This document shows, in pieces, positions 1 to 64,000 of a stretch of 64,000 bases of DNA. The DNA lies in the NCBI GenBank assembly GCA_018889975.1, contig CP076546.1, positions 4,805,001 through 4,869,000 on the forward strand, given 5' to 3'. Both the position numbers and the translations under genes were made by a program. Positions within the stretch are counted from its first letter, which is position 1; each line of letters begins with the position of its first letter. Source of the stretch: Bacillus sp. NP157. GTDB taxonomy: Bacteria > Pseudomonadota > Gammaproteobacteria > Xanthomonadales > Rhodanobacteraceae. The notes beneath the pieces are model-generated. The model worked only from the letters and a program-made list of their open reading frames with translations, was not told the DNA's origin and made no database searches.

Positions 1-90
1 CGGGAAGTGGATGAACCGGTGGACAAGGCCGAGGATAAAGTCATCGTCGTCGCTCTCGGCGAGACGAATCAGGAACGCTGGGTCGCTCAT
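1..90 (-). CDS. GNAT-like acetyltransferase, N-terminal fragment (cut by window edge)
   Basis: The minus strand reads 30 open codons from an ATG at 90 to the window edge. The peptide begins MSDPAFLIRLAESDDDDFI, followed by LGLVHRFIHF. An I-R-L-A-x-x-x-D-D start followed by a helix is typical of the first strand and helix of GNAT-fold N-acetyltransferases, which move an acetyl group from acetyl-CoA to an amine. Only the N-terminus is present, so the acetyl-CoA-binding motif cannot be seen and no substrate can be proposed. No strong ribosome binding site precedes the ATG. The assignment is an inference from a short piece; a small unrelated protein is the alternative. Confidence 0.5.
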   Translation of the reverse strand, partial: MSDPAFLIRLAESDDDDFILGLVHRFIHFP

Positions 91-179
91 CGTGTCGGGA
101 ACCGTCGTTGGCGTTGGGTGTCCGGGCTGGTCCCGTTCTACACCCGGCAGCCCAACGCGTAAAGCACGCATGCCCCTAT

Positions 180-202
180 GTAGGAGCGCGCCTGCGCGCG
201 AT
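180..202 (+). repeat. REP-like palindrome, forward copy
   Basis: Copy of the window-wide palindrome GTAGGAGCGCGCCTGCGCGC(GA). The inner half CGCGC..GCGCG forms a short hairpin. It lies in the gap between the GNAT fragment and the acyl-CoA dehydrogenase. Confidence 0.85.
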
Positions 203-241
203 AGGGGTGCGATAGAGGCGCGATAGGCCGAAATGGCCCGA

Positions 242-320
242 CCATCCATGGCGATAGCCTGGCCATCCATGGCCATTGCCCTTGCCATCCATGGCCATTG
301 CCCTTGCCATCCATGGCGAC
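242..320. repeat. Short tandem repeat, 21-22 bp unit
   Basis: Three full units and one partial unit of CCATCCATGGCCATTGCCC(TTG) run head to tail at 242, 263, 285 and 307. Each carries the palindrome CCATGG. The two central units are identical and the outer ones diverge. The tract sits between a forward and a reverse REP copy. There is no gene here and no spacer structure, so it is not a CRISPR array. Confidence 0.8.
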
Positions 321-356
321 CAGGCCCATTTCCCCGATCTGGATGCCATGGTCCGG

Positions 357-378
357 TCGCGCGCAGGCGCGCTCCTAC
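357..378 (-). repeat. REP-like palindrome, reverse copy
   Basis: Reverse-oriented copy of the same 22 bp palindrome. The TAG stop codon of the acyl-CoA dehydrogenase (375-377) is inside it. Confidence 0.85.
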
Positions 379-2153
379 AGCAGCTCGGGCAGGGTCTCGA
401 CGCCGGCGTCGATCGCCGCCTTGTGCAGGTGGATGCGCGGCAGGATGCGGGCGAAGTAGAAGTTGGCCGTGTCGCGCTTGGCCTGCTTGCCCTCGGCGTT
501 GAGCAGGGTCGTGCCCTCGGCGGCCAGCACGCTGCGGGCCAGGCAATAGGCCAGGGTGATGTAGCCGGAGTAATACAAATAATCGACCGCGGCCGCGCCG
601 AGTTCTTCGGGGTTGGCCTGGGCCTTGCCGGCGATCTCGATGGTCAGGTCGCCCCAGGCCTTCGCTGCTACGGCCAGCGGGCCGACATAGGCCTTCACCG
701 TCTCGTTCGCCGCGTTGGCGTGGCAGAACGCCGAGATCTCGCCGAGGAAATGCTTCAGGCCCGCACCCTGCAGCTGGACGATCTTGCGGCCGAGCAGGTC
801 CAGCGCCTGGATCTGCGTGGTGCCTTCGTACAGGGTGATGATGCGGGCATCGCGGACGAACTGCTCCATGCCATGTTCGGCGATGAAACCGTGGCCGCCG
901 AAGATCTGCAGCGCTTCCTTGGTGCATTCCTGGGCCGCTTCGGTCAGCAGGCCCTTGGCGATCGGGATCAGGAACGAAAGCAGTTCACCCGCCTGCTTGC
1001 GCGCCTGCGGATCGGCATCGCGCGATTCGATGTCGCTCTGCAGCGCCGCGTAGGCGGCCAGCACGCGACCGCCCTCGACGAAGGCGCGCTGGGTGAGCAG
1101 CATCCTGCGCACGTCGGGATGGACGGTGAGCGGATCGGCCGGCTTTTCCGGCAACTTCGGGCCGGACAGCGCACGCATCTGCAGGCGCTCGCGGGCGTAG
1201 TTCAGGCTGTTCTGCAGGGCACGCTCGGATACCGCCAGGCCCTGGATGCCGACGGCGAGGCGCGCCGCATTCATCATGGTGAACATTGCCACCAGGCCCT
1301 TGTGCGCGGGGCCGATCAGCCAGCCCTGCGCCTCGTCGAAATTCATCACGCAGGTGGCCGAGCCCTTGATGCCCATCTTGTGCTCGATGGCGCCGGCCGC
1401 GGCGGCATTGCGCTCGCCCAGCGAGCCGTCCGCATTCACCTTGAACTTCGGCACCACCAGCATCGAGATGCCGCGGCTACCGGCCGGCGCGTCCGGCAGG
1501 CGGGCGAGCACGAGGTGGATGATGTTCTCGGCGAAATCGTGCTCGCCGGCGCTGATGAAGATCTTCGTGCCGGTGACCCGGTAGCTGCCGTCGTCGTTCG
1601 GTTCGGCACGAGTCTTCAGCAGGCCCAGGTCGGAGCCGGCCTGCGGTTCGGTCAGGCACATGGTGCCGGTCCAGCGGCCTTCCACCAGCGGCTTGAGGAA
1701 GGTGTCCTGCTGCCACTCGTCGCCATGGTGCTCCAGCGCGTCGGTCGCGCCGTGCGAGAGCAGGGGATAGATGCCCCAGGCCAGGTTGGCCGAGTCGATC
1801 ATTTCCTTCACCAGCGCGCCGAGCACGGCGGGGAGCGCCTGGCCACCGAATTTTTCGTGCGCGGTAAGGCCGGCCCAGCCGCCGTCGGCGTACTGGCGAT
1901 AGGCTTCCTTGAAGCCCTTCGGCGTGGTGACCGAGGCGGTCGCCTTGTCGTAGTGGCAGCCCTCGGCATCGCCGGAGGCATTCAGCGGGGCGAGCACCTG
2001 CTCGTTGAAACGCGCGGCTTCGTCGAGCACGGCGTCCAGCAATTCGCGGTTATGCGCTTCGCCGCCTTCGAGGCGGGCCAGCACGGCTTCGGCGCCGAGC
2101 ACGTCGTAGAGCGCGAAACGCATGTCATTGAGCGGGGCTTTGTAGATCGTCAT
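375..2153 (-). CDS. Acyl-CoA dehydrogenase, long C-terminally extended type
   Basis: 592-residue flavoprotein of the acyl-CoA dehydrogenase superfamily, which oxidises acyl-CoA to trans-2-enoyl-CoA and passes electrons to ETF. The FAD/substrate signature MCLTEPQAGSDLG lies near residue 160, and the C-terminal IITLYEGTTQIQALDLLGRK carries the Glu that acts as catalytic base in this family. At nearly 600 residues it is longer than the roughly 380-residue classic enzymes. It matches the subgroup with an extra C-terminal helical domain, which includes the methylmercaptopropionyl-CoA dehydrogenase DmdC; general fatty acyl substrates are more likely here, but that is inference. The start MTIYKAPLNDM is typical of the subgroup. 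Its stop codon is provided by a REP copy. Confidence 0.93.
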   Translation of the reverse strand: MTIYKAPLNDMRFALYDVLGAEAVLARLEGGEAHNRELLDAVLDEAARFNEQVLAPLNASGDAEGCHYDKATASVTTPKGFKEAYRQYADGGWAGLTAHEKFGGQALPAVLGALVKEMIDSANLAWGIYPLLSHGATDALEHHGDEWQQDTFLKPLVEGRWTGTMCLTEPQAGSDLGLLKTRAEPNDDGSYRVTGTKIFISAGEHDFAENIIHLVLARLPDAPAGSRGISMLVVPKFKVNADGSLGERNAAAAGAIEHKMGIKGSATCVMNFDEAQGWLIGPAHKGLVAMFTMMNAARLAVGIQGLAVSERALQNSLNYARERLQMRALSGPKLPEKPADPLTVHPDVRRMLLTQRAFVEGGRVLAAYAALQSDIESRDADPQARKQAGELLSFLIPIAKGLLTEAAQECTKEALQIFGGHGFIAEHGMEQFVRDARIITLYEGTTQIQALDLLGRKIVQLQGAGLKHFLGEISAFCHANAANETVKAYVGPLAVAAKAWGDLTIEIAGKAQANPEELGAAAVDYLYYSGYITLAYCLARSVLAAEGTTLLNAEGKQAKRDTANFYFARILPRIHLHKAAIDAGVETLPELL

Positions 2154-2189
2154 CGGGAATCCTGGCGAAAACGGCTGGGTAAGGAGGGG

Positions 2190-2681
2190 TCAGGGCGAGC
2201 GGTAGGTGTCCGGGATGCCGGGCACCGGCGACAGCCAGCTCTTGCCGTGCACGGGGTACGTGTCGGGCTTGGTTTCTTTCTCGGGCGTGGCCGTCACGCG
2301 GCCTTCGATGCTGTAGGCCAGGGCGCCGGTGCTGCCCTTGGCGGCCAGTTCGGCGAGCGCCTTCGACATCTCCGGCGTGGGCAGGAGATCGACCTGGGTG
2401 ACGTCGGCGGCGAAGGAGGGGATGTCCTGGTCGATCTTCGCATCGAGCAGCACGCCGCCCAGCTGGCCGACCTGGAAGGTACCCTGGAAGCGATCAAACG
2501 ACATGCCCGTGTAGCTGTTGTTACGCACGCGCAGGGTCACATGCCAGGTGCCGCCCGGCTTCGCGCTGACTTCGGACAGCGAGACCGATGGCGGGAACAC
2601 GCTTTTCTTCACGGGTCCGCAGCCGGCGATGAGCACGAGGCCGGCGAGCGTGGCCACGCGAAGGATGGAAAGGCGTCGCAT
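2190..2681 (-). CDS. LEA type 2-like lipoprotein
   Basis: 163-residue exported protein. I moved the start to the ATG at 2681 because it gives a clean lipoprotein signal: MRRLSILRVATLAGLVLIAG followed by Cys21 (lipobox L-I-A-G/C). An ATG further upstream would add 36 residues of unlikely sequence. The mature part, with alternating polar and hydrophobic strands (VTLRVRNNSYTGMSFDRFQG), resembles the LEA14/WHy beta-sandwich found in bacterial lipoproteins. No enzyme function is expected; a stress-related or envelope role is only a guess. It lies upstream of the acyl-CoA dehydrogenase on the same strand, separated by 36 bp, so the two may share a transcript. Confidence 0.75.
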   Translation of the reverse strand: MRRLSILRVATLAGLVLIAGCGPVKKSVFPPSVSLSEVSAKPGGTWHVTLRVRNNSYTGMSFDRFQGTFQVGQLGGVLLDAKIDQDIPSFAADVTQVDLLPTPEMSKALAELAAKGSTGALAYSIEGRVTATPEKETKPDTYPVHGKSWLSPVPGIPDTYRSP

Positions 2682-2815
2682 CAAGGTGATTCCCCAGGCA
2701 TGGAGGCTTCGAACACCCGTTCGATGGTAGCGCCGGGGCCCTGTATGCGCGAGACGGCGTTTGAAACGCGGTTCCCAAGCGCAGCCCAAGCAGGCATCAT
2801 CCCTTTTTGCCTTCC

Positions 2816-3313
2816 ATGACGGTTATCCACCCCATGACACGACGCATCGTCGCGCGCCGCTCCCCCATCCACGGCAACGGCGTCTTCGCCACCGCGCCCA
2901 TCAAGGCCGGCGAAGATGTCATCGAATACAAGGGCGACCGGATCACCCACGCCCAGGCCGACAAGAAGTACGGCGACGGCGGCGAAACCGGCCACACCTT
3001 CCTGTTCACGCTGAACGACAAGTGGATCGTCGACGGCAACAGCCACGGCAACGTCGCGCGCTGGATCAACTACGGCTGCGATCCGAACTGCCAGGCCGTG
3101 ATCCTCGAGGACGAACCGGGCAAGGATTCGAAGAAAGATAAGGTGATGATCGAGGCCTTGCGCGACATCGCCCCGGGTGAAGAGCTGGTCTACGACTATG
3201 GCATCACCCTGGATATGCCGCACACCGCGCGCCTGAAGAAGATCTGGGCCTGCCGCTGCGGCTCGCCCAAGTGCACCGGCACCATGCTGAAGCCCAAGCG
3301 CAAGGCCGCCTGA
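2816..3313 (+). CDS. SET-domain protein lysine methyltransferase
   Basis: 165-residue stand-alone SET domain, which methylates lysine side chains using S-adenosylmethionine. Visible signatures are SPIHGNGVFA near residues 16-25, the AdoMet/catalytic segment WINYGCDPNC (about 83-92), GEELVYDYG (121-129) with the conserved tyrosine, and a post-SET-like cysteine group WACRCGSPKC (144-153) that would bind zinc. The organisation matches the small bacterial SET proteins of xanthomonads and chlamydiae. The substrate is unknown; histone-like or ribosomal proteins are possibilities. ATG starts at 2816 and 2834 and a TTG at 2807 are all in frame, and no Shine-Dalgarno decides between them. Confidence 0.88.
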   Translation: MTVIHPMTRRIVARRSPIHGNGVFATAPIKAGEDVIEYKGDRITHAQADKKYGDGGETGHTFLFTLNDKWIVDGNSHGNVARWINYGCDPNCQAVILEDEPGKDSKKDKVMIEALRDIAPGEELVYDYGITLDMPHTARLKKIWACRCGSPKCTGTMLKPKRKAA

Positions 3314-3411
3314 CCTTCACCTTTGCACACGGGACGGCGACACCTGCGCGACGTCCCGCTGATCCGCCGCCTTCGATCCTGTCCGGACCTTATCCGCGAC
3401 AGGAGCCCACC

Positions 3412-3957
3412 ATGGCCCGCAAGCAACTCGAAGGCCGCCGCATCGCCGTCCTCGCCACTGACGGTTTCGAACAGTCCGAACTGATGGAACCCAAGCGCCT
3501 GCTCGAAGAGGCAGGGGCGACGGTGGATGTCATCGCGCCGGGCGACGCGAAGCAGATCAAGGGCTGGGACAACAAGGACTGGGGCCAGTCCGTCGACGTC
3601 GACGTGGCCCTGGACCAGGCCGACGCGGGTCGCTACGACGCCATCGTGCTTCCCGGTGGCGTGATCAACCCCGACAAGCTGCGCATGGACGACAAGGCGG
3701 TCGGCCTGGTCAAGACCATCGCCGACGCCGGCAAGCCCGTCGCCGCGATCTGCCACGGTCCGTGGACCCTGATCAACGCGGGCCTGGTCAAGGGCAAAAA
3801 GGTCACCTCGTGGCCGTCGCTCAAGGCTGACCTGGGGAATGCGGGTGCGCAGTGGGAGGATAGCCAGGTGGTGAAGGACGGGAACCTGATTACGAGCCGC
3901 AAGCCTGACGATATTCCGGCGTTTACGGAGGCGTTGATTGGGGCGCTGGCTGGCTGA
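3412..3957 (+). CDS. DJ-1/PfpI family protein (protease/deglycase type)
   Basis: 181-residue DJ-1/ThiJ/PfpI-fold protein. The nucleophile-elbow motif AAICHGPW places the catalytic cysteine at residue 114, and Glu20 in DGFEQSEL is the conserved acidic partner. Length and motifs fit the PfpI-type intracellular protease/deglycase branch (YhbO-like), associated with protection from stress and glyoxals. The ATG at 3412 is preceded by CAGGAG at suitable spacing; an upstream in-frame start would add a low-quality tail. The true substrate (protein, glycated protein or small molecule) cannot be told from the sequence. It is followed by a REP copy. Confidence 0.92.
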   Translation: MARKQLEGRRIAVLATDGFEQSELMEPKRLLEEAGATVDVIAPGDAKQIKGWDNKDWGQSVDVDVALDQADAGRYDAIVLPGGVINPDKLRMDDKAVGLVKTIADAGKPVAAICHGPWTLINAGLVKGKKVTSWPSLKADLGNAGAQWEDSQVVKDGNLITSRKPDDIPAFTEALIGALAG

Positions 3958-4036
3958 GTGGGGCGTGGAGGAGGGTTGGAAGAGGAAGAAACGAAGCGAT
4001 GTGGCGGGTGGTTTGGGCGCATCGCTTCGTGGGCTT

Positions 4037-4058
4037 TCGCGCGCAGGCGCGCTCCTAC
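4037..4058 (-). repeat. REP-like palindrome, reverse copy
   Basis: Full reverse copy between the convergent PfpI and EF-G-like genes. Nothing else is recognised in this 128 bp gap. Confidence 0.85.
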
Positions 4059-4085
4059 ATTGGGGGTTGGGGTTGGGCTAGGGGG

Positions 4086-6125
4086 TTAGTCTTCTTCGGC
4101 TTTGGGCTTCCACATCTCGACCAGCTTGCGTTGCACGCCGGGCGGCACGGTGTCGTAGTGGCTGAAGTCCATTGCGTAGCGGCCCTGGCCGCCGGTGACC
4201 GCCTTCAGCTGCGTCGGGAAATCCGCCAGCTCGGCCAGGGGCACGCGGGCCTTGATCAGGGTCTCGCCGCCGCGCAGTGAATCCGTGCCCATGATCTGCG
4301 CACGTCGCGAGGCCAGCCCACCGGTCACGTCGCCTACCGAGTGGTCCGGGATCGATACCTCGAGGTCGACCACCGGTTCCAGCACCAGCGGCCGCGCTCG
4401 CGATACCGCGTCGAGGAACGCCTTGCGGCCCGCGCTGATGAACGCCACCTCCTTCGAGTCCACCGGATGGTGCTTGCCGTCGTAGACCACGACGCGCACG
4501 TCCTGCATCGGGTAGCCGGCGACGGCACCGCCGTCCATCGCCTGGCGGATGCCCTTCTCGATCGCCGGCATGAACTGGTTCGGGATCACGCCGCCCTTGG
4601 TTTCATCCGCGAAGACGAATCCCGCGCCACGATCCAGCGGTTCCACGCGCAGGAACACTTCGCCGAACTGACCCGCGCCACCGGTCTGTTTCTTGTGCCG
4701 ATGGTGTCCTTCGGACGAGCCACCGATGGTTTCGCGATATGCGATGCGCGGTGCCTGGGTCACCACCTCGACGTCGTAGCGTGACTTCATCCGTTCCAGC
4801 ATCAGCTTCAGGTGCAGGTCGGAGAGACCGCGGATGACGGTCTGGTTCACCTCGGCATGGTGTTCGACGATGAAGCAGGGGTCTTCCTCGGCAAGCCGTG
4901 CGAGCGCCTGCGACAGCTTCTGCTCCTGGCCCTTGTGCGCCGGTTCCACGGCCAGGCCGAACATCGGCGACGGAAACGGACACGGCTGCAGGTGGATGCG
5001 CGATTCATCGGCGGCGTCGTGCAACACGGCGTCGAAATGGATCTCGTCGACCTTGGCCACCGCGACGATGTCGCCCGGCAAGGCCTCGTCGATCTCCACG
5101 TGGTCCTTGCCCTTCAGCCGGAACAGGTGCGCGACCTTGAACGGCTTGCGCCCGTCGTCGACCAGCAACTGCGAATCCTTGCGCACGGTGCCCTGCCATA
5201 CCCGGAACACGCCCAGCTTGCCGACGAACGGGTCATTGACGATCTTGAAGACGTCGGCCACCACGTGTTTCGCCGCATCGGCGGCGATCGCGAAGCGCGT
5301 GCCGCTGTCGTCGTGGAACGGCGGTGGATTGACTTCGTTGGGGCAGGGCAGGATGCGTTCGATCAGCTCGAGCAGTTCGTTGACGCCGACGCCGTCGCGC
5401 GCACTGGTGAACACGATCGGCACCAGGTGTCCGTCGCGCAGGCAGTGCTCCAGGGCGTCATGCAGTTCGGCCGTGGTCAGCGATGCCTCGCCCTTGTCGA
5501 GGTAGTGCTCCATCACGCTGTCGTCGATCTCCACCACCTGGTCGATCAGCTGCTGGTGCGCTTCGCCGGGCGAGGAGAAATCGCTGTCGCCGCCGTTCTG
5601 GAAATACGCATCGCGCACGGCTTGGCCCTGCGCGGCCGGCAGGTTCACCGGCAGGCACTCCGGGCCGAACTCCGCGCGCAACTCGTCCACGAGGGCGGCG
5701 AGGTCGACGCCTTCGGCATCGATCCGATTGACGATGAGCAGGCGTGCCAGCCCGCGCTCCTTCGCGTGGGCCATCATGCTGCGCGTGCCGTGTTCGATGC
5801 CGTTGGCCGCGTTCACCACGATGGCCACGGTGTCGGTGGCGGCGAGGGCCGCCAGGGCGGGCCCGCGGAAATCCGCGTAGCCGGGGGTGTCGACGAGGTG
5901 GATGCGGTAGCCGTTGCGCTCGATCGAGGCGATGGCGGCATCGATGGAATGGCCCCGGGATCGCTCCAGGGGATCGGTGTCCGAGACGGTACTGCCCTTT
6001 TCGACGCTGCCCATGCTGTTGAGCACGCCGCCGGCGTGGAGCATGGCTTCGAACAACGTGGTCTTGCCGGCCCCGGCGTGGCCGGCGAGTGACAGGCTGC
6101 GGATGCGTTCCGTGGATGGCGACAC
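4086..6125 (-). CDS. EF-G-like translational GTPase (paralogue)
   Basis: 679-residue member of the elongation factor G family. The G1 loop GHAGAGKTT is near residue 17, followed by RGHSIDAAIA in the switch I position (canonical EF-G has RGITI), DTPGYADF and NRIDAEG. Domain IV has KKQTGGAGQFGEV. These differences and the lack of str-operon neighbours indicate a second EF-G-like factor rather than the housekeeping FusA. The family acts on the ribosome, and paralogues are often specialised for translocation only or for stress; the role here is inference. The GTG at 6125 was chosen because AGGGAGGG lies 7 nt upstream; an upstream in-frame ATG (6194) lacks such a site. Confidence 0.88.
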   Translation of the reverse strand: MSPSTERIRSLSLAGHAGAGKTTLFEAMLHAGGVLNSMGSVEKGSTVSDTDPLERSRGHSIDAAIASIERNGYRIHLVDTPGYADFRGPALAALAATDTVAIVVNAANGIEHGTRSMMAHAKERGLARLLIVNRIDAEGVDLAALVDELRAEFGPECLPVNLPAAQGQAVRDAYFQNGGDSDFSSPGEAHQQLIDQVVEIDDSVMEHYLDKGEASLTTAELHDALEHCLRDGHLVPIVFTSARDGVGVNELLELIERILPCPNEVNPPPFHDDSGTRFAIAADAAKHVVADVFKIVNDPFVGKLGVFRVWQGTVRKDSQLLVDDGRKPFKVAHLFRLKGKDHVEIDEALPGDIVAVAKVDEIHFDAVLHDAADESRIHLQPCPFPSPMFGLAVEPAHKGQEQKLSQALARLAEEDPCFIVEHHAEVNQTVIRGLSDLHLKLMLERMKSRYDVEVVTQAPRIAYRETIGGSSEGHHRHKKQTGGAGQFGEVFLRVEPLDRGAGFVFADETKGGVIPNQFMPAIEKGIRQAMDGGAVAGYPMQDVRVVVYDGKHHPVDSKEVAFISAGRKAFLDAVSRARPLVLEPVVDLEVSIPDHSVGDVTGGLASRRAQIMGTDSLRGGETLIKARVPLAELADFPTQLKAVTGGQGRYAMDFSHYDTVPPGVQRKLVEMWKPKAEED

Positions 6126-6315
6126 GATGCGACCCTCCCTAAGGATGGTGGTCCCCCGTCCTGCAAGCCTTCTCCGATTGGGGGACGGAATCAAGGGGCA
6201 GGGGAATCTTCTTTCGCCGACGCGGTCTGTAGGCCTCAGGCTTAGGGCGTGGTCAGCAGGCCGACGTTAAGCTGTAGTGCTTCACCTACCGGCCTTGAAG
6301 GGGACCGTCGCTCGC

Positions 6316-7326
6316 GTGCAATACCCAGGCAAGGCGCCACCGCCGCATGTCGAACCGCACCGGCTCCTGCCGGCGGCGACGCAGCGCCATGGGCTGCATC
6401 CGATCGACCCGGCCACCATCGTGGCCCTGCGCGCCATCGGCCGCCGGCCGCCGCCGCGCAACCGCGTACTGGTCACGCTGGCGATCGCCGTCACGCTGGT
6501 CCTGCATATCCTGCTGGTGCTGCTGGTCCAGTACGAGATGCAGACGCGGCCCATGTCCGGCTTCGCCAGGCCGGACGACAAGGCCGACGTGCTCGAAGTG
6601 CGCTTCATCGAGCCGGCCCCGCCACCGCCTCCCAGGGCGAACGTGCCCCCGCCGCCCCCGGTCAGCGAGCCGCCGCCGAAGGTGCGTTCCCCTGAGGCGA
6701 CCCGGCCGGAGCCGCCCAGGCCGCCGAAGCCGAAAGAGCCCGCGAAGACCGACACGCCTGCCGAAAACGCGGCGCCGGCGACTCCGGCGCCCGCGCCGAG
6801 CCTGTACGGCAAGGACGGCAGCATCAACATGGGCACGCCGAGCGGGCAGGCGCCGCCGACCCAGGCCAGCTTCGTCTCGCGCAAGCCGACCGACGACGCC
6901 GGCGTGATGTCGCACAAGACCACGGTGACCTATAAGGAAACCCGCTTCGAAGGCGACTGGGTGCCGCCGAACGAGACCATCGTGCAGTCGGGCGTGCGCA
7001 AGGTGATCGAAAACACCTCGCTGAAGAAGGAAGTGAACATCGGTGGCCAGCGGATCAACTGCGCCACGGTGCTGTTCGTGCTTCCGGTCGGGTGTTCCGG
7101 TGCGGATCCGTCGAAGCCGCCGCCGAAGTCGGCCGACGGCCGCCTCAACATGGCGCCGTCCAAACCGCTGGCGGATGGCCCCGACGTGGTGCCGTCGCCG
7201 CCCGAAGCGGTTTGCATCGCCGCGTTCCGTGCCGACAAGCCGATGCCGCAGGGTTGCCCCAGCGACGTGCCCTTGAAGGCGATCGAGCTGGAAAAAGCCG
7301 AGCAGCAGCGACGTACCGGTAAATAA
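6316..7326 (+). CDS. Proline-rich inner-membrane-anchored protein, first of a paralogous pair
   Basis: About 336 residues. One hydrophobic helix lies at roughly residues 51-71 (VLVTLAIAVTLVLHILLVLL), followed by DVLEVRFIEP and a long Pro/Lys-rich linker (PPPPP.., KPKEPAKT), the layout of TonB-type energy transducers that span the periplasm. The C-terminal domain, however, is not a recognisable TonB domain: it has YKETRFEGDWVPPNE, GGQRINC and several cysteines. The downstream gene shares the same architecture and C-terminal motifs. No TonB-dependent receptor, ExbB or ExbD lies nearby, so TonB activity is not supported. The GTG at 6316 follows GAAGGGGA; a GTG at 6277 is an alternative. Function unknown. 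Confidence 0.75.
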   Translation: MQYPGKAPPPHVEPHRLLPAATQRHGLHPIDPATIVALRAIGRRPPPRNRVLVTLAIAVTLVLHILLVLLVQYEMQTRPMSGFARPDDKADVLEVRFIEPAPPPPPRANVPPPPPVSEPPPKVRSPEATRPEPPRPPKPKEPAKTDTPAENAAPATPAPAPSLYGKDGSINMGTPSGQAPPTQASFVSRKPTDDAGVMSHKTTVTYKETRFEGDWVPPNETIVQSGVRKVIENTSLKKEVNIGGQRINCATVLFVLPVGCSGADPSKPPPKSADGRLNMAPSKPLADGPDVVPSPPEAVCIAAFRADKPMPQGCPSDVPLKAIELEKAEQQRRTGK

Positions 7327-7374
7327 CACAGCGGCGATTGTGCGCCGCGCGTGCAGCATGGACACTAGCGCCCG

Positions 7375-9387
7375 ATGCCATCCCACCTGCCACCCGACGG
7401 CGATCCGCCGATCGCCGAACCCTCGCTGCCCGTCTCGCCACGCGAGGCGGCCATGCGCGCGCTCGTCTATCGCCGCCAGCTGCGGCAGGTGCCGCGCGAC
7501 AGCATGCGCCGCGTGGCCGCCTGGGTCGGCACGATCATCATCCACTTGCTGTTCGTGTTCGGGGTGATCCTCGGCCCGGCGTACGACGTGCTGCCGTCGC
7601 CGCCCGACGAAGACAACCCCGACGCCTTGCAGGTGCGCCTGATCGACAAGCCGCCCGCGCCAGTGCCTCCGGTGCGCGGCACGCCGTCGAAGGCGCCCGT
7701 GGCGAAGGCCAGGCACGCCACGAGCAAGTCCGTGGCCAGCCGGGCCTCGCGCGGGTCGCACGCCGCGGCCGTGGCCTCGGCGAACAAGGCGCTTCCCGCG
7801 ATCGCGGTGCCGGCGGCGCCGATGCCGCAGGTCAAGCCGGACGTGAAGATCACCGCGCCGCCGCCGAGCAAGCAGGCGGTGGCCGACAAGCCGCTGGTCC
7901 AGCCGACGGCACCGCCCCGCCAGCCGGAACTGGAAAAGGTCCCGTTGCCGACCCCGGCACCGCCCGACCTCGCCGTCGAGGTGCCGAAGCCGCAGGTCAC
8001 GCCACCGCGTTTCCAGCCGGAGCCGGTGCGCAAGGCCCAGGTCGAAGGCACCACGCCGATGCCGCCACCGGCGTCGCTGTCGTTGCCGCCGATCCCCGCC
8101 TCGCAACCCGCTGTAACTCCCGTTCCGCCGCAGATCACCGCGGACAAGACCACGCCGGTGCCGACCACCTCGATGACCCTGGCCAGCGTGCCACGGCCCG
8201 AGGTGCAGGAATCCTCCGCGCCGCCGACACCGCAGGACACGCCGCTTCCGGCGATCGCCCAGGAACCGTCTGCGCCGCCGGCCCCGCAGGTCACGCCCGA
8301 CATCCCGCGACCGGTGCCGCCGAAGGTCGCCGTGCAGCCGGTGCAGGCGCCGGCCGTCGCCGCCGAGTCGGACCTCGACGCCGTGCCGTTGCCCGACGCG
8401 ACGGCAAAACCCAGCGTGTCCGCACCGGTGGCCGACGTCGCGCGTCCCGCCGTGCAGGCGCCGACGGTTTCCCCGGCCGACCTGCAACGCCCGGTCGCGG
8501 GCGAAGACACCTCTCCCGCGCCGCCGGGCCAGGCGCCCGGCGACATCGCCGCGGGTGAATCGACCGCGCAGGCACAGAACGAACAGGGCAAGGCCGCCAG
8601 CGACCACAGCGCATCGCCCAGCCCGGGCGCGCCGGGCGCGCCGTCCGCCGCGGGCGACACCAGCGCCGCCAGCGCAGGAACGAACACGCCCGGTGCCAGC
8701 GCCGACAGCGGCAAGCCCGGCGCGGCGAAGGGCGCCGACGAAGGCGAGCGGGTGACCGGGGCGAACGGCACCTCGCAGCGCAGCGATGGCGTCGCGGGCG
8801 GCCACGGCGACAAGGCCGGGCAGGTCGGTGCCTACGTCGAACTGAAACCGCGTGGCAACATCACGCCGCAAAATGGCGCGCACGTGCACATCGACTACAA
8901 GGCCACGCGTTTCGATGGCGCGTGGACACCGAAGGGCGAAAGCTCGGTGGACACCGCGATCCGCCACGGCGTCGAAGCGACGACGGTGAAGTTCACCATC
9001 CCGTTGCCGCGCGGCGTGCGGATCAACTGCGTCGCCGGTCCCGGCGGCGCGGGCGGCACCATGAAGCAGGCGATCTCGCTGTTCACCCTGGGCTGCGGTG
9101 GCGATCCGCCGCCGAAGCCGTCCGAGCCGGACAAGCTGGTGAAAAACCAGACGATGGCCTCGAAGCCGCTCGCCGATAACCTGCCGCCGGCGAATGCCTC
9201 CACCGTCGCCGCCGTGGGCCAGCCGATCGACAACACCGCGTTCTGCGCCACCGCTCGCGTGGCGGGCGGCCCGCCGCCGCCGGGCTGCGAGGCGACGATC
9301 AAGATCAACGTGCAGGCTGCCCCGCAGGCCAGCGGCTCGTGGGTGCCGGCGAGCGATCAGTTCAAGGCGAGCGATCAGTTCAAGTAG
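7375..9387 (+). CDS. Proline/alanine-rich membrane-anchored protein, second of a paralogous pair
   Basis: 670 residues: a membrane helix at about 48-67 (AAWVGTIIIHLLFVFGVILG), then DALQVRLIDKPP, a Pro/Ala/Val-rich linker of about 400 residues and a C-terminal domain with YKATRFDGAWTPKGE, RGVRINC, LFTLGCGGDP and ASKPLAD. These motifs match the upstream protein (YKETRFEGDW, GQRINC, GCSGADP, PSKPLAD), so the two genes are an old tandem duplication with a greatly lengthened linker here. Length and composition suggest a stalk that crosses the periplasm. The last 36 coding bases are an exact 18 bp duplication (9349-9366 and 9367-9384), giving ASDQFK twice. The stop region overlaps the convergent RDD gene by 8 bp. 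Function unknown. Confidence 0.78.
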   Translation: MPSHLPPDGDPPIAEPSLPVSPREAAMRALVYRRQLRQVPRDSMRRVAAWVGTIIIHLLFVFGVILGPAYDVLPSPPDEDNPDALQVRLIDKPPAPVPPVRGTPSKAPVAKARHATSKSVASRASRGSHAAAVASANKALPAIAVPAAPMPQVKPDVKITAPPPSKQAVADKPLVQPTAPPRQPELEKVPLPTPAPPDLAVEVPKPQVTPPRFQPEPVRKAQVEGTTPMPPPASLSLPPIPASQPAVTPVPPQITADKTTPVPTTSMTLASVPRPEVQESSAPPTPQDTPLPAIAQEPSAPPAPQVTPDIPRPVPPKVAVQPVQAPAVAAESDLDAVPLPDATAKPSVSAPVADVARPAVQAPTVSPADLQRPVAGEDTSPAPPGQAPGDIAAGESTAQAQNEQGKAASDHSASPSPGAPGAPSAAGDTSAASAGTNTPGASADSGKPGAAKGADEGERVTGANGTSQRSDGVAGGHGDKAGQVGAYVELKPRGNITPQNGAHVHIDYKATRFDGAWTPKGESSVDTAIRHGVEATTVKFTIPLPRGVRINCVAGPGGAGGTMKQAISLFTLGCGGDPPPKPSEPDKLVKNQTMASKPLADNLPPANASTVAAVGQPIDNTAFCATARVAGGPPPPGCEATIKINVQAAPQASGSWVPASDQFKASDQFK

Positions 9388-9892
9388 CGAGCGGCCGGAT
9401 CTCGGTGCCGGCCGCCATGTCGTGCAGGCCACGCCGGCGCGCGTCGAACAACGCCGGCAGCAGGATTACCGCCCACCCGGCCAGCGGCGCCCACAGCGCC
9501 ACCCGCAACGAGCTCACGGTGTAGAGCAGCAACAGCAGCAAGGGCAGGGCGGCGACGAGCAGGCGAACCAGGCCACGGGCAAAGCCGACCGGCCCTCCGT
9601 CGGCCGAGACGACGCGGATGCGCCAGGGCCGCATGCCCAGCGTCTGTCCGCCACGCATCCACGAGAACAGGTAATAGGCGCCGATCACCAGTGCCTGCAT
9701 GGGCTGGTACCACCATGCGACGACATGCCCCTGCGCATCGGTGATATGTCCGCCCGTGGCCATCTGCGCGAGCAGGCCCACCACCATCACGATGGCCACC
9801 ACGGCCAGCACGTCGTAAACGATTGCCGCGAAGCGGCGCCAGGCAGGTGCGGTCGGGGGCATCGTGCTCATGCGCTTGGTCAGGTCGCTCAT
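9380..9892 (-). CDS. RDD-family membrane protein
   Basis: 170-residue integral membrane protein with an RDD-type domain. It has hydrophobic helices at about 18-42 (AAIVYDVLAVVAIVMVVGLL), 63-80 and 112-150 (LLVAALPLLLLLLYTV..), and the family-typical GGQTLGMRPWRIRVV between helices. The conserved acidic residue of the family in the first helix is represented by D23 in VYDVL. RDD proteins are poorly understood; some act in ion transport or as envelope accessory proteins. The ATG at 9892 was chosen because GGAAAGG lies just upstream; an earlier in-frame ATG at 9916 is less likely. It converges on the long proline-rich protein gene. Confidence 0.85.
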   Translation of the reverse strand: MSDLTKRMSTMPPTAPAWRRFAAIVYDVLAVVAIVMVVGLLAQMATGGHITDAQGHVVAWWYQPMQALVIGAYYLFSWMRGGQTLGMRPWRIRVVSADGGPVGFARGLVRLLVAALPLLLLLLYTVSSLRVALWAPLAGWAVILLPALFDARRRGLHDMAAGTEIRPLAT

Positions 9893-10026
9893 TATGCCTT
9901 TCCAAAGGCAGGACAACGCGTTGGCTTCGGCGCGCCGGTAAATGCGTGGCGATTTGCCGTGACGGTCGCGGGCGCCCGGCCTACGCTTTGCCTGCGCCGG
10001 CGATACGCCGGCAAGGGAGGACAGCC

Positions 10027-10383
10027 ATGGCGCTGGAACTGGATGTGAAAGCCCTGCGGGGCGAATTGCAGAAGACCTGGCAGGGTGTCAGCGCGGACAA
10101 GGTGCTGTCGCCGGTGGAGTTCCAGAAGCTTCGCGACGAGGCCGACAAGACGTTCGATGCGTCCCCTGCGATTGCCGCCCACCGGGCGTCGATCCGGCTC
10201 GGCGGGTCACTCGACATCGTGCAGCAATCCGCCGATGCGATCGCGGAAGCGATGCAGCAGGTCGCGCTCGCCGCACGTCGGCTCAAGTTGCCCGACGCCG
10301 AACGCGCCGCGTTGAAGGACGGCACGGAATACCAGATCGCCTACATCGTTGCGGCGTACAAGAGCAGCATCGAGCGCCTTTGA
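10027..10383 (+). CDS. Hypothetical small acidic/helical protein
   Basis: 118 residues, not recognised. The start is well supported: AAGGGAGGA lies 6 nt before the ATG. The sequence has no signal peptide or membrane helix and is rich in Ala, Asp, Glu and Lys with heptad-like hydrophobic spacing (FQKLRDEADKTFDAS.., AIAEAMQQVALAARRLKL), suggesting an all-helical cytoplasmic protein. The stop at 10383 is followed closely by xerD, and the two are probably co-transcribed. No function is proposed. Confidence 0.75.
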   Translation: MALELDVKALRGELQKTWQGVSADKVLSPVEFQKLRDEADKTFDASPAIAAHRASIRLGGSLDIVQQSADAIAEAMQQVALAARRLKLPDAERAALKDGTEYQIAYIVAAYKSSIERL

Positions 10384-10416
10384 GTGCGGCATGGGACTCG
10401 TGCGACCATCGTGCGC

Positions 10417-11340
10417 ATGTCCCCAGGCCCATCGAACCCTCCCGATCCCGATCCGGCCGACGCGCGCCTGATCGACCGCTTCATCGAGCGCGTGTGGTCG
10501 GAAGACGGCCTGGCCGATCGCACGCTTGAAGCGTACCGGAGCGACCTCACGCAGCTGTCGCGCTGGCTCGGAACGCGCGGCCGCGGGCTGGCCAGCGCGA
10601 CGCGCGAGGATCTCTCCGCGTACCACGGCAGCCAGCCGGTGTCGGTGCGCAGCATGGCGCGGCGCCAGTCCGCGTTCCGCCGTTTTTATGCGCACCTCGC
10701 CCGCGACGAGGGCGCGCGCGAGGATCCGACCCTGCTGATGCAGCGTCCGAAGATGCCGCGCGGCCTGCCCAAGGCGCTCGCCGAGCGCGAGATCGAAGCG
10801 CTGATCGTCTCACCGGATAGCGGTACGACGCTCGGCCTGCGTGATCGCGCCATGCTCGAATTGATGTACTCGTCGGGCTTGCGCGTATCGGAACTGGTCG
10901 ACCTGCCGCTGGCCGGCCTCAATCCGCGCCAGGGCGTGCTGCGGGTGACCGGCAAGGGCGGCAAGGACCGACTGGTGCCGGTGGGCGAGGAAGCGCTGGC
11001 GCACGTGGAGCGCTACCTGCGCGAGGCCCGGCCTGAGCTGGCAAAGGGCCATGGCCAGCCGCTGGCGCTGTTCCTCTCGCGCCGCGGCGAGGCGATGACC
11101 CGCCAGCAGTTCTGGACGCTGGTGAAGCGCTATGCGCTGCAGGTCGGGATCCCGGCGAAGCGGGTCTCGCCGCACGTGCTGCGGCATTCCTTCGCTACGC
11201 ATTTGCTCAACCACGGCGCCGACCTGCGCGCGCTGCAGATGCTGCTCGGCCATAGCGCCCTCAGCACCACCCAGATCTATACCCTCGTGGCGAAAGAGGG
11301 CCTGAAACGCCTTCACGCGCAGCATCACCCGCGCGGCTGA
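10417..11340 (+). CDS. xerD: Tyrosine recombinase XerD
   Basis: 307-residue tyrosine recombinase that, with XerC, resolves chromosome dimers at dif. The N-terminal SAM-like core-binding domain covers about residues 15-100. The catalytic domain holds all conserved residues: Arg156 (SSGLRVSEL), Lys180 (TGKGGKDR), His253 and Arg256 (SPHVLRHSFATHLL), His279 (LLGHSALSTTQIYT) and nucleophile Tyr288. Length and the LGHSALSTTQIYT box fit XerD rather than a phage integrase, and there are no phage or att neighbours. The ATG at 10417 is preferred over GTG codons at 10384 and 10411; no Shine-Dalgarno decides it. It is probably co-transcribed with the preceding small gene. Confidence 0.93.
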   Translation: MSPGPSNPPDPDPADARLIDRFIERVWSEDGLADRTLEAYRSDLTQLSRWLGTRGRGLASATREDLSAYHGSQPVSVRSMARRQSAFRRFYAHLARDEGAREDPTLLMQRPKMPRGLPKALAEREIEALIVSPDSGTTLGLRDRAMLELMYSSGLRVSELVDLPLAGLNPRQGVLRVTGKGGKDRLVPVGEEALAHVERYLREARPELAKGHGQPLALFLSRRGEAMTRQQFWTLVKRYALQVGIPAKRVSPHVLRHSFATHLLNHGADLRALQMLLGHSALSTTQIYTLVAKEGLKRLHAQHHPRG

Positions 11341-11430
11341 GCGTCCGTGCCACAATCGGGGGAACCGATCGTGCCCCGCGCGTTCCAACGGCGGCGCACG
11401 AATTCCCCCGGTATTGATGGAGCCCTATCG

Positions 11431-12198
11431 ATGATGTTGAAGAAATTCCTCCCGGCGATCCTGGCAGGTGCCTTTGCCATGTCGGCTGCCGCCGCCGACG
11501 ACACCCAGGCCGTGCGCGCCGCCGTCCAGGGCCTTGGCCCGGATATCACGGTCGACAGCGTGACGCCCGCGCCGATGCCCGGTTTCTACCAGGTGGTGGC
11601 TTCCGGTCGCATGGTCTACGTCAGCGCCGATGGCCGTTACATGCTCAACGGCAACCTCATCGACCTGAAAAGCCGCACGGATCTTTCGGCCGCCAGCTGG
11701 GCGACCACGCGCAAGGCCGAACTGGCCAAGGTGCCCGCCTCGCAGCGCCTGGTCTACTCGCCGCCGAACCCGAAGCACACGGTGACCGTGTTCACCGACG
11801 TGGATTGCGGTTTCTGCCGCCAGCTGCACGCGCACATCGACGAATTCAACAAGCAGGGCATCGCGGTGGAATACGTGTTCTGGCCGCGCGAAGGCATCAA
11901 GACCACCGCCGGCAACGACACCCCGTCGTACACCAAGGCCGTGTCGGTCTGGTGCTCGTCCGACCGCAAGAACGCCTTCAACGAGGCGATGAAGGGCGGT
12001 TCGGTCAAGGCCGCCAGCTGCGCCAACCCGGTGAAGAACGAATTCGAGCTGGGCGAACGGCTCGGCGTGAACGGCACCCCCACGGTGGTGACCGAGAGCG
12101 GCGACGTGGTCGGCGGGTATCTGACCCCCGCGCAGCTGCTCAAGGCCGTGAATGCGCCGGCTGGGACGGGTGCCGCGGCGGCGGCTGGCGGCGGTTAA
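11431..12198 (+). CDS. dsbC: Periplasmic thiol:disulfide interchange protein, DsbC type
   Basis: 255 residues with a cleavable signal peptide (MMLKKFLPAILAGAFAMSAA, cut near residue 22). A DsbC N-terminal dimerisation region follows (LGPDITVDSVTPAPMPGFYQ), then a thioredoxin fold with the redox motif DCGFC (Cys126 and Cys129) and a cis-proline loop GVNGTPT. It would isomerise wrong disulfides in the periplasm and be kept reduced by DsbD. A second cysteine pair (VWCSSDRK.. and ASCANP) matches the structural disulfide of DsbC. The tail is a low-complexity Gly/Ala run. GATGGAG precedes the ATG. It is followed by an inverted REP pair that may end the transcript. Confidence 0.92.
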   Translation: MMLKKFLPAILAGAFAMSAAAADDTQAVRAAVQGLGPDITVDSVTPAPMPGFYQVVASGRMVYVSADGRYMLNGNLIDLKSRTDLSAASWATTRKAELAKVPASQRLVYSPPNPKHTVTVFTDVDCGFCRQLHAHIDEFNKQGIAVEYVFWPREGIKTTAGNDTPSYTKAVSVWCSSDRKNAFNEAMKGGSVKAASCANPVKNEFELGERLGVNGTPTVVTESGDVVGGYLTPAQLLKAVNAPAGTGAAAAAGGG

Positions 12199-12226
12199 GG
12201 ACGCCGCAGCGGCGCCGATCCACCCA

Positions 12227-12282
12227 TCGCGCGCAGGCGCGCTCCTACAGGGCGGCTGTTGTAGGAGCGCGCCTGCGCGCGA
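12227..12282. repeat. Inverted pair of REP-like palindromes (BIME-type)
   Basis: A reverse copy (12227-12248) and a forward copy (12261-12282) face each other with a 12 nt gap. They can fold into one long stem of about 22 bp. Position, just after dsbC and before purL, suggests an mRNA 3' end or a boundary between transcription units. Confidence 0.85.
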
Positions 12283-12363
12283 ATGCGGGCTTGCGGGTCG
12301 CCCCGATGCTGTCCCGCAACATCATGTAGAATAGGCGTTTTCCTCCAGCGCCTAATCCCCCGC

Positions 12364-15300
12364 ATGATCGCACTCGACGGGCAGAGCGCCCTCTCGCCGT
12401 TTCGCCTCGAACGACTGAACGCCCACCTGGATGCCCTGCATCACGGGACCCGGGTGCAGGCCGCCTGGTTCACGTACTTCGTGGACGCCGCCGCCGCGCC
12501 CGAGGGCGACGCCCGTGCGCGCCTCCTGGCCGTGCTGGAAGCCCGGGCGACGACGCCCGAGCCCGCCACGTTCTGGGTCGTGCCGCGCCTCGGCACCATC
12601 TCGCCCTGGTCGAGCAAGGCCACCGACATCCTCCACGGCGCCGGCTTCGACGTGCACCGGGTGGAGCGTGGCGTGGCCTGGCAGGTCACCGGCATGCCGG
12701 CCGCCACCGACCCGGCGTATGCCGCGGTCATGGCCGCCTTCTGCGACCCGATGGTGCAGTCGCCGCTGGATAACCTCGCCGACGCCGCTGGCCTGTTCCT
12801 CGCCGGTACGCCGGGCGACATCGGCCGCGTCGAGCTGGGCAGCGATGCCCGCGGCGCGCTGTCGACCGCCAACGGCGAGCTCGGCCTGGCCCTCGCCGAC
12901 GACGAGATCGAATACCTCGCCGATCGCTACAGCGAGATGGGCCGCGCGCCCACCGACGCCGAGCTGATGATGTTCGCCCAGGCAAACTCCGAGCATTGCC
13001 GCCACAAGGTCTTCAACGCCACGTGGACGCTCGACGGCAAGGAGCAGGAAAACTCCCTGTTCGGGATGATCAAGAACACCCACAAGCTGTCGCCGCAGTT
13101 CACGCTGTCCGCCTACAAGGACAACGCCGCGGTGATCGAGGGCTACGAGGGCAGCCGCCTGTTCGTAGACCCGGCCGACGGCGTGTTCCGCACGGTGACG
13201 GAAGCCGCGCCCTACGCGATCAAGGTGGAAACGCATAACCATCCCACGGCCATCGCGCCGTGGCCGGGTGCGGCCACCGGTTCGGGCGGCGAAATCCGCG
13301 ACGAAGGCGCGACCGGCCGCGGCGGCAAGCCGAAGGCCGGCCTCACCGGTTTCTCGGTATCGCACCTGCGCATCCCGGGCACGCCGCGCCCGTGGGAACA
13401 GCCGCGCCCGCTGCCGCCGCGCATGGCGTCGGCATTCGAGATCATGCGCGACGGCCCGCTCGGCGCCGCCGCGTTCAACAACGAATTCGGCCGCCCCGCG
13501 CTGGGTGGCTACTTCCGCACGTTCGAACAGGAATCGGGCGAGAAGGGCATTCGTCGCGGCTACGACAAGCCGATCATGCTGGCCGGTGGCCTTGCCGCCA
13601 TCCGCGAACAGCACGTGCAGAAGCGCGACGTGCGCCCTGGCGACAAGGTCGTGGTGCTCGGTGGCCCGGCCATGCTCATCGGCCTGGGCGGCGGTGCCGC
13701 CTCGTCGGTCGCATCGGGCACGTCCAGCGCCGAACTCGATTTCGCCTCGGTGCAGCGCGACAACCCGGAAATGGAGCGCCGTTGCCAGCAGGTGATCGAC
13801 GCCTGCTGGGCGCGTGGCGACAAGAACCCCATCGTCAGCATCCATGACGTGGGCGCGGGTGGCCTGTCCAACGCGATCCCCGAGATCCTCAACGACGCGG
13901 GCGTCGGTGGCGTGATCGACCTGTCGAAGGTGCCCTGCGACGACCCGACGCTCTCGCCGATGCAGGTGTGGAGCAACGAATCGCAGGAGCGCTACATCCT
14001 GGCCATCGGCCCGGAAGACATCGCCGAATTCGAAGCGTACTGCGCGCGCGAGCGTTGCCCGTTCGCCGTCGTGGGTGAAGCCACCGCCGCCGCGCACCTG
14101 CTCGTGCGCGATCCGCGCCGCGACCTTACCGTGATCGACCTCGGCATGGACGTGCTGTTTGGCAAGCCGCCGCGCATGCATCGCGATGCGGTGCGGGTGA
14201 AGCCGCGCGTCGACCTGGTCGCCGACCTCACCGGCATCGGCATGGACGAAGCGCTGATGCGCGTCCTGCGCCTGCCGGTGGTGGGTTCGAAGAACTTCCT
14301 GATCACGATCGGCGACCGCACCGTCGGTGGCCTGAACGCGCGCGACCAGATGGTCGGCCCGTGGCAGGTGCCGGTGGCCGACGTCGCCGTGACCATGACC
14401 GACTTCGACGGCTACACCGGCGAAGCGATGGCCATGGCCGAGCGCGCCCCGGTGGCCCTGCTCAACAGCGCGGACGCCGCGCGCATGGCCGTGGGTGAAG
14501 CAATCACCAACATGGCTGCCGCGCCGCTCAAGCTGGAAGAAATGCGCCTGTCCGCGAACTGGATGGCCGCCGTGAACCATCCGGGCGAAGACGCCGCGCT
14601 GTTCGACGCCGTGCGCGCCGTCGGCATGGAACTGTGCCCGCAGCTGGACATCGCCATCCCGGTCGGCAAGGACTCCCTGTCCATGCAGACGGTGTGGACT
14701 GACGAAACCGGCAAGAAGCAGAAGACGGTGTCGCCGGTGTCGTTGGTCATCACCGGCTTTGCCCGCGTGGACGACGTTCGCCGCGTGCTCACGCCGCAGC
14801 TGAAGCTCGATCGCGGCGACACCGACCTGTGGCTGATCGACCTCGGCGCCGGCCGCGACCGCCTCGGCGGTTCCGCGCTCACCCAGGTGTTCAACCGCGC
14901 CGGTGGCGTGCCGCCGGACCTCGACGATGCGAAGCGCCTGCGCTCGATGTTCGAACTGGTCCAGGAAGCCAATCGCGCCGGCCTGCTGATGGCGTACCAC
15001 GACCGTTCCGACGGTGGTGCCATCGTCACCCTGCTCGAGATGGCGTTCGCCGGCCGTTGTGGCCTTGAACTGCGTCTCGACGGCTGGGCCGAAGCGACCC
15101 TGCGCGCCCTGTTCAACGAAGAGCTCGGCGCCGTGGTCCAGGTGGCCGCCGCGAACCGCGAAGGCTTCGAGCAGCTGCTGGTCAAGCACAACCTGGCCGG
15201 CATGACCCACAACGTGGGCCGGCCGAAGGAAAAGCTCGGCATCAAGTTGCACCTGAATGGCGAAACCGCGTTCAAGTGGAACTGGACCGAACTGTTCCGC

Positions 15301-16227
15301 GCCTGGAACGAAACCAGCAACGCCATGCAGCGCCTGCGTGACAACCCGCACAGCGCGGACCAGGAAAGCGAGTGGCGCCTCGACGACGCCGATCCGGGCC
15401 TGTCGCCGAAGCTCACCTTCGACCCGGCCGACGACATCGCCGCCCCGTACATCGCGACCGGCGTGCGTCCGCGCGTGGCGATCCTGCGCGAGCAGGGCGT
15501 CAACGGCCAGGTCGAAATGGCAGCGGCGTTCACCCGCGCCGGCTTCGAAGCGGTCGACGTGCACATGACCGACCTGGCCAGCGGCCGTTACCATCTGAAG
15601 GACTTCCGTGGCCTCGCGGCCTGCGGTGGCTTCTCCTACGGTGACGTGCTTGGCGCCGGCCGCGGCTGGGCCACCTCGATCCTCTACAACGACGCGCTGC
15701 GCGAGCAGTTCGCCCGCTTCTTCGAAGACGGTTCGAAGTTCGCCCTGGGCGTGTGCAACGGCTGCCAGATGATGTCGCAGCTGAAGGACATCATCCCCGA
15801 CGCGAAGCACTGGCCGCAGTTCCTGCGCAACCAGTCGGAGCAGTACGAAGCACGCCTGGCCACGGTCGAGATCCTCGACGCGGGCAGCCTGTTCTTCCGC
15901 GGCATGGCCGGCTCGCGCCTGCCGGTGGCGGTGGCGCACGGCGAAGGCCGGGTCAGCTTCCCGAACGTCTGCAGCCCGTCGAAGAGCCATGGCGCCGCAC
16001 GCTTCGTCGACAACCGCGGCAAGCCGACCGAACACTATCCGCTGAACCCGAACGGTTCGCCGGGTGGCCTCACGGCCTTCACCGCCGCCGACGGTCGCGT
16101 GCTGATCATGATGCCCCACCCCGAGCGCGTGTTCCGCACCGCCCAGCTCAGCTGGCACCCGGAACAGTGGGGTGAGGACTCGCCCTGGATGCGCATGTTC
16201 CGCAACGCGCGCGCCTGGGTCGGTTGA
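12364..16227 (+). CDS. purL: Phosphoribosylformylglycinamidine synthase
   Basis: 1287 residues, the large single-chain form of FGAM synthase usual in gammaproteobacteria (about 1290). It converts FGAR, ATP and glutamine to FGAM in step four of purine synthesis. The order is an N-terminal PurS-like part, the linker, two AIRS-like halves ([13 protein letters not shown] with the ATP site, [29 protein letters not shown]) and a C-terminal class I glutaminase. The glutaminase nucleophile is the first Cys of GVCNGCQMM (about residue 1131), with HPERVFR near the end. The ATG at 12364 gives the [15 protein letters not shown] start. An AT-richer TAGAAT at 12327-12332 may be a -10 element. Confidence 0.97.
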
Positions 16228-16253
16228 CCCCGGCCCGGCACGGATTGGCTAAC

Positions 16254-17108
16254 GTGATCCCAGGCGACCTGACCAGCGTCATCATCGTCCTGGCCGACAG
16301 CGGCCCGTTCACCCGCGAGTGCGTCGACCACGCGCTCGCGAGTGATCGCCCGGTCGAGGTGATCCTGGTCGACAACGGTTCGGAAGACGGCGTGCCCGAG
16401 GCGCTGGATCGCGCCTACGCCGCCGACGATCGCGTGCGGGTCATCTACAACCGGGCCAACCTCGGCTTCGGCCCCGCGGTGAATCGCGGGGCGGTGCATG
16501 CGAACGGCAAGCGCCTGCTGGTGCTGAATCCGGATTGCCTGGTCGAGCCCGATACGCTGTCGCGGATGACGGCCTACCTGGGCGTGCATACTGGCATCGT
16601 CGGCGCCGTGGTCGAAGACGCGCAGGGCAACGTGGACCCGGCCTCGCGCCGGCGTGATCCGTTGTTCGCCCGCGCCATCGCCACCAAGCTCGGGCGCGGC
16701 GGCGACGCCGGCATCGACATCGATGGTCCGATGCCCGCCACCGCGGTGCCGGTCGAAGTCGTCTCCGGAGCGATCCTGCTGATGCCGCGCAGCGTCTTCG
16801 AAACCCTCGGCGGATTCGACGAGAGCTTCTTCCTGCATTGCGAAGACATCGACCTGTGCCGCCGCGCACGTGACCTCGGTTACGAAGTGCTGCTGGCGGG
16901 CGACGTCCACGTCATGCACGGCAAGGGCGGTTCCAGCCGGCACCGCCCGGTGTTCGTCAGCAAGCACAAGCACCGCAGCATGTACCTGTGGTTCCGCCGC
17001 CACGACCCCGCCGCGAAGAACGTCTTCATGCGCGGTTTCGTCTGGTTGGGTATCTGGACGCACTTCCTGCTGAAGCTTCCTGGCCAGGTCCTGCGGAAAC
17101 GCCGATGA
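16254..17108 (+). CDS. Glycosyltransferase family 2 (rhamnosyltransferase-like)
   Basis: About 284 residues with a GT-A fold: SVIIVLADSG at the first strand, EVILVDNGSEDG for the nucleotide-binding loop, NRANLGFGPAVNRG, VLNPDC as the metal/nucleotide site and a FDESFFLHCEDIDLCRRA segment containing the ED general-base motif. This pattern is that of WbbL-type rhamnosyltransferases, which build polysaccharide or LPS chains, but donor and acceptor are not known. A C-terminal hydrophobic stretch (VWLGIWTHFLLKLP) may attach it to the membrane. The GTG at 16254 is taken as start; a TTG overlapping the purL stop is an alternative. It overlaps the EamA gene by ATGA. Confidence 0.85.
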   Translation: MIPGDLTSVIIVLADSGPFTRECVDHALASDRPVEVILVDNGSEDGVPEALDRAYAADDRVRVIYNRANLGFGPAVNRGAVHANGKRLLVLNPDCLVEPDTLSRMTAYLGVHTGIVGAVVEDAQGNVDPASRRRDPLFARAIATKLGRGGDAGIDIDGPMPATAVPVEVVSGAILLMPRSVFETLGGFDESFFLHCEDIDLCRRARDLGYEVLLAGDVHVMHGKGGSSRHRPVFVSKHKHRSMYLWFRRHDPAAKNVFMRGFVWLGIWTHFLLKLPGQVLRKRR

Positions 17109-18010
17109 GCGACGCGGCGAAGGGCAGTGGCCTCGCGACGCTGGGCCTGCTGGCGGTGACCGCCATCTGGGGTTCCACCTTCGTGATGATCAAGGATGTG
17201 GTCGGCCGCATGTTGCCGATCGATTTCCTTGCCGTGCGCTTCGCCATCGCCGCCGTGGCGATGGTGCTGCTGTTCGCCCTGCCGCTGCGCCGGCTGGGCC
17301 GCGCGCAGACCCTGCGTGGCCTCGCACTGGGCGTGCTCTACGGCGTGGCGCAATGGTTGCAGACCGAAGGCATCGCCTTGACCTCGCCCAGCGTCAGCGG
17401 GTTCGTCACCGGGATGTACGTGGTAATCACGCCGATCCTCGCGCTATTGATCTTTCGCCAGCGGATGCCGGCGACCACGTGGCTGGCCGTGCTGCTGGCG
17501 ATGGTCGGCCTGGGCGTGCTGGCGCTGAACGGGTTTGCCGTGGACCTGGGCGTGTTGCTTACCCTGGCGTCGGCGGCGCTGTACGCGCTGCATATCGTCG
17601 GGCTTGGCCACTGGTCGAAGCCGGGCGATGCCTTTGGCATGTCGGCGATCCAGATGGTGGGCATCGCCCTGGTCTGCGTGCTGGCGACGCTGCCGCACCA
17701 CGGCCCTTCGCTGCCGCCGGATGGCAAGGCGTGGATGGCGATCGTCTACATGGCGCTGGTTGCCGGCGCACTGGCGATGCTGGTGCAGACATGGGCGCAG
17801 GCACACATGCCAGCGACCCGCGCGGCGATCGTGATGACGACCGAACCGGTGTTTGCAGCGGGTTTCGCCGTGGCGCTCGGCGTCGACGCGCTGACCACGC
17901 GGATGCTGCTCGGCGGCACCCTGGTGCTCGCCGCGATGTACATGGTCGAGCTCGCCCCGCGCTTCCGCCGGAAGAAGCCCGCCGAAGCCCTGCACCACGA
18001 AGCCGGCTGA
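17105..18010 (+). CDS. EamA/DMT-family transporter
   Basis: 301-residue inner-membrane protein with about ten hydrophobic helices arranged as two EamA repeats, typical of drug/metabolite exporters such as RhaT or YdcZ relatives. The N-terminal signature TAIWGSTFVMIKDVVG and the repeat-two start MTTEPVFAAGFAVALG are characteristic. Such proteins export amino acids or small metabolites; the substrate cannot be read from the sequence. Its ATG overlaps the stop of the glycosyltransferase, indicating translational coupling. It is followed by a repeat-rich gap. Confidence 0.9.
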   Translation: MSDAAKGSGLATLGLLAVTAIWGSTFVMIKDVVGRMLPIDFLAVRFAIAAVAMVLLFALPLRRLGRAQTLRGLALGVLYGVAQWLQTEGIALTSPSVSGFVTGMYVVITPILALLIFRQRMPATTWLAVLLAMVGLGVLALNGFAVDLGVLLTLASAALYALHIVGLGHWSKPGDAFGMSAIQMVGIALVCVLATLPHHGPSLPPDGKAWMAIVYMALVAGALAMLVQTWAQAHMPATRAAIVMTTEPVFAAGFAVALGVDALTTRMLLGGTLVLAAMYMVELAPRFRRKKPAEALHHEAG

Positions 18011-18037
18011 CTCGCCCGTCCCCGGGCGGCCCCGAAT

Positions 18038-18059
18038 GTAGGAGCGCGCCTGCGCGCGA
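18038..18059 (+). repeat. REP-like palindrome, forward copy
   Basis: Full forward copy after the EamA gene. A degenerate reverse half-copy (18082-18098) faces it. Confidence 0.85.
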
Positions 18060-18117
18060 TTGGGTCAGGGACAGACCTCCATCGCGCGCAGGCGCGCCCA
18101 TGCATTTCATTTCCGCG

Positions 18118-18221
18118 GGTACCGGTTGTTGCCATGGGTACCTGTTGTTGCCATAGGTACCTATTTTCAGATACCTGTTTCAGATACCTGTTTTCAGATA
18201 CCTATTTCCAGATACCTGCTT
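18118..18221. repeat. Degenerate tandem repeat around GGTACCTGTT / ATACCTGTTTTCAG
   Basis: Seven consecutive units share (G/A)TACCTGTT. Two of 18 bp (GGTACCGGTTGTTGCCAT and GGTACCTGTTGTTGCCAT) are followed by units of 13-15 bp ending in TTTCAG. The tract is AT-richer than its surroundings and lies between two REP copies at the convergent ends of the EamA and galM genes. No coding potential or spacer structure is seen. Confidence 0.8.
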
Positions 18222-18243
18222 TCGCGCGCAGGCGCGCTCCTAC
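18222..18243 (-). repeat. REP-like palindrome, reverse copy
   Basis: Full reverse copy. It contains the TAG stop codon of the epimerase gene (18240-18242). Confidence 0.85.
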
Positions 18244-19376
18244 TTTTTGTCGGTCGTGAACTTGTAGGTCATCGTGTTGCGATAGGTGTGCCCGGGATCC
18301 AGCCGCGCCGAGCCGAAGTCCGGCTGGTTGGGCGTATCCGGGTAGATCTGCGGCTCGAGCGCGAATGCATCGCCCTCGCGATAGATCCCGCCGGCCTTGC
18401 CCGAGGTCGTGCCGTCGAGGAAGTTGCCCGAGTAGAACTGCAGGCCCGGCTGGGCCGACCACAGCGACAGCACGCGGCCGCTCTTCGGGTCGGTGACGCG
18501 GGCGACTTCGCGCGGCTGCGCGGCTTCCTTCTTCGAGATCACCCAGTTGTGGTCGAAGCCGCGGCCGAAGACGATCTGCTGTTCCTTCGCGTCACGGACG
18601 TCCTTGCCGATCGGCTTCGCCTTGCGGAAGTCGAACACGGTGCCGGCGACGTTGCGCACTTCGCCGGTGGGGATCGCGGTGGCGTCGGTCGGCAGGTAGG
18701 CATCGCCGGCGATCATCAGCTTCTGGTCCATCACGCTGCCGAAGCCTTCGCCGGCCAGGTTCCAGTAGGTGTGGTTGGTGATGTTGACGATCGTCGGCTT
18801 GTCGGTGGTCGCGGTGTACTCGATCGTCAGTTCGTTCTTGTCGTTGATCGAATACTTCGCCGTCGCGGTGAGCGTGCCCGGGTAACCCTGGTCACCGTCA
18901 GGGCTGACGTAGGTCATCGTGACGCTCGGGGTGGCGCCGGACTCGACCTTGTCGACCGTCCACACCACCTTGTCGAAGCCGAGCTTGCCACCGTGCAGGG
19001 AGTTCGGGCCGTCGTTGACCGGCACGGTGTATTCCTTGCCGTCCAGCGTGAACTTGCCCTTGGCGATGCGGTTTGCATAGCGGCCGACGGTGTCGCCGAA
19101 ATACTGCGGCTTCTCGAAGGTGCCCTTCAGGTCGGGATAGCCCAGCACGATGTCGCCGGGTTTGCCGCTGCGATCAGGGACGTCCAGCGCGTAGAGCGCC
19201 GCGCCGAGCGAGATCACCTTCGCCGTCATGCCCTTGCCGTTGGTCAAGGTGATGACCGTGACATCCTTGCCATCCGGCGTGCTGCCGAAGGACGCCTTGG
19301 TCGCGTCGCCGGCCGAAGCCGCCGTCGCGCTACCGAGCAAAACTACCGCGCTGGCCACGGCCATGAGCTTACCCAT
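18240..19376 (-). CDS. galM: Secreted aldose 1-epimerase (galactose mutarotase)
   Basis: 378 residues. It interconverts alpha and beta anomers of hexoses such as galactose or glucose. A signal peptide (MGKLMAVASAVVLLGSATAA, Ala-rich cleavage site) means it works in the periplasm, unlike the cytoplasmic E. coli enzyme. Family motifs are GRYANRIAKGKF (substrate Arg), NDGPNSLHGG (catalytic His), ITNHTYWNLAG (second His) and FALEPQIYPDTPNQP (catalytic Glu). The ATG at 19376 is preceded by AAAGGAG; an upstream in-frame start lacks a signal peptide. The gene is divergent from a GntR/FCD regulator, with a predicted operator between them, so sugar-responsive repression is likely. The stop lies inside a REP. 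Confidence 0.93.
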   Translation of the reverse strand: MGKLMAVASAVVLLGSATAASAGDATKASFGSTPDGKDVTVITLTNGKGMTAKVISLGAALYALDVPDRSGKPGDIVLGYPDLKGTFEKPQYFGDTVGRYANRIAKGKFTLDGKEYTVPVNDGPNSLHGGKLGFDKVVWTVDKVESGATPSVTMTYVSPDGDQGYPGTLTATAKYSINDKNELTIEYTATTDKPTIVNITNHTYWNLAGEGFGSVMDQKLMIAGDAYLPTDATAIPTGEVRNVAGTVFDFRKAKPIGKDVRDAKEQQIVFGRGFDHNWVISKKEAAQPREVARVTDPKSGRVLSLWSAQPGLQFYSGNFLDGTTSGKAGGIYREGDAFALEPQIYPDTPNQPDFGSARLDPGHTYRNTMTYKFTTDKK

Positions 19377-19416
19377 CTTGCACTCCTTTTGAGGTGACCC
19401 CGTGACAACAGCACAA

Positions 19417-19427
19417 TTGTCCGACAA
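19417..19427. promoter_or_regulatory. Predicted FadR/FCD-type operator
   Basis: TTGTCCGACAA is a perfect palindrome about a central C and fits the TNGTNNNACNA pattern known for FadR-subfamily GntR regulators. It lies 41 bp upstream of the galM start and 79 bp upstream of the gntR-type gene, in their shared divergent promoter region. Control of both genes is inference. Confidence 0.6.
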
Positions 19428-19506
19428 ATGACAAGCTGCGCTGCGTCAAGGTCGCGCGCGCGCACGTCGCTAGGATAGGGCGGCTGGCACACGCGGAAGG
19501 GACGCG

Positions 19507-20214
19507 ATGGCACCGAAGGCGACACAGACACGCAACCTGCACGCGCGGGTGGTCGAAGAGATTGGCGGCTCCATCGTCAGCGGCGTCCTGCGCCCGGGCG
19601 ATGCATTGCCGGGCGAGTCCGCGCTCGCCGCCCAGCTCGAGGTCAGCCGAACGGTGCTGCGCGAGGCGTTGAAGGTGCTCGCGGCGAAGGGATTGATCGA
19701 GACCCGGCAGAAGACCGGCATGCGCGTGCGCGACGCGCGCTTCTGGAGCCACCTCGATCCCGACGTGCTGGCCTGGCGCTGTGCGTCGATGCCGACGGAG
19801 GACTTCGTCGGCAAGCTGGTGGAGATGCGCGCCATCATCGAGCCGGCCGCGTGCATGGCGGCGGCGCGTCGGCGTGACCCGTCGCAACTGGCGGCGATCG
19901 GAGATGCGCTGGATGCGATGGAAGACGCCGCGGACCTGGACGGCTGGGCCGAGGCCGACCTGCGCTTCCACGAGGCGGTGCTGGCGGCGACCAACAACGA
20001 ATTGCTGAGCTCGCTGTTCTCGGTCATCGAAACTGCGCTGGCGACGTACTTCGTGATGTCAGCGCGCACGGCGAAGAACTTCAAGTACTCGCTACCGCAC
20101 CATCGCGCCGTCTACGAAGCCATCCGCCGCCGCCGACCGAATGAAGCCTCGGCCGCGATGCTGACGATGATCGAGGACTCGCGGACGAACCTGCGCAAGG
20201 GTCGGCGCAGCTAG
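19507..20214 (+). CDS. GntR-family (FadR/FCD) transcriptional regulator
   Basis: 235 residues. The N-terminal winged helix-turn-helix (GDALPGESALAAQLEVSRTV, then LREALKVLAAKGLIETR) is typical of GntR proteins, and the C-terminal FCD domain includes the metal/ligand-binding residues of EADLRFHEAVL and HHRAVYEAI. The overall pattern (WSHLDPDVLAWR, EMRAIIEPAACMAAA) is close to sugar-acid regulators such as DgoR, the galactonate repressor. It is divergent from the secreted mutarotase, so a ligand from galactose or a related sugar acid is plausible, but that is inference. It is followed by a bidirectional hairpin terminator. Confidence 0.9.
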   Translation: MAPKATQTRNLHARVVEEIGGSIVSGVLRPGDALPGESALAAQLEVSRTVLREALKVLAAKGLIETRQKTGMRVRDARFWSHLDPDVLAWRCASMPTEDFVGKLVEMRAIIEPAACMAAARRRDPSQLAAIGDALDAMEDAADLDGWAEADLRFHEAVLAATNNELLSSLFSVIETALATYFVMSARTAKNFKYSLPHHRAVYEAIRRRRPNEASAAMLTMIEDSRTNLRKGRRS

Positions 20215-20252
20215 GCCGCCGCGGTACGGCGAGGCCCCATCGTCCCCAAGGA

Positions 20253-20280
20253 AAAGGCCGGCGATGTGCCGGCCTTTCTG
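20253..20280. terminator. Hairpin terminator between convergent genes
   Basis: AAAGGCCGGC and GCCGGCCTTT form a perfect 10 bp stem with a 5 nt loop, with short T runs on both strands. It would end the GntR-type gene on the plus strand and cstA-ybdD on the minus strand. Confidence 0.8.
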
Positions 20281-20282
20281 TG

Positions 20283-20489
20283 TCAACAGCAGCGTCCGCC
20301 CGTGCCTCGGTACCTGGCTTCCTGCCGTTCGCGGAAGAACTCCTTGTAGCTGGGGACGGGCCGCTCGGGGTGATGCTCGCGCAGGTGCTTCACATACACA
20401 TCGTAGTCGGGCACGCCGCAGCAGAGGCGGGCGGTTTGCACCGCCCACTTCCAGACCGAGCGCGGAGACGCGGGAACCAGGGTTTCCAT
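20283..20489 (-). CDS. ybdD: YbdD/YjiX family small protein
   Basis: 68 residues, the usual size of the YbdD/YjiX (DUF466) family. The core GVPDYDVYVKHLREHHPERP followed by SYKEFFRERQEARY is diagnostic. In E. coli the protein accompanies CstA and is required for its pyruvate uptake. Here it starts 10 bp after the cstA stop with a strong AAGGAGG site, so the pair is co-transcribed and probably co-translated. The C-terminal cysteines (GGRCC) and the pair CC near residue 24 are also usual for the family. No membrane helix is visible, so a cytoplasmic partner role is likely. Confidence 0.92.
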   Translation of the reverse strand: METLVPASPRSVWKWAVQTARLCCGVPDYDVYVKHLREHHPERPVPSYKEFFRERQEARYRGTGGRCC

Positions 20490-20499
20490 CTCGACCTCC

Positions 20500-22575
20500 T
20501 TACGGCGTAACGCTCGACAGCGCGACATACGGTTCTTCATGCGCGGTCGGGTGGTTGGCCTTCCACGCGCGGACCATGGCCCGCAGCGAGAAGTACAGCA
20601 TGGTGAGCACCAGCAGCATGAACAGGCCGGTGAGGGCCATGTCGACGCGGGCATTGGTGATGATCCGCTGCATGTCGTCGGCCGTCTTCGCCGGCGGCAG
20701 CAGCTTGTTGGCGGCGAGGGCGTCGGCGTACTTGTTCGCCGCGGCGGTGAAGCTGATCTTTTCATCGAACAGCTTCTGCCAGCCCGCGGTGAGCGTGCAC
20801 AGCACCAGCCACACCGCCGGTACCGCCGGCACGAGCACGAAGCGTTCGCGCTTCAGCTTGACCGTCACCACGGTGGCGAGCATCAGTGCGATCGCCGCGA
20901 GCATCTGGTTGGCGATGCCGAACAGCGGCCACAGGGTATTGATGCCGCCGAGTGGATCCACCGCGCCCTGGTAGAGGAAATAGCCCCACAGGCCCACGCA
21001 GATCACCGTCGCGACCACGTTGCCGAGCCAGGAGTCGGTGTGCTTGAGCGGCGCGTAGGCCATGCCCGCCAGTTCCTGGATCATGAAGCGGCCGACGCGC
21101 GTGCCGGCGTCCACCGTGGTCAGGATGAACAGCGCTTCGAACAGGATGGCGTAGTGGTACCACAGGGCCATCATGCCTTCGCCCGGCATGATCCCGTGCA
21201 GCAACTGGGCCATGCCGACGGCGAGCGTCGGCGCGCCACCGGCGCGGCCGAGGATGGTGGATTCACCGATGTTCTTCGCGGTGTCGGTCAGCTCGGCGGG
21301 GGTGACGACGAAGCCCCACGCGCTGATCGCCTGTGCGGCGTCCTGTACGGTCGTGCCGACCAGGGCGCCCGGCGAGTTCATGGCGAAGTAAACGCCCGGG
21401 TGCAGCGAGGCAGCGGCGATCAGCGCCATGATCGCGACGAAGGCCTCCATCAGCATGCCGCCGTAGCCGACCATCCGCGCTTCGCCTTCATTGGCCAGCA
21501 GCTTCGGCGTGGTGCCCGAGGCGATGATCGAATGCCAGCCCGAGACGGCGCCGCAGGCGATGGTGATGAACAGGAACGGGAACAGGTTGCCCTGGAAGAC
21601 CGGGCCGGTACCGTCGATGAACTTCGTGACCGCGGGCATCTGCAGGGTCGGCGCGGCGAGGAAGATCGCCAGGGCGAGCAGGGCGATGGTGCCGATCTTC
21701 AGGAAGGTCGACAGGTAGTCGCGCGGTGCGAGCAGCAGCCACACCGGCAGCACCGAAGCGAAGAAGCCATAGCCGATCAGCCACCAGGCCAGGGCCTTGG
21801 CATCGAAGTCGAACAGGGCGGCCAGGGCCGGCGTGTCGTTGACCGTCTTGCCGAACCAGATCGAGGCCAGCAACAGCGCCACGCCGATGATCGACACCTC
21901 GAGGATGCGTCCGGGGCGGAAGTAGCGCAGGTACAGGCCCATCAGGATGGCGATGGGGATGGTCGCGGCCACGGTGAACGTGCCCCACGGGCTGTGCGTC
22001 AGCGCCTTGACCACCACGAGGGCGAGCACGGCGAGCACGATCATCATCAGCACCAGCACGCCGACCATGGCGATGACGCCGGGCACTTCGCCCAGTTCCT
22101 CGCGCAGCATGTGGCCGAGCGAGCGGCCGTCGCGGCGCAGCGACAGGCCGAGGATCATGAAGTCCTGCACGGCGCCGGCGAAGACCACGCCGACCAGGAT
22201 CCAGAGCATGCCGGGCAGGTAGCCCATCTGGGCGGCGAGCACGGGACCGACCAGCGGACCGGCACCGGCGATGGCGGCGAAATGGTGACCGAACACCACC
22301 CATTTGTCGGTGGGGACGTAGTCCAGGCCGTCATTGCGCAGCACCGATGGCGTCGCGCGGCTGGGATCCAGCTGCAGCACGCGGGTGGCGATCATCCGGC
22401 TGTAAAAGCGGTAGCCGATCAGGAAGACCGCAATGGATGCGGTGACCAGCCAGATGGCGTTGATCGGCTCGCCGCGGCGCAGGGCCACGACGCCAAGGCA
22501 CCAGGCGCCGACGATGGCGATGGCGGCCCACAGGATCTTGCCTGCCGGGCTGGGTTTAGGAATGGCGCTATTCAT
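20500..22575 (-). CDS. cstA: CstA-type pyruvate transporter / carbon starvation protein
   Basis: 691 residues with about 16-18 hydrophobic helices, the usual length of CstA (about 700). Family signatures include NDGLDYVPTDKWVVFGHHFAAI near residue 80, AGAGPLVGPVLAAQMGYLP, and WHSIIASGTTPKLLANEGEA. CstA imports pyruvate (and, in some reports, peptides) across the inner membrane when carbon is scarce. The ATG at 22575 gives MNSAIPKPSPAGKILWAAIA; a GAGGGGAG sits some 13 nt upstream. A longer in-frame reading toward 22896 has no family match and was not used. It is followed by ybdD. Confidence 0.95.
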   Translation of the reverse strand: MNSAIPKPSPAGKILWAAIAIVGAWCLGVVALRRGEPINAIWLVTASIAVFLIGYRFYSRMIATRVLQLDPSRATPSVLRNDGLDYVPTDKWVVFGHHFAAIAGAGPLVGPVLAAQMGYLPGMLWILVGVVFAGAVQDFMILGLSLRRDGRSLGHMLREELGEVPGVIAMVGVLVLMMIVLAVLALVVVKALTHSPWGTFTVAATIPIAILMGLYLRYFRPGRILEVSIIGVALLLASIWFGKTVNDTPALAALFDFDAKALAWWLIGYGFFASVLPVWLLLAPRDYLSTFLKIGTIALLALAIFLAAPTLQMPAVTKFIDGTGPVFQGNLFPFLFITIACGAVSGWHSIIASGTTPKLLANEGEARMVGYGGMLMEAFVAIMALIAAASLHPGVYFAMNSPGALVGTTVQDAAQAISAWGFVVTPAELTDTAKNIGESTILGRAGGAPTLAVGMAQLLHGIMPGEGMMALWYHYAILFEALFILTTVDAGTRVGRFMIQELAGMAYAPLKHTDSWLGNVVATVICVGLWGYFLYQGAVDPLGGINTLWPLFGIANQMLAAIALMLATVVTVKLKRERFVLVPAVPAVWLVLCTLTAGWQKLFDEKISFTAAANKYADALAANKLLPPAKTADDMQRIITNARVDMALTGLFMLLVLTMLYFSLRAMVRAWKANHPTAHEEPYVALSSVTP

Positions 22576-22774
22576 GGTGTTTCGGGCTCCCCTCACAGAT
22601 GCCACAAGGGTCGCCCCCGAACCCTTGGGGGTCAATGATTCCGGGGCGTTCGGGGCATTAGCCATTGGTCGAATGTCCGCGCGTGGGCTTGCGTGCTGCA
22701 ACGCCACACAGGGGGCTTGAGCGACGGCCCGGCTAGCGCCATGCTGGGTACCACCCCCTCCCCGTGGCGTGCCG

Positions 22775-23311
22775 ATGATTCGCGACATCCTGAAAATGGG
22801 CGACGAGCGCCTCCTACGCATTGCCCCCGTAGTGCCCGACGCGATGATCGGCTCGGCGGAACTCGACGAGCTCATCACCGACATGTTCGACACCATGCAT
22901 CACGCCGGTGGCGTCGGCCTTGCCGCGCCGCAGATCGGCGTCGACCTGCAACTGGTGATCTTCGGATTCGACAGCAGCGAACGTTACCCGGATGCACCGG
23001 CGGTGCCGCAGACCATCCTGCTCAACCCCGTGATCACCCCGCTGTCGCAGGACATGGAAGAGGGCTGGGAAGGTTGCCTGTCGGTGCCGGGCCTGCGTGG
23101 CGCGGTGAATCGCTATTCGCTGATCCGCTACCAGGGCGTGGACCCGAGGGGCGAACCGATCGACCGGACGGCCGAAGGCTTCCATGCGCGGGTGGTGCAG
23201 CATGAGTGCGACCACCTGATTGGGCGTCTATATCCTTCGCGGATCACCGACTTCGCGAAGTTCGGGTTTACCGAGGTGTTGTTCCCTGGGCTGGATATCG
23301 GGGACGATTGA
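22775..23311 (+). CDS. def: Peptide deformylase
   Basis: 178-residue metalloenzyme that removes the formyl group from the initiator methionine of new proteins. All three family boxes are present: [10 protein letters not shown] (46-55), EGCLSVPG with metal ligand Cys101, and QHECDHLIG with ligands His143 and His147 and catalytic Glu144. The box spelling (GCLS, HECDH) fits type I enzymes. Starts at GTG 22769 and ATG 22775 are both possible; neither has a strong Shine-Dalgarno. It stands alone, not next to fmt as in many genomes, so this may be a second deformylase. Confidence 0.95.
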
Positions 23312-23331
23312 GGGGGCGTTGCGTGCGGCAA

Positions 23332-23353
23332 TCGCGCGCAGGCGCGCTCCTAC
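23332..23353 (-). repeat. REP-like palindrome, reverse copy
   Basis: Full reverse copy between the convergent deformylase and HTH-regulator genes. Confidence 0.85.
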
Positions 23354-23394
23354 AGGGGGCGGCACGCACCTGCGGGAATGCTCTTAATTCGTGG

Positions 23395-23778
23395 TCACTC
23401 GGCCTCGGCCAACGCCTCAACCAACACCAGCAACGCCTTCCTGCGCTCTTTCGGCAAACGGCTGACCAGCCCGACGAGGCGTAACTGCTCGCGCGAATCC
23501 GCGCGATAGAGGGCGGGGCTTTCTTTCACCCCGGTGGCACCGCTCGGCGAGCCGCGGCCCGTGGCGAGCCACTCGAAATTGACGCCGAAACGAACCGCCA
23601 TGTCGATCTGGCGTTCGAGTTCGGGGAGGCCCAGGTCACTGAGCCATTTGCGTGCCGTTTCTCGGCTGACGTCGAACAGGTCGGCCAGCTGGGTAATGCG
23701 GCCGCGGCCTTTCTTCACGCCAGCCATGTCCAGCGCGACATGCAGGCGTTGAGAAAAACCTCGGTTGGTGAGTGGCAT
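23395..23778 (-). CDS. Small helix-turn-helix regulator (Cro/CI-like)
   Basis: 127 residues. The N-terminal half reads RITQLADLFDVSRETARKWL (about 28-47), a clear helix-turn-helix of lambda-repressor type, followed by LGLPELERQIDMAVRFGVNFEWLATGRG, as in many phage-repressor-like regulators. The C-terminal part (SREQLRLVGLVSRLPKERRK) is helical and probably drives dimerisation. There is no peptidase domain and no phage neighbour, so it is likely a chromosomal regulator. Two inverted repeats upstream (23799-23850 region and 23867-23885) are candidate binding sites, which would suggest autoregulation. Targets unknown. Confidence 0.85.
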   Translation of the reverse strand: MPLTNRGFSQRLHVALDMAGVKKGRGRITQLADLFDVSRETARKWLSDLGLPELERQIDMAVRFGVNFEWLATGRGSPSGATGVKESPALYRADSREQLRLVGLVSRLPKERRKALLVLVEALAEAE

Positions 23779-23866
23779 AACAACTCCGGCAGAACGCTCT
23801 TACGGCGCAAAAGACCCGGTATTGTTGATAGCCCGGAGACAGAGCGTAAGCCCTAGACAGTTGCCA

Positions 23867-23885
23867 AGTCGTGCAATTTACGACT
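23867..23885. promoter_or_regulatory. Dyad AGTCGT-N7-ACGACT
   Basis: Six-base perfect inverted repeat with a 7 nt AT-rich centre (GCAATTT), 88 bp upstream of the HTH-regulator start and just after the pyrF stop. Spacing of half-sites fits a helix-turn-helix dimer; it could instead be a weak pyrF 3' hairpin. Confidence 0.4.
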
Positions 23886-23896
23886 GCTTTTGACTG

Positions 23897-24715
23897 TCAG
23901 TGCTCAAGACGGAACGAGTTGACCGATTTTCTCATTTCGTCAGCCGTCCGATGTGCTGCCTCGGCAAAGTCCGATCCACTGCTTGCGTAGAGGATCGCGC
24001 GCGAGGAAGAAATCATCAGGCCCTTACCGTCGTCCGTCTGGCCGTGTTTCATCACTTCGGCAACGTCGCCACCCTGCGCGCCGATACCGGGGACCAACAG
24101 AGGCATATTACCCACAATGGCGCGGACGCGACCTAGTTCTTCCGGCCAGGTGGCGCCGGTGACGAGCGCGCAGTTGCCGTTGCCGTTCCAGGCCCTGGCG
24201 ATGGTTTCGGCCACCCGCAGGTAGAGCGGCTGGCCGCCGCAGTCCAGCGCCTGGAAGTCCGCGCCACCGGGGTTCGAGGTGCGGCAGAGCAGGATGACGC
24301 CCTTCTCGGCACGCTCGAGGAACGGCGCAACCGAATCGTGGCCGAGGTACGGGTTCAGCGTGACGGCGTCCGCGCCGTAGCGGTCGAAGGCCTCGACGCT
24401 GTAGTGCCGCGCGGTCGAGCCGATGTCGCCACGCTTGGCATCCAGGATGACCGGGATCCCTGGATGCTTGTCATGTATATGTTTGATCAGCCGTTCGAGT
24501 GCACCTTCCGCACGCTGTGCGGCGAAATGCGCAATCTGCGGTTTGAACGAGCAGACCAGGCACGCGGTGGCGTCCACGATGTCGCGGCAGAAGGTAAAGA
24601 TGCCTTCTTCGCCCTCGAGGCCCGCCGGCAGGCGACCCGGTTCCGGGTCGAGGCCCACGCAGATGAGCGAGTCGTTGCGACGCCAGGCGTCCTGCAGCGA
24701 GGTCATGAAGGTCAT
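23897..24715 (-). CDS. pyrF: Orotidine 5'-phosphate decarboxylase (type 2)
   Basis: 272 residues. It decarboxylates OMP to UMP, the last step of pyrimidine synthesis. The active-site sequence [15 protein letters not shown] (Lys and Asp residues of the catalytic tetrad) is clear, with [11 protein letters not shown] and [11 protein letters not shown] for phosphate binding near the C-terminus. The length (about 270) and [13 protein letters not shown] start place it in the longer type 2 group found in actinobacteria, Myxococcus and xanthomonads, not the 230-residue enterobacterial form. The ATG at 24715 is followed by a second in-frame ATG 9 nt on. A perfect hairpin separates it from ettA upstream. 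Confidence 0.95.
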
Positions 24716-24746
24716 GGGCGTCGATCCGATCGAATTTGGGTATGTG

Positions 24747-24773
24747 GGTCGGCACCCCGTCGGGGTGCCGACC
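24747..24773 (-). terminator. Perfect 13 bp inverted repeat after ettA
   Basis: GGTCGGCACCCCG and its exact complement flank a single T, giving a very stable hairpin right after the ettA stop (9 bp). There is no clear U run, so it could be a Rho-assisted terminator or an mRNA-stabilising stem between ettA and pyrF. Confidence 0.6.
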
Positions 24774-24781
24774 GGGTCTTG

Positions 24782-26440
24782 TCAGACCAGCTTCTTGTAC
24801 TTGACGCGCTTCGGGCCGGCGTCGTCGCCGAGGCGGCGCTTCTTGTCGGCTTCGTACTCGTTGTAGTTGCCGGGGAAGAACTCGACGTGCGAGTCGCCTT
24901 CGAACGCGATGATGTGCGTGGCGATGCGATCGAGGAACCAGCGATCATGCGAGATGACCACGGCGCTGCCGGGGAATTCGAGCAGGGCGTCTTCGAGCGC
25001 GCGCAGGGTTTCGACGTCAAGATCGTTCGACGGTTCGTCGAGCAGCAGCACGTTGCCCCCCTGCAGCAGGGTCTTGGCCATGTGCAGGCGGCCACGCTCA
25101 CCACCGGACAGCGAGCCAACGATCTTCTGCTGGTCGGTGCCCTTGAAGTTGAAGCGGCCGATGTAGGCGCGCGACTGGATCTCGAAGTTGCCGATGGTGA
25201 GGATGTCCGAACCGCCCGACACTTCCTGCCAGACGTTGTTCGAGCCATCCAGCGCGTCACGCGACTGGTCGACGTAGGCGAGCTTCACCGTGTGGCCCAG
25301 CTTCACTTCGCCCGTATCCGGGGTTTCCTTGCCCATGATCATCTTCATGAGCGTGGACTTACCGGCACCGTTCGGGCCGATGATGCCCACGATGGCACCC
25401 GGCGGCACCTTGAAGGAAAGGTCTTCGATCAGCATGCGGTCGCCGAACGACTTGGTGACGTTCTTGAACTCGATGACTTCCTGGCCCAGGCGCTCGCCCG
25501 GCGGAATGAAGATCTCGTTGGTTTCGTTGCGGCGCTGGTACTCGACCGAGTTCAGCTCTTCGAAGCGGTTGATACGCGCCTTGCCCTTGGACTGACGGCC
25601 CTTGGCGGCGGTGCGGATCCACTCCAGTTCCTTCTGGATGGCCTTCTGGCGCGACTTTTCCTGGTTGGCTTCCTGCTTCAGGCGCTCGTCCTTCTGCTCC
25701 AGCCACTCGGTGTAGTTGCCCTTCCAGGGGATGCCACGGCCGCGATCGAGCTCGAGGATCCACTCGGCCGCGTTGTCGAGGAAGTAGCGATCATGGGTGA
25801 CCGCGACGACGGTGCCCGGATAGTCGTGCAGGAACGTTTCCAGCCAGTCGACCGATTCGGCGTCCAGATGGTTGGTCGGTTCGTCGAGCAGCAGCATGTC
25901 CGGCTTGGAGAGCAGCAGGCGGCATAGCGCCACGCGGCGCTTCTCACCGCCCGACAGCGGGCCGATCAGTGCATCCCAGGGCGGCAGGCGTAGCGCGTCG
26001 GCCGCGACTTCGAGCTGGCGCTCGAGGGCGTGCGCATCGTTGGCGGCGAGGATGCCTTCGAGGGCTTCCTGTTCCTTGGCGAGCTTGTCGAAGTCGGCGC
26101 CTTCTTCCGCATAGGCGGCATAGACTTCTTCGAGGCGCTTTTGCGCGTCGAGCACTTCGGACACGCCTTCTTCGACGGCTTCGCGCACGGTCTTGTTCGG
26201 ATCGAGGTCCGGCTCCTGCGCGAGGTAGCCGATCTTGGTGCCGGGGTTGGCGCGGGCCTCGCCCTGGAAGTCCTTGTCGACGCCCGCCATGATCTTCAGC
26301 ACCGTGGACTTGCCCGCGCCGTTCACGCCCAGCAGGCCGATCTTGGCGCCGGGGAAGAACGAGAGCGAGATGTCCTTGATGATGTGACGCTTCGGGGGAA
26401 TGATCTTGCTCACCCCGTTCATGGTGTAGATGTATTGCAT
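24782..26440 (-). CDS. ettA: Energy-dependent translational throttle protein, ABC-F
   Basis: 552 residues with two ATP-binding cassettes and no membrane part, the layout of ABC-F proteins. Walker A sites are GVNGAGKST (near 39) and GPNGAGKST (near 355); signature motifs LSGGEKRR and LSGGERGR; Walker B sites [11 protein letters not shown] and [11 protein letters not shown]. The N-terminus [19 protein letters not shown] and the length match EttA, which binds the ribosomal E site and gates entry into elongation when ADP is high. A charged linker between the cassettes ([17 protein letters not shown]..) is the P-site tRNA interaction motif. It is monocistronic or continues into pyrF. Confidence 0.96.
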
Positions 26441-26571
26441 GGACGCTCCGTCGACAGGCCTGACCCCGGCGCGCGCTAGGCGCCGCTGGGCAAACCCCGA
26501 TTATAGCGGGTCGGGATGACCGGGCGCGTAAGCCGGTCGGGCTCGCCGCCGGTCTGGCGGCCGGACGCCCG

Positions 26572-27240
26572 TCATGGGTCCCAGTTCGGGCGGTTGGCCT
26601 GGATCCGGGAGGCATTGGTATCGCTGTAGCCCCAACACGTGGGCAGCGCCCGGGCCTCGGGCCACATGAGCGACGCGCATTGGGTGAGGTAGCCATCCTG
26701 GCGCCGGGCGGCCGCGTCGTGGTCGGCGCCCAGCAGATGGCCCAGCTCGTGGGCGGGCACGGAGGGTCCCTGGGTGATCGAGGCGAAAGCGTAGGGGCCG
26801 CCGTGCAGCATGGCCGCCCCGGCCGCGCCGGGAAAGACCCAGCGCCGCTTGACCAGCAGCAGGTTGTAGCGACCCGGTGTCCGCAGTCCCGGCGTCTCTC
26901 CCGGCGGCGGCGACGCTTCCAGCGCGTTCCGCCATGCGAACAAGGCCCCGATCTTGCCGTACGCGATGTCGGTAATCCCGGGGATGTCGCGGCGGAGATG
27001 GACCTCCACGCGGCGTTCGGGCAGCAGCCGCTGCATCTCCTTCAGCCAGGGGGCGAAGTGCCGTTTGCGCAGGCGTTCGTCCGAGGCGCCGATCTCGTCG
27101 TGGACGTAGACGAAGACGTCAATGCCGCCAGGGCGGGTTTCGCCGCGGGCAAGCGAAGGGCCGCCCAGTGCGGCGGCGAGGAGGAGGGCGACTCCTCCCA
27201 GGCTCTGGCGCAGCGATGTGAAGCCGGTTTGCTGGATCAT
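26572..27240 (-). CDS. Secreted metzincin-type zinc metalloprotease, member 1
   Basis: 222 residues with a signal peptide (hydrophobic run GGVALLLAAALGGPSLARG). The zinc site HELGHLLGADH (164-174) has the full metzincin pattern HExxHxxGxxH, and Met192 in ASLMWP fits the Met-turn. Cys188 and Cys202 could form a disulfide. It shares with the next two genes a core made of a VHD strand, PGITDIAYG (87-95), a LLLV strand, the zinc site and the C-x3-M..C tail. I cannot assign it to a named MEROPS family. The ATG at 27240 was chosen for its signal peptide and AGGA site; an upstream start at 27297 would bury it. It is probably co-transcribed with member 2, which lies upstream on the same strand. Confidence 0.82.
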   Translation of the reverse strand: MIQQTGFTSLRQSLGGVALLLAAALGGPSLARGETRPGGIDVFVYVHDEIGASDERLRKRHFAPWLKEMQRLLPERRVEVHLRRDIPGITDIAYGKIGALFAWRNALEASPPPGETPGLRTPGRYNLLLVKRRWVFPGAAGAAMLHGGPYAFASITQGPSVPAHELGHLLGADHDAAARRQDGYLTQCASLMWPEARALPTCWGYSDTNASRIQANRPNWDP

Positions 27241-27384
27241 GGACGCGTCCTGGCGGCGGGGAGTTTCGACGAGCGCGCTGGCAAAGTTAGGTTCCACGGA
27301 CGGCCGATGGAGTCAGCGCATAGCCCGTTGCCTTGTCGGCGTATTCGCCGAATCGGGCCGGCGAGGCCCTGGATCGTTCGAGGT

Positions 27385-27434
27385 GTTGACGGTCGGGCCA
27401 GGGGTGCGTCCCGCTGGCCCGTCCCGGCGTCAAC
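27385..27434 (-). terminator. Long nested hairpin over the end of metalloprotease 2
   Basis: Outer arms GTTGACG/CGTCAAC (27385-27391 and 27428-27434) enclose an 8 bp perfect inner stem CGGGCCAG/CTGGCCCG (27394-27401 and 27414-27421) extended by GGG/CCC. The stop codon (27430-27432) is part of the stem. No U run follows, so it may limit read-through to member 1 or protect the mRNA end. Confidence 0.6.
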
Positions 27435-28149
27435 GGGCCCTTTGCAGGTAATCGCGGATCTTGCGGTCGTTGGCCTTGGTGTAGACGTAGCAGCCCAGCT
27501 TGGCGAACTCCATCCGGCCCATGTTGGTGGTGCAGAAGGCGCGTTGTTCGGAGGCCTCGTGGGTCGCGCCGAGCAGGTGGCCGACCTCGTGGGCGAAGAC
27601 GAAGCGGTGGCCGTGGTTGCTGGCGATGGCCGTGTCCAGCGTGGGCGCGGCGGTTCCGTACGTCCCGCTGGGCCAGTTCGCCAGCGGTGCGCCCACGAAC
27701 AGCACGAACTTGTTCATCGCATCGGCCCGGCCTCCCTCGGCCCTGGCGTAGGCCCCGCCCGCGTTGCGGAACTCGCGCAGGCGATCGTCCTCCTTGCCCC
27801 GCTGGTAGTCGATGTCGGTGAGCCCAGGGACGTGCGCGCGCAGCGACACCGTGATCGGCACGCCGGGCGCCACGGTGGTTTCCATGTCCTTGATCCACCA
27901 GTCGACGTACCAGTTCATGAACTTCGCGGCGTCCGTCTCGCCCGCGCTGTCGTGGACGAAGATCCACACGTGCAGGGGGCGCGCCGATGTGTCCCTGGGG
28001 CCGCCGTGCCGGTCCACGGGCTGGAGCGGGCCATCGACCGGCACGGCCGGATAGATGCCGGGCTCCCACGGGACCTGCAAGGCGAGGGTAGGAAAGCTCG
28101 TGGCGCACGTGGCCATGCCGAGGGCGAACAACAGTGTCGGTGTTTTCAT
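27430..28149 (-). CDS. Secreted metzincin-type zinc metalloprotease, member 2
   Basis: 239 residues. A signal peptide (MKTPTLLFALGMATCATSFP) is followed by a short Pro-rich stretch, then the shared core: HVWIFVHDSAG (60-70), VPGLTDIDY (107-115), KFVLFV (147-152), zinc site HEVGHLLGATH (187-197), Met210 as Met-turn candidate and cysteines 206 and 220. The residues needed for zinc binding and catalysis are all present, so it should be active. The ATG at 28149 has AAAGGA 7 nt upstream. It lies upstream of member 1 and divergent from member 3 across a 260 bp region that contains the dyad GTGGAC-N7-GTCCAC (28172-28190). Natural substrate unknown. Confidence 0.82.
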   Translation of the reverse strand: MKTPTLLFALGMATCATSFPTLALQVPWEPGIYPAVPVDGPLQPVDRHGGPRDTSARPLHVWIFVHDSAGETDAAKFMNWYVDWWIKDMETTVAPGVPITVSLRAHVPGLTDIDYQRGKEDDRLREFRNAGGAYARAEGGRADAMNKFVLFVGAPLANWPSGTYGTAAPTLDTAIASNHGHRFVFAHEVGHLLGATHEASEQRAFCTTNMGRMEFAKLGCYVYTKANDRKIRDYLQRAR

Positions 28150-28409
28150 GGAAATCCTTTCCGGTGGTGAGGTGGACGATCCGCGTCCACGAGGCAGCGT
28201 AGCGATATCGGCGCAACCGGTCCCTAGGCGGATGTCGACAGTGCACGTAGGCCTGCACCCACAGGAACAGCGACAAATGTCCGCCCTGCACGACACGTCG
28301 CGTAGGCGATGGGCGCGCGCCGTCGTTGGGCGCCCCTTCCCCGAGCCGATCGCCCTAGGTTTGCCGGCGCCAGTCGGGGGCCGCCCGGCATTTCCCAAGG
28401 ATCCGATCG

Positions 28410-29555
28410 ATGCGCTCCATCCGTTCATTGAAACAGCGCCGCGCCCGTGCGGCACTGACCGCCTTGCTGATGCTCAGCTTTCTTTGCGGTCGGGCGGGGG
28501 CCGAGCCTGGCCCGCCACCCGACGATCCACTGCCTTGGGTGGTCGCAGGTTTCGACCGGGCCGTGGCCGAAGGTTTCCCCGCCCGGCTCGACCTGCCGGA
28601 GCTGCTCTCCCTCGGTAGCGCTGGCGTGCCACCGTCGGGGCGGGTGCGTCGCGCCACGCCGCGGCTGGTCGTCACCGGGCGGCTGGATGTCGTGGTCGAG
28701 ATGCCCGGCATGCCGAAGGGCCATCTCTACAGCGGGCGCCTTGACGATGAGGCCGTGGTGATCACCCGCATCGGCGCCTATCTCGATATCACCACCGCGC
28801 GGTCGGACGGCGTCGATGTTCTTGGATTCACCCTTGGCAGCCGCCGGCTGTTGCGCGATACCGTGCGCGGCCCCGGCGGCCTCGCGCCGGACCCCGAATG
28901 GCGCGAGGCCGCGGTGCCAGCCCCACGCCGGATCGCACGAAGCATCGAGGATCCCCTGGCGTATTCGCCGACCTTTCATGTGTTCATCCACGACGACGTG
29001 CGCGCCGCCCCGCGCCGCGTCCACGCCGTCTTCGCCGCCTGGTGGCTGGCCGACCTGGCGAAGACGGTCCTGCCCGTCGAGAAGATCAGGGTGGTCTACC
29101 GCCAGGCCGTCCCGGGCGTGACCGACATGCCTTACGGCTATCCGGAAGCCCTGGAAAACTGGCAGAACACCGCGGCGGCCTATGCCGCGCTCCACGGGCT
29201 GCCGCACGGCAAGACCTACAAGCACAAGTTCCTGCTGCTCAGCCGCGACCGGCCAATGAAGGGTGCCAATGGCGTCGCCTACGAGGGTGGCGCCGAGGCG
29301 ATGGCCTCGACCGCGGGACGGGTGAATATCGTGGCCCACGAATTCGGGCACACCCTGGGCGCCATGCACGGCGACGCGGCGCGTCAGGGGCCCTTGCTGG
29401 GACGATGCATCACCAGCATGTGGCCAGACCGGGGCGACGGCCATGCCGACTGCTACGCCTACTCGGGGGAGAACGGCCGGCACATCCGTTCCTACCTCCG
29501 CCACGGCCCGAATCCGGCGCAGCTGGCTGCCCGCGGCGTCGTGCTGGCCGACTGA
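28410..29555 (+). CDS. Secreted metzincin-type zinc metalloprotease, member 3 (long form)
   Basis: 381 residues with a signal peptide (RAALTALLMLSFLCGRAGA, about 12-31). The first 185 residues after it are unique to this member and may be a propeptide or targeting domain; RLDVVVEMPGMPKGHLYSGR and VITRIGAYLDITTARSDGVD look like beta strands. The last 190 residues repeat the core of its neighbours: FHVFIHDDV, AVPGVTDMPYG (233-243), KFLLLSRD, zinc site HEFGHTLGAMH (310-320), Met337 and cysteines 333 and 348. AAGGA precedes the ATG at 28410. It is transcribed away from members 1 and 2, so the three probably share a regulatory region. Substrate unknown. Confidence 0.82.
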   Translation: MRSIRSLKQRRARAALTALLMLSFLCGRAGAEPGPPPDDPLPWVVAGFDRAVAEGFPARLDLPELLSLGSAGVPPSGRVRRATPRLVVTGRLDVVVEMPGMPKGHLYSGRLDDEAVVITRIGAYLDITTARSDGVDVLGFTLGSRRLLRDTVRGPGGLAPDPEWREAAVPAPRRIARSIEDPLAYSPTFHVFIHDDVRAAPRRVHAVFAAWWLADLAKTVLPVEKIRVVYRQAVPGVTDMPYGYPEALENWQNTAAAYAALHGLPHGKTYKHKFLLLSRDRPMKGANGVAYEGGAEAMASTAGRVNIVAHEFGHTLGAMHGDAARQGPLLGRCITSMWPDRGDGHADCYAYSGENGRHIRSYLRHGPNPAQLAARGVVLAD

Positions 29556-29582
29556 ACACCGTCGCGTCGTGCTTGAGATTGG

Positions 29583-29612
29583 GCGGTAGTGGCCGCAAAT
29601 CGCCGCTACCGC
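29583..29612. terminator. Hairpin between metalloprotease 3 and glyA
   Basis: GCGGTAGTGGC pairs with GCCGCTACCGC (11 bp, one G-U pair) over an 8 nt loop. It may end the protease transcript, or lie in the glyA leader; TACACT directly after it resembles a -10 element. There is no U run. Confidence 0.45.
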
Positions 29613-29655
29613 TACACTTTCGGTCTTGTTTCCCCACCTGTCCCACGAGGTTGAG

Positions 29656-30912
29656 ATGTTCCCGAAGGATGCAACGATCGCCGGCTATGACGACGAACTC
29701 GCCAAGGCCATCGCCGACGAGTCCCGTCGCCAGGAAGATCACGTCGAGCTGATCGCCTCGGAGAACTACGCCAGCCCGCGCGTCATGGAAGCCCAGGGTT
29801 CGAGCCTGACCAACAAGTACGCCGAGGGTTACCCGGGCAAGCGTTACTACGGTGGCTGCGAGTACGTCGACATCGCCGAGAAGCTCGCGATCGACCGCCT
29901 GAAGAAGCTGTTCGGTGCCGACTACGCCAACGTGCAGCCGCACTCCGGTTCGCAGGCCAACCAGGCCGTCTACTTCGCGCTGCTGCAGCCGGGCGACACC
30001 ATCCTGGGCATGAGCCTCGCCCACGGCGGCCACCTGACCCACGGCGCCAAGGTCAACCTGTCGGGCAAGATCTTCAACGCCGTGCAGTACGGCATCGACC
30101 CGGATACCGGCCTGGTCAACTACGACGAAGTGGAAAAGCTCGCCGTCGAGCACAAGCCGAAGATGATCGTCGCCGGCTTCTCCGCGTATTCGCAGGTGCT
30201 GGACTGGGCGCGTTTCCGCGCCATCGCCGACAAGGTCGGTGCCTACCTGTTCGTCGACATGGCGCACATCGCTGGCCTGGTCGCGGCCGGCGTGTACCCG
30301 AGCCCGATGGACCACGCGCACGTCGTGACCTCGACCACGCACAAGACCCTGCGCGGTCCGCGCGGCGGCATCATCGTGGCCAAGGGCCTCGGCGAAGAGA
30401 TCGAAAAGAAGCTGCAGTCCGTGGTGTTCCCGGGCATCCAGGGCGGCCCGCTGATGCACGTCATCGCGGCCAAGGCCGTGGCGTTCAAGGAAGCCCTCGA
30501 GCCGGCCTTCACCGAGTACCAGAAGCAGGTCGTCGCCAATGCCAAGGCGATGGCGAAGACGCTGATCGGGCGCGGTTACAAGGTCGTCTCCGGCGGCACC
30601 GAAAACCACCTGATGCTGGTCGACCTGATCGGTCGCGATGCCACGGGCAAGGATGCGGAAGCTGCGCTGGGCAAGGCCCACATCACGGTCAATAAGAATG
30701 CCGTGCCGAACGATCCGCGTTCCCCGTTCGTCACCTCGGGCCTGCGCGTCGGTACGCCGGCGATCACGACCCGCGGGTACAAGGAAGCGGACACCATCGA
30801 GCTCGCGAACTGGATCTGCGACGTGCTCGACGCACCGAACGATGACGCTGTCATCGCCGCCGTGCGCGAGAAGGTCACGGCCCAGTGCAAGAAGTTCCCC
30901 GTCTACGGCTAA
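29656..30912 (+). CDS. glyA: Serine hydroxymethyltransferase
   Basis: 418 residues, the normal SHMT length. The PLP enzyme converts serine and tetrahydrofolate to glycine and methylene-THF, feeding purine, thymidylate and methionine synthesis. Clear motifs are [35 protein letters not shown] and the PLP lysine in [14 protein letters not shown]. The ATG at 29656 follows GAGG and gives the standard [15 protein letters not shown] start; an upstream in-frame codon is less likely. It is followed at 3 bp by nrdR, an order (glyA-nrdR-ribD) conserved in many proteobacteria, so they form one operon. Confidence 0.97.
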
Positions 30913-30915
30913 TCC

Positions 30916-31431
30916 ATGCATTGTCCGTTCTGCCAGCACGAAGACACCCGCGTCATCGATTCCCGGCTCACCGAAGACGGCGGTACGGTGCGTCGCCGGC
31001 GTGAGTGCCCACAGTGCAGCGAACGCTTCAATACATTCGAAACGGCTGAACTGAAGCTCCCGGCGATCGTCAAATCCGGCGATCGTCGCGAGCCGTTCGA
31101 CGAACACAAGCTGCGCGTCAGCTTCGAGCGTGCGTTGCAGAAGCGTCCCGTCCCGAGCGATGCGGTGGATGCCGCGATGCGTGCGGTCACCAACGACCTG
31201 CGTCGCTGTGGCGAGCGCGAAGTGCCGTCCCGCCAGGTTGGCGAACTGGTGATGCGCGAGCTCAAGGCGCTCGACCAGGTGGCCTACGTCCGCTTCGCGT
31301 CGGTCTACCGGCGCTTCGAGGATGTCCACGCGTTCCGCGAGGAGATCGAAAAGCTCGAACGCGACCTGCCGTCGCTGGAAGGGCTGCAACTGCCCCTGCT
31401 CGAGGCGGCACGGCGCGGGCGCAAGGGCTGA
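30916..31431 (+). CDS. nrdR: Transcriptional repressor NrdR
   Basis: 171 residues. The N-terminal zinc ribbon uses Cys3, Cys6, Cys31 and Cys34 ([23 protein letters not shown]), followed by an ATP-cone domain ([19 protein letters not shown]). The protein senses ATP/dATP and represses ribonucleotide reductase genes by binding NrdR boxes. Length is slightly over the typical 150, from a C-terminal tail. The stop TGA overlaps the ATG of ribD (TGATG), so the two are translationally coupled. Confidence 0.97.
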
Positions 31432-32537
31432 TGTCGCGGCCGTTCTTCCAGGCCATGGACCATGTCCACATGGCCCATGCGCTGCGCCTCGCCGCGCGCG
31501 GCATGCATACCACCCAGCCGAATCCCCGCGTGGGCTGCGTCATCGCCCGTGGCGAGACGGTGCTGGGTACCGGTTTCCACCCGAAGGCCGGCGAGCCGCA
31601 CGCCGAGGTGTTCGCCCTGCGCGAAGCCGGCGAGGCCGCACGCGGCGCGACCGCCTACGTCACGCTTGAGCCTTGCGCGCATCACGGCCGCACGCCGCCC
31701 TGCGCGGATGCGCTGATCGCCGCTGGCGTGGGCCGCGTGGTCATCGCGCACGAAGACCCCTTCACCGAGGTCGACGGCAAGGGCATCGAGAAGCTGCGTG
31801 CCGCGGGCATCGGCGTGCAGATCGGCCTCATGCGCGATGCGGCGCACGATATCAATGTCGGCTTCTTCAGCCGGATCCAGCGCGGCCGTCCCTGGGTGCG
31901 CGTCAAGCTGGCGATGAGCCTGGACGGGCGCACGGCGCTCGCCGACGGTTCGTCCAAGTGGATCACCGGTGAAGCGGCGCGCGCCGACGTGCAGCGCTGG
32001 CGCGCGCGTGCCTCGGCCATTCTTTCCGCCAGCGGCACCGTCCTCGCCGACGATCCGCGCCTGACCGTGCGCCTGCCGGAGGGCGAAGCGTTCGTGCCGC
32101 CCCTGCGGGCGATCCTCGACAGCGACCTGCGTACGCCGGCCGGCTTCCACGTGCTCGATGCGACGGCACCGACGGTGTTGCTGCATGCGACCGATGCAAG
32201 CGTGCCCGCGCACCTGGAAGGCGTGGCCCGCGCCGCCATCCGGCGCGAGGCAGGGAAGGGCCTGGACCTGCGCGCGGCATTGCACTGGCTTGCCGGGCGC
32301 GAGGTCAACGAAGTGCATGTCGAGGCCGGCCCGGTGCTGTGCGGCGCGCTGCTCGCCGAAGGCCTGGCCGATGAGTTGCTCATCTACGTCGCACCGGTGC
32401 TCCTTGGCCATGCGGCGCGTCCGATGCTGCACCTGCCGCCGCTGGACGACATGGCGTCGCGCTGGAAACTGGAGACCGTCGACCGCCGCCAGGTCGGTGA
32501 CGATACCCGCCTGCTGATGCGTCCCGTCCACGCATGA
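31431..32537 (+). CDS. ribD: Bifunctional riboflavin deaminase/reductase
   Basis: 368 residues that carry out steps two and three of riboflavin synthesis. The N-terminal cytidine-deaminase-like domain has the zinc site HAE (His57, Glu59) and PCAHHGRTPPC (Cys82, Cys91). The C-terminal NADPH-dependent reductase domain has VKLAMSLDGRTALADGSSKW and the ASGTVLADDPRLTVR segment. It lies in the glyA-nrdR-ribD run, upstream of the FMN riboswitch, so unlike ribE and the following genes it is not under that switch. Confidence 0.96.
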   Translation: MSRPFFQAMDHVHMAHALRLAARGMHTTQPNPRVGCVIARGETVLGTGFHPKAGEPHAEVFALREAGEAARGATAYVTLEPCAHHGRTPPCADALIAAGVGRVVIAHEDPFTEVDGKGIEKLRAAGIGVQIGLMRDAAHDINVGFFSRIQRGRPWVRVKLAMSLDGRTALADGSSKWITGEAARADVQRWRARASAILSASGTVLADDPRLTVRLPEGEAFVPPLRAILDSDLRTPAGFHVLDATAPTVLLHATDASVPAHLEGVARAAIRREAGKGLDLRAALHWLAGREVNEVHVEAGPVLCGALLAEGLADELLIYVAPVLLGHAARPMLHLPPLDDMASRWKLETVDRRQVGDDTRLLMRPVHA

Positions 32538-33511
32538 ACGCCGTGCGCTGGGGCATCGTCGGCTGCGGCGCGGTGACCGAGCTGAAGAGTGGCCCGGCGT
32601 TCTCGAAAGTCGCCGATTCGTCGCTGGTCGCGGTGATGCGGCGGGACGCCGACAAGGCCCGCGATTACGCCGACCGCCACGGTATTGCCCGCTGGTACGA
32701 CGACGCGGATGCCCTGGTCGGCGACCCGGGCGTCGATGCGGTCTACGTCGCGACGCCGCCGTCCAGCCACCGTGAATTCGCGTTGAAGGTCATCGCCGCG
32801 GGCAAGCCGCTTTACCTCGAAAAGCCCATGGCGATGGACCATCGCGAATGCCTCGACATCGTCGAGGCGGGCAGGGCGGCCGGCGTACCCGTGTTCGTCG
32901 CGTATTACCGGCGCGCGCTGCCGCGTTTCACCACGATCGCCCGGCTGCTCGCCGAAGGCGCGATCGGCACGCCGCGACTGGTCAACGTGTTGCTGCACCA
33001 TCCCTTCGAAGCGCGCTACCAGGACCGGGCGAACCTGCCCTGGACGGTGCAACCCGCGATCTCCGGCGGCGGCATCTTCGTCGACATCGGCTGCCACACG
33101 CTGGACATCCTCGACTTCCTGCTCGGCCCGATCGCCGACGTGCGCGGCCTGGTACGTAACCAGCTCGGCGCCTATCCCGCCGAAGACACGGTCGCCATGG
33201 CCTTCGCGTTCGATAGCGGCGTGGCCGGCACGGGCCTGTGGAACTTCGCCGCCGACCGGCGCGAGGACCGCGTCGAGATCGTCGGCGACCGCGGGCGGCT
33301 GGTCTTCGCCACCTTTGGCGACGGGCCGATCCGGGTCGAGACCGACGGGGTGGTGCGCGAGCTGCGCGTCGACAACCCCGTGCACATCCAGCAGCCGCTG
33401 ATCGCGACGGTGGTCGATGCGCTGCTGGGGCGCGGAAGCTGCCCCTCGACCGGCGAGACCGCGGCACGCACAAGCTGGGTCATGGACCAGGTCCTCCACC
33501 AGCCCGTGTAG
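32534..33511 (+). CDS. Gfo/Idh/MocA-family oxidoreductase
   Basis: 325-residue NAD(P)-dependent dehydrogenase. The Rossmann fold begins WGIVGCGAVTELKSGPAF, the catalytic-lysine motif is YLEKPMAMDHREC (near residue 97), and the substrate domain has GGIFVDIGCHTLDILDFLLG. The family acts on sugars, inositols or biliverdin; the substrate here is unknown. Its ATG overlaps the ribD stop (ATGA), so it is in the ribD operon although it has no known role in riboflavin synthesis. A REP copy supplies its stop codon, and the FMN riboswitch follows. Confidence 0.9.
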   Translation: MNAVRWGIVGCGAVTELKSGPAFSKVADSSLVAVMRRDADKARDYADRHGIARWYDDADALVGDPGVDAVYVATPPSSHREFALKVIAAGKPLYLEKPMAMDHRECLDIVEAGRAAGVPVFVAYYRRALPRFTTIARLLAEGAIGTPRLVNVLLHHPFEARYQDRANLPWTVQPAISGGGIFVDIGCHTLDILDFLLGPIADVRGLVRNQLGAYPAEDTVAMAFAFDSGVAGTGLWNFAADRREDRVEIVGDRGRLVFATFGDGPIRVETDGVVRELRVDNPVHIQQPLIATVVDALLGRGSCPSTGETAARTSWVMDQVLHQPV

Positions 33512-33529
33512 GAGCGCGCCTGCGCGCGA
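33508..33529 (+). repeat. REP-like palindrome, forward copy
   Basis: Full forward copy. Its first TAG is the stop codon of the oxidoreductase gene (33509-33511). Confidence 0.85.
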
Positions 33530-33593
33530 TTGGTGCCAGTGCCTTTTCTTTTGGCGTGGGGGCCCCATGTTATGCTCCGCACCAATTACAGCG

Positions 33594-33740
33594 TCTTCAG
33601 GGCGGGGTGAAACTCCCCACCGGCGGTAGGTTCCTGCAAGGGAACGAGCCCGCGAGCGCTCCCGGCCCATGCCGGGAGGTCAGCAGATCCGGTCAGACTC
33701 CGGAGCCGACGGTCAGAGTCCGGATGAAAGAAGACGGTGA
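33594..33740 (+). ncRNA. FMN riboswitch (RFN element)
   Basis: The core is nearly complete: TCTTCAGGGCGGGGTGAAA at 33594, CCCCACCGGCGGTAGG, AGCCCGCGAGCG, GTCAGCAGATCCGGT, GACTCCGGAGCCGACGGTC and GTCCGGATGAAAGAAGACG. The six-stem FMN aptamer would form here. Downstream, CGCCCC..GGGGCG and ACGCC..GGCGTTTTT (33766-33790) can form competing hairpins, one with a U run, so transcription termination on FMN binding is likely. It controls ribE and the genes behind it. A possible -10 is TATGCT at 33571. Confidence 0.96.
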
Positions 33741-33816
33741 TCGTGCGCCCCCCGTGGGGCGTGCGACGCCATGCGCCTTGGGGCGTTTTTCGCCAAACCT
33801 AAGCGGGAAACGTTTC

Positions 33817-33864
33817 ATGAAAACCCAGCGTTCCGTCGCGGCCTCAATCTCGGGAGGCTGCTGA
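33817..33864 (+). CDS. Possible 15-residue leader peptide before ribE
   Basis: MKTQRSVAASISGGC runs from ATG 33817, with GGGAAA upstream, to TGA 33864. It ends 1 nt before the ribE ATG and its last codons contain the ribE ribosome binding site (GGGAGG). It may couple ribE translation or be chance; expression is unproven. Confidence 0.4.
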   Translation: MKTQRSVAASISGGC

Positions 33865-33865
33865 C

Positions 33866-34507
33866 ATGTTCACCGGCATCATCCAGGCCGTCGGCCGCAT
33901 CGCGCGGCTGGAACCGCGCGGCGGCGACGTTCGCCTCGTGGTCGACACCACCACCCTCGACATGGCCGACGTCGCCCTGGGCGACAGCATCGCCGTGTCC
34001 GGCGTCTGCCTCACCGTCATCGCCTTCGACGCGGCCAGCTTCGCCGCCGACGTCTCCAACGAGACCCTCGCGATGACCTCGCTCGGCAAGCACAAGGCCG
34101 GCGACGCGGTGAACCTCGAGAAAGCCCTGCGCCTGGCCGACCGGCTCGGTGGCCACCTCGTCTCCGGCCACGTGGACGGCACGGGCAAGGTGGTCTCCGT
34201 CGTCCCCGATGGCCGTTCGCTGCGCTGGACCTTCGAGGTACCGCGCGAACTGGCCCGCTACATCGCGCACAAGGGCTCGGTCTGCATCGACGGCACCAGC
34301 CTTACCGTGAACGAAGTGGACGGCAATCGCTTCGGCGTGAACCTTATCCCGCATACGGTGGAACACACGACGTTCGCGGCGCGTCGCCCTGGCGACGCCG
34401 TGAATATCGAAGTCGACGTCGTGGCGCGTTACGTGGAGCGGCTGCTTTCCAGCGGTGGCCCGCCTCGCCTCGACGAGGCTTTCCTGAAGCAGCACGGCTT
34501 CGCCTGA
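33866..34507 (+). CDS. ribE: Riboflavin synthase, alpha subunit
   Basis: 213 residues. It dismutates two 6,7-dimethyl-8-ribityllumazine molecules into riboflavin. The diagnostic N-terminus MFTGIIQAVG is followed by two lumazine-binding repeats: GDSIAVSGVCLTV..GGHLVSGHVDG, then KGSVCIDGTSLTVNEVDG..IPHTVEHTT. First gene behind the FMN riboswitch, with GGGAGG upstream of the ATG. The next gene starts 14 bp downstream. Confidence 0.96.
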   Translation: MFTGIIQAVGRIARLEPRGGDVRLVVDTTTLDMADVALGDSIAVSGVCLTVIAFDAASFAADVSNETLAMTSLGKHKAGDAVNLEKALRLADRLGGHLVSGHVDGTGKVVSVVPDGRSLRWTFEVPRELARYIAHKGSVCIDGTSLTVNEVDGNRFGVNLIPHTVEHTTFAARRPGDAVNIEVDVVARYVERLLSSGGPPRLDEAFLKQHGFA

Positions 34508-34521
34508 CCGGACGCGCACCC

Positions 34522-35613
34522 ATGGCATTCAATACCATCCCCGAGATCCTCGAGGACCTGCGCAATGGCCGCATGGTCATCATGGTCGACGACGAAGACC
34601 GCGAGAACGAAGGCGACATCGTCATGGCCGCCGAGAAGGTGCGCCCGGAAGACGTGAACTTCATGGTTCGGGAGGCACGCGGCCTGCTCTGCCTGACCCT
34701 CACCGAGCAGCGCACGCGGCAGCTCGGCCTGAAGCCGATGGTCAGCGACAACAACTCGCCGTACCACACCAACTTCACCGTCTCGATCGAGGCGGCCGAA
34801 GGAGTGACCACCGGCATCTCCGCGCATGACCGCGCGCATACCGTGCAGGTCGCCGTGGCGAAGGATGCGAAGCCTTCCGACATCACCATGCCCGGCCATG
34901 TGTTTCCGCTGACCGCACAGCCGGGCGGCGTGCTCACCCGCGCGGGCCACACCGAGGCCGGTTGCGACCTCGCGGCCATGGCCGGCCTGGACCCGTCGGC
35001 CGTGATCATCGAGGTGCTCCACGACGATGGCTCGATGGCCCGGCGCCCCGAGCTGGAGCTGTTCGCGGCGAAGCACGGCATGAAGATCGGCACGATCGCC
35101 GACCTCATCCGCTATCGCCTGGAAACGGAGAAAACCGTCGAGCGGGTGTTCGAGGAAGACGTCGACACCGAGTTCGGCCCGTTCCGGCTGGTGGCTTATC
35201 GCGATGCGATCCGCAGCGGCCTGCATTTCGCGTTGTCGCGCGGCAACGTCAATGACGGCGAGCCGGTGCTGACCCGCGTGCACGTGCGCAACACCCTCTC
35301 CGACGTGCTCCACCTCAAGCGCGACGAGCTGGGCCAGACCGTGACCGAGGCGTTGCGCCGCATCGCCGGCGAGGACCGCGGGGTCATGCTGGTGCTCTCC
35401 GGCGAAGACACCCCGGAAGCCCTGCTTTCCCGCCTGCGCCGTGAAGCGCAGCCGATGCCGGCGCCGAAGGACGACCAGGAGTGGCGCCAGCTCGGGCTGG
35501 GCGCGCAGATCCTCGCCGACCTCGGGGTGAAGCGGCTCCGGGTCATCGGCACCCCGCGCAAGTTCGTCGGCATCGCCGGCTTCGGGCTTGAAGTCGTGGA
35601 GCAGGACAGCTAA
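34522..35613 (+). CDS. ribB: DHBP synthase with degenerate GTP cyclohydrolase II domain (RibBX type)
   Basis: 363 residues. The N-terminal domain (to about 200) is 3,4-dihydroxy-2-butanone 4-phosphate synthase with the metal/substrate motif DDEDRENEGD (23-32) and TPGHVFPL-like MPGHVFPLTAQ plus HTEAGCDLA. The C-terminal domain has the GTP cyclohydrolase II fold but lacks the three zinc-binding cysteines: the place of the usual cysteine-rich loop is HVRNTLSDVLHLKRDELGQT. It therefore should not open GTP. This matches the RibBX variant known from proteobacteria. It lies between ribE and ldcA under the FMN riboswitch, so a separate RibA is expected elsewhere. Confidence 0.94.
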   Translation: MAFNTIPEILEDLRNGRMVIMVDDEDRENEGDIVMAAEKVRPEDVNFMVREARGLLCLTLTEQRTRQLGLKPMVSDNNSPYHTNFTVSIEAAEGVTTGISAHDRAHTVQVAVAKDAKPSDITMPGHVFPLTAQPGGVLTRAGHTEAGCDLAAMAGLDPSAVIIEVLHDDGSMARRPELELFAAKHGMKIGTIADLIRYRLETEKTVERVFEEDVDTEFGPFRLVAYRDAIRSGLHFALSRGNVNDGEPVLTRVHVRNTLSDVLHLKRDELGQTVTEALRRIAGEDRGVMLVLSGEDTPEALLSRLRREAQPMPAPKDDQEWRQLGLGAQILADLGVKRLRVIGTPRKFVGIAGFGLEVVEQDS

Positions 35614-35623
35614 CACTGCCGAC

Positions 35624-36553
35624 ATGCCTGATTCCTACGATATTCGCCTGATCGCCCCCGGCGGCTACCCGCACAACCCTGGCCTGATGCGCACCGGCAT
35701 CGAACGGATCGAAGCCGCGGGCCACCGCGTGCACGGCCAGGACGTGCTCGACCGCCAGTACCTGCGCTTCGCCGGGACCGACGCCGACCGCGCCGCCGAC
35801 CTGAACGCCCTGGCCGATCCCGCCGTGCCCCTGCCGGACGTCGCGCTGGCCATCCGCGGCGGCTACGGCGCCCATGCCGTGCTGCCGCTGCTGGACTACG
35901 ACGGGCTGCGCGCCCGCCTGGGCGACGCGCCGCTGGCCCTGGTCGGGCACAGCGACTTCACCGCCCTGCAGTGCGCCCTGCTGGCGCGCAGCGGGGTGGC
36001 CACGCTCGGCGGCCCCCTGCTCGCCGACTTCGGCGCGCCCGAGCGCGACCCGCTGACCTGGGAGCATTTCTGGCAGGTGCTGGGCAGTGCGCAGGCCAGC
36101 GCGTCGTGGGACGCGCCGGACACCGCCGACCTCGCCGTGGAAGGCACAATCTGGGGTGGCAACCTCGCGATGCTGTCCAGCCTGGTTGGCTCGAGCTATT
36201 TCCCCGAGGTCGACGGCGGCATCTTCTACGTCGAAGACATCGCCGAACCGCCGTACCGGGTCGAGCGGATGCTCTACCACCTGCTCCACGCCGGCGTGCT
36301 TGGCCGGCAGAAAGCGCTGCTGCTGGGCGACTTCACCGGCTGCCGGGTGGCCGAGTACGACAACGGCTACGACCTCTCCGTGGCGTTCGAACGGATCGGC
36401 GCGGCGGCGGGCATCCCGCTGGTCCGCGGCCTGCCGTTCGGGCACGCGCCCGCCAAGTTCACCCTGCCTTTTGGGGTCGCCGGCCGCCTCGACGTGGCCG
36501 CGGGCCGCGCCACGCTCGCTTTCAGCGGCCACCCCCGACCGAAAACCCCGTAA
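35624..36553 (+). CDS. ldcA: LD-carboxypeptidase (S66 family)
   Basis: 309 residues. S66 peptidases remove the terminal D-alanine from muropeptide tetrapeptides in cell-wall recycling. The N-terminus IRLIAPGGYPHN, the nucleophile strand LALVGHSDFTAL (Ser in GHSD), EDIAEPPYRVERML with the catalytic Glu, and GLPFGHAPAKFTLPFG with the catalytic His are all visible. No signal peptide, so it is cytoplasmic as LdcA. It sits inside the riboflavin operon, 10 bp after ribB and 44 bp before ribH, with no clear functional link; the placement may be family-typical for xanthomonads. Confidence 0.92.
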   Translation: MPDSYDIRLIAPGGYPHNPGLMRTGIERIEAAGHRVHGQDVLDRQYLRFAGTDADRAADLNALADPAVPLPDVALAIRGGYGAHAVLPLLDYDGLRARLGDAPLALVGHSDFTALQCALLARSGVATLGGPLLADFGAPERDPLTWEHFWQVLGSAQASASWDAPDTADLAVEGTIWGGNLAMLSSLVGSSYFPEVDGGIFYVEDIAEPPYRVERMLYHLLHAGVLGRQKALLLGDFTGCRVAEYDNGYDLSVAFERIGAAAGIPLVRGLPFGHAPAKFTLPFGVAGRLDVAAGRATLAFSGHPRPKTP

Positions 36554-36597
36554 AATAACCGGCCGCACGGCGGCCACCCGCCCCACAGGACACCCCC

Positions 36598-37065
36598 ATG
36601 AAGATCATCGAAGGCGATTTCGCCACCCCCAAGGGCCGTTTCGCCATCGTCGCTGGCCGTTTCAATGCGTTCGTGGTCGAGCCGCTCGTCGAAGGCGCCC
36701 GCGACACGCTGGTGCGCCATGGCGTGAAGGACGACGCGATCGACCTGATCCGCGTGCCCGGCGCGTGGGAAATCGCCCAGGCCGCGCACAAGGTCGCCGA
36801 TTCGGGCAAGTACGCCGCCGTGATCGGCCTCGGCGCGGTCATCCGCGGCTCCACCCCGCATTTCGACTACGTGGCCGGCGAAGCCGCCAAGGGCCTCGGC
36901 CAGGCCGCCTACGCCTCCGGCGTGCCGGTCGCCTTCGGCGTGCTCACCACCGACAGCATCGAGCAGGCCATCGAGCGCGCCGGCACCAAGGCCGGTAACA
37001 AGGGTGCCGACGCGGCCATGGTCGCGATCGAAATGGTCAACCTCTACGCGAAGCTCGGTAAATGA
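36598..37065 (+). CDS. ribH: 6,7-dimethyl-8-ribityllumazine synthase
   Basis: 155 residues, standard for the lumazine synthase subunit, which joins the pyrimidinedione and DHBP to give the riboflavin precursor. Motifs: [53 protein letters not shown] (phosphate site and catalytic His) and [23 protein letters not shown]. Its stop overlaps the nusB start (ATGA), a conserved ribH-nusB arrangement. Confidence 0.97.
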
Positions 37066-37511
37066 ACAGCCAACCTCCCCACGGCATCGACCTCGCCGCC
37101 CGCTCGCGCGCCCGTCGCCGCGCCCTGCAGGCCCTGTACGCATGGCAGGTCGGTGGCGCCAAGATGGGTAACGTCATCGAACAGTTCCGCCACGAGCAGG
37201 ACATGCAGGTGGCCGACCAGGAGTACTTCGAAGACCTCCTGCGCGGCGTCGAGCAGCACGTGAAGGAACTGGACGAAGGCATCAAGCCGTTCGTCGACCG
37301 CGAGGTCAGCCAGATCGACCCGATCGAGCGCGCCGCGCTGCGGATGGGTGCCTACGAGCTGAAATACCGCCCGGACGTGCCCTACCGCGTGGTGATCAAC
37401 GAAGCGGTGGAAGCCACCAAGCGCTTCGGTGCCGACCATGGCCATAGCTATGTGAACGGCGTGCTCGACAAACTCGCGACGCACTGGCGTACGGCCGAGA
37501 AGCGAAACTGA
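37062..37511 (+). CDS. nusB: Transcription antitermination factor NusB
   Basis: 149 residues, all-helical. With NusE it binds boxA RNA and prevents premature termination in rRNA operons. Motifs: [19 protein letters not shown] at the start, [22 protein letters not shown] with the following [12 protein letters not shown] and [10 protein letters not shown] at the C-terminus. It overlaps ribH by ATGA and is followed by thiL, the usual ribH-nusB-thiL order. Confidence 0.97.
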
Positions 37512-37548
37512 CCACCCCGCGCGAATCTTGCGCGCTGAGAGAGCACGC

Positions 37549-38499
37549 ATGGAATTCGACCTGATCGACCGCATCCGCCGGCACACCGACGTCCACCGCG
37601 ACGACGTGGTGACCGGCATCGGCGACGACGCCGCCGTCGTCGCCGTCCCCGCCGGGCGCGAACTGGCCATCGCCGTCGATACGCTGATCGAGGGCGTGCA
37701 TTTCCCGGTGGGCACCGCCCCGGCCGATATCGGCTGGAAGGCGCTGGCGGTGAATCTTTCCGACCTTGCCGCGATGGGCGCGACGCCCGCGTGGGCCTTG
37801 CTCGCCCTGAGCCTGCCGTCCGCCGACGAAGACTTCATCGATGGCATCGCGCGCGGTTTCGCCGAACTGGCGACGCCGTACCGGCTGGCCCTGGTCGGTG
37901 GCGACACCACGCGCGGGCCGCTGACGTTGACGGTCACGGTGCATGGCTTCATCTCGCCAGGCGAAGCCCTGTTGCGTTCAGGCGCGCGCGTGGGCGACGC
38001 GGTGATGGTGACCGGCACGCTGGGCGATGCGGCAGCAGGCCTGCGTTGCCTTGCCGAAGCCGACGCCACGCCGTACGCGACCCTAGTCGAGCGCTTGAAC
38101 CGGCCCACGCCACGCGTCTCGGCGGGGCAGGCGCTGCGCGGCAAGGCCTCGGCATGCATCGACATCTCCGACGGCCTGGTCGCCGACCTCGGTCACATCT
38201 GCAAACAGAGCGGTGTCGGCGCCGAGATCGACGCCGCCATGCTGCCGCGTTCGTCCGCGATGCTGACCCATTTCCATGATGCCGACGCCATCGATTTCGC
38301 GCTGTCGGGCGGGGACGACTACGAGCTGTGCTTCACCGTGCCGTTCGACAAGGCCAACGACGTGGCCGCCGACCTTGCCCGCGTTGGTGGTGGCGCCACG
38401 CGGATCGGTCGCATCGTCGAGGGTAGCGGTGTCCGCGTGATCGATGCCTCGGGTGAGGCGCGCATGCCGTCGCGTGACGGCTGGAACCACTTCGCATGA
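37549..38499 (+). CDS. thiL: Thiamine-monophosphate kinase
   Basis: 316 residues of the PurM/AIRS superfamily. It phosphorylates thiamine monophosphate to the active diphosphate. The signatures GIGDDAAVVAVPAG, VDTLIEGVHFP, AVNLSDLAAMGATP and DISDGLVADLGHI are clear, with GGDDYELCF near the end. The ATG at 37549 is preceded by GAGAGAG. It overlaps pgpA (ATGA). Confidence 0.96.
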   Translation: MEFDLIDRIRRHTDVHRDDVVTGIGDDAAVVAVPAGRELAIAVDTLIEGVHFPVGTAPADIGWKALAVNLSDLAAMGATPAWALLALSLPSADEDFIDGIARGFAELATPYRLALVGGDTTRGPLTLTVTVHGFISPGEALLRSGARVGDAVMVTGTLGDAAAGLRCLAEADATPYATLVERLNRPTPRVSAGQALRGKASACIDISDGLVADLGHICKQSGVGAEIDAAMLPRSSAMLTHFHDADAIDFALSGGDDYELCFTVPFDKANDVAADLARVGGGATRIGRIVEGSGVRVIDASGEARMPSRDGWNHFA

Positions 38500-39023
38500 G
38501 CACGAAATACGTCCTCGACGCGGATGCCCGCCGGCGCCTGATGGTGACGCCCGCGGGATGGATCGCGACCGGCTTCGGTGCCGGCCTGGCGCCGCGCGCG
38601 CAGGGCACGGTGGGTTCGCTCGTCGCCCTCGTGCCGTGGCTGGCGTTGCACGCGATGCCGGTGTGGGCATGGTTGCTGCTGATCGCGGCCTCGTTCGCGC
38701 TGGGCGTGTGGGCGTGCAACGTCGCGGGTCGCCTGATCGGCGTCGACGACCACCGCAGCCTCGTCTGGGATGAATTCGTCGGCCAGTGGATCGCCTTGCT
38801 GCCCGTGCTCGTGTTCCCCGGGCTGGCGTGGGTGGTGCTCGGCTTCGTCCTGTTCCGCGTGTTCGACGTGTGGAAGCCGTGGCCGATCGGCTGGTTCGAC
38901 CGTCGCGTGAAGGGCGGCCTCGGCGTCATGCTCGACGACGTGATCGCCGGCCTGTTCGCGGCCATAGCCCTGCACCTGGTCCAGTTCATCGCGTTCCATG
39001 TCATGCATACGCGGCTCGCCTGA
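38496..39023 (+). CDS. pgpA: Phosphatidylglycerophosphatase A
   Basis: 175-residue inner-membrane enzyme that dephosphorylates phosphatidylglycerol phosphate. Motifs: GAGLAPRAQGTVGSLVAL, DDHRSLVWDEFVGQW with catalytic acids, FRVFDVWKPWPIGW and KGGLGVMLDDVIAG. Three to four hydrophobic helices lie between them. It follows thiL by overlap, the common thiL-pgpA order in gammaproteobacteria, and is the end of the conserved part of this operon. Confidence 0.96.
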   Translation: MSTKYVLDADARRRLMVTPAGWIATGFGAGLAPRAQGTVGSLVALVPWLALHAMPVWAWLLLIAASFALGVWACNVAGRLIGVDDHRSLVWDEFVGQWIALLPVLVFPGLAWVVLGFVLFRVFDVWKPWPIGWFDRRVKGGLGVMLDDVIAGLFAAIALHLVQFIAFHVMHTRLA

Positions 39024-39062
39024 GCTTCCGTTCGATCCACCCCACGTTTGCTGGAGACTTCC

Positions 39063-40037
39063 ATGGAATACCGTCGCCTCGGCTCTACGGGCCTCAAGCT
39101 GTCGGCGCTGTCATACGGCGCATGGGTCACCTTCGGCCGCCAGGTCGGTCGCTCCGAAGCGCGTGAACTGATCGCGCTGGCCTACGACAACGGCATCAAC
39201 TTCTTCGACAACGCCGAGACCTACAACGCCGGCGATGCCGAGCGGCTGATGGGTGACGTGATCGCCGACCTGCGCTTGCCGCGTGACGCGTATTGCGTGT
39301 CGAGCAAGGTCTATTTCGGCGCGAGCAGCGACCCGAAGCCGACCCAGCGCGGACTGTCGCGCAAGCATGTGTTCGACGCGTGCCACCAGGCGCTGGAACG
39401 CCTGCGGGTGGATTACCTGGACCTGTACTTTTGCCATCGCCCCGACCCGGAGACGCCAGTGGCGGAGACGGTGCTGGCGATGGATACGCTGGTCCGCCAG
39501 GGCAAGGTGTTGTACTGGGGCACGAGCGAGTGGCCGGCGGAGCTGATCGCCGAGGCGCATCGGGTGGCGCGTGAGCACCACCTGGTCGCGCCATCGATGG
39601 AGCAGCCGCAGTACAACCTGTTGCATCGCGATCGCGTGGAGCGTGAGTACGCGTCGTTGTATCGCGAGCATGGCATGGGCACGACGATCTGGTCGCCGCT
39701 GGCGTCGGGCTTGCTGACGGGCAAGTACAACGATGGCGTGCCGGACGATTCGCGGCTGGGCCATGCGGACTATGCGTGGTTGCGCGATGCGTTGCTGGAG
39801 AACGATGGGGCGCAGTTGAAGACGGTGCGTGCGTTGGCGCCGATCGCCGATGATCTCGGCATCCCGCTGGCGCGGCTGTCGCTGGCGTGGTGCCTGAAGA
39901 ATCCGCATGTGTCGTCGGTGATCCTGGGCGCGAGCAAGCGCCACCAGCTCGAGGAGAACCTGAAGGCGCTGGACGCCGTGCCCCTCCTGACGCCCGAAGT
40001 CATGCACCGAATCGCCACCACCCTCCCACCCCCGTAG
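39063..40037 (+). CDS. Aldo/keto reductase (Kv-beta-like)
   Basis: 324 residues. The catalytic tetrad is visible: Asp49 and Tyr54 in NFFDNAETYNAG, Lys82 in SSKVYFG and His125 in FCHRPDP. The N-terminus MEYRRLGSTGLKLSALSYG and the C-terminal VILGASKRHQLEENLKAL match the group that includes potassium-channel beta subunits and the YghZ-like methylglyoxal reductases. It reduces aldehydes or ketones with NADPH; the substrate is unknown. The ATG at 39063 follows GGAG at 7 nt. It starts 39 bp after pgpA and its stop TAG lies in a REP copy. Confidence 0.92.
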   Translation: MEYRRLGSTGLKLSALSYGAWVTFGRQVGRSEARELIALAYDNGINFFDNAETYNAGDAERLMGDVIADLRLPRDAYCVSSKVYFGASSDPKPTQRGLSRKHVFDACHQALERLRVDYLDLYFCHRPDPETPVAETVLAMDTLVRQGKVLYWGTSEWPAELIAEAHRVAREHHLVAPSMEQPQYNLLHRDRVEREYASLYREHGMGTTIWSPLASGLLTGKYNDGVPDDSRLGHADYAWLRDALLENDGAQLKTVRALAPIADDLGIPLARLSLAWCLKNPHVSSVILGASKRHQLEENLKALDAVPLLTPEVMHRIATTLPPP

Positions 40038-40055
40038 GAGCGCGCCCGCGCGCGA
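40034..40055 (+). repeat. REP-like palindrome, forward copy (left arm, outer)
   Basis: Forward copy with one change (GCCCGCG). It supplies the stop codon of the aldo/keto reductase and begins the left arm of the mirror-image repeat. Confidence 0.85.
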
Positions 40056-40077
40056 TTGGGGTTACCGTTCCATCCAA

Positions 40078-40360
40078 ACTCCCCGCGGCGCTCGGGCGTG
40101 CTCGCAGGACCAGCCCTCGGCGCCTACCCGAGCGTCGCCGCAGCGCTCGGGCGTCGTCGCAGGACCAGCCCTCGGCGCCTACCCTCGCTGCTCAGACAGG
40201 TCCTCCGCGCTCGATAAGGTTGGCCGCAGCCGCGGCCCATGTACTTAATCGGCCTACGGCCGCTCACTTGTGCGGAACTCGCCTCGAGGGTAGGCGCCGA
40301 GGGCTGTTCTTGCACGTTCCCGCTATCCGGTTTGGACGGTCTGACGCTACGGCGACTCGT
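40078..40360 (+). repeat. Left repeat arm with 139 bp TIR element (40167-40305)
   Basis: The core element runs 40167-40305 and ends in perfect 21 bp terminal inverted repeats (AGCCCTCGGCGCCTACCCTC(G)). Its centre holds GGCCGCAGCCGCGGCC and CATGTACTT. A partial second copy of the left end (40112-40129) arises from an internal direct duplication of about 56 bp. The element and its flanks are repeated in reverse at 41202-41445. No open reading frame or transposase is seen, so it is a MITE-like or structural repeat. Confidence 0.88.
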
Positions 40361-40382
40361 GTAGGAGCGCGCCTGCGCGCGA
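40361..40382 (+). repeat. REP-like palindrome, forward copy (left arm, inner)
   Basis: Full forward copy just after the stop of the small secreted protein gene (which is on the minus strand). Confidence 0.85.
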
Positions 40383-40446
40383 ACGGAAAAAACCGCAGCG
40401 CAACCGAACCCCAGATGCACGCAAATAGAAACTTCCGCCCTGCGCC

Positions 40447-41067
40447 TTACTTCCGACCATTCATCGCATCGATATGCGCCTGCGTCTGCGCAAGCGTCGG
40501 CAAACCCATCGCCTCGCGCTGTTCCTCGGTAACGACGCCGGGTTCGATCGCACTGATCGCCCACTTGCCGGTGGCCTTGTCGCGTGCGAACTGCGTGCCG
40601 TACCACTGTGGCTTGCCGCTTTTGACCAGGATGCGATCCCACGCCTGCGCGGCGAGGATGCCGGCGTCTTTGTTCGCCGGATCGATCCGCGCGGCGGTGG
40701 TGGCGAGGGCGAGGGCGAGGCGTGTGTCGGCGATGTCGTCACCGTGCTGGAAGACCACCGCGGCGTTGAGGTAGTCGTCCGCCGTGCGAATGTCCCCGGC
40801 CTGCAGCAGTTGCATCACCTGCGTACGACGCAACGCGTCGTGTTTGCCTACGACGGTCCAGTCGATGGCATTCGAACCCGCCTCGCGGTCAGCCTGGTCC
40901 GCCGCTTCGATCGCGGTGAGCGTGGGGTTGGAGGTGAGCGGGTGGGCCGGCGAGGCAGCGGCAGGCGTGGTCGCCAACACGGGCGTTACTGCAGCGGCGG
41001 TGGTGACGGCGATGCCCAACGCGAGTGCGGTGGCAAAGCGTCGCGAGGCGATCTGGCTGATGTGCAT
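40447..41067 (-). CDS. Secreted hypothetical protein framed by mirror-image repeats
   Basis: 206 residues. The N-terminus MHISQIASRRFATALALGIA VTTAAAV is a signal peptide, so the product is exported. The C-terminal half (DYLNAAVVFQHGDDIADTRL, then AARIDPANKDAG, KPQWYGTQFARDKATGKW) has a helical D-Y-L-x-A-A / Y-G-T-Q pattern that resembles uncharacterised DUF6624-like proteins; I do not assign a function. The ATG at 41067 has GGAG about 9 nt upstream. REP-element-REP arms of about 350 bp lie on both sides in opposite orientation, so recombination between the arms could invert the gene. Confidence 0.8.
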   Translation of the reverse strand: MHISQIASRRFATALALGIAVTTAAAVTPVLATTPAAASPAHPLTSNPTLTAIEAADQADREAGSNAIDWTVVGKHDALRRTQVMQLLQAGDIRTADDYLNAAVVFQHGDDIADTRLALALATTAARIDPANKDAGILAAQAWDRILVKSGKPQWYGTQFARDKATGKWAISAIEPGVVTEEQREAMGLPTLAQTQAHIDAMNGRK

Positions 41068-41179
41068 TCCCTGGACTCCAGCGATGTGTGGGTGTGTTTG
41101 CGTGTTCGATTCAGCGTTCCAACTCGCTGCCATGCTACCGCGCAGTGCAATGCTGCGGCTGCGCCGCCATGTTTTCCAT

Positions 41180-41201
41180 TCGCGCGCAGGCGCGCTCCTA
41201 C
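41180..41201 (-). repeat. REP-like palindrome, reverse copy (right arm, inner)
   Basis: Full reverse copy upstream of the secreted protein gene. It mirrors the copy at 40361. Confidence 0.85.
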
Positions 41202-41445
41202 AAGAGCCGCCGCTGCGTCAGGGGTGGTCGGTGCCGCCGCTTTCCCACCCAGCTCGCGGCAAGAATGAAGAGAGCCCTCGGTGGCTACCCTCGAGGCGAG
41301 TTCCGCACAAGCGAGCGGCCGCAGGCCAATAAGTACATGGGCCGCGGCTGCGGCCAACCTTGTCGAGCGCGGAGGACCTGTCTGAGCAGCGAGGGTAGGC
41401 ACCGAGGGCTGTCCTGCGTGCAGGTTCGAGCGCCGTGGGGAGGTC
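41202..41445 (-). repeat. Right repeat arm with 138 bp TIR element (41273-41410)
   Basis: Reverse-complement copy of the left arm. The core element 41273-41410 differs from 40167-40305 at about 8-9 positions including one gap (about 94% identical), and its 21 bp ends match each other with one mismatch. The flanks also match: CTGACGC..CGGCG..CTC..TGTAGGAGCG on the inner side and CTCCCC.CGGCGCTCG on the outer side. It lacks the 56 bp duplication of the left arm. Confidence 0.88.
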
Positions 41446-41466
41446 GGACATGACGGGCACGGCCAA

Positions 41467-41488
41467 TCGCGCGCAGGCGCGCTCCTAC
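41467..41488 (-). repeat. REP-like palindrome, reverse copy (right arm, outer)
   Basis: Full reverse copy 24 bp before the rsmE stop. It closes the mirror arrangement begun at 40034. Confidence 0.85.
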
Positions 41489-41512
41489 AGGGCGGGCGAT
41501 GCGGGGTGGGGG

Positions 41513-42247
41513 TCAGATGTCGCCGTAGAGGGCCTGGAGCATCGCGATGGCGGCGAGACCGGCGGTCTCGGTACGCAGGATGCGCGGACCCAGCTTCAGG
41601 CCAGCGAAACCCGCCGACGCCAGCGCCGCGCGATCACGCTCGCCAAAACCACCCTCCGGACCGATCGCAATGATCGCCGGGCCAGCCAGCGCCAGCTCCG
41701 CCGGACGACGATCACCCTCCGGCAACAACGCCAGGCGCATCGGACCACCATCGCCCAGCGACGCAAGCCACGCCCCAAGCGCCAACGCAGGCTCGACCAC
41801 CGGCACCTTCGCCCGGCCCGACTGCTCACACGCACTCGCCGCCACGGCACGCCAGTGCAACAGGCGCTTCTCCGCACGCGCCGCATCCAGTTTCACTTCC
41901 GAACGCTCGGTGATGATCGGCACGATCCGGGCAATCCCCAGCTCGGTCGCCTTCTGCACGATCAGGTCCATCTTCTCGCCACGCGCCACGCCCTGCGCAA
42001 GGGTCAGCTCAAGCGGCGACTCGTTGTCCAGCGTGCGCGCCGCGCCGACCAGCGCGACCACCTCGCGCTTGCCCACGCTGGCCAGCGTGGCATCGAACTC
42101 CACGGCCTCGTTGCCGGAAAACAGCACGACGGGATCCCCCGCCTGCATGCGCAGCACGCGCGCGACGTGCTCGCCGGCCTGGCCGGGCAGGGCGATCTCC
42201 TGGCCGCTGGCCAGGGGCTGGTCGACATGGATGCGGATGGTGCGCAT
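41513..42247 (-). CDS. rsmE: 16S rRNA (uracil-1498-N3)-methyltransferase
   Basis: 244 residues with a PUA-like N-terminal domain (HVARVLRMQAGDPVVLFSG) and a SPOUT-class knot domain. Family signatures: LAQGVARGEKMDLIVQKATELG, PIITERSEV, AIGPEGGFGERD (AdoMet site) and LGPRILRTETAGLAAIAMLQ at the end. The ATG at 42247 gives the normal MRTIRIHV start; an upstream reading was rejected. Divergent from the DsbA-like gene. Confidence 0.95.
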   Translation of the reverse strand: MRTIRIHVDQPLASGQEIALPGQAGEHVARVLRMQAGDPVVLFSGNEAVEFDATLASVGKREVVALVGAARTLDNESPLELTLAQGVARGEKMDLIVQKATELGIARIVPIITERSEVKLDAARAEKRLLHWRAVAASACEQSGRAKVPVVEPALALGAWLASLGDGGPMRLALLPEGDRRPAELALAGPAIIAIGPEGGFGERDRAALASAGFAGLKLGPRILRTETAGLAAIAMLQALYGDI

Positions 42248-42329
42248 GCTGGGGCCTGTGTCACGGAACATCCATTGTACCGGGCTGCGTGGGCGGCTAT
42301 CGTCGTTGCGTATCCGAAGGAGCCCGTGC

Positions 42330-42956
42330 ATGCCGATCGCCTGGTACTTCGACTTCGTGTCGCCCTTCTGCTGGCTGCAGTGGCCCGCCATCCGTGAGCT
42401 GGCCGGCACGCGCCAGGTGGTGTTGCGGCCGATCCTGTTCGGCGCGCTGCTCAAGCAGATGAACCACCTGGGTCCCGCGGAAATCCCGTGCAAGCGCGAG
42501 TTCACCTACCGCTACGCCCTGTGGCGCGCACGCGAGGCGGGCATGCCGCTGCGCTTCCCGCCCACCCATCCGTTCAACCCATTGCCGGCGCTGCGCCTGT
42601 GCATCGCCGCGGGCAATACGCTGGAAGTGGTCGGCGCCATCTACGAATGGATCTGGGCGCACGGCCGCGCGGCCGACACCGCCGAGGCGCTGGCGCCGCT
42701 TGCTGCTTCGTTCGGCATCACCGACCTGCGCGAAGCGCTCTCGGCCCCGGCCGTGAAGGCGGCGCTGCAGGCAAACTTCGAACTGGCCATGGAAGAGAAG
42801 CTGTTCGGCGTGCCCACCCTCGCGATCAATGGCGAGCTGTTCTGGGGCGCCGACTCGCACGACTTCGCCATGGCCTACCTCGACGACCCGGAGCTGTTCG
42901 AAGACGGCGAGATGGCCCGGCTTGGCGACCTTCCCGTCGGCCTGTCGCGGATCTAG
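42330..42956 (+). CDS. DsbA-fold isomerase (2-hydroxychromene-2-carboxylate isomerase type)
   Basis: 208 residues with a thioredoxin fold interrupted by a helical domain. The start IAWYFDFVSPFCWLQWPAI matches the glutathione-dependent HCCA isomerase/kappa-GST branch, with Ser-Pro-Phe-Cys in place of a CxxC redox motif. GVPTLAINGELFWGADS carries the cis-proline and glutathione-site residues. The enzyme is known from naphthalene breakdown, but the chromosomal copies act on unknown substrates. AAGGAG lies 8 nt before the ATG. Confidence 0.9.
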   Translation: MPIAWYFDFVSPFCWLQWPAIRELAGTRQVVLRPILFGALLKQMNHLGPAEIPCKREFTYRYALWRAREAGMPLRFPPTHPFNPLPALRLCIAAGNTLEVVGAIYEWIWAHGRAADTAEALAPLAASFGITDLREALSAPAVKAALQANFELAMEEKLFGVPTLAINGELFWGADSHDFAMAYLDDPELFEDGEMARLGDLPVGLSRI

Positions 42957-42968
42957 CCCGCCCCCGTC

Positions 42969-44339
42969 TCAGGCCACGGCTTTCGCGATACCCGCGATCG
43001 CGGTCTCGACCATGAAGTCGAGTTCTTCTTCGCTGATCACGTACGGCGGCATGAAGTACACGATGTTGCCCAGCGGACGCAGCAGCGCGCCGTTTTCCAG
43101 GCCGTGCCGGTAGACGCGCAGACCGCGCCGATCGGCGGCGGGGAAGGGCGTGCGCGTGGCCTTGTCGGCGACCAGTTCGACCGCCGCGATCATGCCGGTC
43201 TGGCGCACGTCGGCCACGTTCGGATGATCGCGCAGCGGCGCGATGCGCGTGGCCATGTGCGCGGCCAGCACGCGGTTGCGTTCGAGCACCGGGTTGTCGC
43301 GGAAGATCTGCAGGGTGGCCGTCGCCGCACGGCAGGCCAGCGGGTTGCCGGTGTAGCTGTGCGAATGCAGGAAGGCCTTGCCCGCGTTGTATTCCGCGTA
43401 GAACGCCTGGTACACGTCCTGCGTGGTGACCACGGCGGACAGCGGCATGAAGCCGCCGGTGAGGCCTTTGGAAAGGCACATGAAGTCCGGCGACACGCCG
43501 GCCTGCTCACAGGCGAACAGCGTGCCCGTACGGCCGAAACCCACGGCGATTTCGTCCGCGATGAAGTGCACGTCGAACTCGTCGCACAACGCGCGCAGGC
43601 CGGTGAGGTACGAGGGGTGGTACATGCGCATGCCACCAGCGCACTGCACCAGTGGCTCGACGATCACCGCGCAGGTTTCGTGCGCATGCCGTTCGAGCAG
43701 CGTGCGCATCTCGCCCAGGCGGCGCGTGGCGATGTCGGCGGGCGTCTCGCCGGGCTCGCCTTCATAGGTGTCCGGCGAGGGCGCGAGTTCGGGGGTGAGC
43801 AATAGCGGTGCATAGGTCTTGCGATACAGCGCCACGTCGCTGACCGACAGCGCACCGAGCGTCTCGCCGTGGTAACTGCCGGTCAGGGCGATGAAGCGGG
43901 TCTTCTCGCCGTGGCCGCGATTGAGCCAGTAGTGGAAGCTCATCTTCAACGCCACTTCGATCGCGGCCGAGCCGTTGTCGGCGAGGAACACGCGCTCGAG
44001 CCCCGGCGGGGTGATCCGGACCAGTTCTTCGGCGAGCTCCACGGCGGGCTCGTGGGTGAAGCCGGCGAAGATCACGTGTTCCAGCCGGTCGAGCTGGTCC
44101 TTCAGTGCGCCGGCGATGCGCGGCTCCGCGTGGCCGAACAGGTTGGTCCACCACGAGCTGACCGCGTCGAGGTAGCGGCGGCCATCGGCGCCGACCAGCC
44201 ATGCCCCTTCGCCGCGAACGACGGGTACCATGGGCAGGGTTTCGTGGTCGTGCATCTGGGTGCACGGGTGCCAGAGGACGGAGAGGTCGCGCGCCACCAG
44301 CGCGTCGGCCGCCGGGGCGGCGAAAAGGGCGTTAGTCAT
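42969..44339 (-). CDS. bioA: Adenosylmethionine-8-amino-7-oxononanoate aminotransferase
   Basis: 456 residues, PLP-dependent class III aminotransferase. It converts KAPA to DAPA with S-adenosylmethionine in biotin synthesis. The start LWHPCTQMHDHETLP and WWTNLFGHAEPRI are specific to BioA; ADNGSAAIEVALKM, SYHGETLGALSV, IADEIAVGFGRTG and the PLP lysine in CLSKGLTGGFMPLS follow. No other bio gene is in the window. It is convergent with the DsbA-like gene and divergent from gspN. Confidence 0.95.
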   Translation of the reverse strand: MTNALFAAPAADALVARDLSVLWHPCTQMHDHETLPMVPVVRGEGAWLVGADGRRYLDAVSSWWTNLFGHAEPRIAGALKDQLDRLEHVIFAGFTHEPAVELAEELVRITPPGLERVFLADNGSAAIEVALKMSFHYWLNRGHGEKTRFIALTGSYHGETLGALSVSDVALYRKTYAPLLLTPELAPSPDTYEGEPGETPADIATRRLGEMRTLLERHAHETCAVIVEPLVQCAGGMRMYHPSYLTGLRALCDEFDVHFIADEIAVGFGRTGTLFACEQAGVSPDFMCLSKGLTGGFMPLSAVVTTQDVYQAFYAEYNAGKAFLHSHSYTGNPLACRAATATLQIFRDNPVLERNRVLAAHMATRIAPLRDHPNVADVRQTGMIAAVELVADKATRTPFPAADRRGLRVYRHGLENGALLRPLGNIVYFMPPYVISEEELDFMVETAIAGIAKAVA

Positions 44340-44395
44340 CCGCCCATGATCGCCCCGGCGCCCCCGCTCCTCAAGTTTTGCGTCGAGGTGATGGA

Positions 44396-45169
44396 TTGAA
44401 GTGGTTACGCCGTATCGGCCTGCTCATTCTCCTGCTGGTGCTCGCCGCCGGCCTGTTCTACTGGTTCCTCCCGGCCAGCGTGGCGGTGCCCTTCGTGGCG
44501 CAGCGTGCGAAAGGCCTGGTGCTGGAAGACCTCTCGGGCACTGTCTGGGATGGCCGCGCGGGCCGGGTGGCCACGCGCGAGGGCCTGGAGCTGGGCGCCG
44601 CGACGTGGCACCTGGGCCGTGACGTGATCCTCGGCCGCACCCACCTGGACATCCATATGAACGGCCGCGCCGGTCGCTTCGACGGCCACATGGAGCGGAC
44701 CCAGGCCGACCGCGTGGCCTGGCGCGACGTGGATTTCCGCCTCGATGCCGCCGCCGTCGCGGGGCCATCGCTGCCGCGCGAGCTGGTGCCGGTCGGCGTG
44801 ATCGAAGGCAAGGTCGCCCACGCCGAATTGCAGGGCAACTGGCCGGTCGGGCTGGACGCGCAGGTCGACTGGCACGCCGCGGCGGTGAAGACGCCGGAAG
44901 GCCACGTCACCCTGGGCGGCCTCGCCTTCCGGGCCAGCTCCACCGGCGGCGTGCTGCGCGCCTCGCTGGCCGACGATGGCCAGGGCTCGCTCGCCGTCGA
45001 TGCGCGGGTCGCGGCGTCGCCGCTGGGCTGGCGCATGGACGGCAAGCTGGCCCCACGGATCAGCGACAGCGCGCTCAACCACCTGATCGCCCGTTTCGGC
45101 CCCGTCGGGCCGGACGGCTCCGTTATCCTGGCCCGCAAGGCCGGGCTCGCACCGGCGGCCAACCCATGA
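44396..45169 (+). CDS. gspN: Type II secretion system protein N-like
   Basis: About 257 residues. One N-terminal membrane helix (RIGLLILLLVLAAGLFYWFL) is followed by a periplasmic domain whose VLEDLSGTVWDGRAGRV and LHLG-type strand pattern fit the GspN/XpsN family of the type II secretion pathway. No other gsp gene lies here, which is usual for orphan gspN genes. The TTG at 44396 is chosen because GAGGTGATGGA directly precedes it and it gives MKWLRRIGLL; a TTG at 44378 is the alternative. It overlaps hisN (ATGA). Confidence 0.8.
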   Translation: MKWLRRIGLLILLLVLAAGLFYWFLPASVAVPFVAQRAKGLVLEDLSGTVWDGRAGRVATREGLELGAATWHLGRDVILGRTHLDIHMNGRAGRFDGHMERTQADRVAWRDVDFRLDAAAVAGPSLPRELVPVGVIEGKVAHAELQGNWPVGLDAQVDWHAAAVKTPEGHVTLGGLAFRASSTGGVLRASLADDGQGSLAVDARVAASPLGWRMDGKLAPRISDSALNHLIARFGPVGPDGSVILARKAGLAPAANP

Positions 45170-45954
45170 CCGATACGCTCGACAAAGCCCTCGCCGCGGC
45201 CCGTGACGCCGCGGGCGCCGCGGCCGACATCATCCTGCACTACTGGCGCTCGGGCGTGGACGTGATCACCAAGGGCGACGACACGCCGGTGACCGTGGCC
45301 GACCGCGAGGCCGAACTGGCCATCCGCGAGATCCTCGCCCGTGCGCTGCCCGAGGCAGGCATCTACGGCGAGGAATACGGCGCCGACGACACCGCGCGTG
45401 ACTGGCTCTGGCTGGTCGATCCACTGGATGGCACCAAGAGCTTCGTCCGTCGCACCCCGTTCTTCGCGACGGAAATCGCGCTGATGCACAAGGGCGAGCT
45501 GGTGCTCGGCGTATCGTCCGCGCCGGTATACGGCGAGCGGATGTGGGCGGTGAAGGGTCGCGGTGCCTTCCTCGATGGCGAGCGCGTGCAGGTGGCCGAC
45601 ACCGCGGCGATCGCGCAGGCGGTGATCTCCACCGGCAACGTGAAGACGCTGACGCGCGACGCCCGCTGGAACGTGCTGGCCGGCCTGATTCAGGACAGCA
45701 ACCGGATCCGCGGCTACGGCGATTTCTGCCATTACCACCTGCTGGCACGCGGCGGCGTCGACCTCGTCCTCGAGTCGGACGTGAACATCCTCGACATCGC
45801 CGCGCTGGCGGTCATCGTCCGCGAAGCGGGTGGCGTCTTCACCGATCTCGATGGCGGCCCGATCGGCCTCGACACGCGCGGGATCCTTGCAGGAACCCCG
45901 GCGATCCACGCCGAGGCGCTCGCGCGGCTCCGCGGCGTTACAATCGGGGAATGA
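45166..45954 (+). CDS. hisN: Histidinol-phosphatase, inositol-monophosphatase type
   Basis: 262 residues. Metal-binding motifs of the IMPase family are present: GEEYG (near residue 67), WLVDPLDGTKSFVRRTPFF (near 83) and NILDIAALAVIVREAGG near the C-terminus. The KSFVRRTPFFATEIALMHKG segment is characteristic of the HisN branch, which makes histidinol from its phosphate; a general inositol-phosphatase role is the alternative. Overlaps gspN and nudE. Confidence 0.85.
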   Translation: MTDTLDKALAAARDAAGAAADIILHYWRSGVDVITKGDDTPVTVADREAELAIREILARALPEAGIYGEEYGADDTARDWLWLVDPLDGTKSFVRRTPFFATEIALMHKGELVLGVSSAPVYGERMWAVKGRGAFLDGERVQVADTAAIAQAVISTGNVKTLTRDARWNVLAGLIQDSNRIRGYGDFCHYHLLARGGVDLVLESDVNILDIAALAVIVREAGGVFTDLDGGPIGLDTRGILAGTPAIHAEALARLRGVTIGE

Positions 45955-46508
45955 ACAAGCGCCCCACGATCCTCGCGACACGCGACGCACCGGACAGTGC
46001 CCTCCGCAAGGTGGAGCACGTGGACCTGGAGTTCTCCAACGGCGAGCGCCGCACGTACGAGCGGCTCAAGGGCACCGGCTTCGGTGCCGTGCTGATCGTC
46101 GCCATGCGCGATCCGGAAACGGTGCTGCTGGTGCGCGAATACGGCGTCGGCGTGGATCGCTACGAGCTGGGCGTGCCCAAGGGCCGGCTGGATCGCGACG
46201 AAACCACCGAGCAGGGCGCGAACCGCGAGCTGAAGGAAGAAGTGGGTTATGGCGCGCGCAAGCTGAAGATCCTCGGCACGCTGTCGCTGTCGCCTTCCTA
46301 CATGACCCACCTGGCCCACGTCGTGCTGGCCCAGGACCTCTACCCCGAGCGGCTGGAGGGCGACGAGCCCGAAGAGCTCGAAGTGGTGCCGTGGCGCATG
46401 GACCAGCTGCACGAGCTGCTGGCCAGGGACGATGTCACCGAAGGGCGTTCCATCGCCGCCCTGTTCATGGCCCGCGAGTACCTCGCCGGCCGCTACAAAC
46501 CGGCGTGA
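45951..46508 (+). CDS. nudE: ADP-compounds hydrolase, Nudix family
   Basis: 185 residues. The Nudix box G-RLDRDE-TTEQGAN-RELKEEVGY is complete, with all metal-binding Glu residues. The flanking LLVREYGVGVDRYELGVPKG and LSLSPSYMTHLAHVVLAQDL match NudE, which cleaves ADP-ribose, NADH and related dinucleotides. The ATG at 45951 overlaps the hisN stop (ATGA), and its own stop overlaps the GTG of cysQ. Confidence 0.92.
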   Translation: MNKRPTILATRDAPDSALRKVEHVDLEFSNGERRTYERLKGTGFGAVLIVAMRDPETVLLVREYGVGVDRYELGVPKGRLDRDETTEQGANRELKEEVGYGARKLKILGTLSLSPSYMTHLAHVVLAQDLYPERLEGDEPEELEVVPWRMDQLHELLARDDVTEGRSIAALFMAREYLAGRYKPA

Positions 46509-47320
46509 GCGCGCCGCGCCCGCACGCCTGCCTGGACGAGGTCTGCGCCATCGCGCGCGAGGCCGCCGAGGCCATCCTCGCGATCTACGCGCAGGATTTC
46601 GAAGTCATCCAGAAGGAAGACGAATCACCCGTCACCGCGGCCGACCTCGCCGCGCAGGCGGTGATCGCCGCGCGCCTGCAGGCGATCGCGCCGGGCGTGC
46701 CGGTGATTTCCGAGGAGGCCCTCGCGGCACCCTGGTCCGAACGCCGTACCTGGCGCCGTTACTGGCTGGTCGATCCGCTGGACGGCACCCGTGAATTCGT
46801 CAAGCGCAACGGCGAGTTCAGCGTGAACATCGCCCTGATCGAAGACCATCGCAGCGTGCTCGGCGTCGTGCTGGCGCCGGTCACCGGTGACCTGTACGCC
46901 GCGGCCCAGGGCCATGGCGCGTGGCGCGAACGCACGCAGGGCGCGCCGCGCGAAACGATCCACGCACGGCGCGCGCCGGCGTTGCTGCGCGTCACCGGTA
47001 GCCGCTCGCACGCCGGTGTCCGCGCCGCCACCCTGCTTGATCGCCTCGGCGAGCACGAGACCTTCGCGCTCGGTTCGTCGCTAAAGTTCTGCGTGATCGC
47101 CCGTGGCGATGCCGACGTCTACCTGCGCCTTGGCGCGACCTCCGAGTGGGATACCGCCGCCGCCCAGTGCGTGCTCGAAGAGGCCGGTGGCGCGGTGCTC
47201 GACCTAGCCGGTCGCCCGTTCCGTTACAACACCCGCGATTCGCTGATCAATCCTGAATTCATCGCCTGCGGCGACACCAGCATCGACTGGGCCGCCCGCC
47301 TCATCGACCCGGATACCTGA
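46505..47320 (+). CDS. cysQ: 3'(2'),5'-bisphosphate nucleotidase
   Basis: 271 residues. It recycles PAP from sulfate assimilation. IMPase-family motifs: PVTAADLAAQAVI, ISEEALAAPW, YWLVDPLDGTREFVKRNGEFSVNIALI and ATSEWDTAAAQCVLEEAGG. The DGTREFVKRNGEF spelling is the CysQ form. The GTG at 46505 overlaps nudE by GTGA. mazG begins 3 bp after it. The nudE-cysQ-mazG order groups nucleotide-cleansing enzymes. Confidence 0.93.
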   Translation: MSAPRPHACLDEVCAIAREAAEAILAIYAQDFEVIQKEDESPVTAADLAAQAVIAARLQAIAPGVPVISEEALAAPWSERRTWRRYWLVDPLDGTREFVKRNGEFSVNIALIEDHRSVLGVVLAPVTGDLYAAAQGHGAWRERTQGAPRETIHARRAPALLRVTGSRSHAGVRAATLLDRLGEHETFALGSSLKFCVIARGDADVYLRLGATSEWDTAAAQCVLEEAGGAVLDLAGRPFRYNTRDSLINPEFIACGDTSIDWAARLIDPDT

Positions 47321-47323
47321 CGC

Positions 47324-48115
47324 ATGGCCCGACCCGTGGACGACCTCATCGCGATCATGGCGCGCCTGCGCGATCCCGCCGATGGTTGCCCCTGGGACGT
47401 GAAGCAGGATTTCGCCAGCATCGCGCCGTACACGATCGAGGAAGCGTACGAGGTGGCCGATGCGATCGACCGCCACGACATGCACGACCTGCGCGATGAA
47501 CTCGGCGACCTGTTGCTGCAGGTGGTCTTCCATGCGCGGATGGCGGAAGAAGCGGGCGACTTTGCCTTCGGCGATGTCGTCGAGGCGATCTGCGACAAGA
47601 TGATTCGCCGACATCCCCACGTCTTTTCCGACGTGTCGCACGAGAGCGACGCGGCGCGTTCGCGCGACTGGGATCGACTGAAAGCGGAAGAACGCAAGGC
47701 GAAGGGTGGCGACGACCACAGCGCGCTCGCCGGCATCTCGCGTGGGCTGCCCGAATGGCAGCGTGCGGTGAAGCTGCAGAAACGCGCGGCGAATACCGGT
47801 TTCGACTGGCCCGATTACAAGCCGGTGCTGGCTAAGCTTGCCGAGGAGCTTGACGAAGTACGCCACGAGTTCGAACACGGCGCGGACGAAGAACGCGTGG
47901 CCGACGAGATCGGCGACCTGTTGTTCGTCGCGGCCAACCTGGCCCGGCATGCGAAGGTCGACGTATCGCGTGCATTGCGCGGCGCGAACCAGAAGTTCGA
48001 GCGCCGGTTCCGCGCGATGGAAGCGCTGGCCGAAGGCGAAGGGAAGACGATGTCGTCGTACAGCCTCGGCGAGCAGGAAGACCTCTGGCGCCGAGTCAAA
48101 CAGCAAGAGAGCTAA
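47324..48115 (+). CDS. mazG: Nucleoside triphosphate pyrophosphohydrolase MazG
   Basis: 263 residues with two MazG repeats. The first has GCPWDVKQDFASIAPYTIEEAYEV and LRDELGDLLLQVVFHA (the ExxE..ExxD metal site); the second FDWPDYKPVLAKLAEELDEV and RVADEIGDLLFVAANLARH. It hydrolyses NTPs and dNTPs to monophosphates and helps remove ppGpp precursors. End of the gspN-hisN-nudE-cysQ-mazG operon. A REP copy follows 1 bp after the stop. Confidence 0.96.
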   Translation: MARPVDDLIAIMARLRDPADGCPWDVKQDFASIAPYTIEEAYEVADAIDRHDMHDLRDELGDLLLQVVFHARMAEEAGDFAFGDVVEAICDKMIRRHPHVFSDVSHESDAARSRDWDRLKAEERKAKGGDDHSALAGISRGLPEWQRAVKLQKRAANTGFDWPDYKPVLAKLAEELDEVRHEFEHGADEERVADEIGDLLFVAANLARHAKVDVSRALRGANQKFERRFRAMEALAEGEGKTMSSYSLGEQEDLWRRVKQQES

Positions 48116-48116
48116 T

Positions 48117-48138
48117 GTAGGAGCGCGTCTGCGCGCGA
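48117..48138 (+). repeat. REP-like palindrome, forward copy
   Basis: Forward copy with one change (GCGTCTG), 1 bp after the mazG stop. A degenerate half-copy lies near 48267. Confidence 0.8.
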
Positions 48139-48206
48139 TCCCCGCATACGAAAACCCTGCATTTACTACATGCAGTAATCTGCATCTACTCGACACACAA
48201 CCCCAT

Positions 48207-48234
48207 AAAAAAACGCCCACCACAAGGGCAGGCG
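48207..48234 (-). terminator. Rho-independent terminator, minus strand
   Basis: Read on the minus strand, CGCCTGCC and GGTGGGCG form an 8 bp stem (two G-U pairs) followed by seven T. It would end the transcript of the minus-strand periplasmic protein gene upstream. Confidence 0.8.
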
Positions 48235-48294
48235 TAATCAAGCGTGTTACAGGCGCACGTTTCATGAGGAGCGCGCGAGCGCGTGTTGTTTCAT

Positions 48295-48316
48295 TCGCGC
48301 GCAGGCGCGCTCCTAC
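48295..48316 (-). repeat. REP-like palindrome, reverse copy
   Basis: Full reverse copy between the stop of the periplasmic protein gene and its terminator, so it is part of that mRNA's 3' end. Confidence 0.85.
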
Positions 48317-48326
48317 ACGTTACGTT

Positions 48327-48842
48327 TTACTTGGAGGCGTCGGCGCGCTGTTGCATGCGGGCCTTGAACGCTTCCATTTCCTGGTGGCGCTTCTGGTCGT
48401 TGGCGAGGCTTTCGTCGAGGCTCTTCTTCATCGTGGCGATCGCGCCGTCGACGTTGCTCGGGGCCATCTGTGCGCGGGCGAGGTGGCGGTAGGCGTAGTC
48501 GCGCACCATCGGGTTCTGCGACTTGGCCAGCACGTCGTTGTACAGCGCCGGCAGCTCTTTCTGGCGGCCGCTCATGATGTACAGGCGCTCAAGGCCACGC
48601 AGGTCACCGATGACACCGCCCATTTCGGCGCCGTGGCCGCGACCGTGGCCCCAATGGCCGCGATCACCGCCGGGGCCACCGTGGCCCCACTTCTGGCCGC
48701 CGTCGCGCTGCGGGCCGTTCTGGGCAGACTTGGCCGCCGGGGCGGCGGGGGCCTTGGGGGCGGCATCCTGCGCGAAAGCGAAGGCGGCCGAGCCGGCAAG
48801 GAGAAGGGAAGCGGCGCTAACGAGCAGGGTCTTGCGTTGCAT
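48327..48842 (-). CDS. Periplasmic hypothetical protein with a His/Gly-rich segment
   Basis: 171 residues. A signal peptide (MQRKTLLVSAASLLLAGSAA) precedes an Ala/Pro-rich stretch, a His/Gly-rich segment (WGHGGPGGDRGHWGHGRGHG, about 52-71) and a helical C-terminus (LYNDVLAKSQNPMVRDYAYR). The histidine-rich part could bind metal, somewhat like Spy or CpxP family periplasmic chaperones, but their LTxxQ motif is absent. Unknown function. GGAG lies upstream of the ATG. Confidence 0.8.
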   Translation of the reverse strand: MQRKTLLVSAASLLLAGSAAFAFAQDAAPKAPAAPAAKSAQNGPQRDGGQKWGHGGPGGDRGHWGHGRGHGAEMGGVIGDLRGLERLYIMSGRQKELPALYNDVLAKSQNPMVRDYAYRHLARAQMAPSNVDGAIATMKKSLDESLANDQKRHQEMEAFKARMQQRADASK

Positions 48843-49015
48843 GTGGTGTTTCTCCGGGTTGGACTTGCACGGGGAAAAACGTGGCTCGGCGCGGTCGGTT
48901 GACGACCTTGTTGCCCGCCGGTCAGTTTCGTGGGAAATAACGCCGTGCAACCTTTTGCCCCCGGGCGGCATCCATGACCGGGACACCGCGTCACCACTAT
49001 TGGAGGGCACCACCC

Positions 49016-49795
49016 ATGCGTCATCTCTTCCTTGCCGCGCTGCTGCTCGCGCCCGCCGCCGCCATGGCCGCCGACGAACCGCAGTGCAAGTTCCATGCAG
49101 ATCGCAACCTGGACCTCGACCTGGCCGGCGTGCACAGCGTCCGCTTCGTGACGAACTCGCACGACCTCACCGTCGATGGCGCGGCGGGTGGCAAGCCTTC
49201 CGTACATGGCCGCGCCTGCGCGTCCGCGCAGGACATCCTCGACAACCTCGTCGTCGAGCAGTCCAAGCAGGGCGATACGCTCGTGGTCGAACTGAAGGAC
49301 AAGCGCCAGGGTGGCTGGTTCCACTTCAGCGGCGGCAGCTACGGTTACCTGAAAGTCGATGCAAGCGTGCCGGGCAACCTGCCGGTGACGGTCAACGTGG
49401 GTTCGGGCGATGCGCACGTGCGCAACGTGGCGTCGCTCGAAAGCAGCGTCGGCTCGGGCGATCTCGACGTCGAAGGCGTGCGTGGCGCGGTAAGCGGCAC
49501 GGTGGGCTCGGGTGACCTGAAGGTGTCGCGCAGCGGCCCGGTGAAGATCGACACCGTCGGTTCGGGCGACTTCGAAGCCCACCAGATCACCGGTGGCGTG
49601 AAGATCGGCACCGTGGGCTCGGGCGATGCGAAGCTGGTCGACATCACCGGCGACGTCGAGGTCGGTACGGTCGGCTCCGGCGACATCGACGTGGATGGCG
49701 TGAAGGGCAACCTCACGATCCGCACGGTGGGTAGCGGCGATGTCGACCGGAAGGGCGTGACGGGGAAGATGGATTTGCCGGAGAAGTTGCGCTGA
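49016..49795 (+). CDS. Secreted DUF2807/DUF4097-like repeat protein
   Basis: 259 residues with a signal peptide (MRHLFLAALLLAPAAAMAA). The C-terminal two thirds contain seven VGSGD repeats about 19 residues apart (NVGSGDAHV, SVGSGDLDV, TVGSGDLKV, TVGSGDFEA, TVGSGDAKL, TVGSGDIDV, TVGSGDVDR), which should stack into a right-handed beta-solenoid. The family occurs widely as putative adhesins or envelope proteins with no known activity. GGAGG precedes the ATG. Confidence 0.88.
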   Translation: MRHLFLAALLLAPAAAMAADEPQCKFHADRNLDLDLAGVHSVRFVTNSHDLTVDGAAGGKPSVHGRACASAQDILDNLVVEQSKQGDTLVVELKDKRQGGWFHFSGGSYGYLKVDASVPGNLPVTVNVGSGDAHVRNVASLESSVGSGDLDVEGVRGAVSGTVGSGDLKVSRSGPVKIDTVGSGDFEAHQITGGVKIGTVGSGDAKLVDITGDVEVGTVGSGDIDVDGVKGNLTIRTVGSGDVDRKGVTGKMDLPEKLR

Positions 49796-49850
49796 GGGAC
49801 GTCGTGCGGGTGAGTCGCGGATGAGGTCCCAGGTGAGGTCCCGGGTGGGA

Positions 49851-49872
49851 TCGCGCGCAGGCGCGCTCCTAC
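49851..49872 (-). repeat. REP-like palindrome, reverse copy
   Basis: Full reverse copy between the solenoid protein and the permease genes. Confidence 0.85.
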
Positions 49873-49923
49873 AAGGGGGCGGGGCGGTGGTTCGCACGGC
49901 GGGATCACGATCCTGCCGTTAAG

Positions 49924-51057
49924 ATGCGGCAGCGCCTGGCTGGGATCGATCGGATGACGTGGTTGCCTGAGTCGCTGCGGAACCTCCGCCGCGATGTGTT
50001 TTTCCTTGTGTTGCTTGGCGTGGCCATCGTTTTCGCGGTGGCCGCGCCGTCGCGCGTGCTGGCCTGGCCGTCGCTGGTCGACTGGCCCACCATCGCCGCA
50101 CTGACTGGCCTGTTGATCCTGACCAAGGCGGTGGAGCAGAGCGGTGCGCTTGGCCATGCCGGACGCTGGCTGATCGATCGCACAGCGACCCGACGCATGG
50201 CCGCGCTGGGCCTGGTCGCCGCGACGGCCGTGCTGTCGATGCTGCTGACCAACGACGTATCGCTGTTCGTGATGGTCCCGCTCACGCTCAGCATTTGCCG
50301 GATCGCACGCATGCCGGCCACGCGGCTGGTGGTTTTCGAGGCGCTGGCGGTCAATGCCGGATCGATGCTCACGCCGATCGGCAACCCGCAGAACCTGTTC
50401 CTGTGGCAGCAATGGGGCATCGGCTTCGGTGGCTTCGTATGGGCCATGCTGCCGGTGGTCGCCATTGCCATGGTGTTGCTGCTGGCGCTGACGGCGATCG
50501 CGTTCCCGGGCACGCGCCTGGAGGCGCACGACCACGCGGACGAGCGGCTCGATCAGCCCATGCTGATCGTCGCCGCGCTGCTCTACATTCCGTTCCTGGT
50601 GCTGGCCGATACCCACCACGTGGCGTGGGGTCTCGCCGGCGTGGTCGCGGTCTTCGCGCTGTTTCGCCGGCACATCCTCGGCGCGATCGACTGGGGCCTG
50701 CTGCTGACCTTCGTGCTGATGTTCATCGACCTGCGCTCACTGGCCGGGCTGGGCATCGTGAAGGGCTGGCTGGGCGCGCTCGACCTGCAGCAACCGATGC
50801 ACCTGTTCGCGACGGGTGCGCTGGCGTCCCAGGTGGTCAGCAATGTCCCCGCAGCGATCCTGCTGGCCGAGTACTCACACGACTGGCGCACGCTCGCGTG
50901 GAGCGTGAACCTGGGCGGCTTCGGCTTCATCCTCGGCTCGCTGGCGAACCTGATCGCACTGCGGCTGCTCGGCGAGAAGAAAGCGTGGGGCACGTTCCAC
51001 CTGTGGTCCGTGCCGTTCTTCGTCGTGATGGCCACCCTCGGCGCCCTGCTTTTGTAG
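49924..51057 (+). CDS. ArsB/NhaD-superfamily anion permease (YbiR-like)
   Basis: 377 residues with about ten membrane helices. ALAVNAGSMLTPIGNPQNLFLWQQW is the signature of the ion-transporter superfamily of ArsB, NhaD and YbiR; VLSMLLTNDVSLFVMVPLTL is the matching first half. Substrate unknown (anion or Na+/H+). ATG codons at 49924 and 49954 are both possible starts. Its stop TAG is inside a REP copy. Confidence 0.85.
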   Translation: MRQRLAGIDRMTWLPESLRNLRRDVFFLVLLGVAIVFAVAAPSRVLAWPSLVDWPTIAALTGLLILTKAVEQSGALGHAGRWLIDRTATRRMAALGLVAATAVLSMLLTNDVSLFVMVPLTLSICRIARMPATRLVVFEALAVNAGSMLTPIGNPQNLFLWQQWGIGFGGFVWAMLPVVAIAMVLLLALTAIAFPGTRLEAHDHADERLDQPMLIVAALLYIPFLVLADTHHVAWGLAGVVAVFALFRRHILGAIDWGLLLTFVLMFIDLRSLAGLGIVKGWLGALDLQQPMHLFATGALASQVVSNVPAAILLAEYSHDWRTLAWSVNLGGFGFILGSLANLIALRLLGEKKAWGTFHLWSVPFFVVMATLGALLL

Positions 51058-51075
51058 GAGCGCGCCTGCGCGCGA
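51054..51075 (+). repeat. REP-like palindrome, forward copy
   Basis: Full forward copy that supplies the permease stop codon (51055-51057). Confidence 0.85.
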
Positions 51076-51112
51076 TGGCCACCACGACCACCCATCCCAC
51101 GCAGTTACACCA

Positions 51113-52396
51113 TCACGCCTTGCGCAGCCCTTTCTCGCCGGTGTTGCTGTTGCCCTTGTCGTACGCGCGGATGAAGTCGCGTACATCGGGGTAGACCACG
51201 TCGCGCCAGCGGCGGCCGCTGAAGATGCCGTAGTGGCCGGCGCCTTCGATGATCAGGTGCTTCTTGCGCTTCTTCGGAATGCCCTTGCACAGGCCGTGCG
51301 CGGCTTCGGTCTGGCCGAGGCCGGAGATGTCGTCGAGCTCGCCTTCGATGGTGAGCAGCGCGGTGTCCTTGATCTTCGCCGGCTGCACGCGTTCGCCGTG
51401 CACGTCCCAGGTGCCCTTGGGCAGGCGGTGTTCCTGGAACACGGTTTCGATCGTGTCGAGGTAGTACTCGGCCGGCATGTCGAGCACGGCGTTGTACTCA
51501 TCGTAGAACTTGCGATGCTGCTCGGCGTCGTCGAGGTCGCCCTTGCGCAGGTTCTCGTAGAAATCCCAGTGCGACATGACGTGGCGGCTGGGGTTCATCG
51601 CGAGGAAGCCGGCATGCTGCAGGAAGCCGGGATACACGTCGCGGCCGGCGCCCGGGTACTGGTAGGGCACCTTGTGGATCAGCTGGTTGCGGAACCACGA
51701 CAGCGGACGCGTGGTGGCCAGGTTGTCCACGCTGGTCGGGCTCTTGCGCGTGTCGATCGGGCCGCCCATCAGGGTCAGCGTGGCCGGCGTGGCTTCGCCG
51801 CGCGCGGCCATCAGCGACACCGCGGCCAGCACCGGCACGGTCGGCTGGCACACCGACACCACGTGCGCGCGATGCACGCCGACGTGGCGGATGAATTCTT
51901 CGATGTAGGAGACGTAGTCGGCCAGCGAGAACGAACCTTCGTCGGTCGGCACCATGCGCGCGTCGACCCAGTCGGTGATGTACACCTTGTGGTCGCGCAG
52001 CAGCGTACGCACCGTGTCGCGCAGCAACGTGCTGTGGTGGCCGGACAGCGGGGCCACGACAAGCACGGCCGGGTCGTTCTTCATGGTGTCCACGGTAGCC
52101 TGGTCGTCCGAGAAGCGCTTGAAGCGCTTCAGCGTGCAGAACGGCTTGCTCATCGCCACCTGTTCTACGATCGCGACGTCGTGGCCGTGGGCGTGCACGC
52201 TGTGGATGTCGAACTCGGGCTTCTCGTAGGCCTTGCCAAGGCGGTACATGAGCTCGTAGCCCGCCGCGGCGCGATCCGCGCCAGGCATGCGGGCAAACGG
52301 GCTGGCCAGGTCGCCAAACATTTTCGCACCCGCCTCGGCCCAGTAGGAGAGCGGGCTGAGCATCGAGCGTTGCCATTCGTGCATGAGATAGAGCAT
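51113..52396 (-). CDS. phaZ: Intracellular poly(3-hydroxybutyrate) depolymerase
   Basis: 427 residues, alpha/beta-hydrolase fold. The nucleophile is Cys183 in VVSVCQPTVPVL, where most hydrolases have Ser; this is a known feature of the PhaZ group of Cupriavidus necator. GELDDISG (about 355) and GAGHYGIFSGRRW with His near 388 complete the triad. It mobilises stored PHB granules inside the cell. No phaC, phaB or phasin gene lies in the window. The methyltransferase gene is upstream on the same strand. Confidence 0.93.
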   Translation of the reverse strand: MLYLMHEWQRSMLSPLSYWAEAGAKMFGDLASPFARMPGADRAAAGYELMYRLGKAYEKPEFDIHSVHAHGHDVAIVEQVAMSKPFCTLKRFKRFSDDQATVDTMKNDPAVLVVAPLSGHHSTLLRDTVRTLLRDHKVYITDWVDARMVPTDEGSFSLADYVSYIEEFIRHVGVHRAHVVSVCQPTVPVLAAVSLMAARGEATPATLTLMGGPIDTRKSPTSVDNLATTRPLSWFRNQLIHKVPYQYPGAGRDVYPGFLQHAGFLAMNPSRHVMSHWDFYENLRKGDLDDAEQHRKFYDEYNAVLDMPAEYYLDTIETVFQEHRLPKGTWDVHGERVQPAKIKDTALLTIEGELDDISGLGQTEAAHGLCKGIPKKRKKHLIIEGAGHYGIFSGRRWRDVVYPDVRDFIRAYDKGNSNTGEKGLRKA

Positions 52397-52480
52397 GCCG
52401 CTTCAATCCGGGGGACGGGGAGGTGGCGCATCATAACCAGTTGCGCCGCGCCATATGTAAAGTCCCTGTTTTTGCTCGAT

Positions 52481-53245
52481 TTAAGCGGATGCCTTGCGGC
52501 AGACCAGCAGGACTTCGTCCACGCCCGGTGCCGGATCGAACCCCGGTTTGAAGTCCAGCGGCTTCTGGAAACGCATGCCTAGCGGCATGAACACGCGGTT
52601 GTACCACCACATCGCGCGGGTGCGCTGGTGGGTGAGGAACCACTGGCCAAGGTCGAGCAGCTTCGACGACTTGGGCTGCATGCCGTAGACGGCGCTGCGC
52701 TCGATCGTGAAACCGTGCCGGCCGAGCAGGGCGCGGATGGCCTCGGGCTCGTACCGGCGGTAATGGCCGACGAAATCGTCGAACGCCGTCCAGGCCTCGG
52801 GATGCAGCGGGACGGAAATCAGCAGCGAGGCGCCCGGGGCGGTCACCCGGGCCAGCTCACCCAGCGCGCCTTCGTCGTCCACCACGTGCTCGAGGATGTC
52901 GAAGGCGCAGGTGAAGTCGAAGCTGGCGTCGCGGAAGGGCAGGGCGCCGATCATGGCGTGGGCGACCCGCGCGCCGTTGCGCTGCAGTTCGGCCAGCGCC
53001 GGGCGGCTGAGGTCGACGAACTGGGTATCCGCCAGCGGCAGCCGCGGACGCAGGCCCGGCGCCACTTCCAGCCGGCGGCTGGCCCTGGCGGCAAGCTCCG
53101 ACACCAGCGGCCAGGTGTTGAAGCGCTCCGGCGCGCAGAGGTGGGCGTCGGCCCACAGGGCATCGTAGAAACGCTTGTTGCCGGCGATCAGGTCGGCGTC
53201 GGTACGCCGGGTTGCGGGGCCCGAGGTGAATGATGCGGTGGACAT
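52481..53245 (-). CDS. Class I SAM-dependent methyltransferase
   Basis: 254 residues. The Rossmann core is seen from FVDLSRPALAELQRNGARV, the acidic loop ALPFRDASFDFTCAFDILEHV with the post-I/II signature, and LLISVPLHPEAW. The glycine-rich motif I is weak (LEVAPGLRPRLP), so AdoMet binding is somewhat atypical. The family (Methyltransf_11) covers many substrates; none can be named. The gene starts 26 bp after the large molybdenum-hydroxylase subunit. Confidence 0.85.
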   Translation of the reverse strand: MSTASFTSGPATRRTDADLIAGNKRFYDALWADAHLCAPERFNTWPLVSELAARASRRLEVAPGLRPRLPLADTQFVDLSRPALAELQRNGARVAHAMIGALPFRDASFDFTCAFDILEHVVDDEGALGELARVTAPGASLLISVPLHPEAWTAFDDFVGHYRRYEPEAIRALLGRHGFTIERSAVYGMQPKSSKLLDLGQWFLTHQRTRAMWWYNRVFMPLGMRFQKPLDFKPGFDPAPGVDEVLLVCRKASA

Positions 53246-53271
53246 GCGGTACCTCGGGACCTTGGAGGGGT

Positions 53272-55548
53272 TTAGCGCAGGCGCGCCAGCTCGCGTAGCA
53301 GGGGCAACCTGCGCACGCGGACGGCGGTGGCCCTGAACACGGCATTGGCGAGAGCGGGGGCCATCGACGGCACGCCGATCACGCTGGCGCCCGCCGGGTC
53401 GGCGGTCGACGGCACGATCACCGTTTCGATCTCGTAAGGCATCGGCTGGGTCGCTGCGATGGGGTAATCCTTGAACCCCGTCTGCTGCACCTTACCGTCC
53501 TTCACCGTGATGGCCAGGTTGAGGGCGGTGGACAGCGCATCCATGCTAGCGCCTTCCAGCTGGGCGGCCAGGCCCAGCGGATTGACCGCACGGCCCACGT
53601 CGGCCACGCAGACCACGCGGTGGATGTCGATGCCGTCCTGGGTCGGGGCGACTTCGACCGCGTGGGCGACGTAGGCGCCGAACACATAGGCGCAGGCGAT
53701 GCCCAGGCCGTTTTCGCTACGCAGCCAGCGACTCCAGTCGAGCTTGTCCGCGGCGAGCCTGAGCACGTTGGCCATGCGCGCGGTGTCGATCGGGCCGCCA
53801 CGGCTGTTATAGGCGAGCTGGCGCGGATCGCCGAGCAGGGAAAGGCGGAAATCCAGCGGATTGGCGTTGACGGCATGCGCCAGTTCGTCGATGAAGCTCT
53901 CGCTGGCGAAGGTGTTGCTGACGTGCGGCGAGCCACGCCATTCACCGCGCGCAAGCTGCGAATCGAGCGCGAAGTAGTCGCTGCGGTAGTTCGGCACCAG
54001 CCCGGCGGGCAGGGCGTCGGCGACCAGCTCCGACTGCCACAGGCGATCGGGCGGCGTGCCGCGGTTGGCGAGCGCCGAGGGGCTGGCCATGCGTTGGTGC
54101 CAGCCGGTGATGCCCTTCTTCTTGTCCATCGACGCATTGAGGCGATGGACGGTGAACGGCCGGTAGTAATCGTGGGTGAGGTCGTCGTCGCGCATCCAGA
54201 GCACGCGCACGGGACGGTTCTGGATGTCCTTGGGCTTGGCGGCCAGTGCGATCGCCATCGCTTCGGCGATGTAGTCCTGCTCGAGGCGACGGCCGAAACC
54301 ACCGCCGCCGCGTGGCACGCGGATGTCGATCTGGTCGGGCCGGAAGCCGGTCATCCGCTGCACGACGGAGTAGACCTGGCGCGGCGACTGCGTCGCGGCA
54401 ATGACGGTCACGCTCGTGTCCGGGTCGAGGCGGACGAGGCAATTCGGGGTCTCGGCAGTGGCATGCGCCACCCAGGGCTGCACATATGTCGCTTCGAGGG
54501 CGCGTGCGGCCTTCTTGCGCGCGGTGGCGACGTCGCCATCGTTGCGCACGGTGTTGGGCGTGGCCGTTTCATCGTCGAAAAGGGCGAGCGCCTTCTTTTC
54601 CAGGTCGCCGCTGGAGGGCTCCTGGTTTGCGCCCGGCTTCCACGTGGCCTTCAGCGCATCGCGGCCCTTCAGCGCGCACCAGGTGTCGGTGGCGATCACG
54701 GCCAGCGCGGGCACCTGCGCCGCCATGCCGGCCTGCTGGCCCTGCTCCGGGGTGACCTCGACCACGGCGTAGACGCCTTCGATCGCCGTCGCCGCGGCGC
54801 GGTCGGCCTGGTCCAGCGTGCCGCCCGGATAAGGGCAGCGCACCAGCACGGCGACCACGGGGTCGCCGATGTTTTCGTCCGCGGCGTAGCGCAGCGTGCC
54901 GGTGACCACGGCGCGCGCGTCGACGTCGCCGGCGGGCTGGCCGATGAGCTTGTAGCGTTCGGCCTGCTTCACCGGCGGCGCGCTGGTCGGCGCGTCGATG
55001 GCGGCGGCGGCCGTGGCGAGGTCGCCATAGGCGATGCGCCGGCCATCGGCGGCGACCGCCATGCCGGATTCACCGCGCAACTGGTCGGCGGGGACGCCGA
55101 GGCGACGGGCGGCGGCCTGCATCAGCAGCCAGCGGGCCAGCGCGCCGGCCTGGCGCAGGTCGGCCCACGCGGCGGGGATGCTGGTGGCATCGCCGCTGCG
55201 CTGGCGGCCGAAGGTGAACTTCGGCTCGCCGTTGCCGCCTTCCACGCCGAGGCCGAGCGGTTCGACCACGACCTTGCTCCAGTCGGCATCGAGCTCTTCG
55301 GCGATGATCCGGGCCAGCGACGTGGCCGTGCCTTCGCCGTTATCGGGATCGCGCACGCCGATGAACACCCGGCCGTCCTGCGCGACGCGCACGTAGGGTC
55401 CGACCTGGGCCCATGCGTCACCCAGAAGGCTGAGCGGGACGGGGCGCTCGACGGCCTCGGCCGTGCCGATGCCGACCACCAGCGCACCCGCCGCACCGGC
55501 GGCGTACTTCAGGAAACGGCGGCGGGAAAGATGGATCTCGCCACTCAT
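53272..55548 (-). CDS. Molybdenum hydroxylase large subunit (IorB-like)
   Basis: 758 residues of the xanthine-oxidase family, closest to isoquinoline 1-oxidoreductase IorB and related aldehyde dehydrogenases. The N-terminal SRRRFLKYAAG is a twin-arginine signal (Tat), so the enzyme is exported folded to the periplasm. The molybdopterin domains include RVPRGGGGFGRRLEQDYIAEA and AVNPLGLAAQLEGASMDALS. It pairs with the [2Fe-2S] subunit upstream (ATGA overlap). A cytochrome c partner, usual for such systems, is not in the window. Substrate unknown. Confidence 0.9.
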   Translation of the reverse strand: MSGEIHLSRRRFLKYAAGAAGALVVGIGTAEAVERPVPLSLLGDAWAQVGPYVRVAQDGRVFIGVRDPDNGEGTATSLARIIAEELDADWSKVVVEPLGLGVEGGNGEPKFTFGRQRSGDATSIPAAWADLRQAGALARWLLMQAAARRLGVPADQLRGESGMAVAADGRRIAYGDLATAAAAIDAPTSAPPVKQAERYKLIGQPAGDVDARAVVTGTLRYAADENIGDPVVAVLVRCPYPGGTLDQADRAAATAIEGVYAVVEVTPEQGQQAGMAAQVPALAVIATDTWCALKGRDALKATWKPGANQEPSSGDLEKKALALFDDETATPNTVRNDGDVATARKKAARALEATYVQPWVAHATAETPNCLVRLDPDTSVTVIAATQSPRQVYSVVQRMTGFRPDQIDIRVPRGGGGFGRRLEQDYIAEAMAIALAAKPKDIQNRPVRVLWMRDDDLTHDYYRPFTVHRLNASMDKKKGITGWHQRMASPSALANRGTPPDRLWQSELVADALPAGLVPNYRSDYFALDSQLARGEWRGSPHVSNTFASESFIDELAHAVNANPLDFRLSLLGDPRQLAYNSRGGPIDTARMANVLRLAADKLDWSRWLRSENGLGIACAYVFGAYVAHAVEVAPTQDGIDIHRVVCVADVGRAVNPLGLAAQLEGASMDALSTALNLAITVKDGKVQQTGFKDYPIAATQPMPYEIETVIVPSTADPAGASVIGVPSMAPALANAVFRATAVRVRRLPLLRELARLR

Positions 55549-56093
55549 GCCTTCTTGTCCTTCATGCTGCCCGCGGCGCGCTTGATCGCCTTGCGGATGC
55601 GGCCATAGCTGCCGCAACGGCACAGGTTGCCGATCCTGTCGATGTCGGCATCCGACGGGTTCTTCTGCCGGTTGAGCAGGTCCACCGCGGCCATCACCTG
55701 GCCGGGCTGGCAGAAACCGCACATGATCGCGTCTTCGTCGATCCACGCCTGCTGCACCGGATGCAGCGTGCCGTCCTTGCCGGCGAGGCCTTCCACGGTG
55801 GTGACCCGCTTGCCGGCCATCGTGTCCATCTTCACCTGGCAGCTGGCCGCGGCCTTGCCGTCGACGATCACGGTGCAGAACCCGCAATTGCCCTGGTCGC
55901 AGCCGTATTTCGCGCCGGTGAGGCGCAGCACGTCGCGCAGGTACCACAGCAACGGCATGGCCTTGTCGCCGGTGTGGCGGTAGCGCTCGTCGTTGACGAT
56001 CAGGTCGATGCCTTCGCGTACGGGCTTGGGCGGCACCGGATCGGCGCCCTGCGGCGGAACGGGTACGGGAGACGTCGGGCCTTGCTGTGCCAT
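55545..56093 (-). CDS. [2Fe-2S] small subunit of molybdenum hydroxylase (IorA-like)
   Basis: 182 residues. The plant-type cluster is bound by Cys65, Cys70, Cys73 and Cys85 (YGCDQGNCGFCTVIVDGK..SC) and the second by Cys125, Cys128, Cys158 and Cys160 (MCGFCQPGQ, LCRCGSYGRIRKA). It moves electrons from the molybdenum site of the large subunit. It lacks its own signal peptide and would ride with the Tat-exported partner. An extra 25-residue Pro-rich N-terminus is unusual. Confidence 0.93.
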   Translation of the reverse strand: MAQQGPTSPVPVPPQGADPVPPKPVREGIDLIVNDERYRHTGDKAMPLLWYLRDVLRLTGAKYGCDQGNCGFCTVIVDGKAAASCQVKMDTMAGKRVTTVEGLAGKDGTLHPVQQAWIDEDAIMCGFCQPGQVMAAVDLLNRQKNPSDADIDRIGNLCRCGSYGRIRKAIKRAAGSMKDKKA

Positions 56094-56140
56094 CTGCTTT
56101 CCTCAGCTGAACCGGGCCATTGTGGCATCCGGGTCCTCGT

Positions 56141-57454
56141 TCAGCGAGTCACTTTACTGAACAGGCGTTGCCAGACGACGTAGACGGGGATGCCTGCAAC
56201 CACTACCGCGCAGACCACCGCGGCGCTGAGCGGCTTGGACACGGTGTAGGCGACGACCACGCCGATCACGGTCACGAGGAACAGCAGGGGCAGCAGCGGA
56301 TACGCCGGCGTGGTGAAGCTGGGGCGCTCCTTCACGTGGCGGCGATACCAGAACAGCGTGGCGATGGTGACCGCATAGGCGGCCCAGTCACCGAAGGCGG
56401 CGAAATCCAGCAACTGCCCGTAATTGGCGGCCAGCACCAGCACGATGGCCCAGCCAGAGAGGGCGATCAGGGCGATGTTCGGCGTGCGATGGCGCGGATG
56501 CAGCCGGGCGACGCTGGCGAAGAACAGCCCGTGCTCGCCCATCACCTGCAGCACGCGGGCACCGGCGACGAGGGTGATGTTGCAGAAGCCGAGGGTGGAA
56601 ATGGCGATGCCGATGGCGATGATCTTCGCGCCGGCCGCACCGAACACGCGGCTCATCACGTCGGCGGCCGGGGCCTGGCTGGAGGCCAGCCCATCGTGAC
56701 CGAGCACGGCGAGGTAGGCGTAGTTGGTCAGGACGTAGGCGGCGATGACGATGAGCATGCCCAGCACCAGCGCGCGTGGCAGGGTGCGCTGCGGATCCTG
56801 GACTTCGCCCGCCATGTTGTTGAGGTAGCTGAAGCCGGAAAAGGCGAACAGCACCGGCAGCAGGGCGCCCGCCAGGTCGCCGCTGGTGGCGGTGGGCGCG
56901 GCGGCCATGGCCTGGGTGGTGCCGGCGCCGGCAAAGGCGAGGCCGGTGACCACGAGCACCGCGATCGCCGCCAGCTTGAGGATGGCGAAAACGTTCTGGA
57001 TCTGCGCGCCGAGCTTGATGCCGAACAGGTTGATGCCGGTGACGAAGACCAGCGCACCCACCGCCAGCGGCTTCACCAGCGTCGGCGACAGGCCGAACAC
57101 CGAGGTGGCGTAGCTGCCGAAGATGGTCGCCACGGCGGCGCTGCTGCCGCTGTAGATCACCAGCAGCATGGTCCAGCCGAACAGGAAGCCCGCCAGCTTG
57201 CCGAAGGCCTCGCGCAGGTAGACGTAGCTGCCGCCGGCCTGCGGACGCCGGGCGCCGAGTTCGGCGTAGCAAAGGCAACCAACCAGGGTCAGCAGGCCGC
57301 CGGCCACCCACAGGGCCAGCAGGATCCAGCCCGAGGAAGTCCGCTGCGCCGCGATGCCCGGATTCAGGAAGATGCCACCGCCGATGATCCCGCCCACGAC
57401 GATCAGTGCGGCGTCCAGGAGGGTGATGCGGCGGGCGTAACCGGGGGAATCCAT
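56141..57454 (-). CDS. APC-superfamily amino-acid permease
   Basis: 437 residues with about twelve membrane helices. The first helix has the consensus GGIIGGGIFLNPG of APC-family amino-acid transporters, and ALLPVLFAFSGFSYLNNMAGEVQDPQRTLP is the standard helix 6 region. The ATG at 57454 gives MDSPGYARRITLLDAALIVV; a much longer upstream reading over the divergent lysAC gene is not real. Substrate unknown. It shares a 285 bp region with lysAC that carries a long inverted repeat. Confidence 0.9.
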   Translation of the reverse strand: MDSPGYARRITLLDAALIVVGGIIGGGIFLNPGIAAQRTSSGWILLALWVAGGLLTLVGCLCYAELGARRPQAGGSYVYLREAFGKLAGFLFGWTMLLVIYSGSSAAVATIFGSYATSVFGLSPTLVKPLAVGALVFVTGINLFGIKLGAQIQNVFAILKLAAIAVLVVTGLAFAGAGTTQAMAAAPTATSGDLAGALLPVLFAFSGFSYLNNMAGEVQDPQRTLPRALVLGMLIVIAAYVLTNYAYLAVLGHDGLASSQAPAADVMSRVFGAAGAKIIAIGIAISTLGFCNITLVAGARVLQVMGEHGLFFASVARLHPRHRTPNIALIALSGWAIVLVLAANYGQLLDFAAFGDWAAYAVTIATLFWYRRHVKERPSFTTPAYPLLPLLFLVTVIGVVVAYTVSKPLSAAVVCAVVVAGIPVYVVWQRLFSKVTR

Positions 57455-57499
57455 GCGGGGCGCTTTGTTGAGGGAAAGGGTGAGGATGGCGTGGGCGGT

Positions 57500-57633
57500 G
57501 GGAGATGGGAAGTGGGGGCGGCCATGTGATGGGACGAGGCGGCTTGCGTCGCACGAATGCGGCGGCACCGGCGAGGCGTCCCCCGCCCCCCTCGTGCGCA
57601 CGCCGGCTCTTGCGCCCCCACTTCCCATCTCCC
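57500..57633. repeat. Perfect 21 bp inverted repeat in the permease/lysAC intergenic region
   Basis: GGGAGATGGGAAGTGGGGGC(G) at 57500-57520 and its exact complement at 57613-57633 are separated by 92 bp. The strongly purine-skewed arms could form a large hairpin or bind a dimeric regulator. The region lies between divergent genes; no open reading frame is supported within it. Nothing similar is seen elsewhere in the window. Confidence 0.8.
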
Positions 57634-57739
57634 GACTCCGCTCGTTGCCTTTTTCTCGTTGCGGCGCAACACTCGGAGGGATATGTCGCAGGGCCTCGGT
57701 GGCCTTGCCTACCCCTTTTCCACAACGCAAAAGAGAACC

Positions 57740-60352
57740 GTGAGCGAAAACGCAAACGCGCCGTTGCCTGCCAACGCGCCCTGGATCGTCATGAAGTTCG
57801 GCGGCACCTCGGTTGCCACGGCCGCACGCTGGCGCAATATCCTCGAGCTGGCCGCCAGCCGCCGCGCCGAAGGCGCGCGCGTGCTGATCGTGGTCTCGGC
57901 CCTGTCGGGTATCACCGATGGCCTGAAACAGCTTTGCACGCACACGGAACCCAAACGCCGCTCGGACGCGGCCTCCGCACTGGCCGATCGCCACCACGCA
58001 CTGCTGGGCGAGATGTCGCTCGCGTTGCCGGAGACGCTGGGCGCCCGCCTCGCGGACCTGGCGGCGCTGGCCGACGGCGGCCCGGACGTGCTCGGCGAGC
58101 TGGCCTGGCAGGCCGCCGTGCAGGCGCACGGCGAGCTGATGTCCAGCGCGCTCGGCGCGGCCTTCCTCAGCGCCAACGGCCTGCCCACGGCATGGCTGGA
58201 CGCGCGCGAATGCCTGCACGCGGTGGCGTTGCCCAACCAGAACGAGCGGACCCGGCTGCTCTCGGCCATGGTCGAGCCGCACCCGGACCCGGCGCTGTCG
58301 GCGATGCTGGCCGCGCGTGGCGAGGTGTTCATCACCCAGGGCTTCATCGCCCGCGACGACGATGGCCGCACCGTGCTGCTCGGCCGTGGCGGTTCGGACA
58401 CCTCGGCGGCGTATTTCGGTGCGCTGCTGGCCGCCGCCCGCGTCGAGATCTGGACCGACGTCGCCGGCATGTTCAGCGCCAACCCGCGCCAGGTCGCCGG
58501 TGCGCGCCTGCTCCAGCGGCTGGACTATGAAGAAGCCCAGGAAATCGCCTCGACCGGCGCCAAGGTGTTGCACCCGCGCTGCCTGTCGCCGCTGCGCGAG
58601 CCGCGCGTGCCGCTGCTGGTGAAAGACACCAACCGTCCGGAACTGGAAGGCACGGTGATCGGTCCCGAGGTGCGCGAGCACGCGCCGAGCATCAAGGCGA
58701 TCAGCGCACGCAAGGGCATCACCCTGGTGTCGATGGAATCGGTCGGCATGTGGCAGCAGGTCGGCTTCCTCGCCGACGTGTTCGATGCGTTCAAACGGCA
58801 CGGCCTCTCGGTCGACCTGATCGGTTCGGCGGAGACCAACGTCACCGTGTCGCTCGATCCGACCGAAAACCTGCTCGATTCCGATGCCATCGCCGCGCTT
58901 GCCGCGGACCTGGCCCGGGTTTGCCGGGTCAAGGTCATCGCGCCGTGTGCCGCGATCACGCTGGTTGGCCGTGGCATGCGTTCCATGCTGCACAAGCTGT
59001 CGGGCGTGCTGGCGGAGTTCGGCCAGCTGCGCGTGCACCTGATCTCGCAGTCGTCGAACAACCTCAACCTCACCTTCGTGGTCGACGAGGACGTGGTCGA
59101 CGACATGCTGCCGCGCCTGCACGAGCTGCTGATCGGCGCGGGTGCCCTGCGCACCGACGACAGCGTGGTGTTCGGCCCGGCCTGGCAGTCGCTGTATGGC
59201 AGTGGCGAGACGCCGTTGCCCGCCGCCGCGTGGTGGCAGGCCGAACGGCCGCGGCTGATGCAGCTCGCCGCGGAACGCACGCCGCGCTACGCCTACCACC
59301 TGCCGACCGTGCGGTCGCAGGCACGCAAGGTCAAATCGCTGCAGGCCATCGATCGCGCGCACTACGCGGTGAAAGCCAATACCCACCCCGGTATCCTCAA
59401 GGTGCTGGCGGAAGAAGGCTTCGCGTTCGAATGCGTGTCGCCGGGCGAGCTGGAGGCGGTCGCCGCGGTCGTGCCCGAGAGCGTGCCGCTGCTGTTCACG
59501 CCGAACTTCGCCGCGCGCCGTGACTTCGAAGCGGCGCTGAAGACGCGGGCGACGATCACCATCGACGCGCTCCATCCGATCGAGCATTGGGGCGACCTGT
59601 TCGCCGGGCGCGACATCGTCCTGCGCGTGGACCTCGGTCGCGGCCTGGGCCACCACCAGAAGGTGAAGACCGGTGGCACCGGCAGCAAGTTCGGCGTACC
59701 GATCGAGCAGGTCGACCGTTTCCTGCGCCTCGCCGACGACGCGGGCGCGCGGGTCATCGGCCTGCACGCCCACCTCGGCTCGGGCATCCTCGACGCCGCG
59801 CACTGGGGCGAGGTCTACTCGCAGCTGGCCGCGCTGGCCGAACGCATCGGCACCATCAGCATCCTCAACATCGGCGGTGGCCTGGGCGTGCCTTCGCATC
59901 CGGGCGAAACCGCGCTGGACATGGTCGCCCTGGATCGCGTGCTGACCTCGGTGCGCCAGGCCTACCCGCAGTTCCAGGTGTGGATGGAGCCGGGCCGATT
60001 CCTGGTCGCCGATGCCGGCGTGCTGCTGGCGAAGGTGACCCAGGAGAAGGAAAAGGGCACCAACGTGCGCTACCTCGGCCTCGATACCGGCATGAACAGC
60101 CTGATCCGCCCGGCGCTGTACGATGCGTGGCACGAGATCGCCAACCTGTCGCGCTTCGGCGAGCCGGCGACCACGATGTACCAGGTGGTCGGGCCGATCT
60201 GTGAGTCAGGCGATATCCTTGGTTCCGACCGACGCCTGCCCGAATCGCAAGAGGACGACGTGATACTGATTGCACAGGGAGGCGCTTATGGCGCCGTGAT
60301 GGCGTCGCGCTACAACCTGCGCGACGCAGCCGACGAGGTGCTGCTGCCGTGA
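57740..60352 (+). CDS. lysAC: Fused aspartokinase/diaminopimelate decarboxylase
   Basis: 870 residues joining the first and last enzymes of lysine synthesis. The N-terminal half is aspartokinase (WIVMKFGGTSVATAARW, GFIARDDDGRTVLLGRGGSD, then two ACT domains with VSMESVGMWQQVGFLADVF). The C-terminal half is a PLP-dependent diaminopimelate decarboxylase with the PLP lysine in HYAVKANTHPG (about residue 545) and GGGLGVP plus CESGDILG. Such a fusion is known from xanthomonads. GTG 57740 is taken as start; an in-frame ATG at 57683 is an alternative. It overlaps murL (GTGA), linking lysine/meso-DAP supply to peptidoglycan genes. Confidence 0.94.
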   Translation: MSENANAPLPANAPWIVMKFGGTSVATAARWRNILELAASRRAEGARVLIVVSALSGITDGLKQLCTHTEPKRRSDAASALADRHHALLGEMSLALPETLGARLADLAALADGGPDVLGELAWQAAVQAHGELMSSALGAAFLSANGLPTAWLDARECLHAVALPNQNERTRLLSAMVEPHPDPALSAMLAARGEVFITQGFIARDDDGRTVLLGRGGSDTSAAYFGALLAAARVEIWTDVAGMFSANPRQVAGARLLQRLDYEEAQEIASTGAKVLHPRCLSPLREPRVPLLVKDTNRPELEGTVIGPEVREHAPSIKAISARKGITLVSMESVGMWQQVGFLADVFDAFKRHGLSVDLIGSAETNVTVSLDPTENLLDSDAIAALAADLARVCRVKVIAPCAAITLVGRGMRSMLHKLSGVLAEFGQLRVHLISQSSNNLNLTFVVDEDVVDDMLPRLHELLIGAGALRTDDSVVFGPAWQSLYGSGETPLPAAAWWQAERPRLMQLAAERTPRYAYHLPTVRSQARKVKSLQAIDRAHYAVKANTHPGILKVLAEEGFAFECVSPGELEAVAAVVPESVPLLFTPNFAARRDFEAALKTRATITIDALHPIEHWGDLFAGRDIVLRVDLGRGLGHHQKVKTGGTGSKFGVPIEQVDRFLRLADDAGARVIGLHAHLGSGILDAAHWGEVYSQLAALAERIGTISILNIGGGLGVPSHPGETALDMVALDRVLTSVRQAYPQFQVWMEPGRFLVADAGVLLAKVTQEKEKGTNVRYLGLDTGMNSLIRPALYDAWHEIANLSRFGEPATTMYQVVGPICESGDILGSDRRLPESQEDDVILIAQGGAYGAVMASRYNLRDAADEVLLP

Positions 60353-61701
60353 CCACCACCGTGATCGCCGATCCGCGCGAAAGCCAGCGCTTCCGCTTCG
60401 TACGCCATGCCTACGCCGATGGCGTGGCCGAGCTGGCCTACGCGTTCGACGACGGCCCGGAACTGGTGGAGCGGATCACGTTCCCCGGTGCGCCGGCGGT
60501 GCCGGCCGGGCGCGAGAAAGCCTTCGCGGCCGCCCTGCGCCTGCTCCACCTCGTCGCCGGCGTCAGCTACTACAAGGCCGGCATCCCGCCCTCGATCGTG
60601 GTCGAGGGCGAGCCGCTGGACGAAGAGGGCGCGGCGATGTTCGATGCCCTCTACGTGCACGGCCTGGCCGAGTTCGCCTATCGCAACCGGCTGGACCTGC
60701 GTAGCCGCATCCGTTTCCCGTCCGGCGCCGCGAAGGCCGCGCCGGCCCCCGCCATCGGCCTGCCACGGCGGTCGCTGCTGCCGATCGGCGGTGGCAAGGA
60801 TTCGGTGGTGGCGGTCGAGGCCGTGAAGTCGATCGGTGCCGATGCAACGGCCGCGTGGGTGGGCAACTCGCCGCTCATCGCCGAGTGTGCGGCGCGCACC
60901 GGCCTGTCCACGCTGAACATCTCGCGCGAGCTCGCCTCCGGCCTGTTCGAACTCAATCGCCTGGGCGCGTGGAACGGGCACATCCCGGTCACCGCGATCA
61001 ATTCCGCGATCCTCGTCGTGGCCGCGGTGCTATACGGCTACGACTCCATCGTGTTCGCCAACGAGCGCTCCGCGTCCGTGGCCACGCTGGAATACGAAGG
61101 CCAGGAAGTGAACCACCAGTGGAGCAAGGGCTTCGGTTTCGAGAAGACCTTCCACGATTACGTGCACTCGCACGTCGCCGCCGACCTCGATTACTGCTCG
61201 CTGTTGCGGCCGTGGTCGGAGCTGGCCGTGACCAGTGCGTTCGCCCGCCTCGGTGGCGATTACTTCAGCGTGTTCTCCAGCTGCAATCGCAACTTCCGCA
61301 TCCTCGGCCCGAAGCCGGCGGATCGCTGGTGCGGGCAGTGCCCGAAGTGCCATTTCGTGTTCCTGGCGCTGGCGCCGTTCATGCCCAAGCCGCGGCTGCT
61401 GCAGATCTTCGGGCGTAACCTGCTCGACGATCCGGACCTGGCCGACGCCTTCGATGCCTTGCTCGAATACCGCGAGCACAAGCCGTTCGAATGCGTGGGC
61501 GAGGGCGCCGAAGCACGCGCGGCATTGAATGCGCTCGCCAGCCGGCCCGAGTGGCAGGAAGACGCGCTGGTGGCGCGCTTCCGTCGCGAGATCCTGCCGC
61601 AGCTGGATGCGTCCGAGCTGGCGCTGGAGCCCTGGCTGAAACCTGGCGCGTCGCACCTCGTGCCAGCGCGCCTGCTCGGAGCGCTGGATGCGTTGGGCTG
61701 A
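60349..61701 (+). CDS. murL: UDP-MurNAc-L-Ala-L-Glu epimerase
   Basis: 450 residues. In Xanthomonas, MurL epimerises the terminal L-glutamate of UDP-MurNAc-L-Ala-L-Glu to D-glutamate with ATP, replacing the usual racemase MurI route. The ATP-loop-like SLLPIGGGKDSVV (142-154), VSYYKAGIPPSIVV and the Cys pair of WCGQCPKCHF are visible. The identification relies on the family and on the partner gene directly downstream, with which it overlaps by 14 bp. The GTG start overlaps the lysAC stop. Confidence 0.9.
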   Translation: MTTTVIADPRESQRFRFVRHAYADGVAELAYAFDDGPELVERITFPGAPAVPAGREKAFAAALRLLHLVAGVSYYKAGIPPSIVVEGEPLDEEGAAMFDALYVHGLAEFAYRNRLDLRSRIRFPSGAAKAAPAPAIGLPRRSLLPIGGGKDSVVAVEAVKSIGADATAAWVGNSPLIAECAARTGLSTLNISRELASGLFELNRLGAWNGHIPVTAINSAILVVAAVLYGYDSIVFANERSASVATLEYEGQEVNHQWSKGFGFEKTFHDYVHSHVAADLDYCSLLRPWSELAVTSAFARLGGDYFSVFSSCNRNFRILGPKPADRWCGQCPKCHFVFLALAPFMPKPRLLQIFGRNLLDDPDLADAFDALLEYREHKPFECVGEGAEARAALNALASRPEWQEDALVARFRREILPQLDASELALEPWLKPGASHLVPARLLGALDALG

Positions 61702-63040
61702 ACTTGAAGGGCAACGCCTCGCGGTCTGGGGTTTCGGTCGCGAGGGTCGCGCTGCGCTCGATGCGATCGCCCGGCGCCTGCCCGGCCATGCGGTAGACCT
61801 CTACGTCGGCCCGGACGAAGGCGACGCCGCGCGCGCGGCGTATCCGTCGGCCACCGTGCACGCGACGCCGCCGGATGCGGCGGCGCTTTCCGCGTATGAC
61901 GTGGTGGTGAAATCGCCGGGTATCTCGGCGTACCGGCCGGAACTGCTCGATGCGCAGGCATCGGGCACGCGCTTCACCTCGGGCACGGCGCTGTGGTTTG
62001 GCGGCCATGCCGGCACGCGCACGGTCGCCGTCACCGGGACCAAGGGCAAGAGCACCACATCGGCATTGATCGCGCATCTCGCGCGGTCGCTCGGCGTGCG
62101 CACCGCACTGGCCGGCAACATCGGCCTGCCGCTGCTGGAACTGGACGACGGCGAGGCCGACCTGTGGGTCATCGAGCTGTCGAGCTTCCAGACCAGCGAA
62201 GCGCTCGGCGTCGACCTCGGCGTAGTCACCAGCCTCTACGAAGAACACCTCGACTGGCATGGCTCGCGCGAGCGCTACGTCGACGACAAGCTCAAGCTGC
62301 TGGCCGCCTCGTCGCGCGTGCTGGTCAATGCGATGCAGCCGGCGTTGCTGGCGCGTGCGGCGGATCATCCCGGCCTGCATACCTTCGGCGACGCCGATGG
62401 CTGGCACGTGGCCGAGGGCTGGATCCGGCGCGGTGGCGAAGACATCGTGCGCGCCGACCGCGTCGCCGCTCCCGGGCTGCATAACGCGATCAATGCGTGC
62501 GCCGCGCTTTCCGCGCTGGAACTGATGGGCCTGGACGCACGTGCCGCCGCACCGGCGCTGTCGACCTTCCTGCCGCTGCCGCATCGCCTGCAGCCGCTGG
62601 GCGAGCAGGGCGGGCTGCAATGGATCAACGATTCGATCAGCACCACCCCACTGGCGAGCCTGGCGGCGCTGGAAAGCGTGCACGACGATCGCGTCGCGCT
62701 GATCGTTGGCGGGCACGATCGCGGGCTGGACTGGACGGTGTTCGTCGAGGCGATGCGTGCGCAGGCGCCGCTGGCGATCGTATGCCAGGGCAAGAACGGT
62801 CCGCGGATCGCCGATGCGCTGGAAGCGGCGGGCGTGGCGGGCGTGTACCGCGCCGTCGATCTCGCCGCGGCGGTCGGTGCCGCGCGCAATGCGCTGGAAG
62901 GCCGCGGCACGGTGGTGCTATCGCCGGGTGCGCCGAGCTTCGACCAGTTCCGCGACTATGCGGAGCGGGGGAAGCGATTCGCGCAGCTGGCTGGGTTCGA
63001 CGCGCGGGCGGCGGGTATCCAGGGGTTGGGCGTCGCTTAG
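61688..63040 (+). CDS. murD2: UDP-MurNAc-L-Ala--L-Glu ligase (MurD2)
   Basis: 450 residues of the Mur ligase family. The ATP-binding loop AVTGTKGKSTTSAL lies at about residues 114-127, WVIELSSFQTSEA and LYEEHLDWHGSRERYVDDKL follow, and INDSISTTPLASLAAL is the C-terminal substrate part. Beside murL, the enzyme should add L-Glu (not D-Glu) to UDP-MurNAc-L-Ala, which MurL then epimerises. It overlaps murL by 14 bp in a different frame. A canonical murD elsewhere is neither shown nor excluded. Confidence 0.9.
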   Translation: MRWAELEGQRLAVWGFGREGRAALDAIARRLPGHAVDLYVGPDEGDAARAAYPSATVHATPPDAAALSAYDVVVKSPGISAYRPELLDAQASGTRFTSGTALWFGGHAGTRTVAVTGTKGKSTTSALIAHLARSLGVRTALAGNIGLPLLELDDGEADLWVIELSSFQTSEALGVDLGVVTSLYEEHLDWHGSRERYVDDKLKLLAASSRVLVNAMQPALLARAADHPGLHTFGDADGWHVAEGWIRRGGEDIVRADRVAAPGLHNAINACAALSALELMGLDARAAAPALSTFLPLPHRLQPLGEQGGLQWINDSISTTPLASLAALESVHDDRVALIVGGHDRGLDWTVFVEAMRAQAPLAIVCQGKNGPRIADALEAAGVAGVYRAVDLAAAVGAARNALEGRGTVVLSPGAPSFDQFRDYAERGKRFAQLAGFDARAAGIQGLGVA

Positions 63041-63045
63041 CGGGT

Positions 63046-63067
63046 GTAGGAGCGCGCCCGCGCGCGA
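63046..63067 (+). repeat. REP-like palindrome, forward copy
   Basis: Forward copy with one change (GCCCGCG) between murD2 and the convergent flagellar genes. Confidence 0.85.
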
Positions 63068-63109
63068 AAGCCAACGAAGCAAGGAAGCCGGTGCTTCCGC
63101 GCCCGTCGC

Positions 63110-63373
63110 TCAATCCTGCGTAGCCTTCAACAACGTTCCGACCACCGCTGCCAGCGCCGCGTACAACTCCGGCGGCACGTCGTCGCGCAAACGCACCGCG
63201 GCCAGCAAGGTCGCGATCTGCGGATCCAGCTGCGGGGCGAGGCCCAGCTGCTGGGCACGTTCGAGCAAGGCCTTCACGCCATCGGCGTCGATGCGTTGGG
63301 TGTTGCCACTGCTGGTAGGCGTTGCCAGCCGCAGCGTGACGCTGCGGCGCGGTGAGGGGAGCGACTGGCTCAT
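63110..63373 (-). CDS. FlhB C-terminal-domain-like protein
   Basis: 87 residues resembling the cytoplasmic tail of FlhB/YscU export-gate proteins: VKALLERAQQLGLAPQLDPQ IATLLAAVRLRDDVPPELYAALAAVVGTLL corresponds to the helix-strand-helix end of that domain. The NPTH autocleavage site and membrane part are absent, as in the small FlhB-like proteins found next to fliK in many genomes. The ATG overlaps the fliK stop (ATGA), so it is translationally coupled to it. A role in hook-length control or export switching is an inference. Confidence 0.85.
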   Translation of the reverse strand: MSQSLPSPRRSVTLRLATPTSSGNTQRIDADGVKALLERAQQLGLAPQLDPQIATLLAAVRLRDDVPPELYAALAAVVGTLLKATQD

Positions 63374-64000
63374 GCGCGTGCTTCGAGGAGGACGGCGCTG
63401 TAGGCGCTCGTCGGCACGGGCAGGCCGTGCATGCAGGCAAAGTGGTCCAGCTGCAGGTTGCTCTTCTCGAGCACGCGACGCAGTGGGGTGAATTCGTTCT
63501 CGAGCCGGCTGACGGTTTCCGCGTACTGCGCCCACAGGCGCACGGACACACGGCTGCCGCGTAGCTGGATCTCGCCCTGGACGGCGCCGAGCGTCGGCGG
63601 GTCGATGGCGAAACCGACCGTCCACAGGCCCTCGGGCTCGCCCGGCGCGGGCTTGCCTTCTTCGATACGCAGCTGCAGGACGTCGTAACCACGCACGCCC
63701 GCCAGCGGGATCTCGATCATCCAGAGGCCGGACTGCGGCTGCGATTCGAGCTGGCCGATCTCCACGCGCGACAAGGCCGCGCGCACGTCGGTGCGCAAAT
63801 GCGAGATCAGTCCATCGACACTGTCTTCTTCGACCGCCAGCTCTTCGGCACGCGGCTGCGCCACCAGCGCGCGCTTGCCCAGCGGGGGCGGCGTATCGGT
63901 GAACGGACGCGACGGCGCCTGGATCATCGCCTGGCGGGTCTGCGGGATATCGGTCAGCGCGCGGCGCAGGAGCAGCAGCGCGGCCTTGAAATCGTCGCTG
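63370..64000 (-). CDS. fliK: Flagellar hook-length control protein FliK, C-terminal part (cut by window edge)
   Basis: The frame is open from the window edge to TGA 63370; about 210 residues are visible and the N-terminus lies outside. An ATG at 63927 is internal, as the frame continues upstream (SDDFKAALLLLRRALTDIPQ). The visible part is the Flg_hook domain: WTVGFAIDPPTLGAVQGEIQ, SRVSVRLWAQYAETVSRLE and FTPLRRVLEKSNLQLDHF, as expected for the FliK molecular ruler that switches the flagellar export machine after hook completion. It precedes the small FlhB-like gene. Confidence 0.85.
   Translation of the reverse strand, partial: SDDFKAALLLLRRALTDIPQTRQAMIQAPSRPFTDTPPPLGKRALVAQPRAEELAVEEDSVDGLISHLRTDVRAALSRVEIGQLESQPQSGLWMIEIPLAGVRGYDVLQLRIEEGKPAPGEPEGLWTVGFAIDPPTLGAVQGEIQLRGSRVSVRLWAQYAETVSRLENEFTPLRRVLEKSNLQLDHFACMHGLPVPTSAYSAVLLEARA

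Follow-up and report, generated by a model that had tools for sequence, protein, structure and literature searches.

An array of M12B-like metzincin genes between ettA and glyA in Luteibacter

Results and Discussion

Three metzincin-type genes in one interval

The interval between ettA and glyA of a Luteibacter chromosome holds three genes encoding zinc peptidases of the metzincin type, here called P1, P2 and P3 (Table 1), which lie within the 64,000-nucleotide stretch of DNA analyzed (the window). We consider it probable that they belong to a Luteibacter array of secreted M12B-like zinc endopeptidases that constitutes a subfamily of its own, and whose copies turn over at this site by duplication, loss and trimming.

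The zinc-site pattern HExxHxxGxxH has four six-frame matches in the window, three of which are those of P1-P3; in 60 copies of the window simulated with a first-order Markov model, the mean is 0.017 matches per copy. Third-position GC is coding-like (0.847, 0.845 and 0.835 for P1, P2 and P3, the first two measured over longer ORFs). Start codons were picked by eye; P1 and P2 both have longer GTG starts, and the P1 ORF can be extended to a GTG at 27297. The initial annotation had described three metzincin-like enzymes that are related to one another and each start with a signal-like segment, and this is borne out, the N-termini being called by eye and the identity to P2 being 33% for P1 and 34% for P3; the zinc sites it had placed at residues 164-174, 187-197 and 310-320 agree exactly with the translated ORFs. 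The core PG[ILV]TD[IM].Y and the C-x3-M tail that it had highlighted are present in all three proteins, each with Met at the C-x3-M position. So are the two tail cysteines: signal-like segments aside, where P2 and P3 have one further Cys each, every protein contains exactly two cysteines, both downstream of the zinc site. The extra N-terminal region of P3 exists as well, but what had been taken for a single 185-residue domain comprises a signal-like segment, about 115 residues of prodomain-like sequence and a linker.

Table 1. Coordinates of the array, its parts and its borders in the window
Feature	Position	Strand	Remarks
ettA-like ABC-F ATPase, left border of the array	24785..26440	-	named by eye
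P1, short-form metzincin with signal-like N-terminus, without prodomain	26572-27240	-	222 aa
P1 zinc site HELGHLLGADH	26719..26751	-	aa 164-174
P2, short-form metzincin	27430-28149	-	239 aa
P2 zinc site HEVGHLLGATH	27559..27591	-	aa 187-197
P2–P3 divergent intergenic region	28150..28409	.	260 bp; arrangement not conserved
P3, metzincin with signal-like N-terminus and prodomain-like domain	28410-29555	+	381 aa
P3 prodomain-like domain	28539..28883	+	slice aa 44-158, includes conserved F48-D49
P3 catalytic domain	28962..29501	+	about aa 185-364
P3 zinc site HEFGHTLGAMH	29337..29369	+	aa 310-320
glyA (serine hydroxymethyltransferase), right border of the array	29626..30912	+	named by eye

Family assignment

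Against the Pfam family Reprolysin_4 (PF13583, M12B-like; cut-off 22 bits), P1 and P3 score 23.9 and 23.3 bits and thus exceed the gathering score, while P2 stays below it at 20.6 bits; among the matches listed, 73 of 90 rows of our family alignment (A4, described below) match it at E<=0.01. The Pfam matches of P1-P3 are marginal and cover mainly the zinc helix. P1-P3 share with the M12B-like bacterial metzincins of PF13583 the order of an HExxHxxGxxH site followed by a Met-turn. Reprolysins have a C-I-M Met-turn, an Asp after the third His and three conserved disulfides, and P1-P3 do not conform to this set of adamalysin-type M12B hallmarks: their Cys stands four residues before the Met-turn Met instead of two, they have only two cysteines, and the residue following the third His is D in P1, E in P2 and G in P3, being mainly Glu in the alignment (64/90 rows, from the matches listed). 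Fragilysin is a proenzyme with an N-terminal prodomain, as the longer family members may be, and its NCBIfam model (TIGR03935) weakly matches P1-P3 around the zinc helix, as it does 51/90 alignment rows at E<=0.01 (from the matches listed); yet the scores of 15.5, 16.4 and 12.4 bits for P1, P2 and P3 are far under the cut-off of 190.7. Matrixins (PF00413, M10) also fall short, with 12.9, 13.4 and 12.1 bits versus 24. The clan-wide motif HExxHxxG/NxxH/D, as given in PMC12237041, is matched by all three proteins.

Two single proteins were also compared. Mep72 of Pseudomonas aeruginosa is likewise a signal-bearing metzincin with a zinc motif and a Met-turn, but has 65 kDa, carbohydrate-binding domains and a partner, BamI (PMC4334185), whereas P1-P3 have 222-381 aa and no partner gene at the ettA–glyA locus. 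A protein from the same bacterial family (L172:5326-6570, HEIGHNLGANH, M72-like by eye) shares the zinc motif and weakly matches our profile, but its 27 bits are far under the 144-246 bits of the Luteibacter members (one 57-bit fragment excepted).

P1-P3 group in a common tree with relatives from Pseudomonas and one from Paraburkholderia (among the matches listed). Profile match (A2/A4) and tree placement both place them in the proposed Luteibacter-Pseudomonas subfamily; its separateness from other metzincin families rests on scores, since the tree contains no outgroup family. We found neither a curated family specific to P1-P3 in Pfam or NCBIfam nor a published function for this branch in print. 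The suggestion of an undescribed subfamily holds as far as a curated family of their own is concerned, but that they belong to no named family at all is not supported, given the Reprolysin_4 scores of P1 and P3. We file the three proteins, on the features above, as putative M12B-like metzincins and not as M12B: the enzyme type is familiar, and they probably represent a subfamily of their own within it.

A genus-conserved but unstable array

Both flanking genes are well conserved, ettA being matched in 22/23 Luteibacter genomes at 88-100% identity and glyA in 22/23 at 90-100%. The interval between them carries one to four family copies in 20 of the 22 Luteibacter genomes with both flanks, and none in the other two. 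No family copy was found at this site in 24 genomes of sister genera, where the profile search covered ORFs selected for their length and third-position GC and a P3 query of the whole genomes gave no match; absence from genera beyond those found rests on the matches listed. A check for the trio in related genomes showed that what is conserved side by side is an array of family members rather than P1, P2 and P3 as such. In the tree, the three fall into three separate old clades with same-locus orthologues, which rules out a recent tandem triplication. Shortened or frame-broken copies occur in genomes G015, G009 and G005, and a fragment in G014. The array is thus conserved in the genus, yet unstable, with copies turning over.

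The initial annotation had also proposed that a divergent, shared control region coordinates the genes. This is not supported: of the six genomes with both P2-clade and P3-clade genes at the locus, two (G000, G004) have the pair side by side and diverging, and four (G018, G009, G019, G005) have it converging, which speaks against conservation of a promoter region common to both genes. A promoter scan of the region between P2 and P3 gave no sigma-70-like site and was uninformative. Carriage by phages or plasmids was also considered and set aside: no match was found to the P3 catalytic domain in phage records, to one Pseudomonas relative used as query in plasmid records, or to one set of peptide patterns for P3 relatives in viral contigs.

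P1 and P2 are 77% and 71% identical to their orthologues in G007 over the full proteins (dN/dS <0.4). For the catalytic domains, dN/dS is 0.12 (P1 vs G007), 0.24 (P2 vs G007) and 0.31 (P3 vs G018), compared with 0.017 for ettA and 0.093 for glyA (both vs G007); these ratios are rough, as several of the comparisons have a dS close to 1 or higher. P1-P3 evolve fast, under purifying selection. The broken copies, together with a clade in which the catalytic Glu is replaced by Gln, could be taken to mean that the array is decaying and largely non-functional. We think this very unlikely, given catalytic-domain dN/dS of 0.12-0.31, a range that includes the E-to-Q clade (0.16-0.24), and the retention of zinc ligands in 56/57 Luteibacter ORFs.

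Fast evolution and copy turnover would also be consistent with conflict, and P1-P3 could be antibacterial toxins, i.e., periplasmic peptidase effectors that each need an immunity partner, rather than scavenging enzymes. The literature provides precedents: Salmonella has candidate T6SS effectors of 243 aa with a Reprolysin_4 domain (PMC10469887), and E. coli suffers toxicity from Mep72 unless BamI is co-expressed (PMC4334185). P1-P3, however, have signal-like N-termini of their own, and a partner gene would hardly fit into the locus, where the longest ettA–glyA stretch outside family ORFs is 134 bp in the window and at most 211 bp in 16/20 genomes; it reaches 458-663 bp in the other four (G015, G009, G019, G007), and a partner could possibly be encoded away from the locus. 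On balance, we regard the toxin interpretation as unlikely.

Zinc site, Met-turn and cysteines across the family

Zinc-site conservation in homologues, on which the initial annotation had made its proposal depend, was found: of the 57 Luteibacter family ORFs recovered by whole-genome search, 56 keep the motif and the remaining one is a short fragment. In these 56, the third His is always present, the catalytic position is Glu in 53 and Gln in 3, and the Gly position is Gly in 45, Asp in 4, Asn, Thr and Ser in 2 each, and Ala in 1. The broader alignment A4 consists of P3 and 89 of 96 relatives (ORFs of at least 80 bits), seven short or oddly trimmed ones having been removed by hand. Among these matches listed, the three His are kept in 90/90 rows and Glu in 88/90, but both counts are biased because the loci were found with the pattern AHExGH[LTM][LF][GDS][AG], which contains AHExGH; E-to-Q copies are under-sampled among the matches listed. 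The motif Gly is replaced in 17/90 rows of the matches listed.

The columns of the Met-turn and of the tail cysteines lie outside the search pattern. In its alignment column, the Met-turn Met is kept in 62/90 rows and replaced in 28/90, by Leu, Ile, Thr, Val or Gly, in Luteibacter as well as Pseudomonas (all from the matches listed); a check independent of any pattern found 27/90 rows of the same set without a Met in the 32 residues past the third His. The 56 Luteibacter ORFs have 47 Met, 8 Leu and 1 Thr at this position (two read directly, CHTTM and SNM). One Luteibacter group has Leu in all three members compared, at a dN/dS of 0.13-0.16. Leu-type Luteibacter members include copies at other loci in G011 and G012. 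The tail cysteines are present or absent together: both occur in 68 of the 90 rows listed, neither in 21 and a single one in 1, allowing one column of slack and counting rows, not evolutionary events. A single Pseudomonas clade accounts for 16 of the 21 cysteine-less rows (from the matches listed). Since the zinc-motif Gly and the Met-turn Met are changed in some family members, these may differ in function.

Prodomain and E-to-Q paralogue

The prodomain-like domain is common to most Luteibacter relatives, and P3 alone of the trio has a hit for it. Within the P2 clade it is matched in 12/14 members, and absent in P2 and its G007 orthologue. Throughout the 23 Luteibacter genomes, the prodomain profile (E<=0.001) matches solely places that hold the P1-P3 family, as judged by position. 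Its alignment (A6) retains 38 of 46 slices, eight badly aligned or domain-less ones, including P2, having been removed by hand. F48 is invariant and D49 at least 90% conserved across 34 full-length rows; F-[DE] occurs in 38/38 slices, a count partly built in, as the slices had been placed with an F[DE] pattern. We found no convincing Pfam match among the 38 rows, and set aside a known Pfam domain as the identity of this region. Latency through a cysteine switch is unlikely, 37/38 slices having no Cys; that the F-D motif might form an acidic switch is no more than conjecture.

As the genes adjoin and only P3 of the three has a prodomain, this domain might act in trans on P1 and P2, and the three proteins would then fold or be inhibited as a single unit. 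We give this idea hardly any credence, and the other genomes do not support it: G007 keeps P1 and P2 orthologues at the locus with no P3 there and zero prodomain matches genome-wide, and in G002 and G010, which likewise have short forms, the prodomain profile gave no match.

Three genomes encode the paralogue with Gln in place of the catalytic Glu, and in two of these the prodomain is doubled. It is possible, though we hold it only tentatively, that the subfamily is one in which two presumed fixtures of the clan are optional: the Met-turn Met would be exchangeable for Leu, Ile, Thr or Val in proteins that keep the three zinc His and the Glu, several of which are clearly under purifying selection, and the E-to-Q copy, its prodomain doubled in two of the three genomes, would be a zinc-binding pseudoprotease, which could serve as inhibitor, chaperone or decoy for adjacent active copies.

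Proposed function and significance

As secreted M12B-like endopeptidases, P1-P3 would depend on a Sec-type signal for export, with type II secretion as a plausible route out of the cell; two GspD matches in the genome exceed the family cut-off. Mep72 is secreted via Xcp, a type II system (PMC4334185). Three His would bind zinc and the HExxH Glu would activate a water molecule for proteolysis, the Met-turn and one predicted disulfide, C333-C348 in P3, shaping the lower subdomain. P3 would be produced as a zymogen whose N-terminal domain must come off, and P1 and P2, having no prodomain, would be active, or otherwise restrained, after folding outside. The speed at which copies diverge and the turnover of the array point to differing extracellular targets, proteins that may be of plant, fungal, microbial or detrital origin.

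The literature describes the Met-turn methionine as "invariant in all metzincin proteases" (PMC1266349). The reason for its retention is a long-standing question, which that study and work cited there probed with engineered variants. The 28/90 family rows (from the matches listed) with Leu, Ile, Thr, Val or Gly at this position provide natural proteins for such a test. The array is, moreover, a case of protease genes gaining and losing prodomains at one fixed locus, and of an active-site-changed copy retained alongside normal ones.

A trio of metzincin-type proteases

Three zinc protease genes, P1, P2 and P3, fill the interval from an ettA-like gene to glyA (flanking genes named by eye); the window that holds them is part of a single Luteibacter contig of 4.88 Mb. 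The zinc-motif residue positions given in the initial annotation were confirmed in all three proteins, as were the PG[ILV]TD[IM].Y core, the C-x3-M and a pair of cysteines on the C-terminal side of the zinc site. Across the six frames of the window, HExxHxxGxxH occurs at the P1-P3 sites and in one other string, the expected mean being 0.017 matches per window copy (60 Markov copies). The extra string, HEVLHGAGEDH at 22156 (+), is unlike the protease family and probably due to chance. P1 ends ~24 residues short of the open frame of its orthologue in the compared genome G007; beyond this end, at 26501-26571 (-), a similar stretch is visible by eye in another frame.

Coordinates of P1-P3 in the window and of E-to-Q paralogues in fetched loci (L115, L118, L129)
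Feature	Position	Strand	Description
P1	26572-27240	-	ORF, zinc protease
P2	27430-28149	-	ORF, zinc protease
P3	28410-29555	+	ORF, zinc protease with N-terminal domain
E-to-Q paralogue	L115:8167-9558	+	HQxxH; two prodomain copies in tandem
E-to-Q paralogue	L118:8566-9933	-	HQxxH; two prodomain copies in tandem
E-to-Q paralogue	L129:8795-9577	-	HQxxH; no prodomain found

Based on the matches to Pfam, NCBIfam and solved-structure sequences, P1-P3 are placed by sequence in the metzincin clan, with M12B-like models as the nearest in Pfam. P1 and P3 pass the gathering score of Reprolysin_4 (PF13583), P2 is 1.4 bits under it, and all NCBIfam matches are far below cut-offs. Reprolysin_4 matches 73 of the 90 rows of a family alignment (P3 and 89 relatives, from loci found by zinc-site pattern) at E ≤ 0.01, and the best match of a 42-member profile among solved-structure sequences has E = 1.2e-4 and spans the zinc helix. 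Neither Pfam nor NCBIfam has a curated model that describes the trio. The proposal that it belongs to no named family is not supported, as P1 and P3 pass Reprolysin_4.

Distribution and evolutionary history

The family profile (E ≤ 1e-5) has between one and six matches in each of the 23 Luteibacter genomes (23/23). Of 210 further genomes in that bacterial family, 2 give weak matches (E 3.4e-6 and 4.4e-6). The latter were rejected as members because they are different HExxH proteins (HELGHNLNMAH, HEIGHNLGANH). Among 369 genomes drawn evenly from the class, the window's own genome alone matches at E ≤ 1e-8. A scan of named genomes gave at least 70 loci, in Luteibacter (at least 13), Pseudomonas (at least 55), Paraburkholderia (at least one) and an unclassified gammaproteobacterium (at least one). 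Among the matches listed, the 55 Pseudomonas loci carry, inside the fetched stretch, one copy (40 loci), two (14) or three (1). The neighbourhood outside Luteibacter is largely conserved, since five ORF groups recur near the match in 45-48 of 57 loci among the matches listed. Near the Pseudomonas short forms (loci among L042-L102), a phosphate-transport gene, a mutarotase, a LysR regulator and an aspartase were seen by eye.

Both ettA and glyA were matched in 22 of the 23 Luteibacter genomes, the 23rd being an 80%-complete bin. Counting shortened ORFs, one family copy lies between them in 9 genomes, two in 5, three in 2 and four in 4, while G016 and G017 have none (gaps of ~0.24 and 0.35 kb). 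In other genera of the family, both genes reach threshold in 25 of 26 genomes and lie ≤7.1 kb apart in 24 of these 25, with gaps of <0.35 kb in 11 and 1.1-7.1 kb in 13. No family member was found among selected ORFs of the 13 long gaps, nor with P3 as query against all 26 genomes, so that the array at this site is seen in Luteibacter alone. Across the family the gap thus varies: in sister genera (L159-L171) it contains genes resembling, by eye, regulators, oxidoreductases and others, or is <0.35 kb.

In a 117-row tree, P1, P2 and P3 belong to different clades, three in all, and each clade includes orthologues from the same locus: P1 groups with G007, then G014, G021 and G020, and the P2 and P3 clades have 14 and 6 members. 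The trio is best read as a remnant of an older, larger array. The initial annotation had suggested a coordinated three-gene system with a shared control region. Neither coordination nor a conserved control region was borne out: gene order and direction vary among genomes, P2- and P3-clade genes being divergent neighbours in G000 and G004 but convergent in G018, G009, G019 and G005, mostly with other copies in between. Identity to G007 is 77% for P1 and 71% for P2, with 99.5% for ettA and 95% for glyA. Evolution of the trio is fast yet constrained, as catalytic-domain dN/dS is 0.12 (P1), 0.24 (P2) and 0.31 (P3, against G018).

Prodomain and predicted function

The prodomain-like N-terminal domain of P3 (the prodomain) occurs in 44 of 56 Luteibacter ORFs bearing the catalytic motif, and inspection by eye places it in the Paraburkholderia protein too. 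It is missing from most Pseudomonas proteins, which are ~200-residue short forms. By position, its profile matches in the 23 Luteibacter genomes only at sites of the protease family. F48 is invariant and D49 conserved at ≥90% (34 full-length rows). Cysteine-switch latency is unlikely, because 37 of 38 prodomain slices lack Cys. Since 12 of the 14 P2-clade members carry the prodomain, the exceptions being P2 and its orthologue in G007, P2 would most simply have lost it. There is no prodomain match anywhere in G007, G002 or G010, whose short forms thus do without a detectable one.

Extracellular proteolysis is the most likely role, given that P1-P3 have N-termini judged by eye to be signal-like, that the genome contains two GspD matches exceeding the cut-off, and that Mep72 sets a precedent as a type II-secreted metzincin (PMC4334185). 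Alternatively, P1-P3 might be antibacterial effectors: Reprolysin_4 proteins with adjacent putative immunity genes are described as candidate T6SS effectors (PMC10469887). Yet there is little room for a partner gene: the longest ettA-glyA stretch free of family ORFs measures ≤211 bp in all but four of the 20 genomes, and 458-663 bp in those four. By titles and abstract openings, no description of these genes was found among the papers listed from the open-licence literature on Luteibacter proteases and metalloproteases, nor was a report of a reprolysin in Pseudomonas syringae found in the open-licence literature.

Variation at conserved positions

Of the 90 alignment rows, 68 have the two tail cysteines, 21 have neither and 1 has a single one, as a disulfide would predict. 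The 21 rows comprise 16 from one Pseudomonas clade, so independent losses may be few, as well as one from Luteibacter (G005) and four outside the tree.

The Met-turn methionine is called invariant across all metzincins in PMC1266349, which also describes engineered variants: Leu or Ser in MMP-2 had little effect, while Leu, Ala and Ile impaired protease C. It is present in P1-P3 and in 62 of the 90 rows (22 of 26 from Luteibacter, 40 of 64 others). The remaining 28 retain the zinc site and have Leu (11), Thr (7), Ile (7), Val (2) or Gly (1); in 27 of the 90, no Met occurs within 32 residues past the third His. These replacements are found in Pseudomonas loci among L044-L102 and in Luteibacter loci L116, L119, L120, L126, L130, L131 and L133. 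A separate count in the Luteibacter set gave 9 of 56, excluding two pattern artefacts. Judged by title, no relevant report of a natural replacement was found in the open-licence literature; the wording in PMC6949598, a metzincin paper, concerns selenomethionine.

One copy each in G009, G019 and G005 has HQxxH instead of HExxH, with all three zinc His retained. These copies group in a single clade (support 100/100), and dN/dS across their catalytic domains is 0.16-0.24. The prodomain is doubled in the G009 and G019 copies; the G005 copy has no prodomain match and a broken-looking 5' part, which we count against a conserved role there.

The trio is real and was correctly located in the initial annotation, and it appears to form an undescribed branch of a well-known enzyme clan. 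The most unusual features of this branch, the natural Met-turn replacement and the E-to-Q paralogue with its doubled prodomain, are found in the relatives and not in the window.
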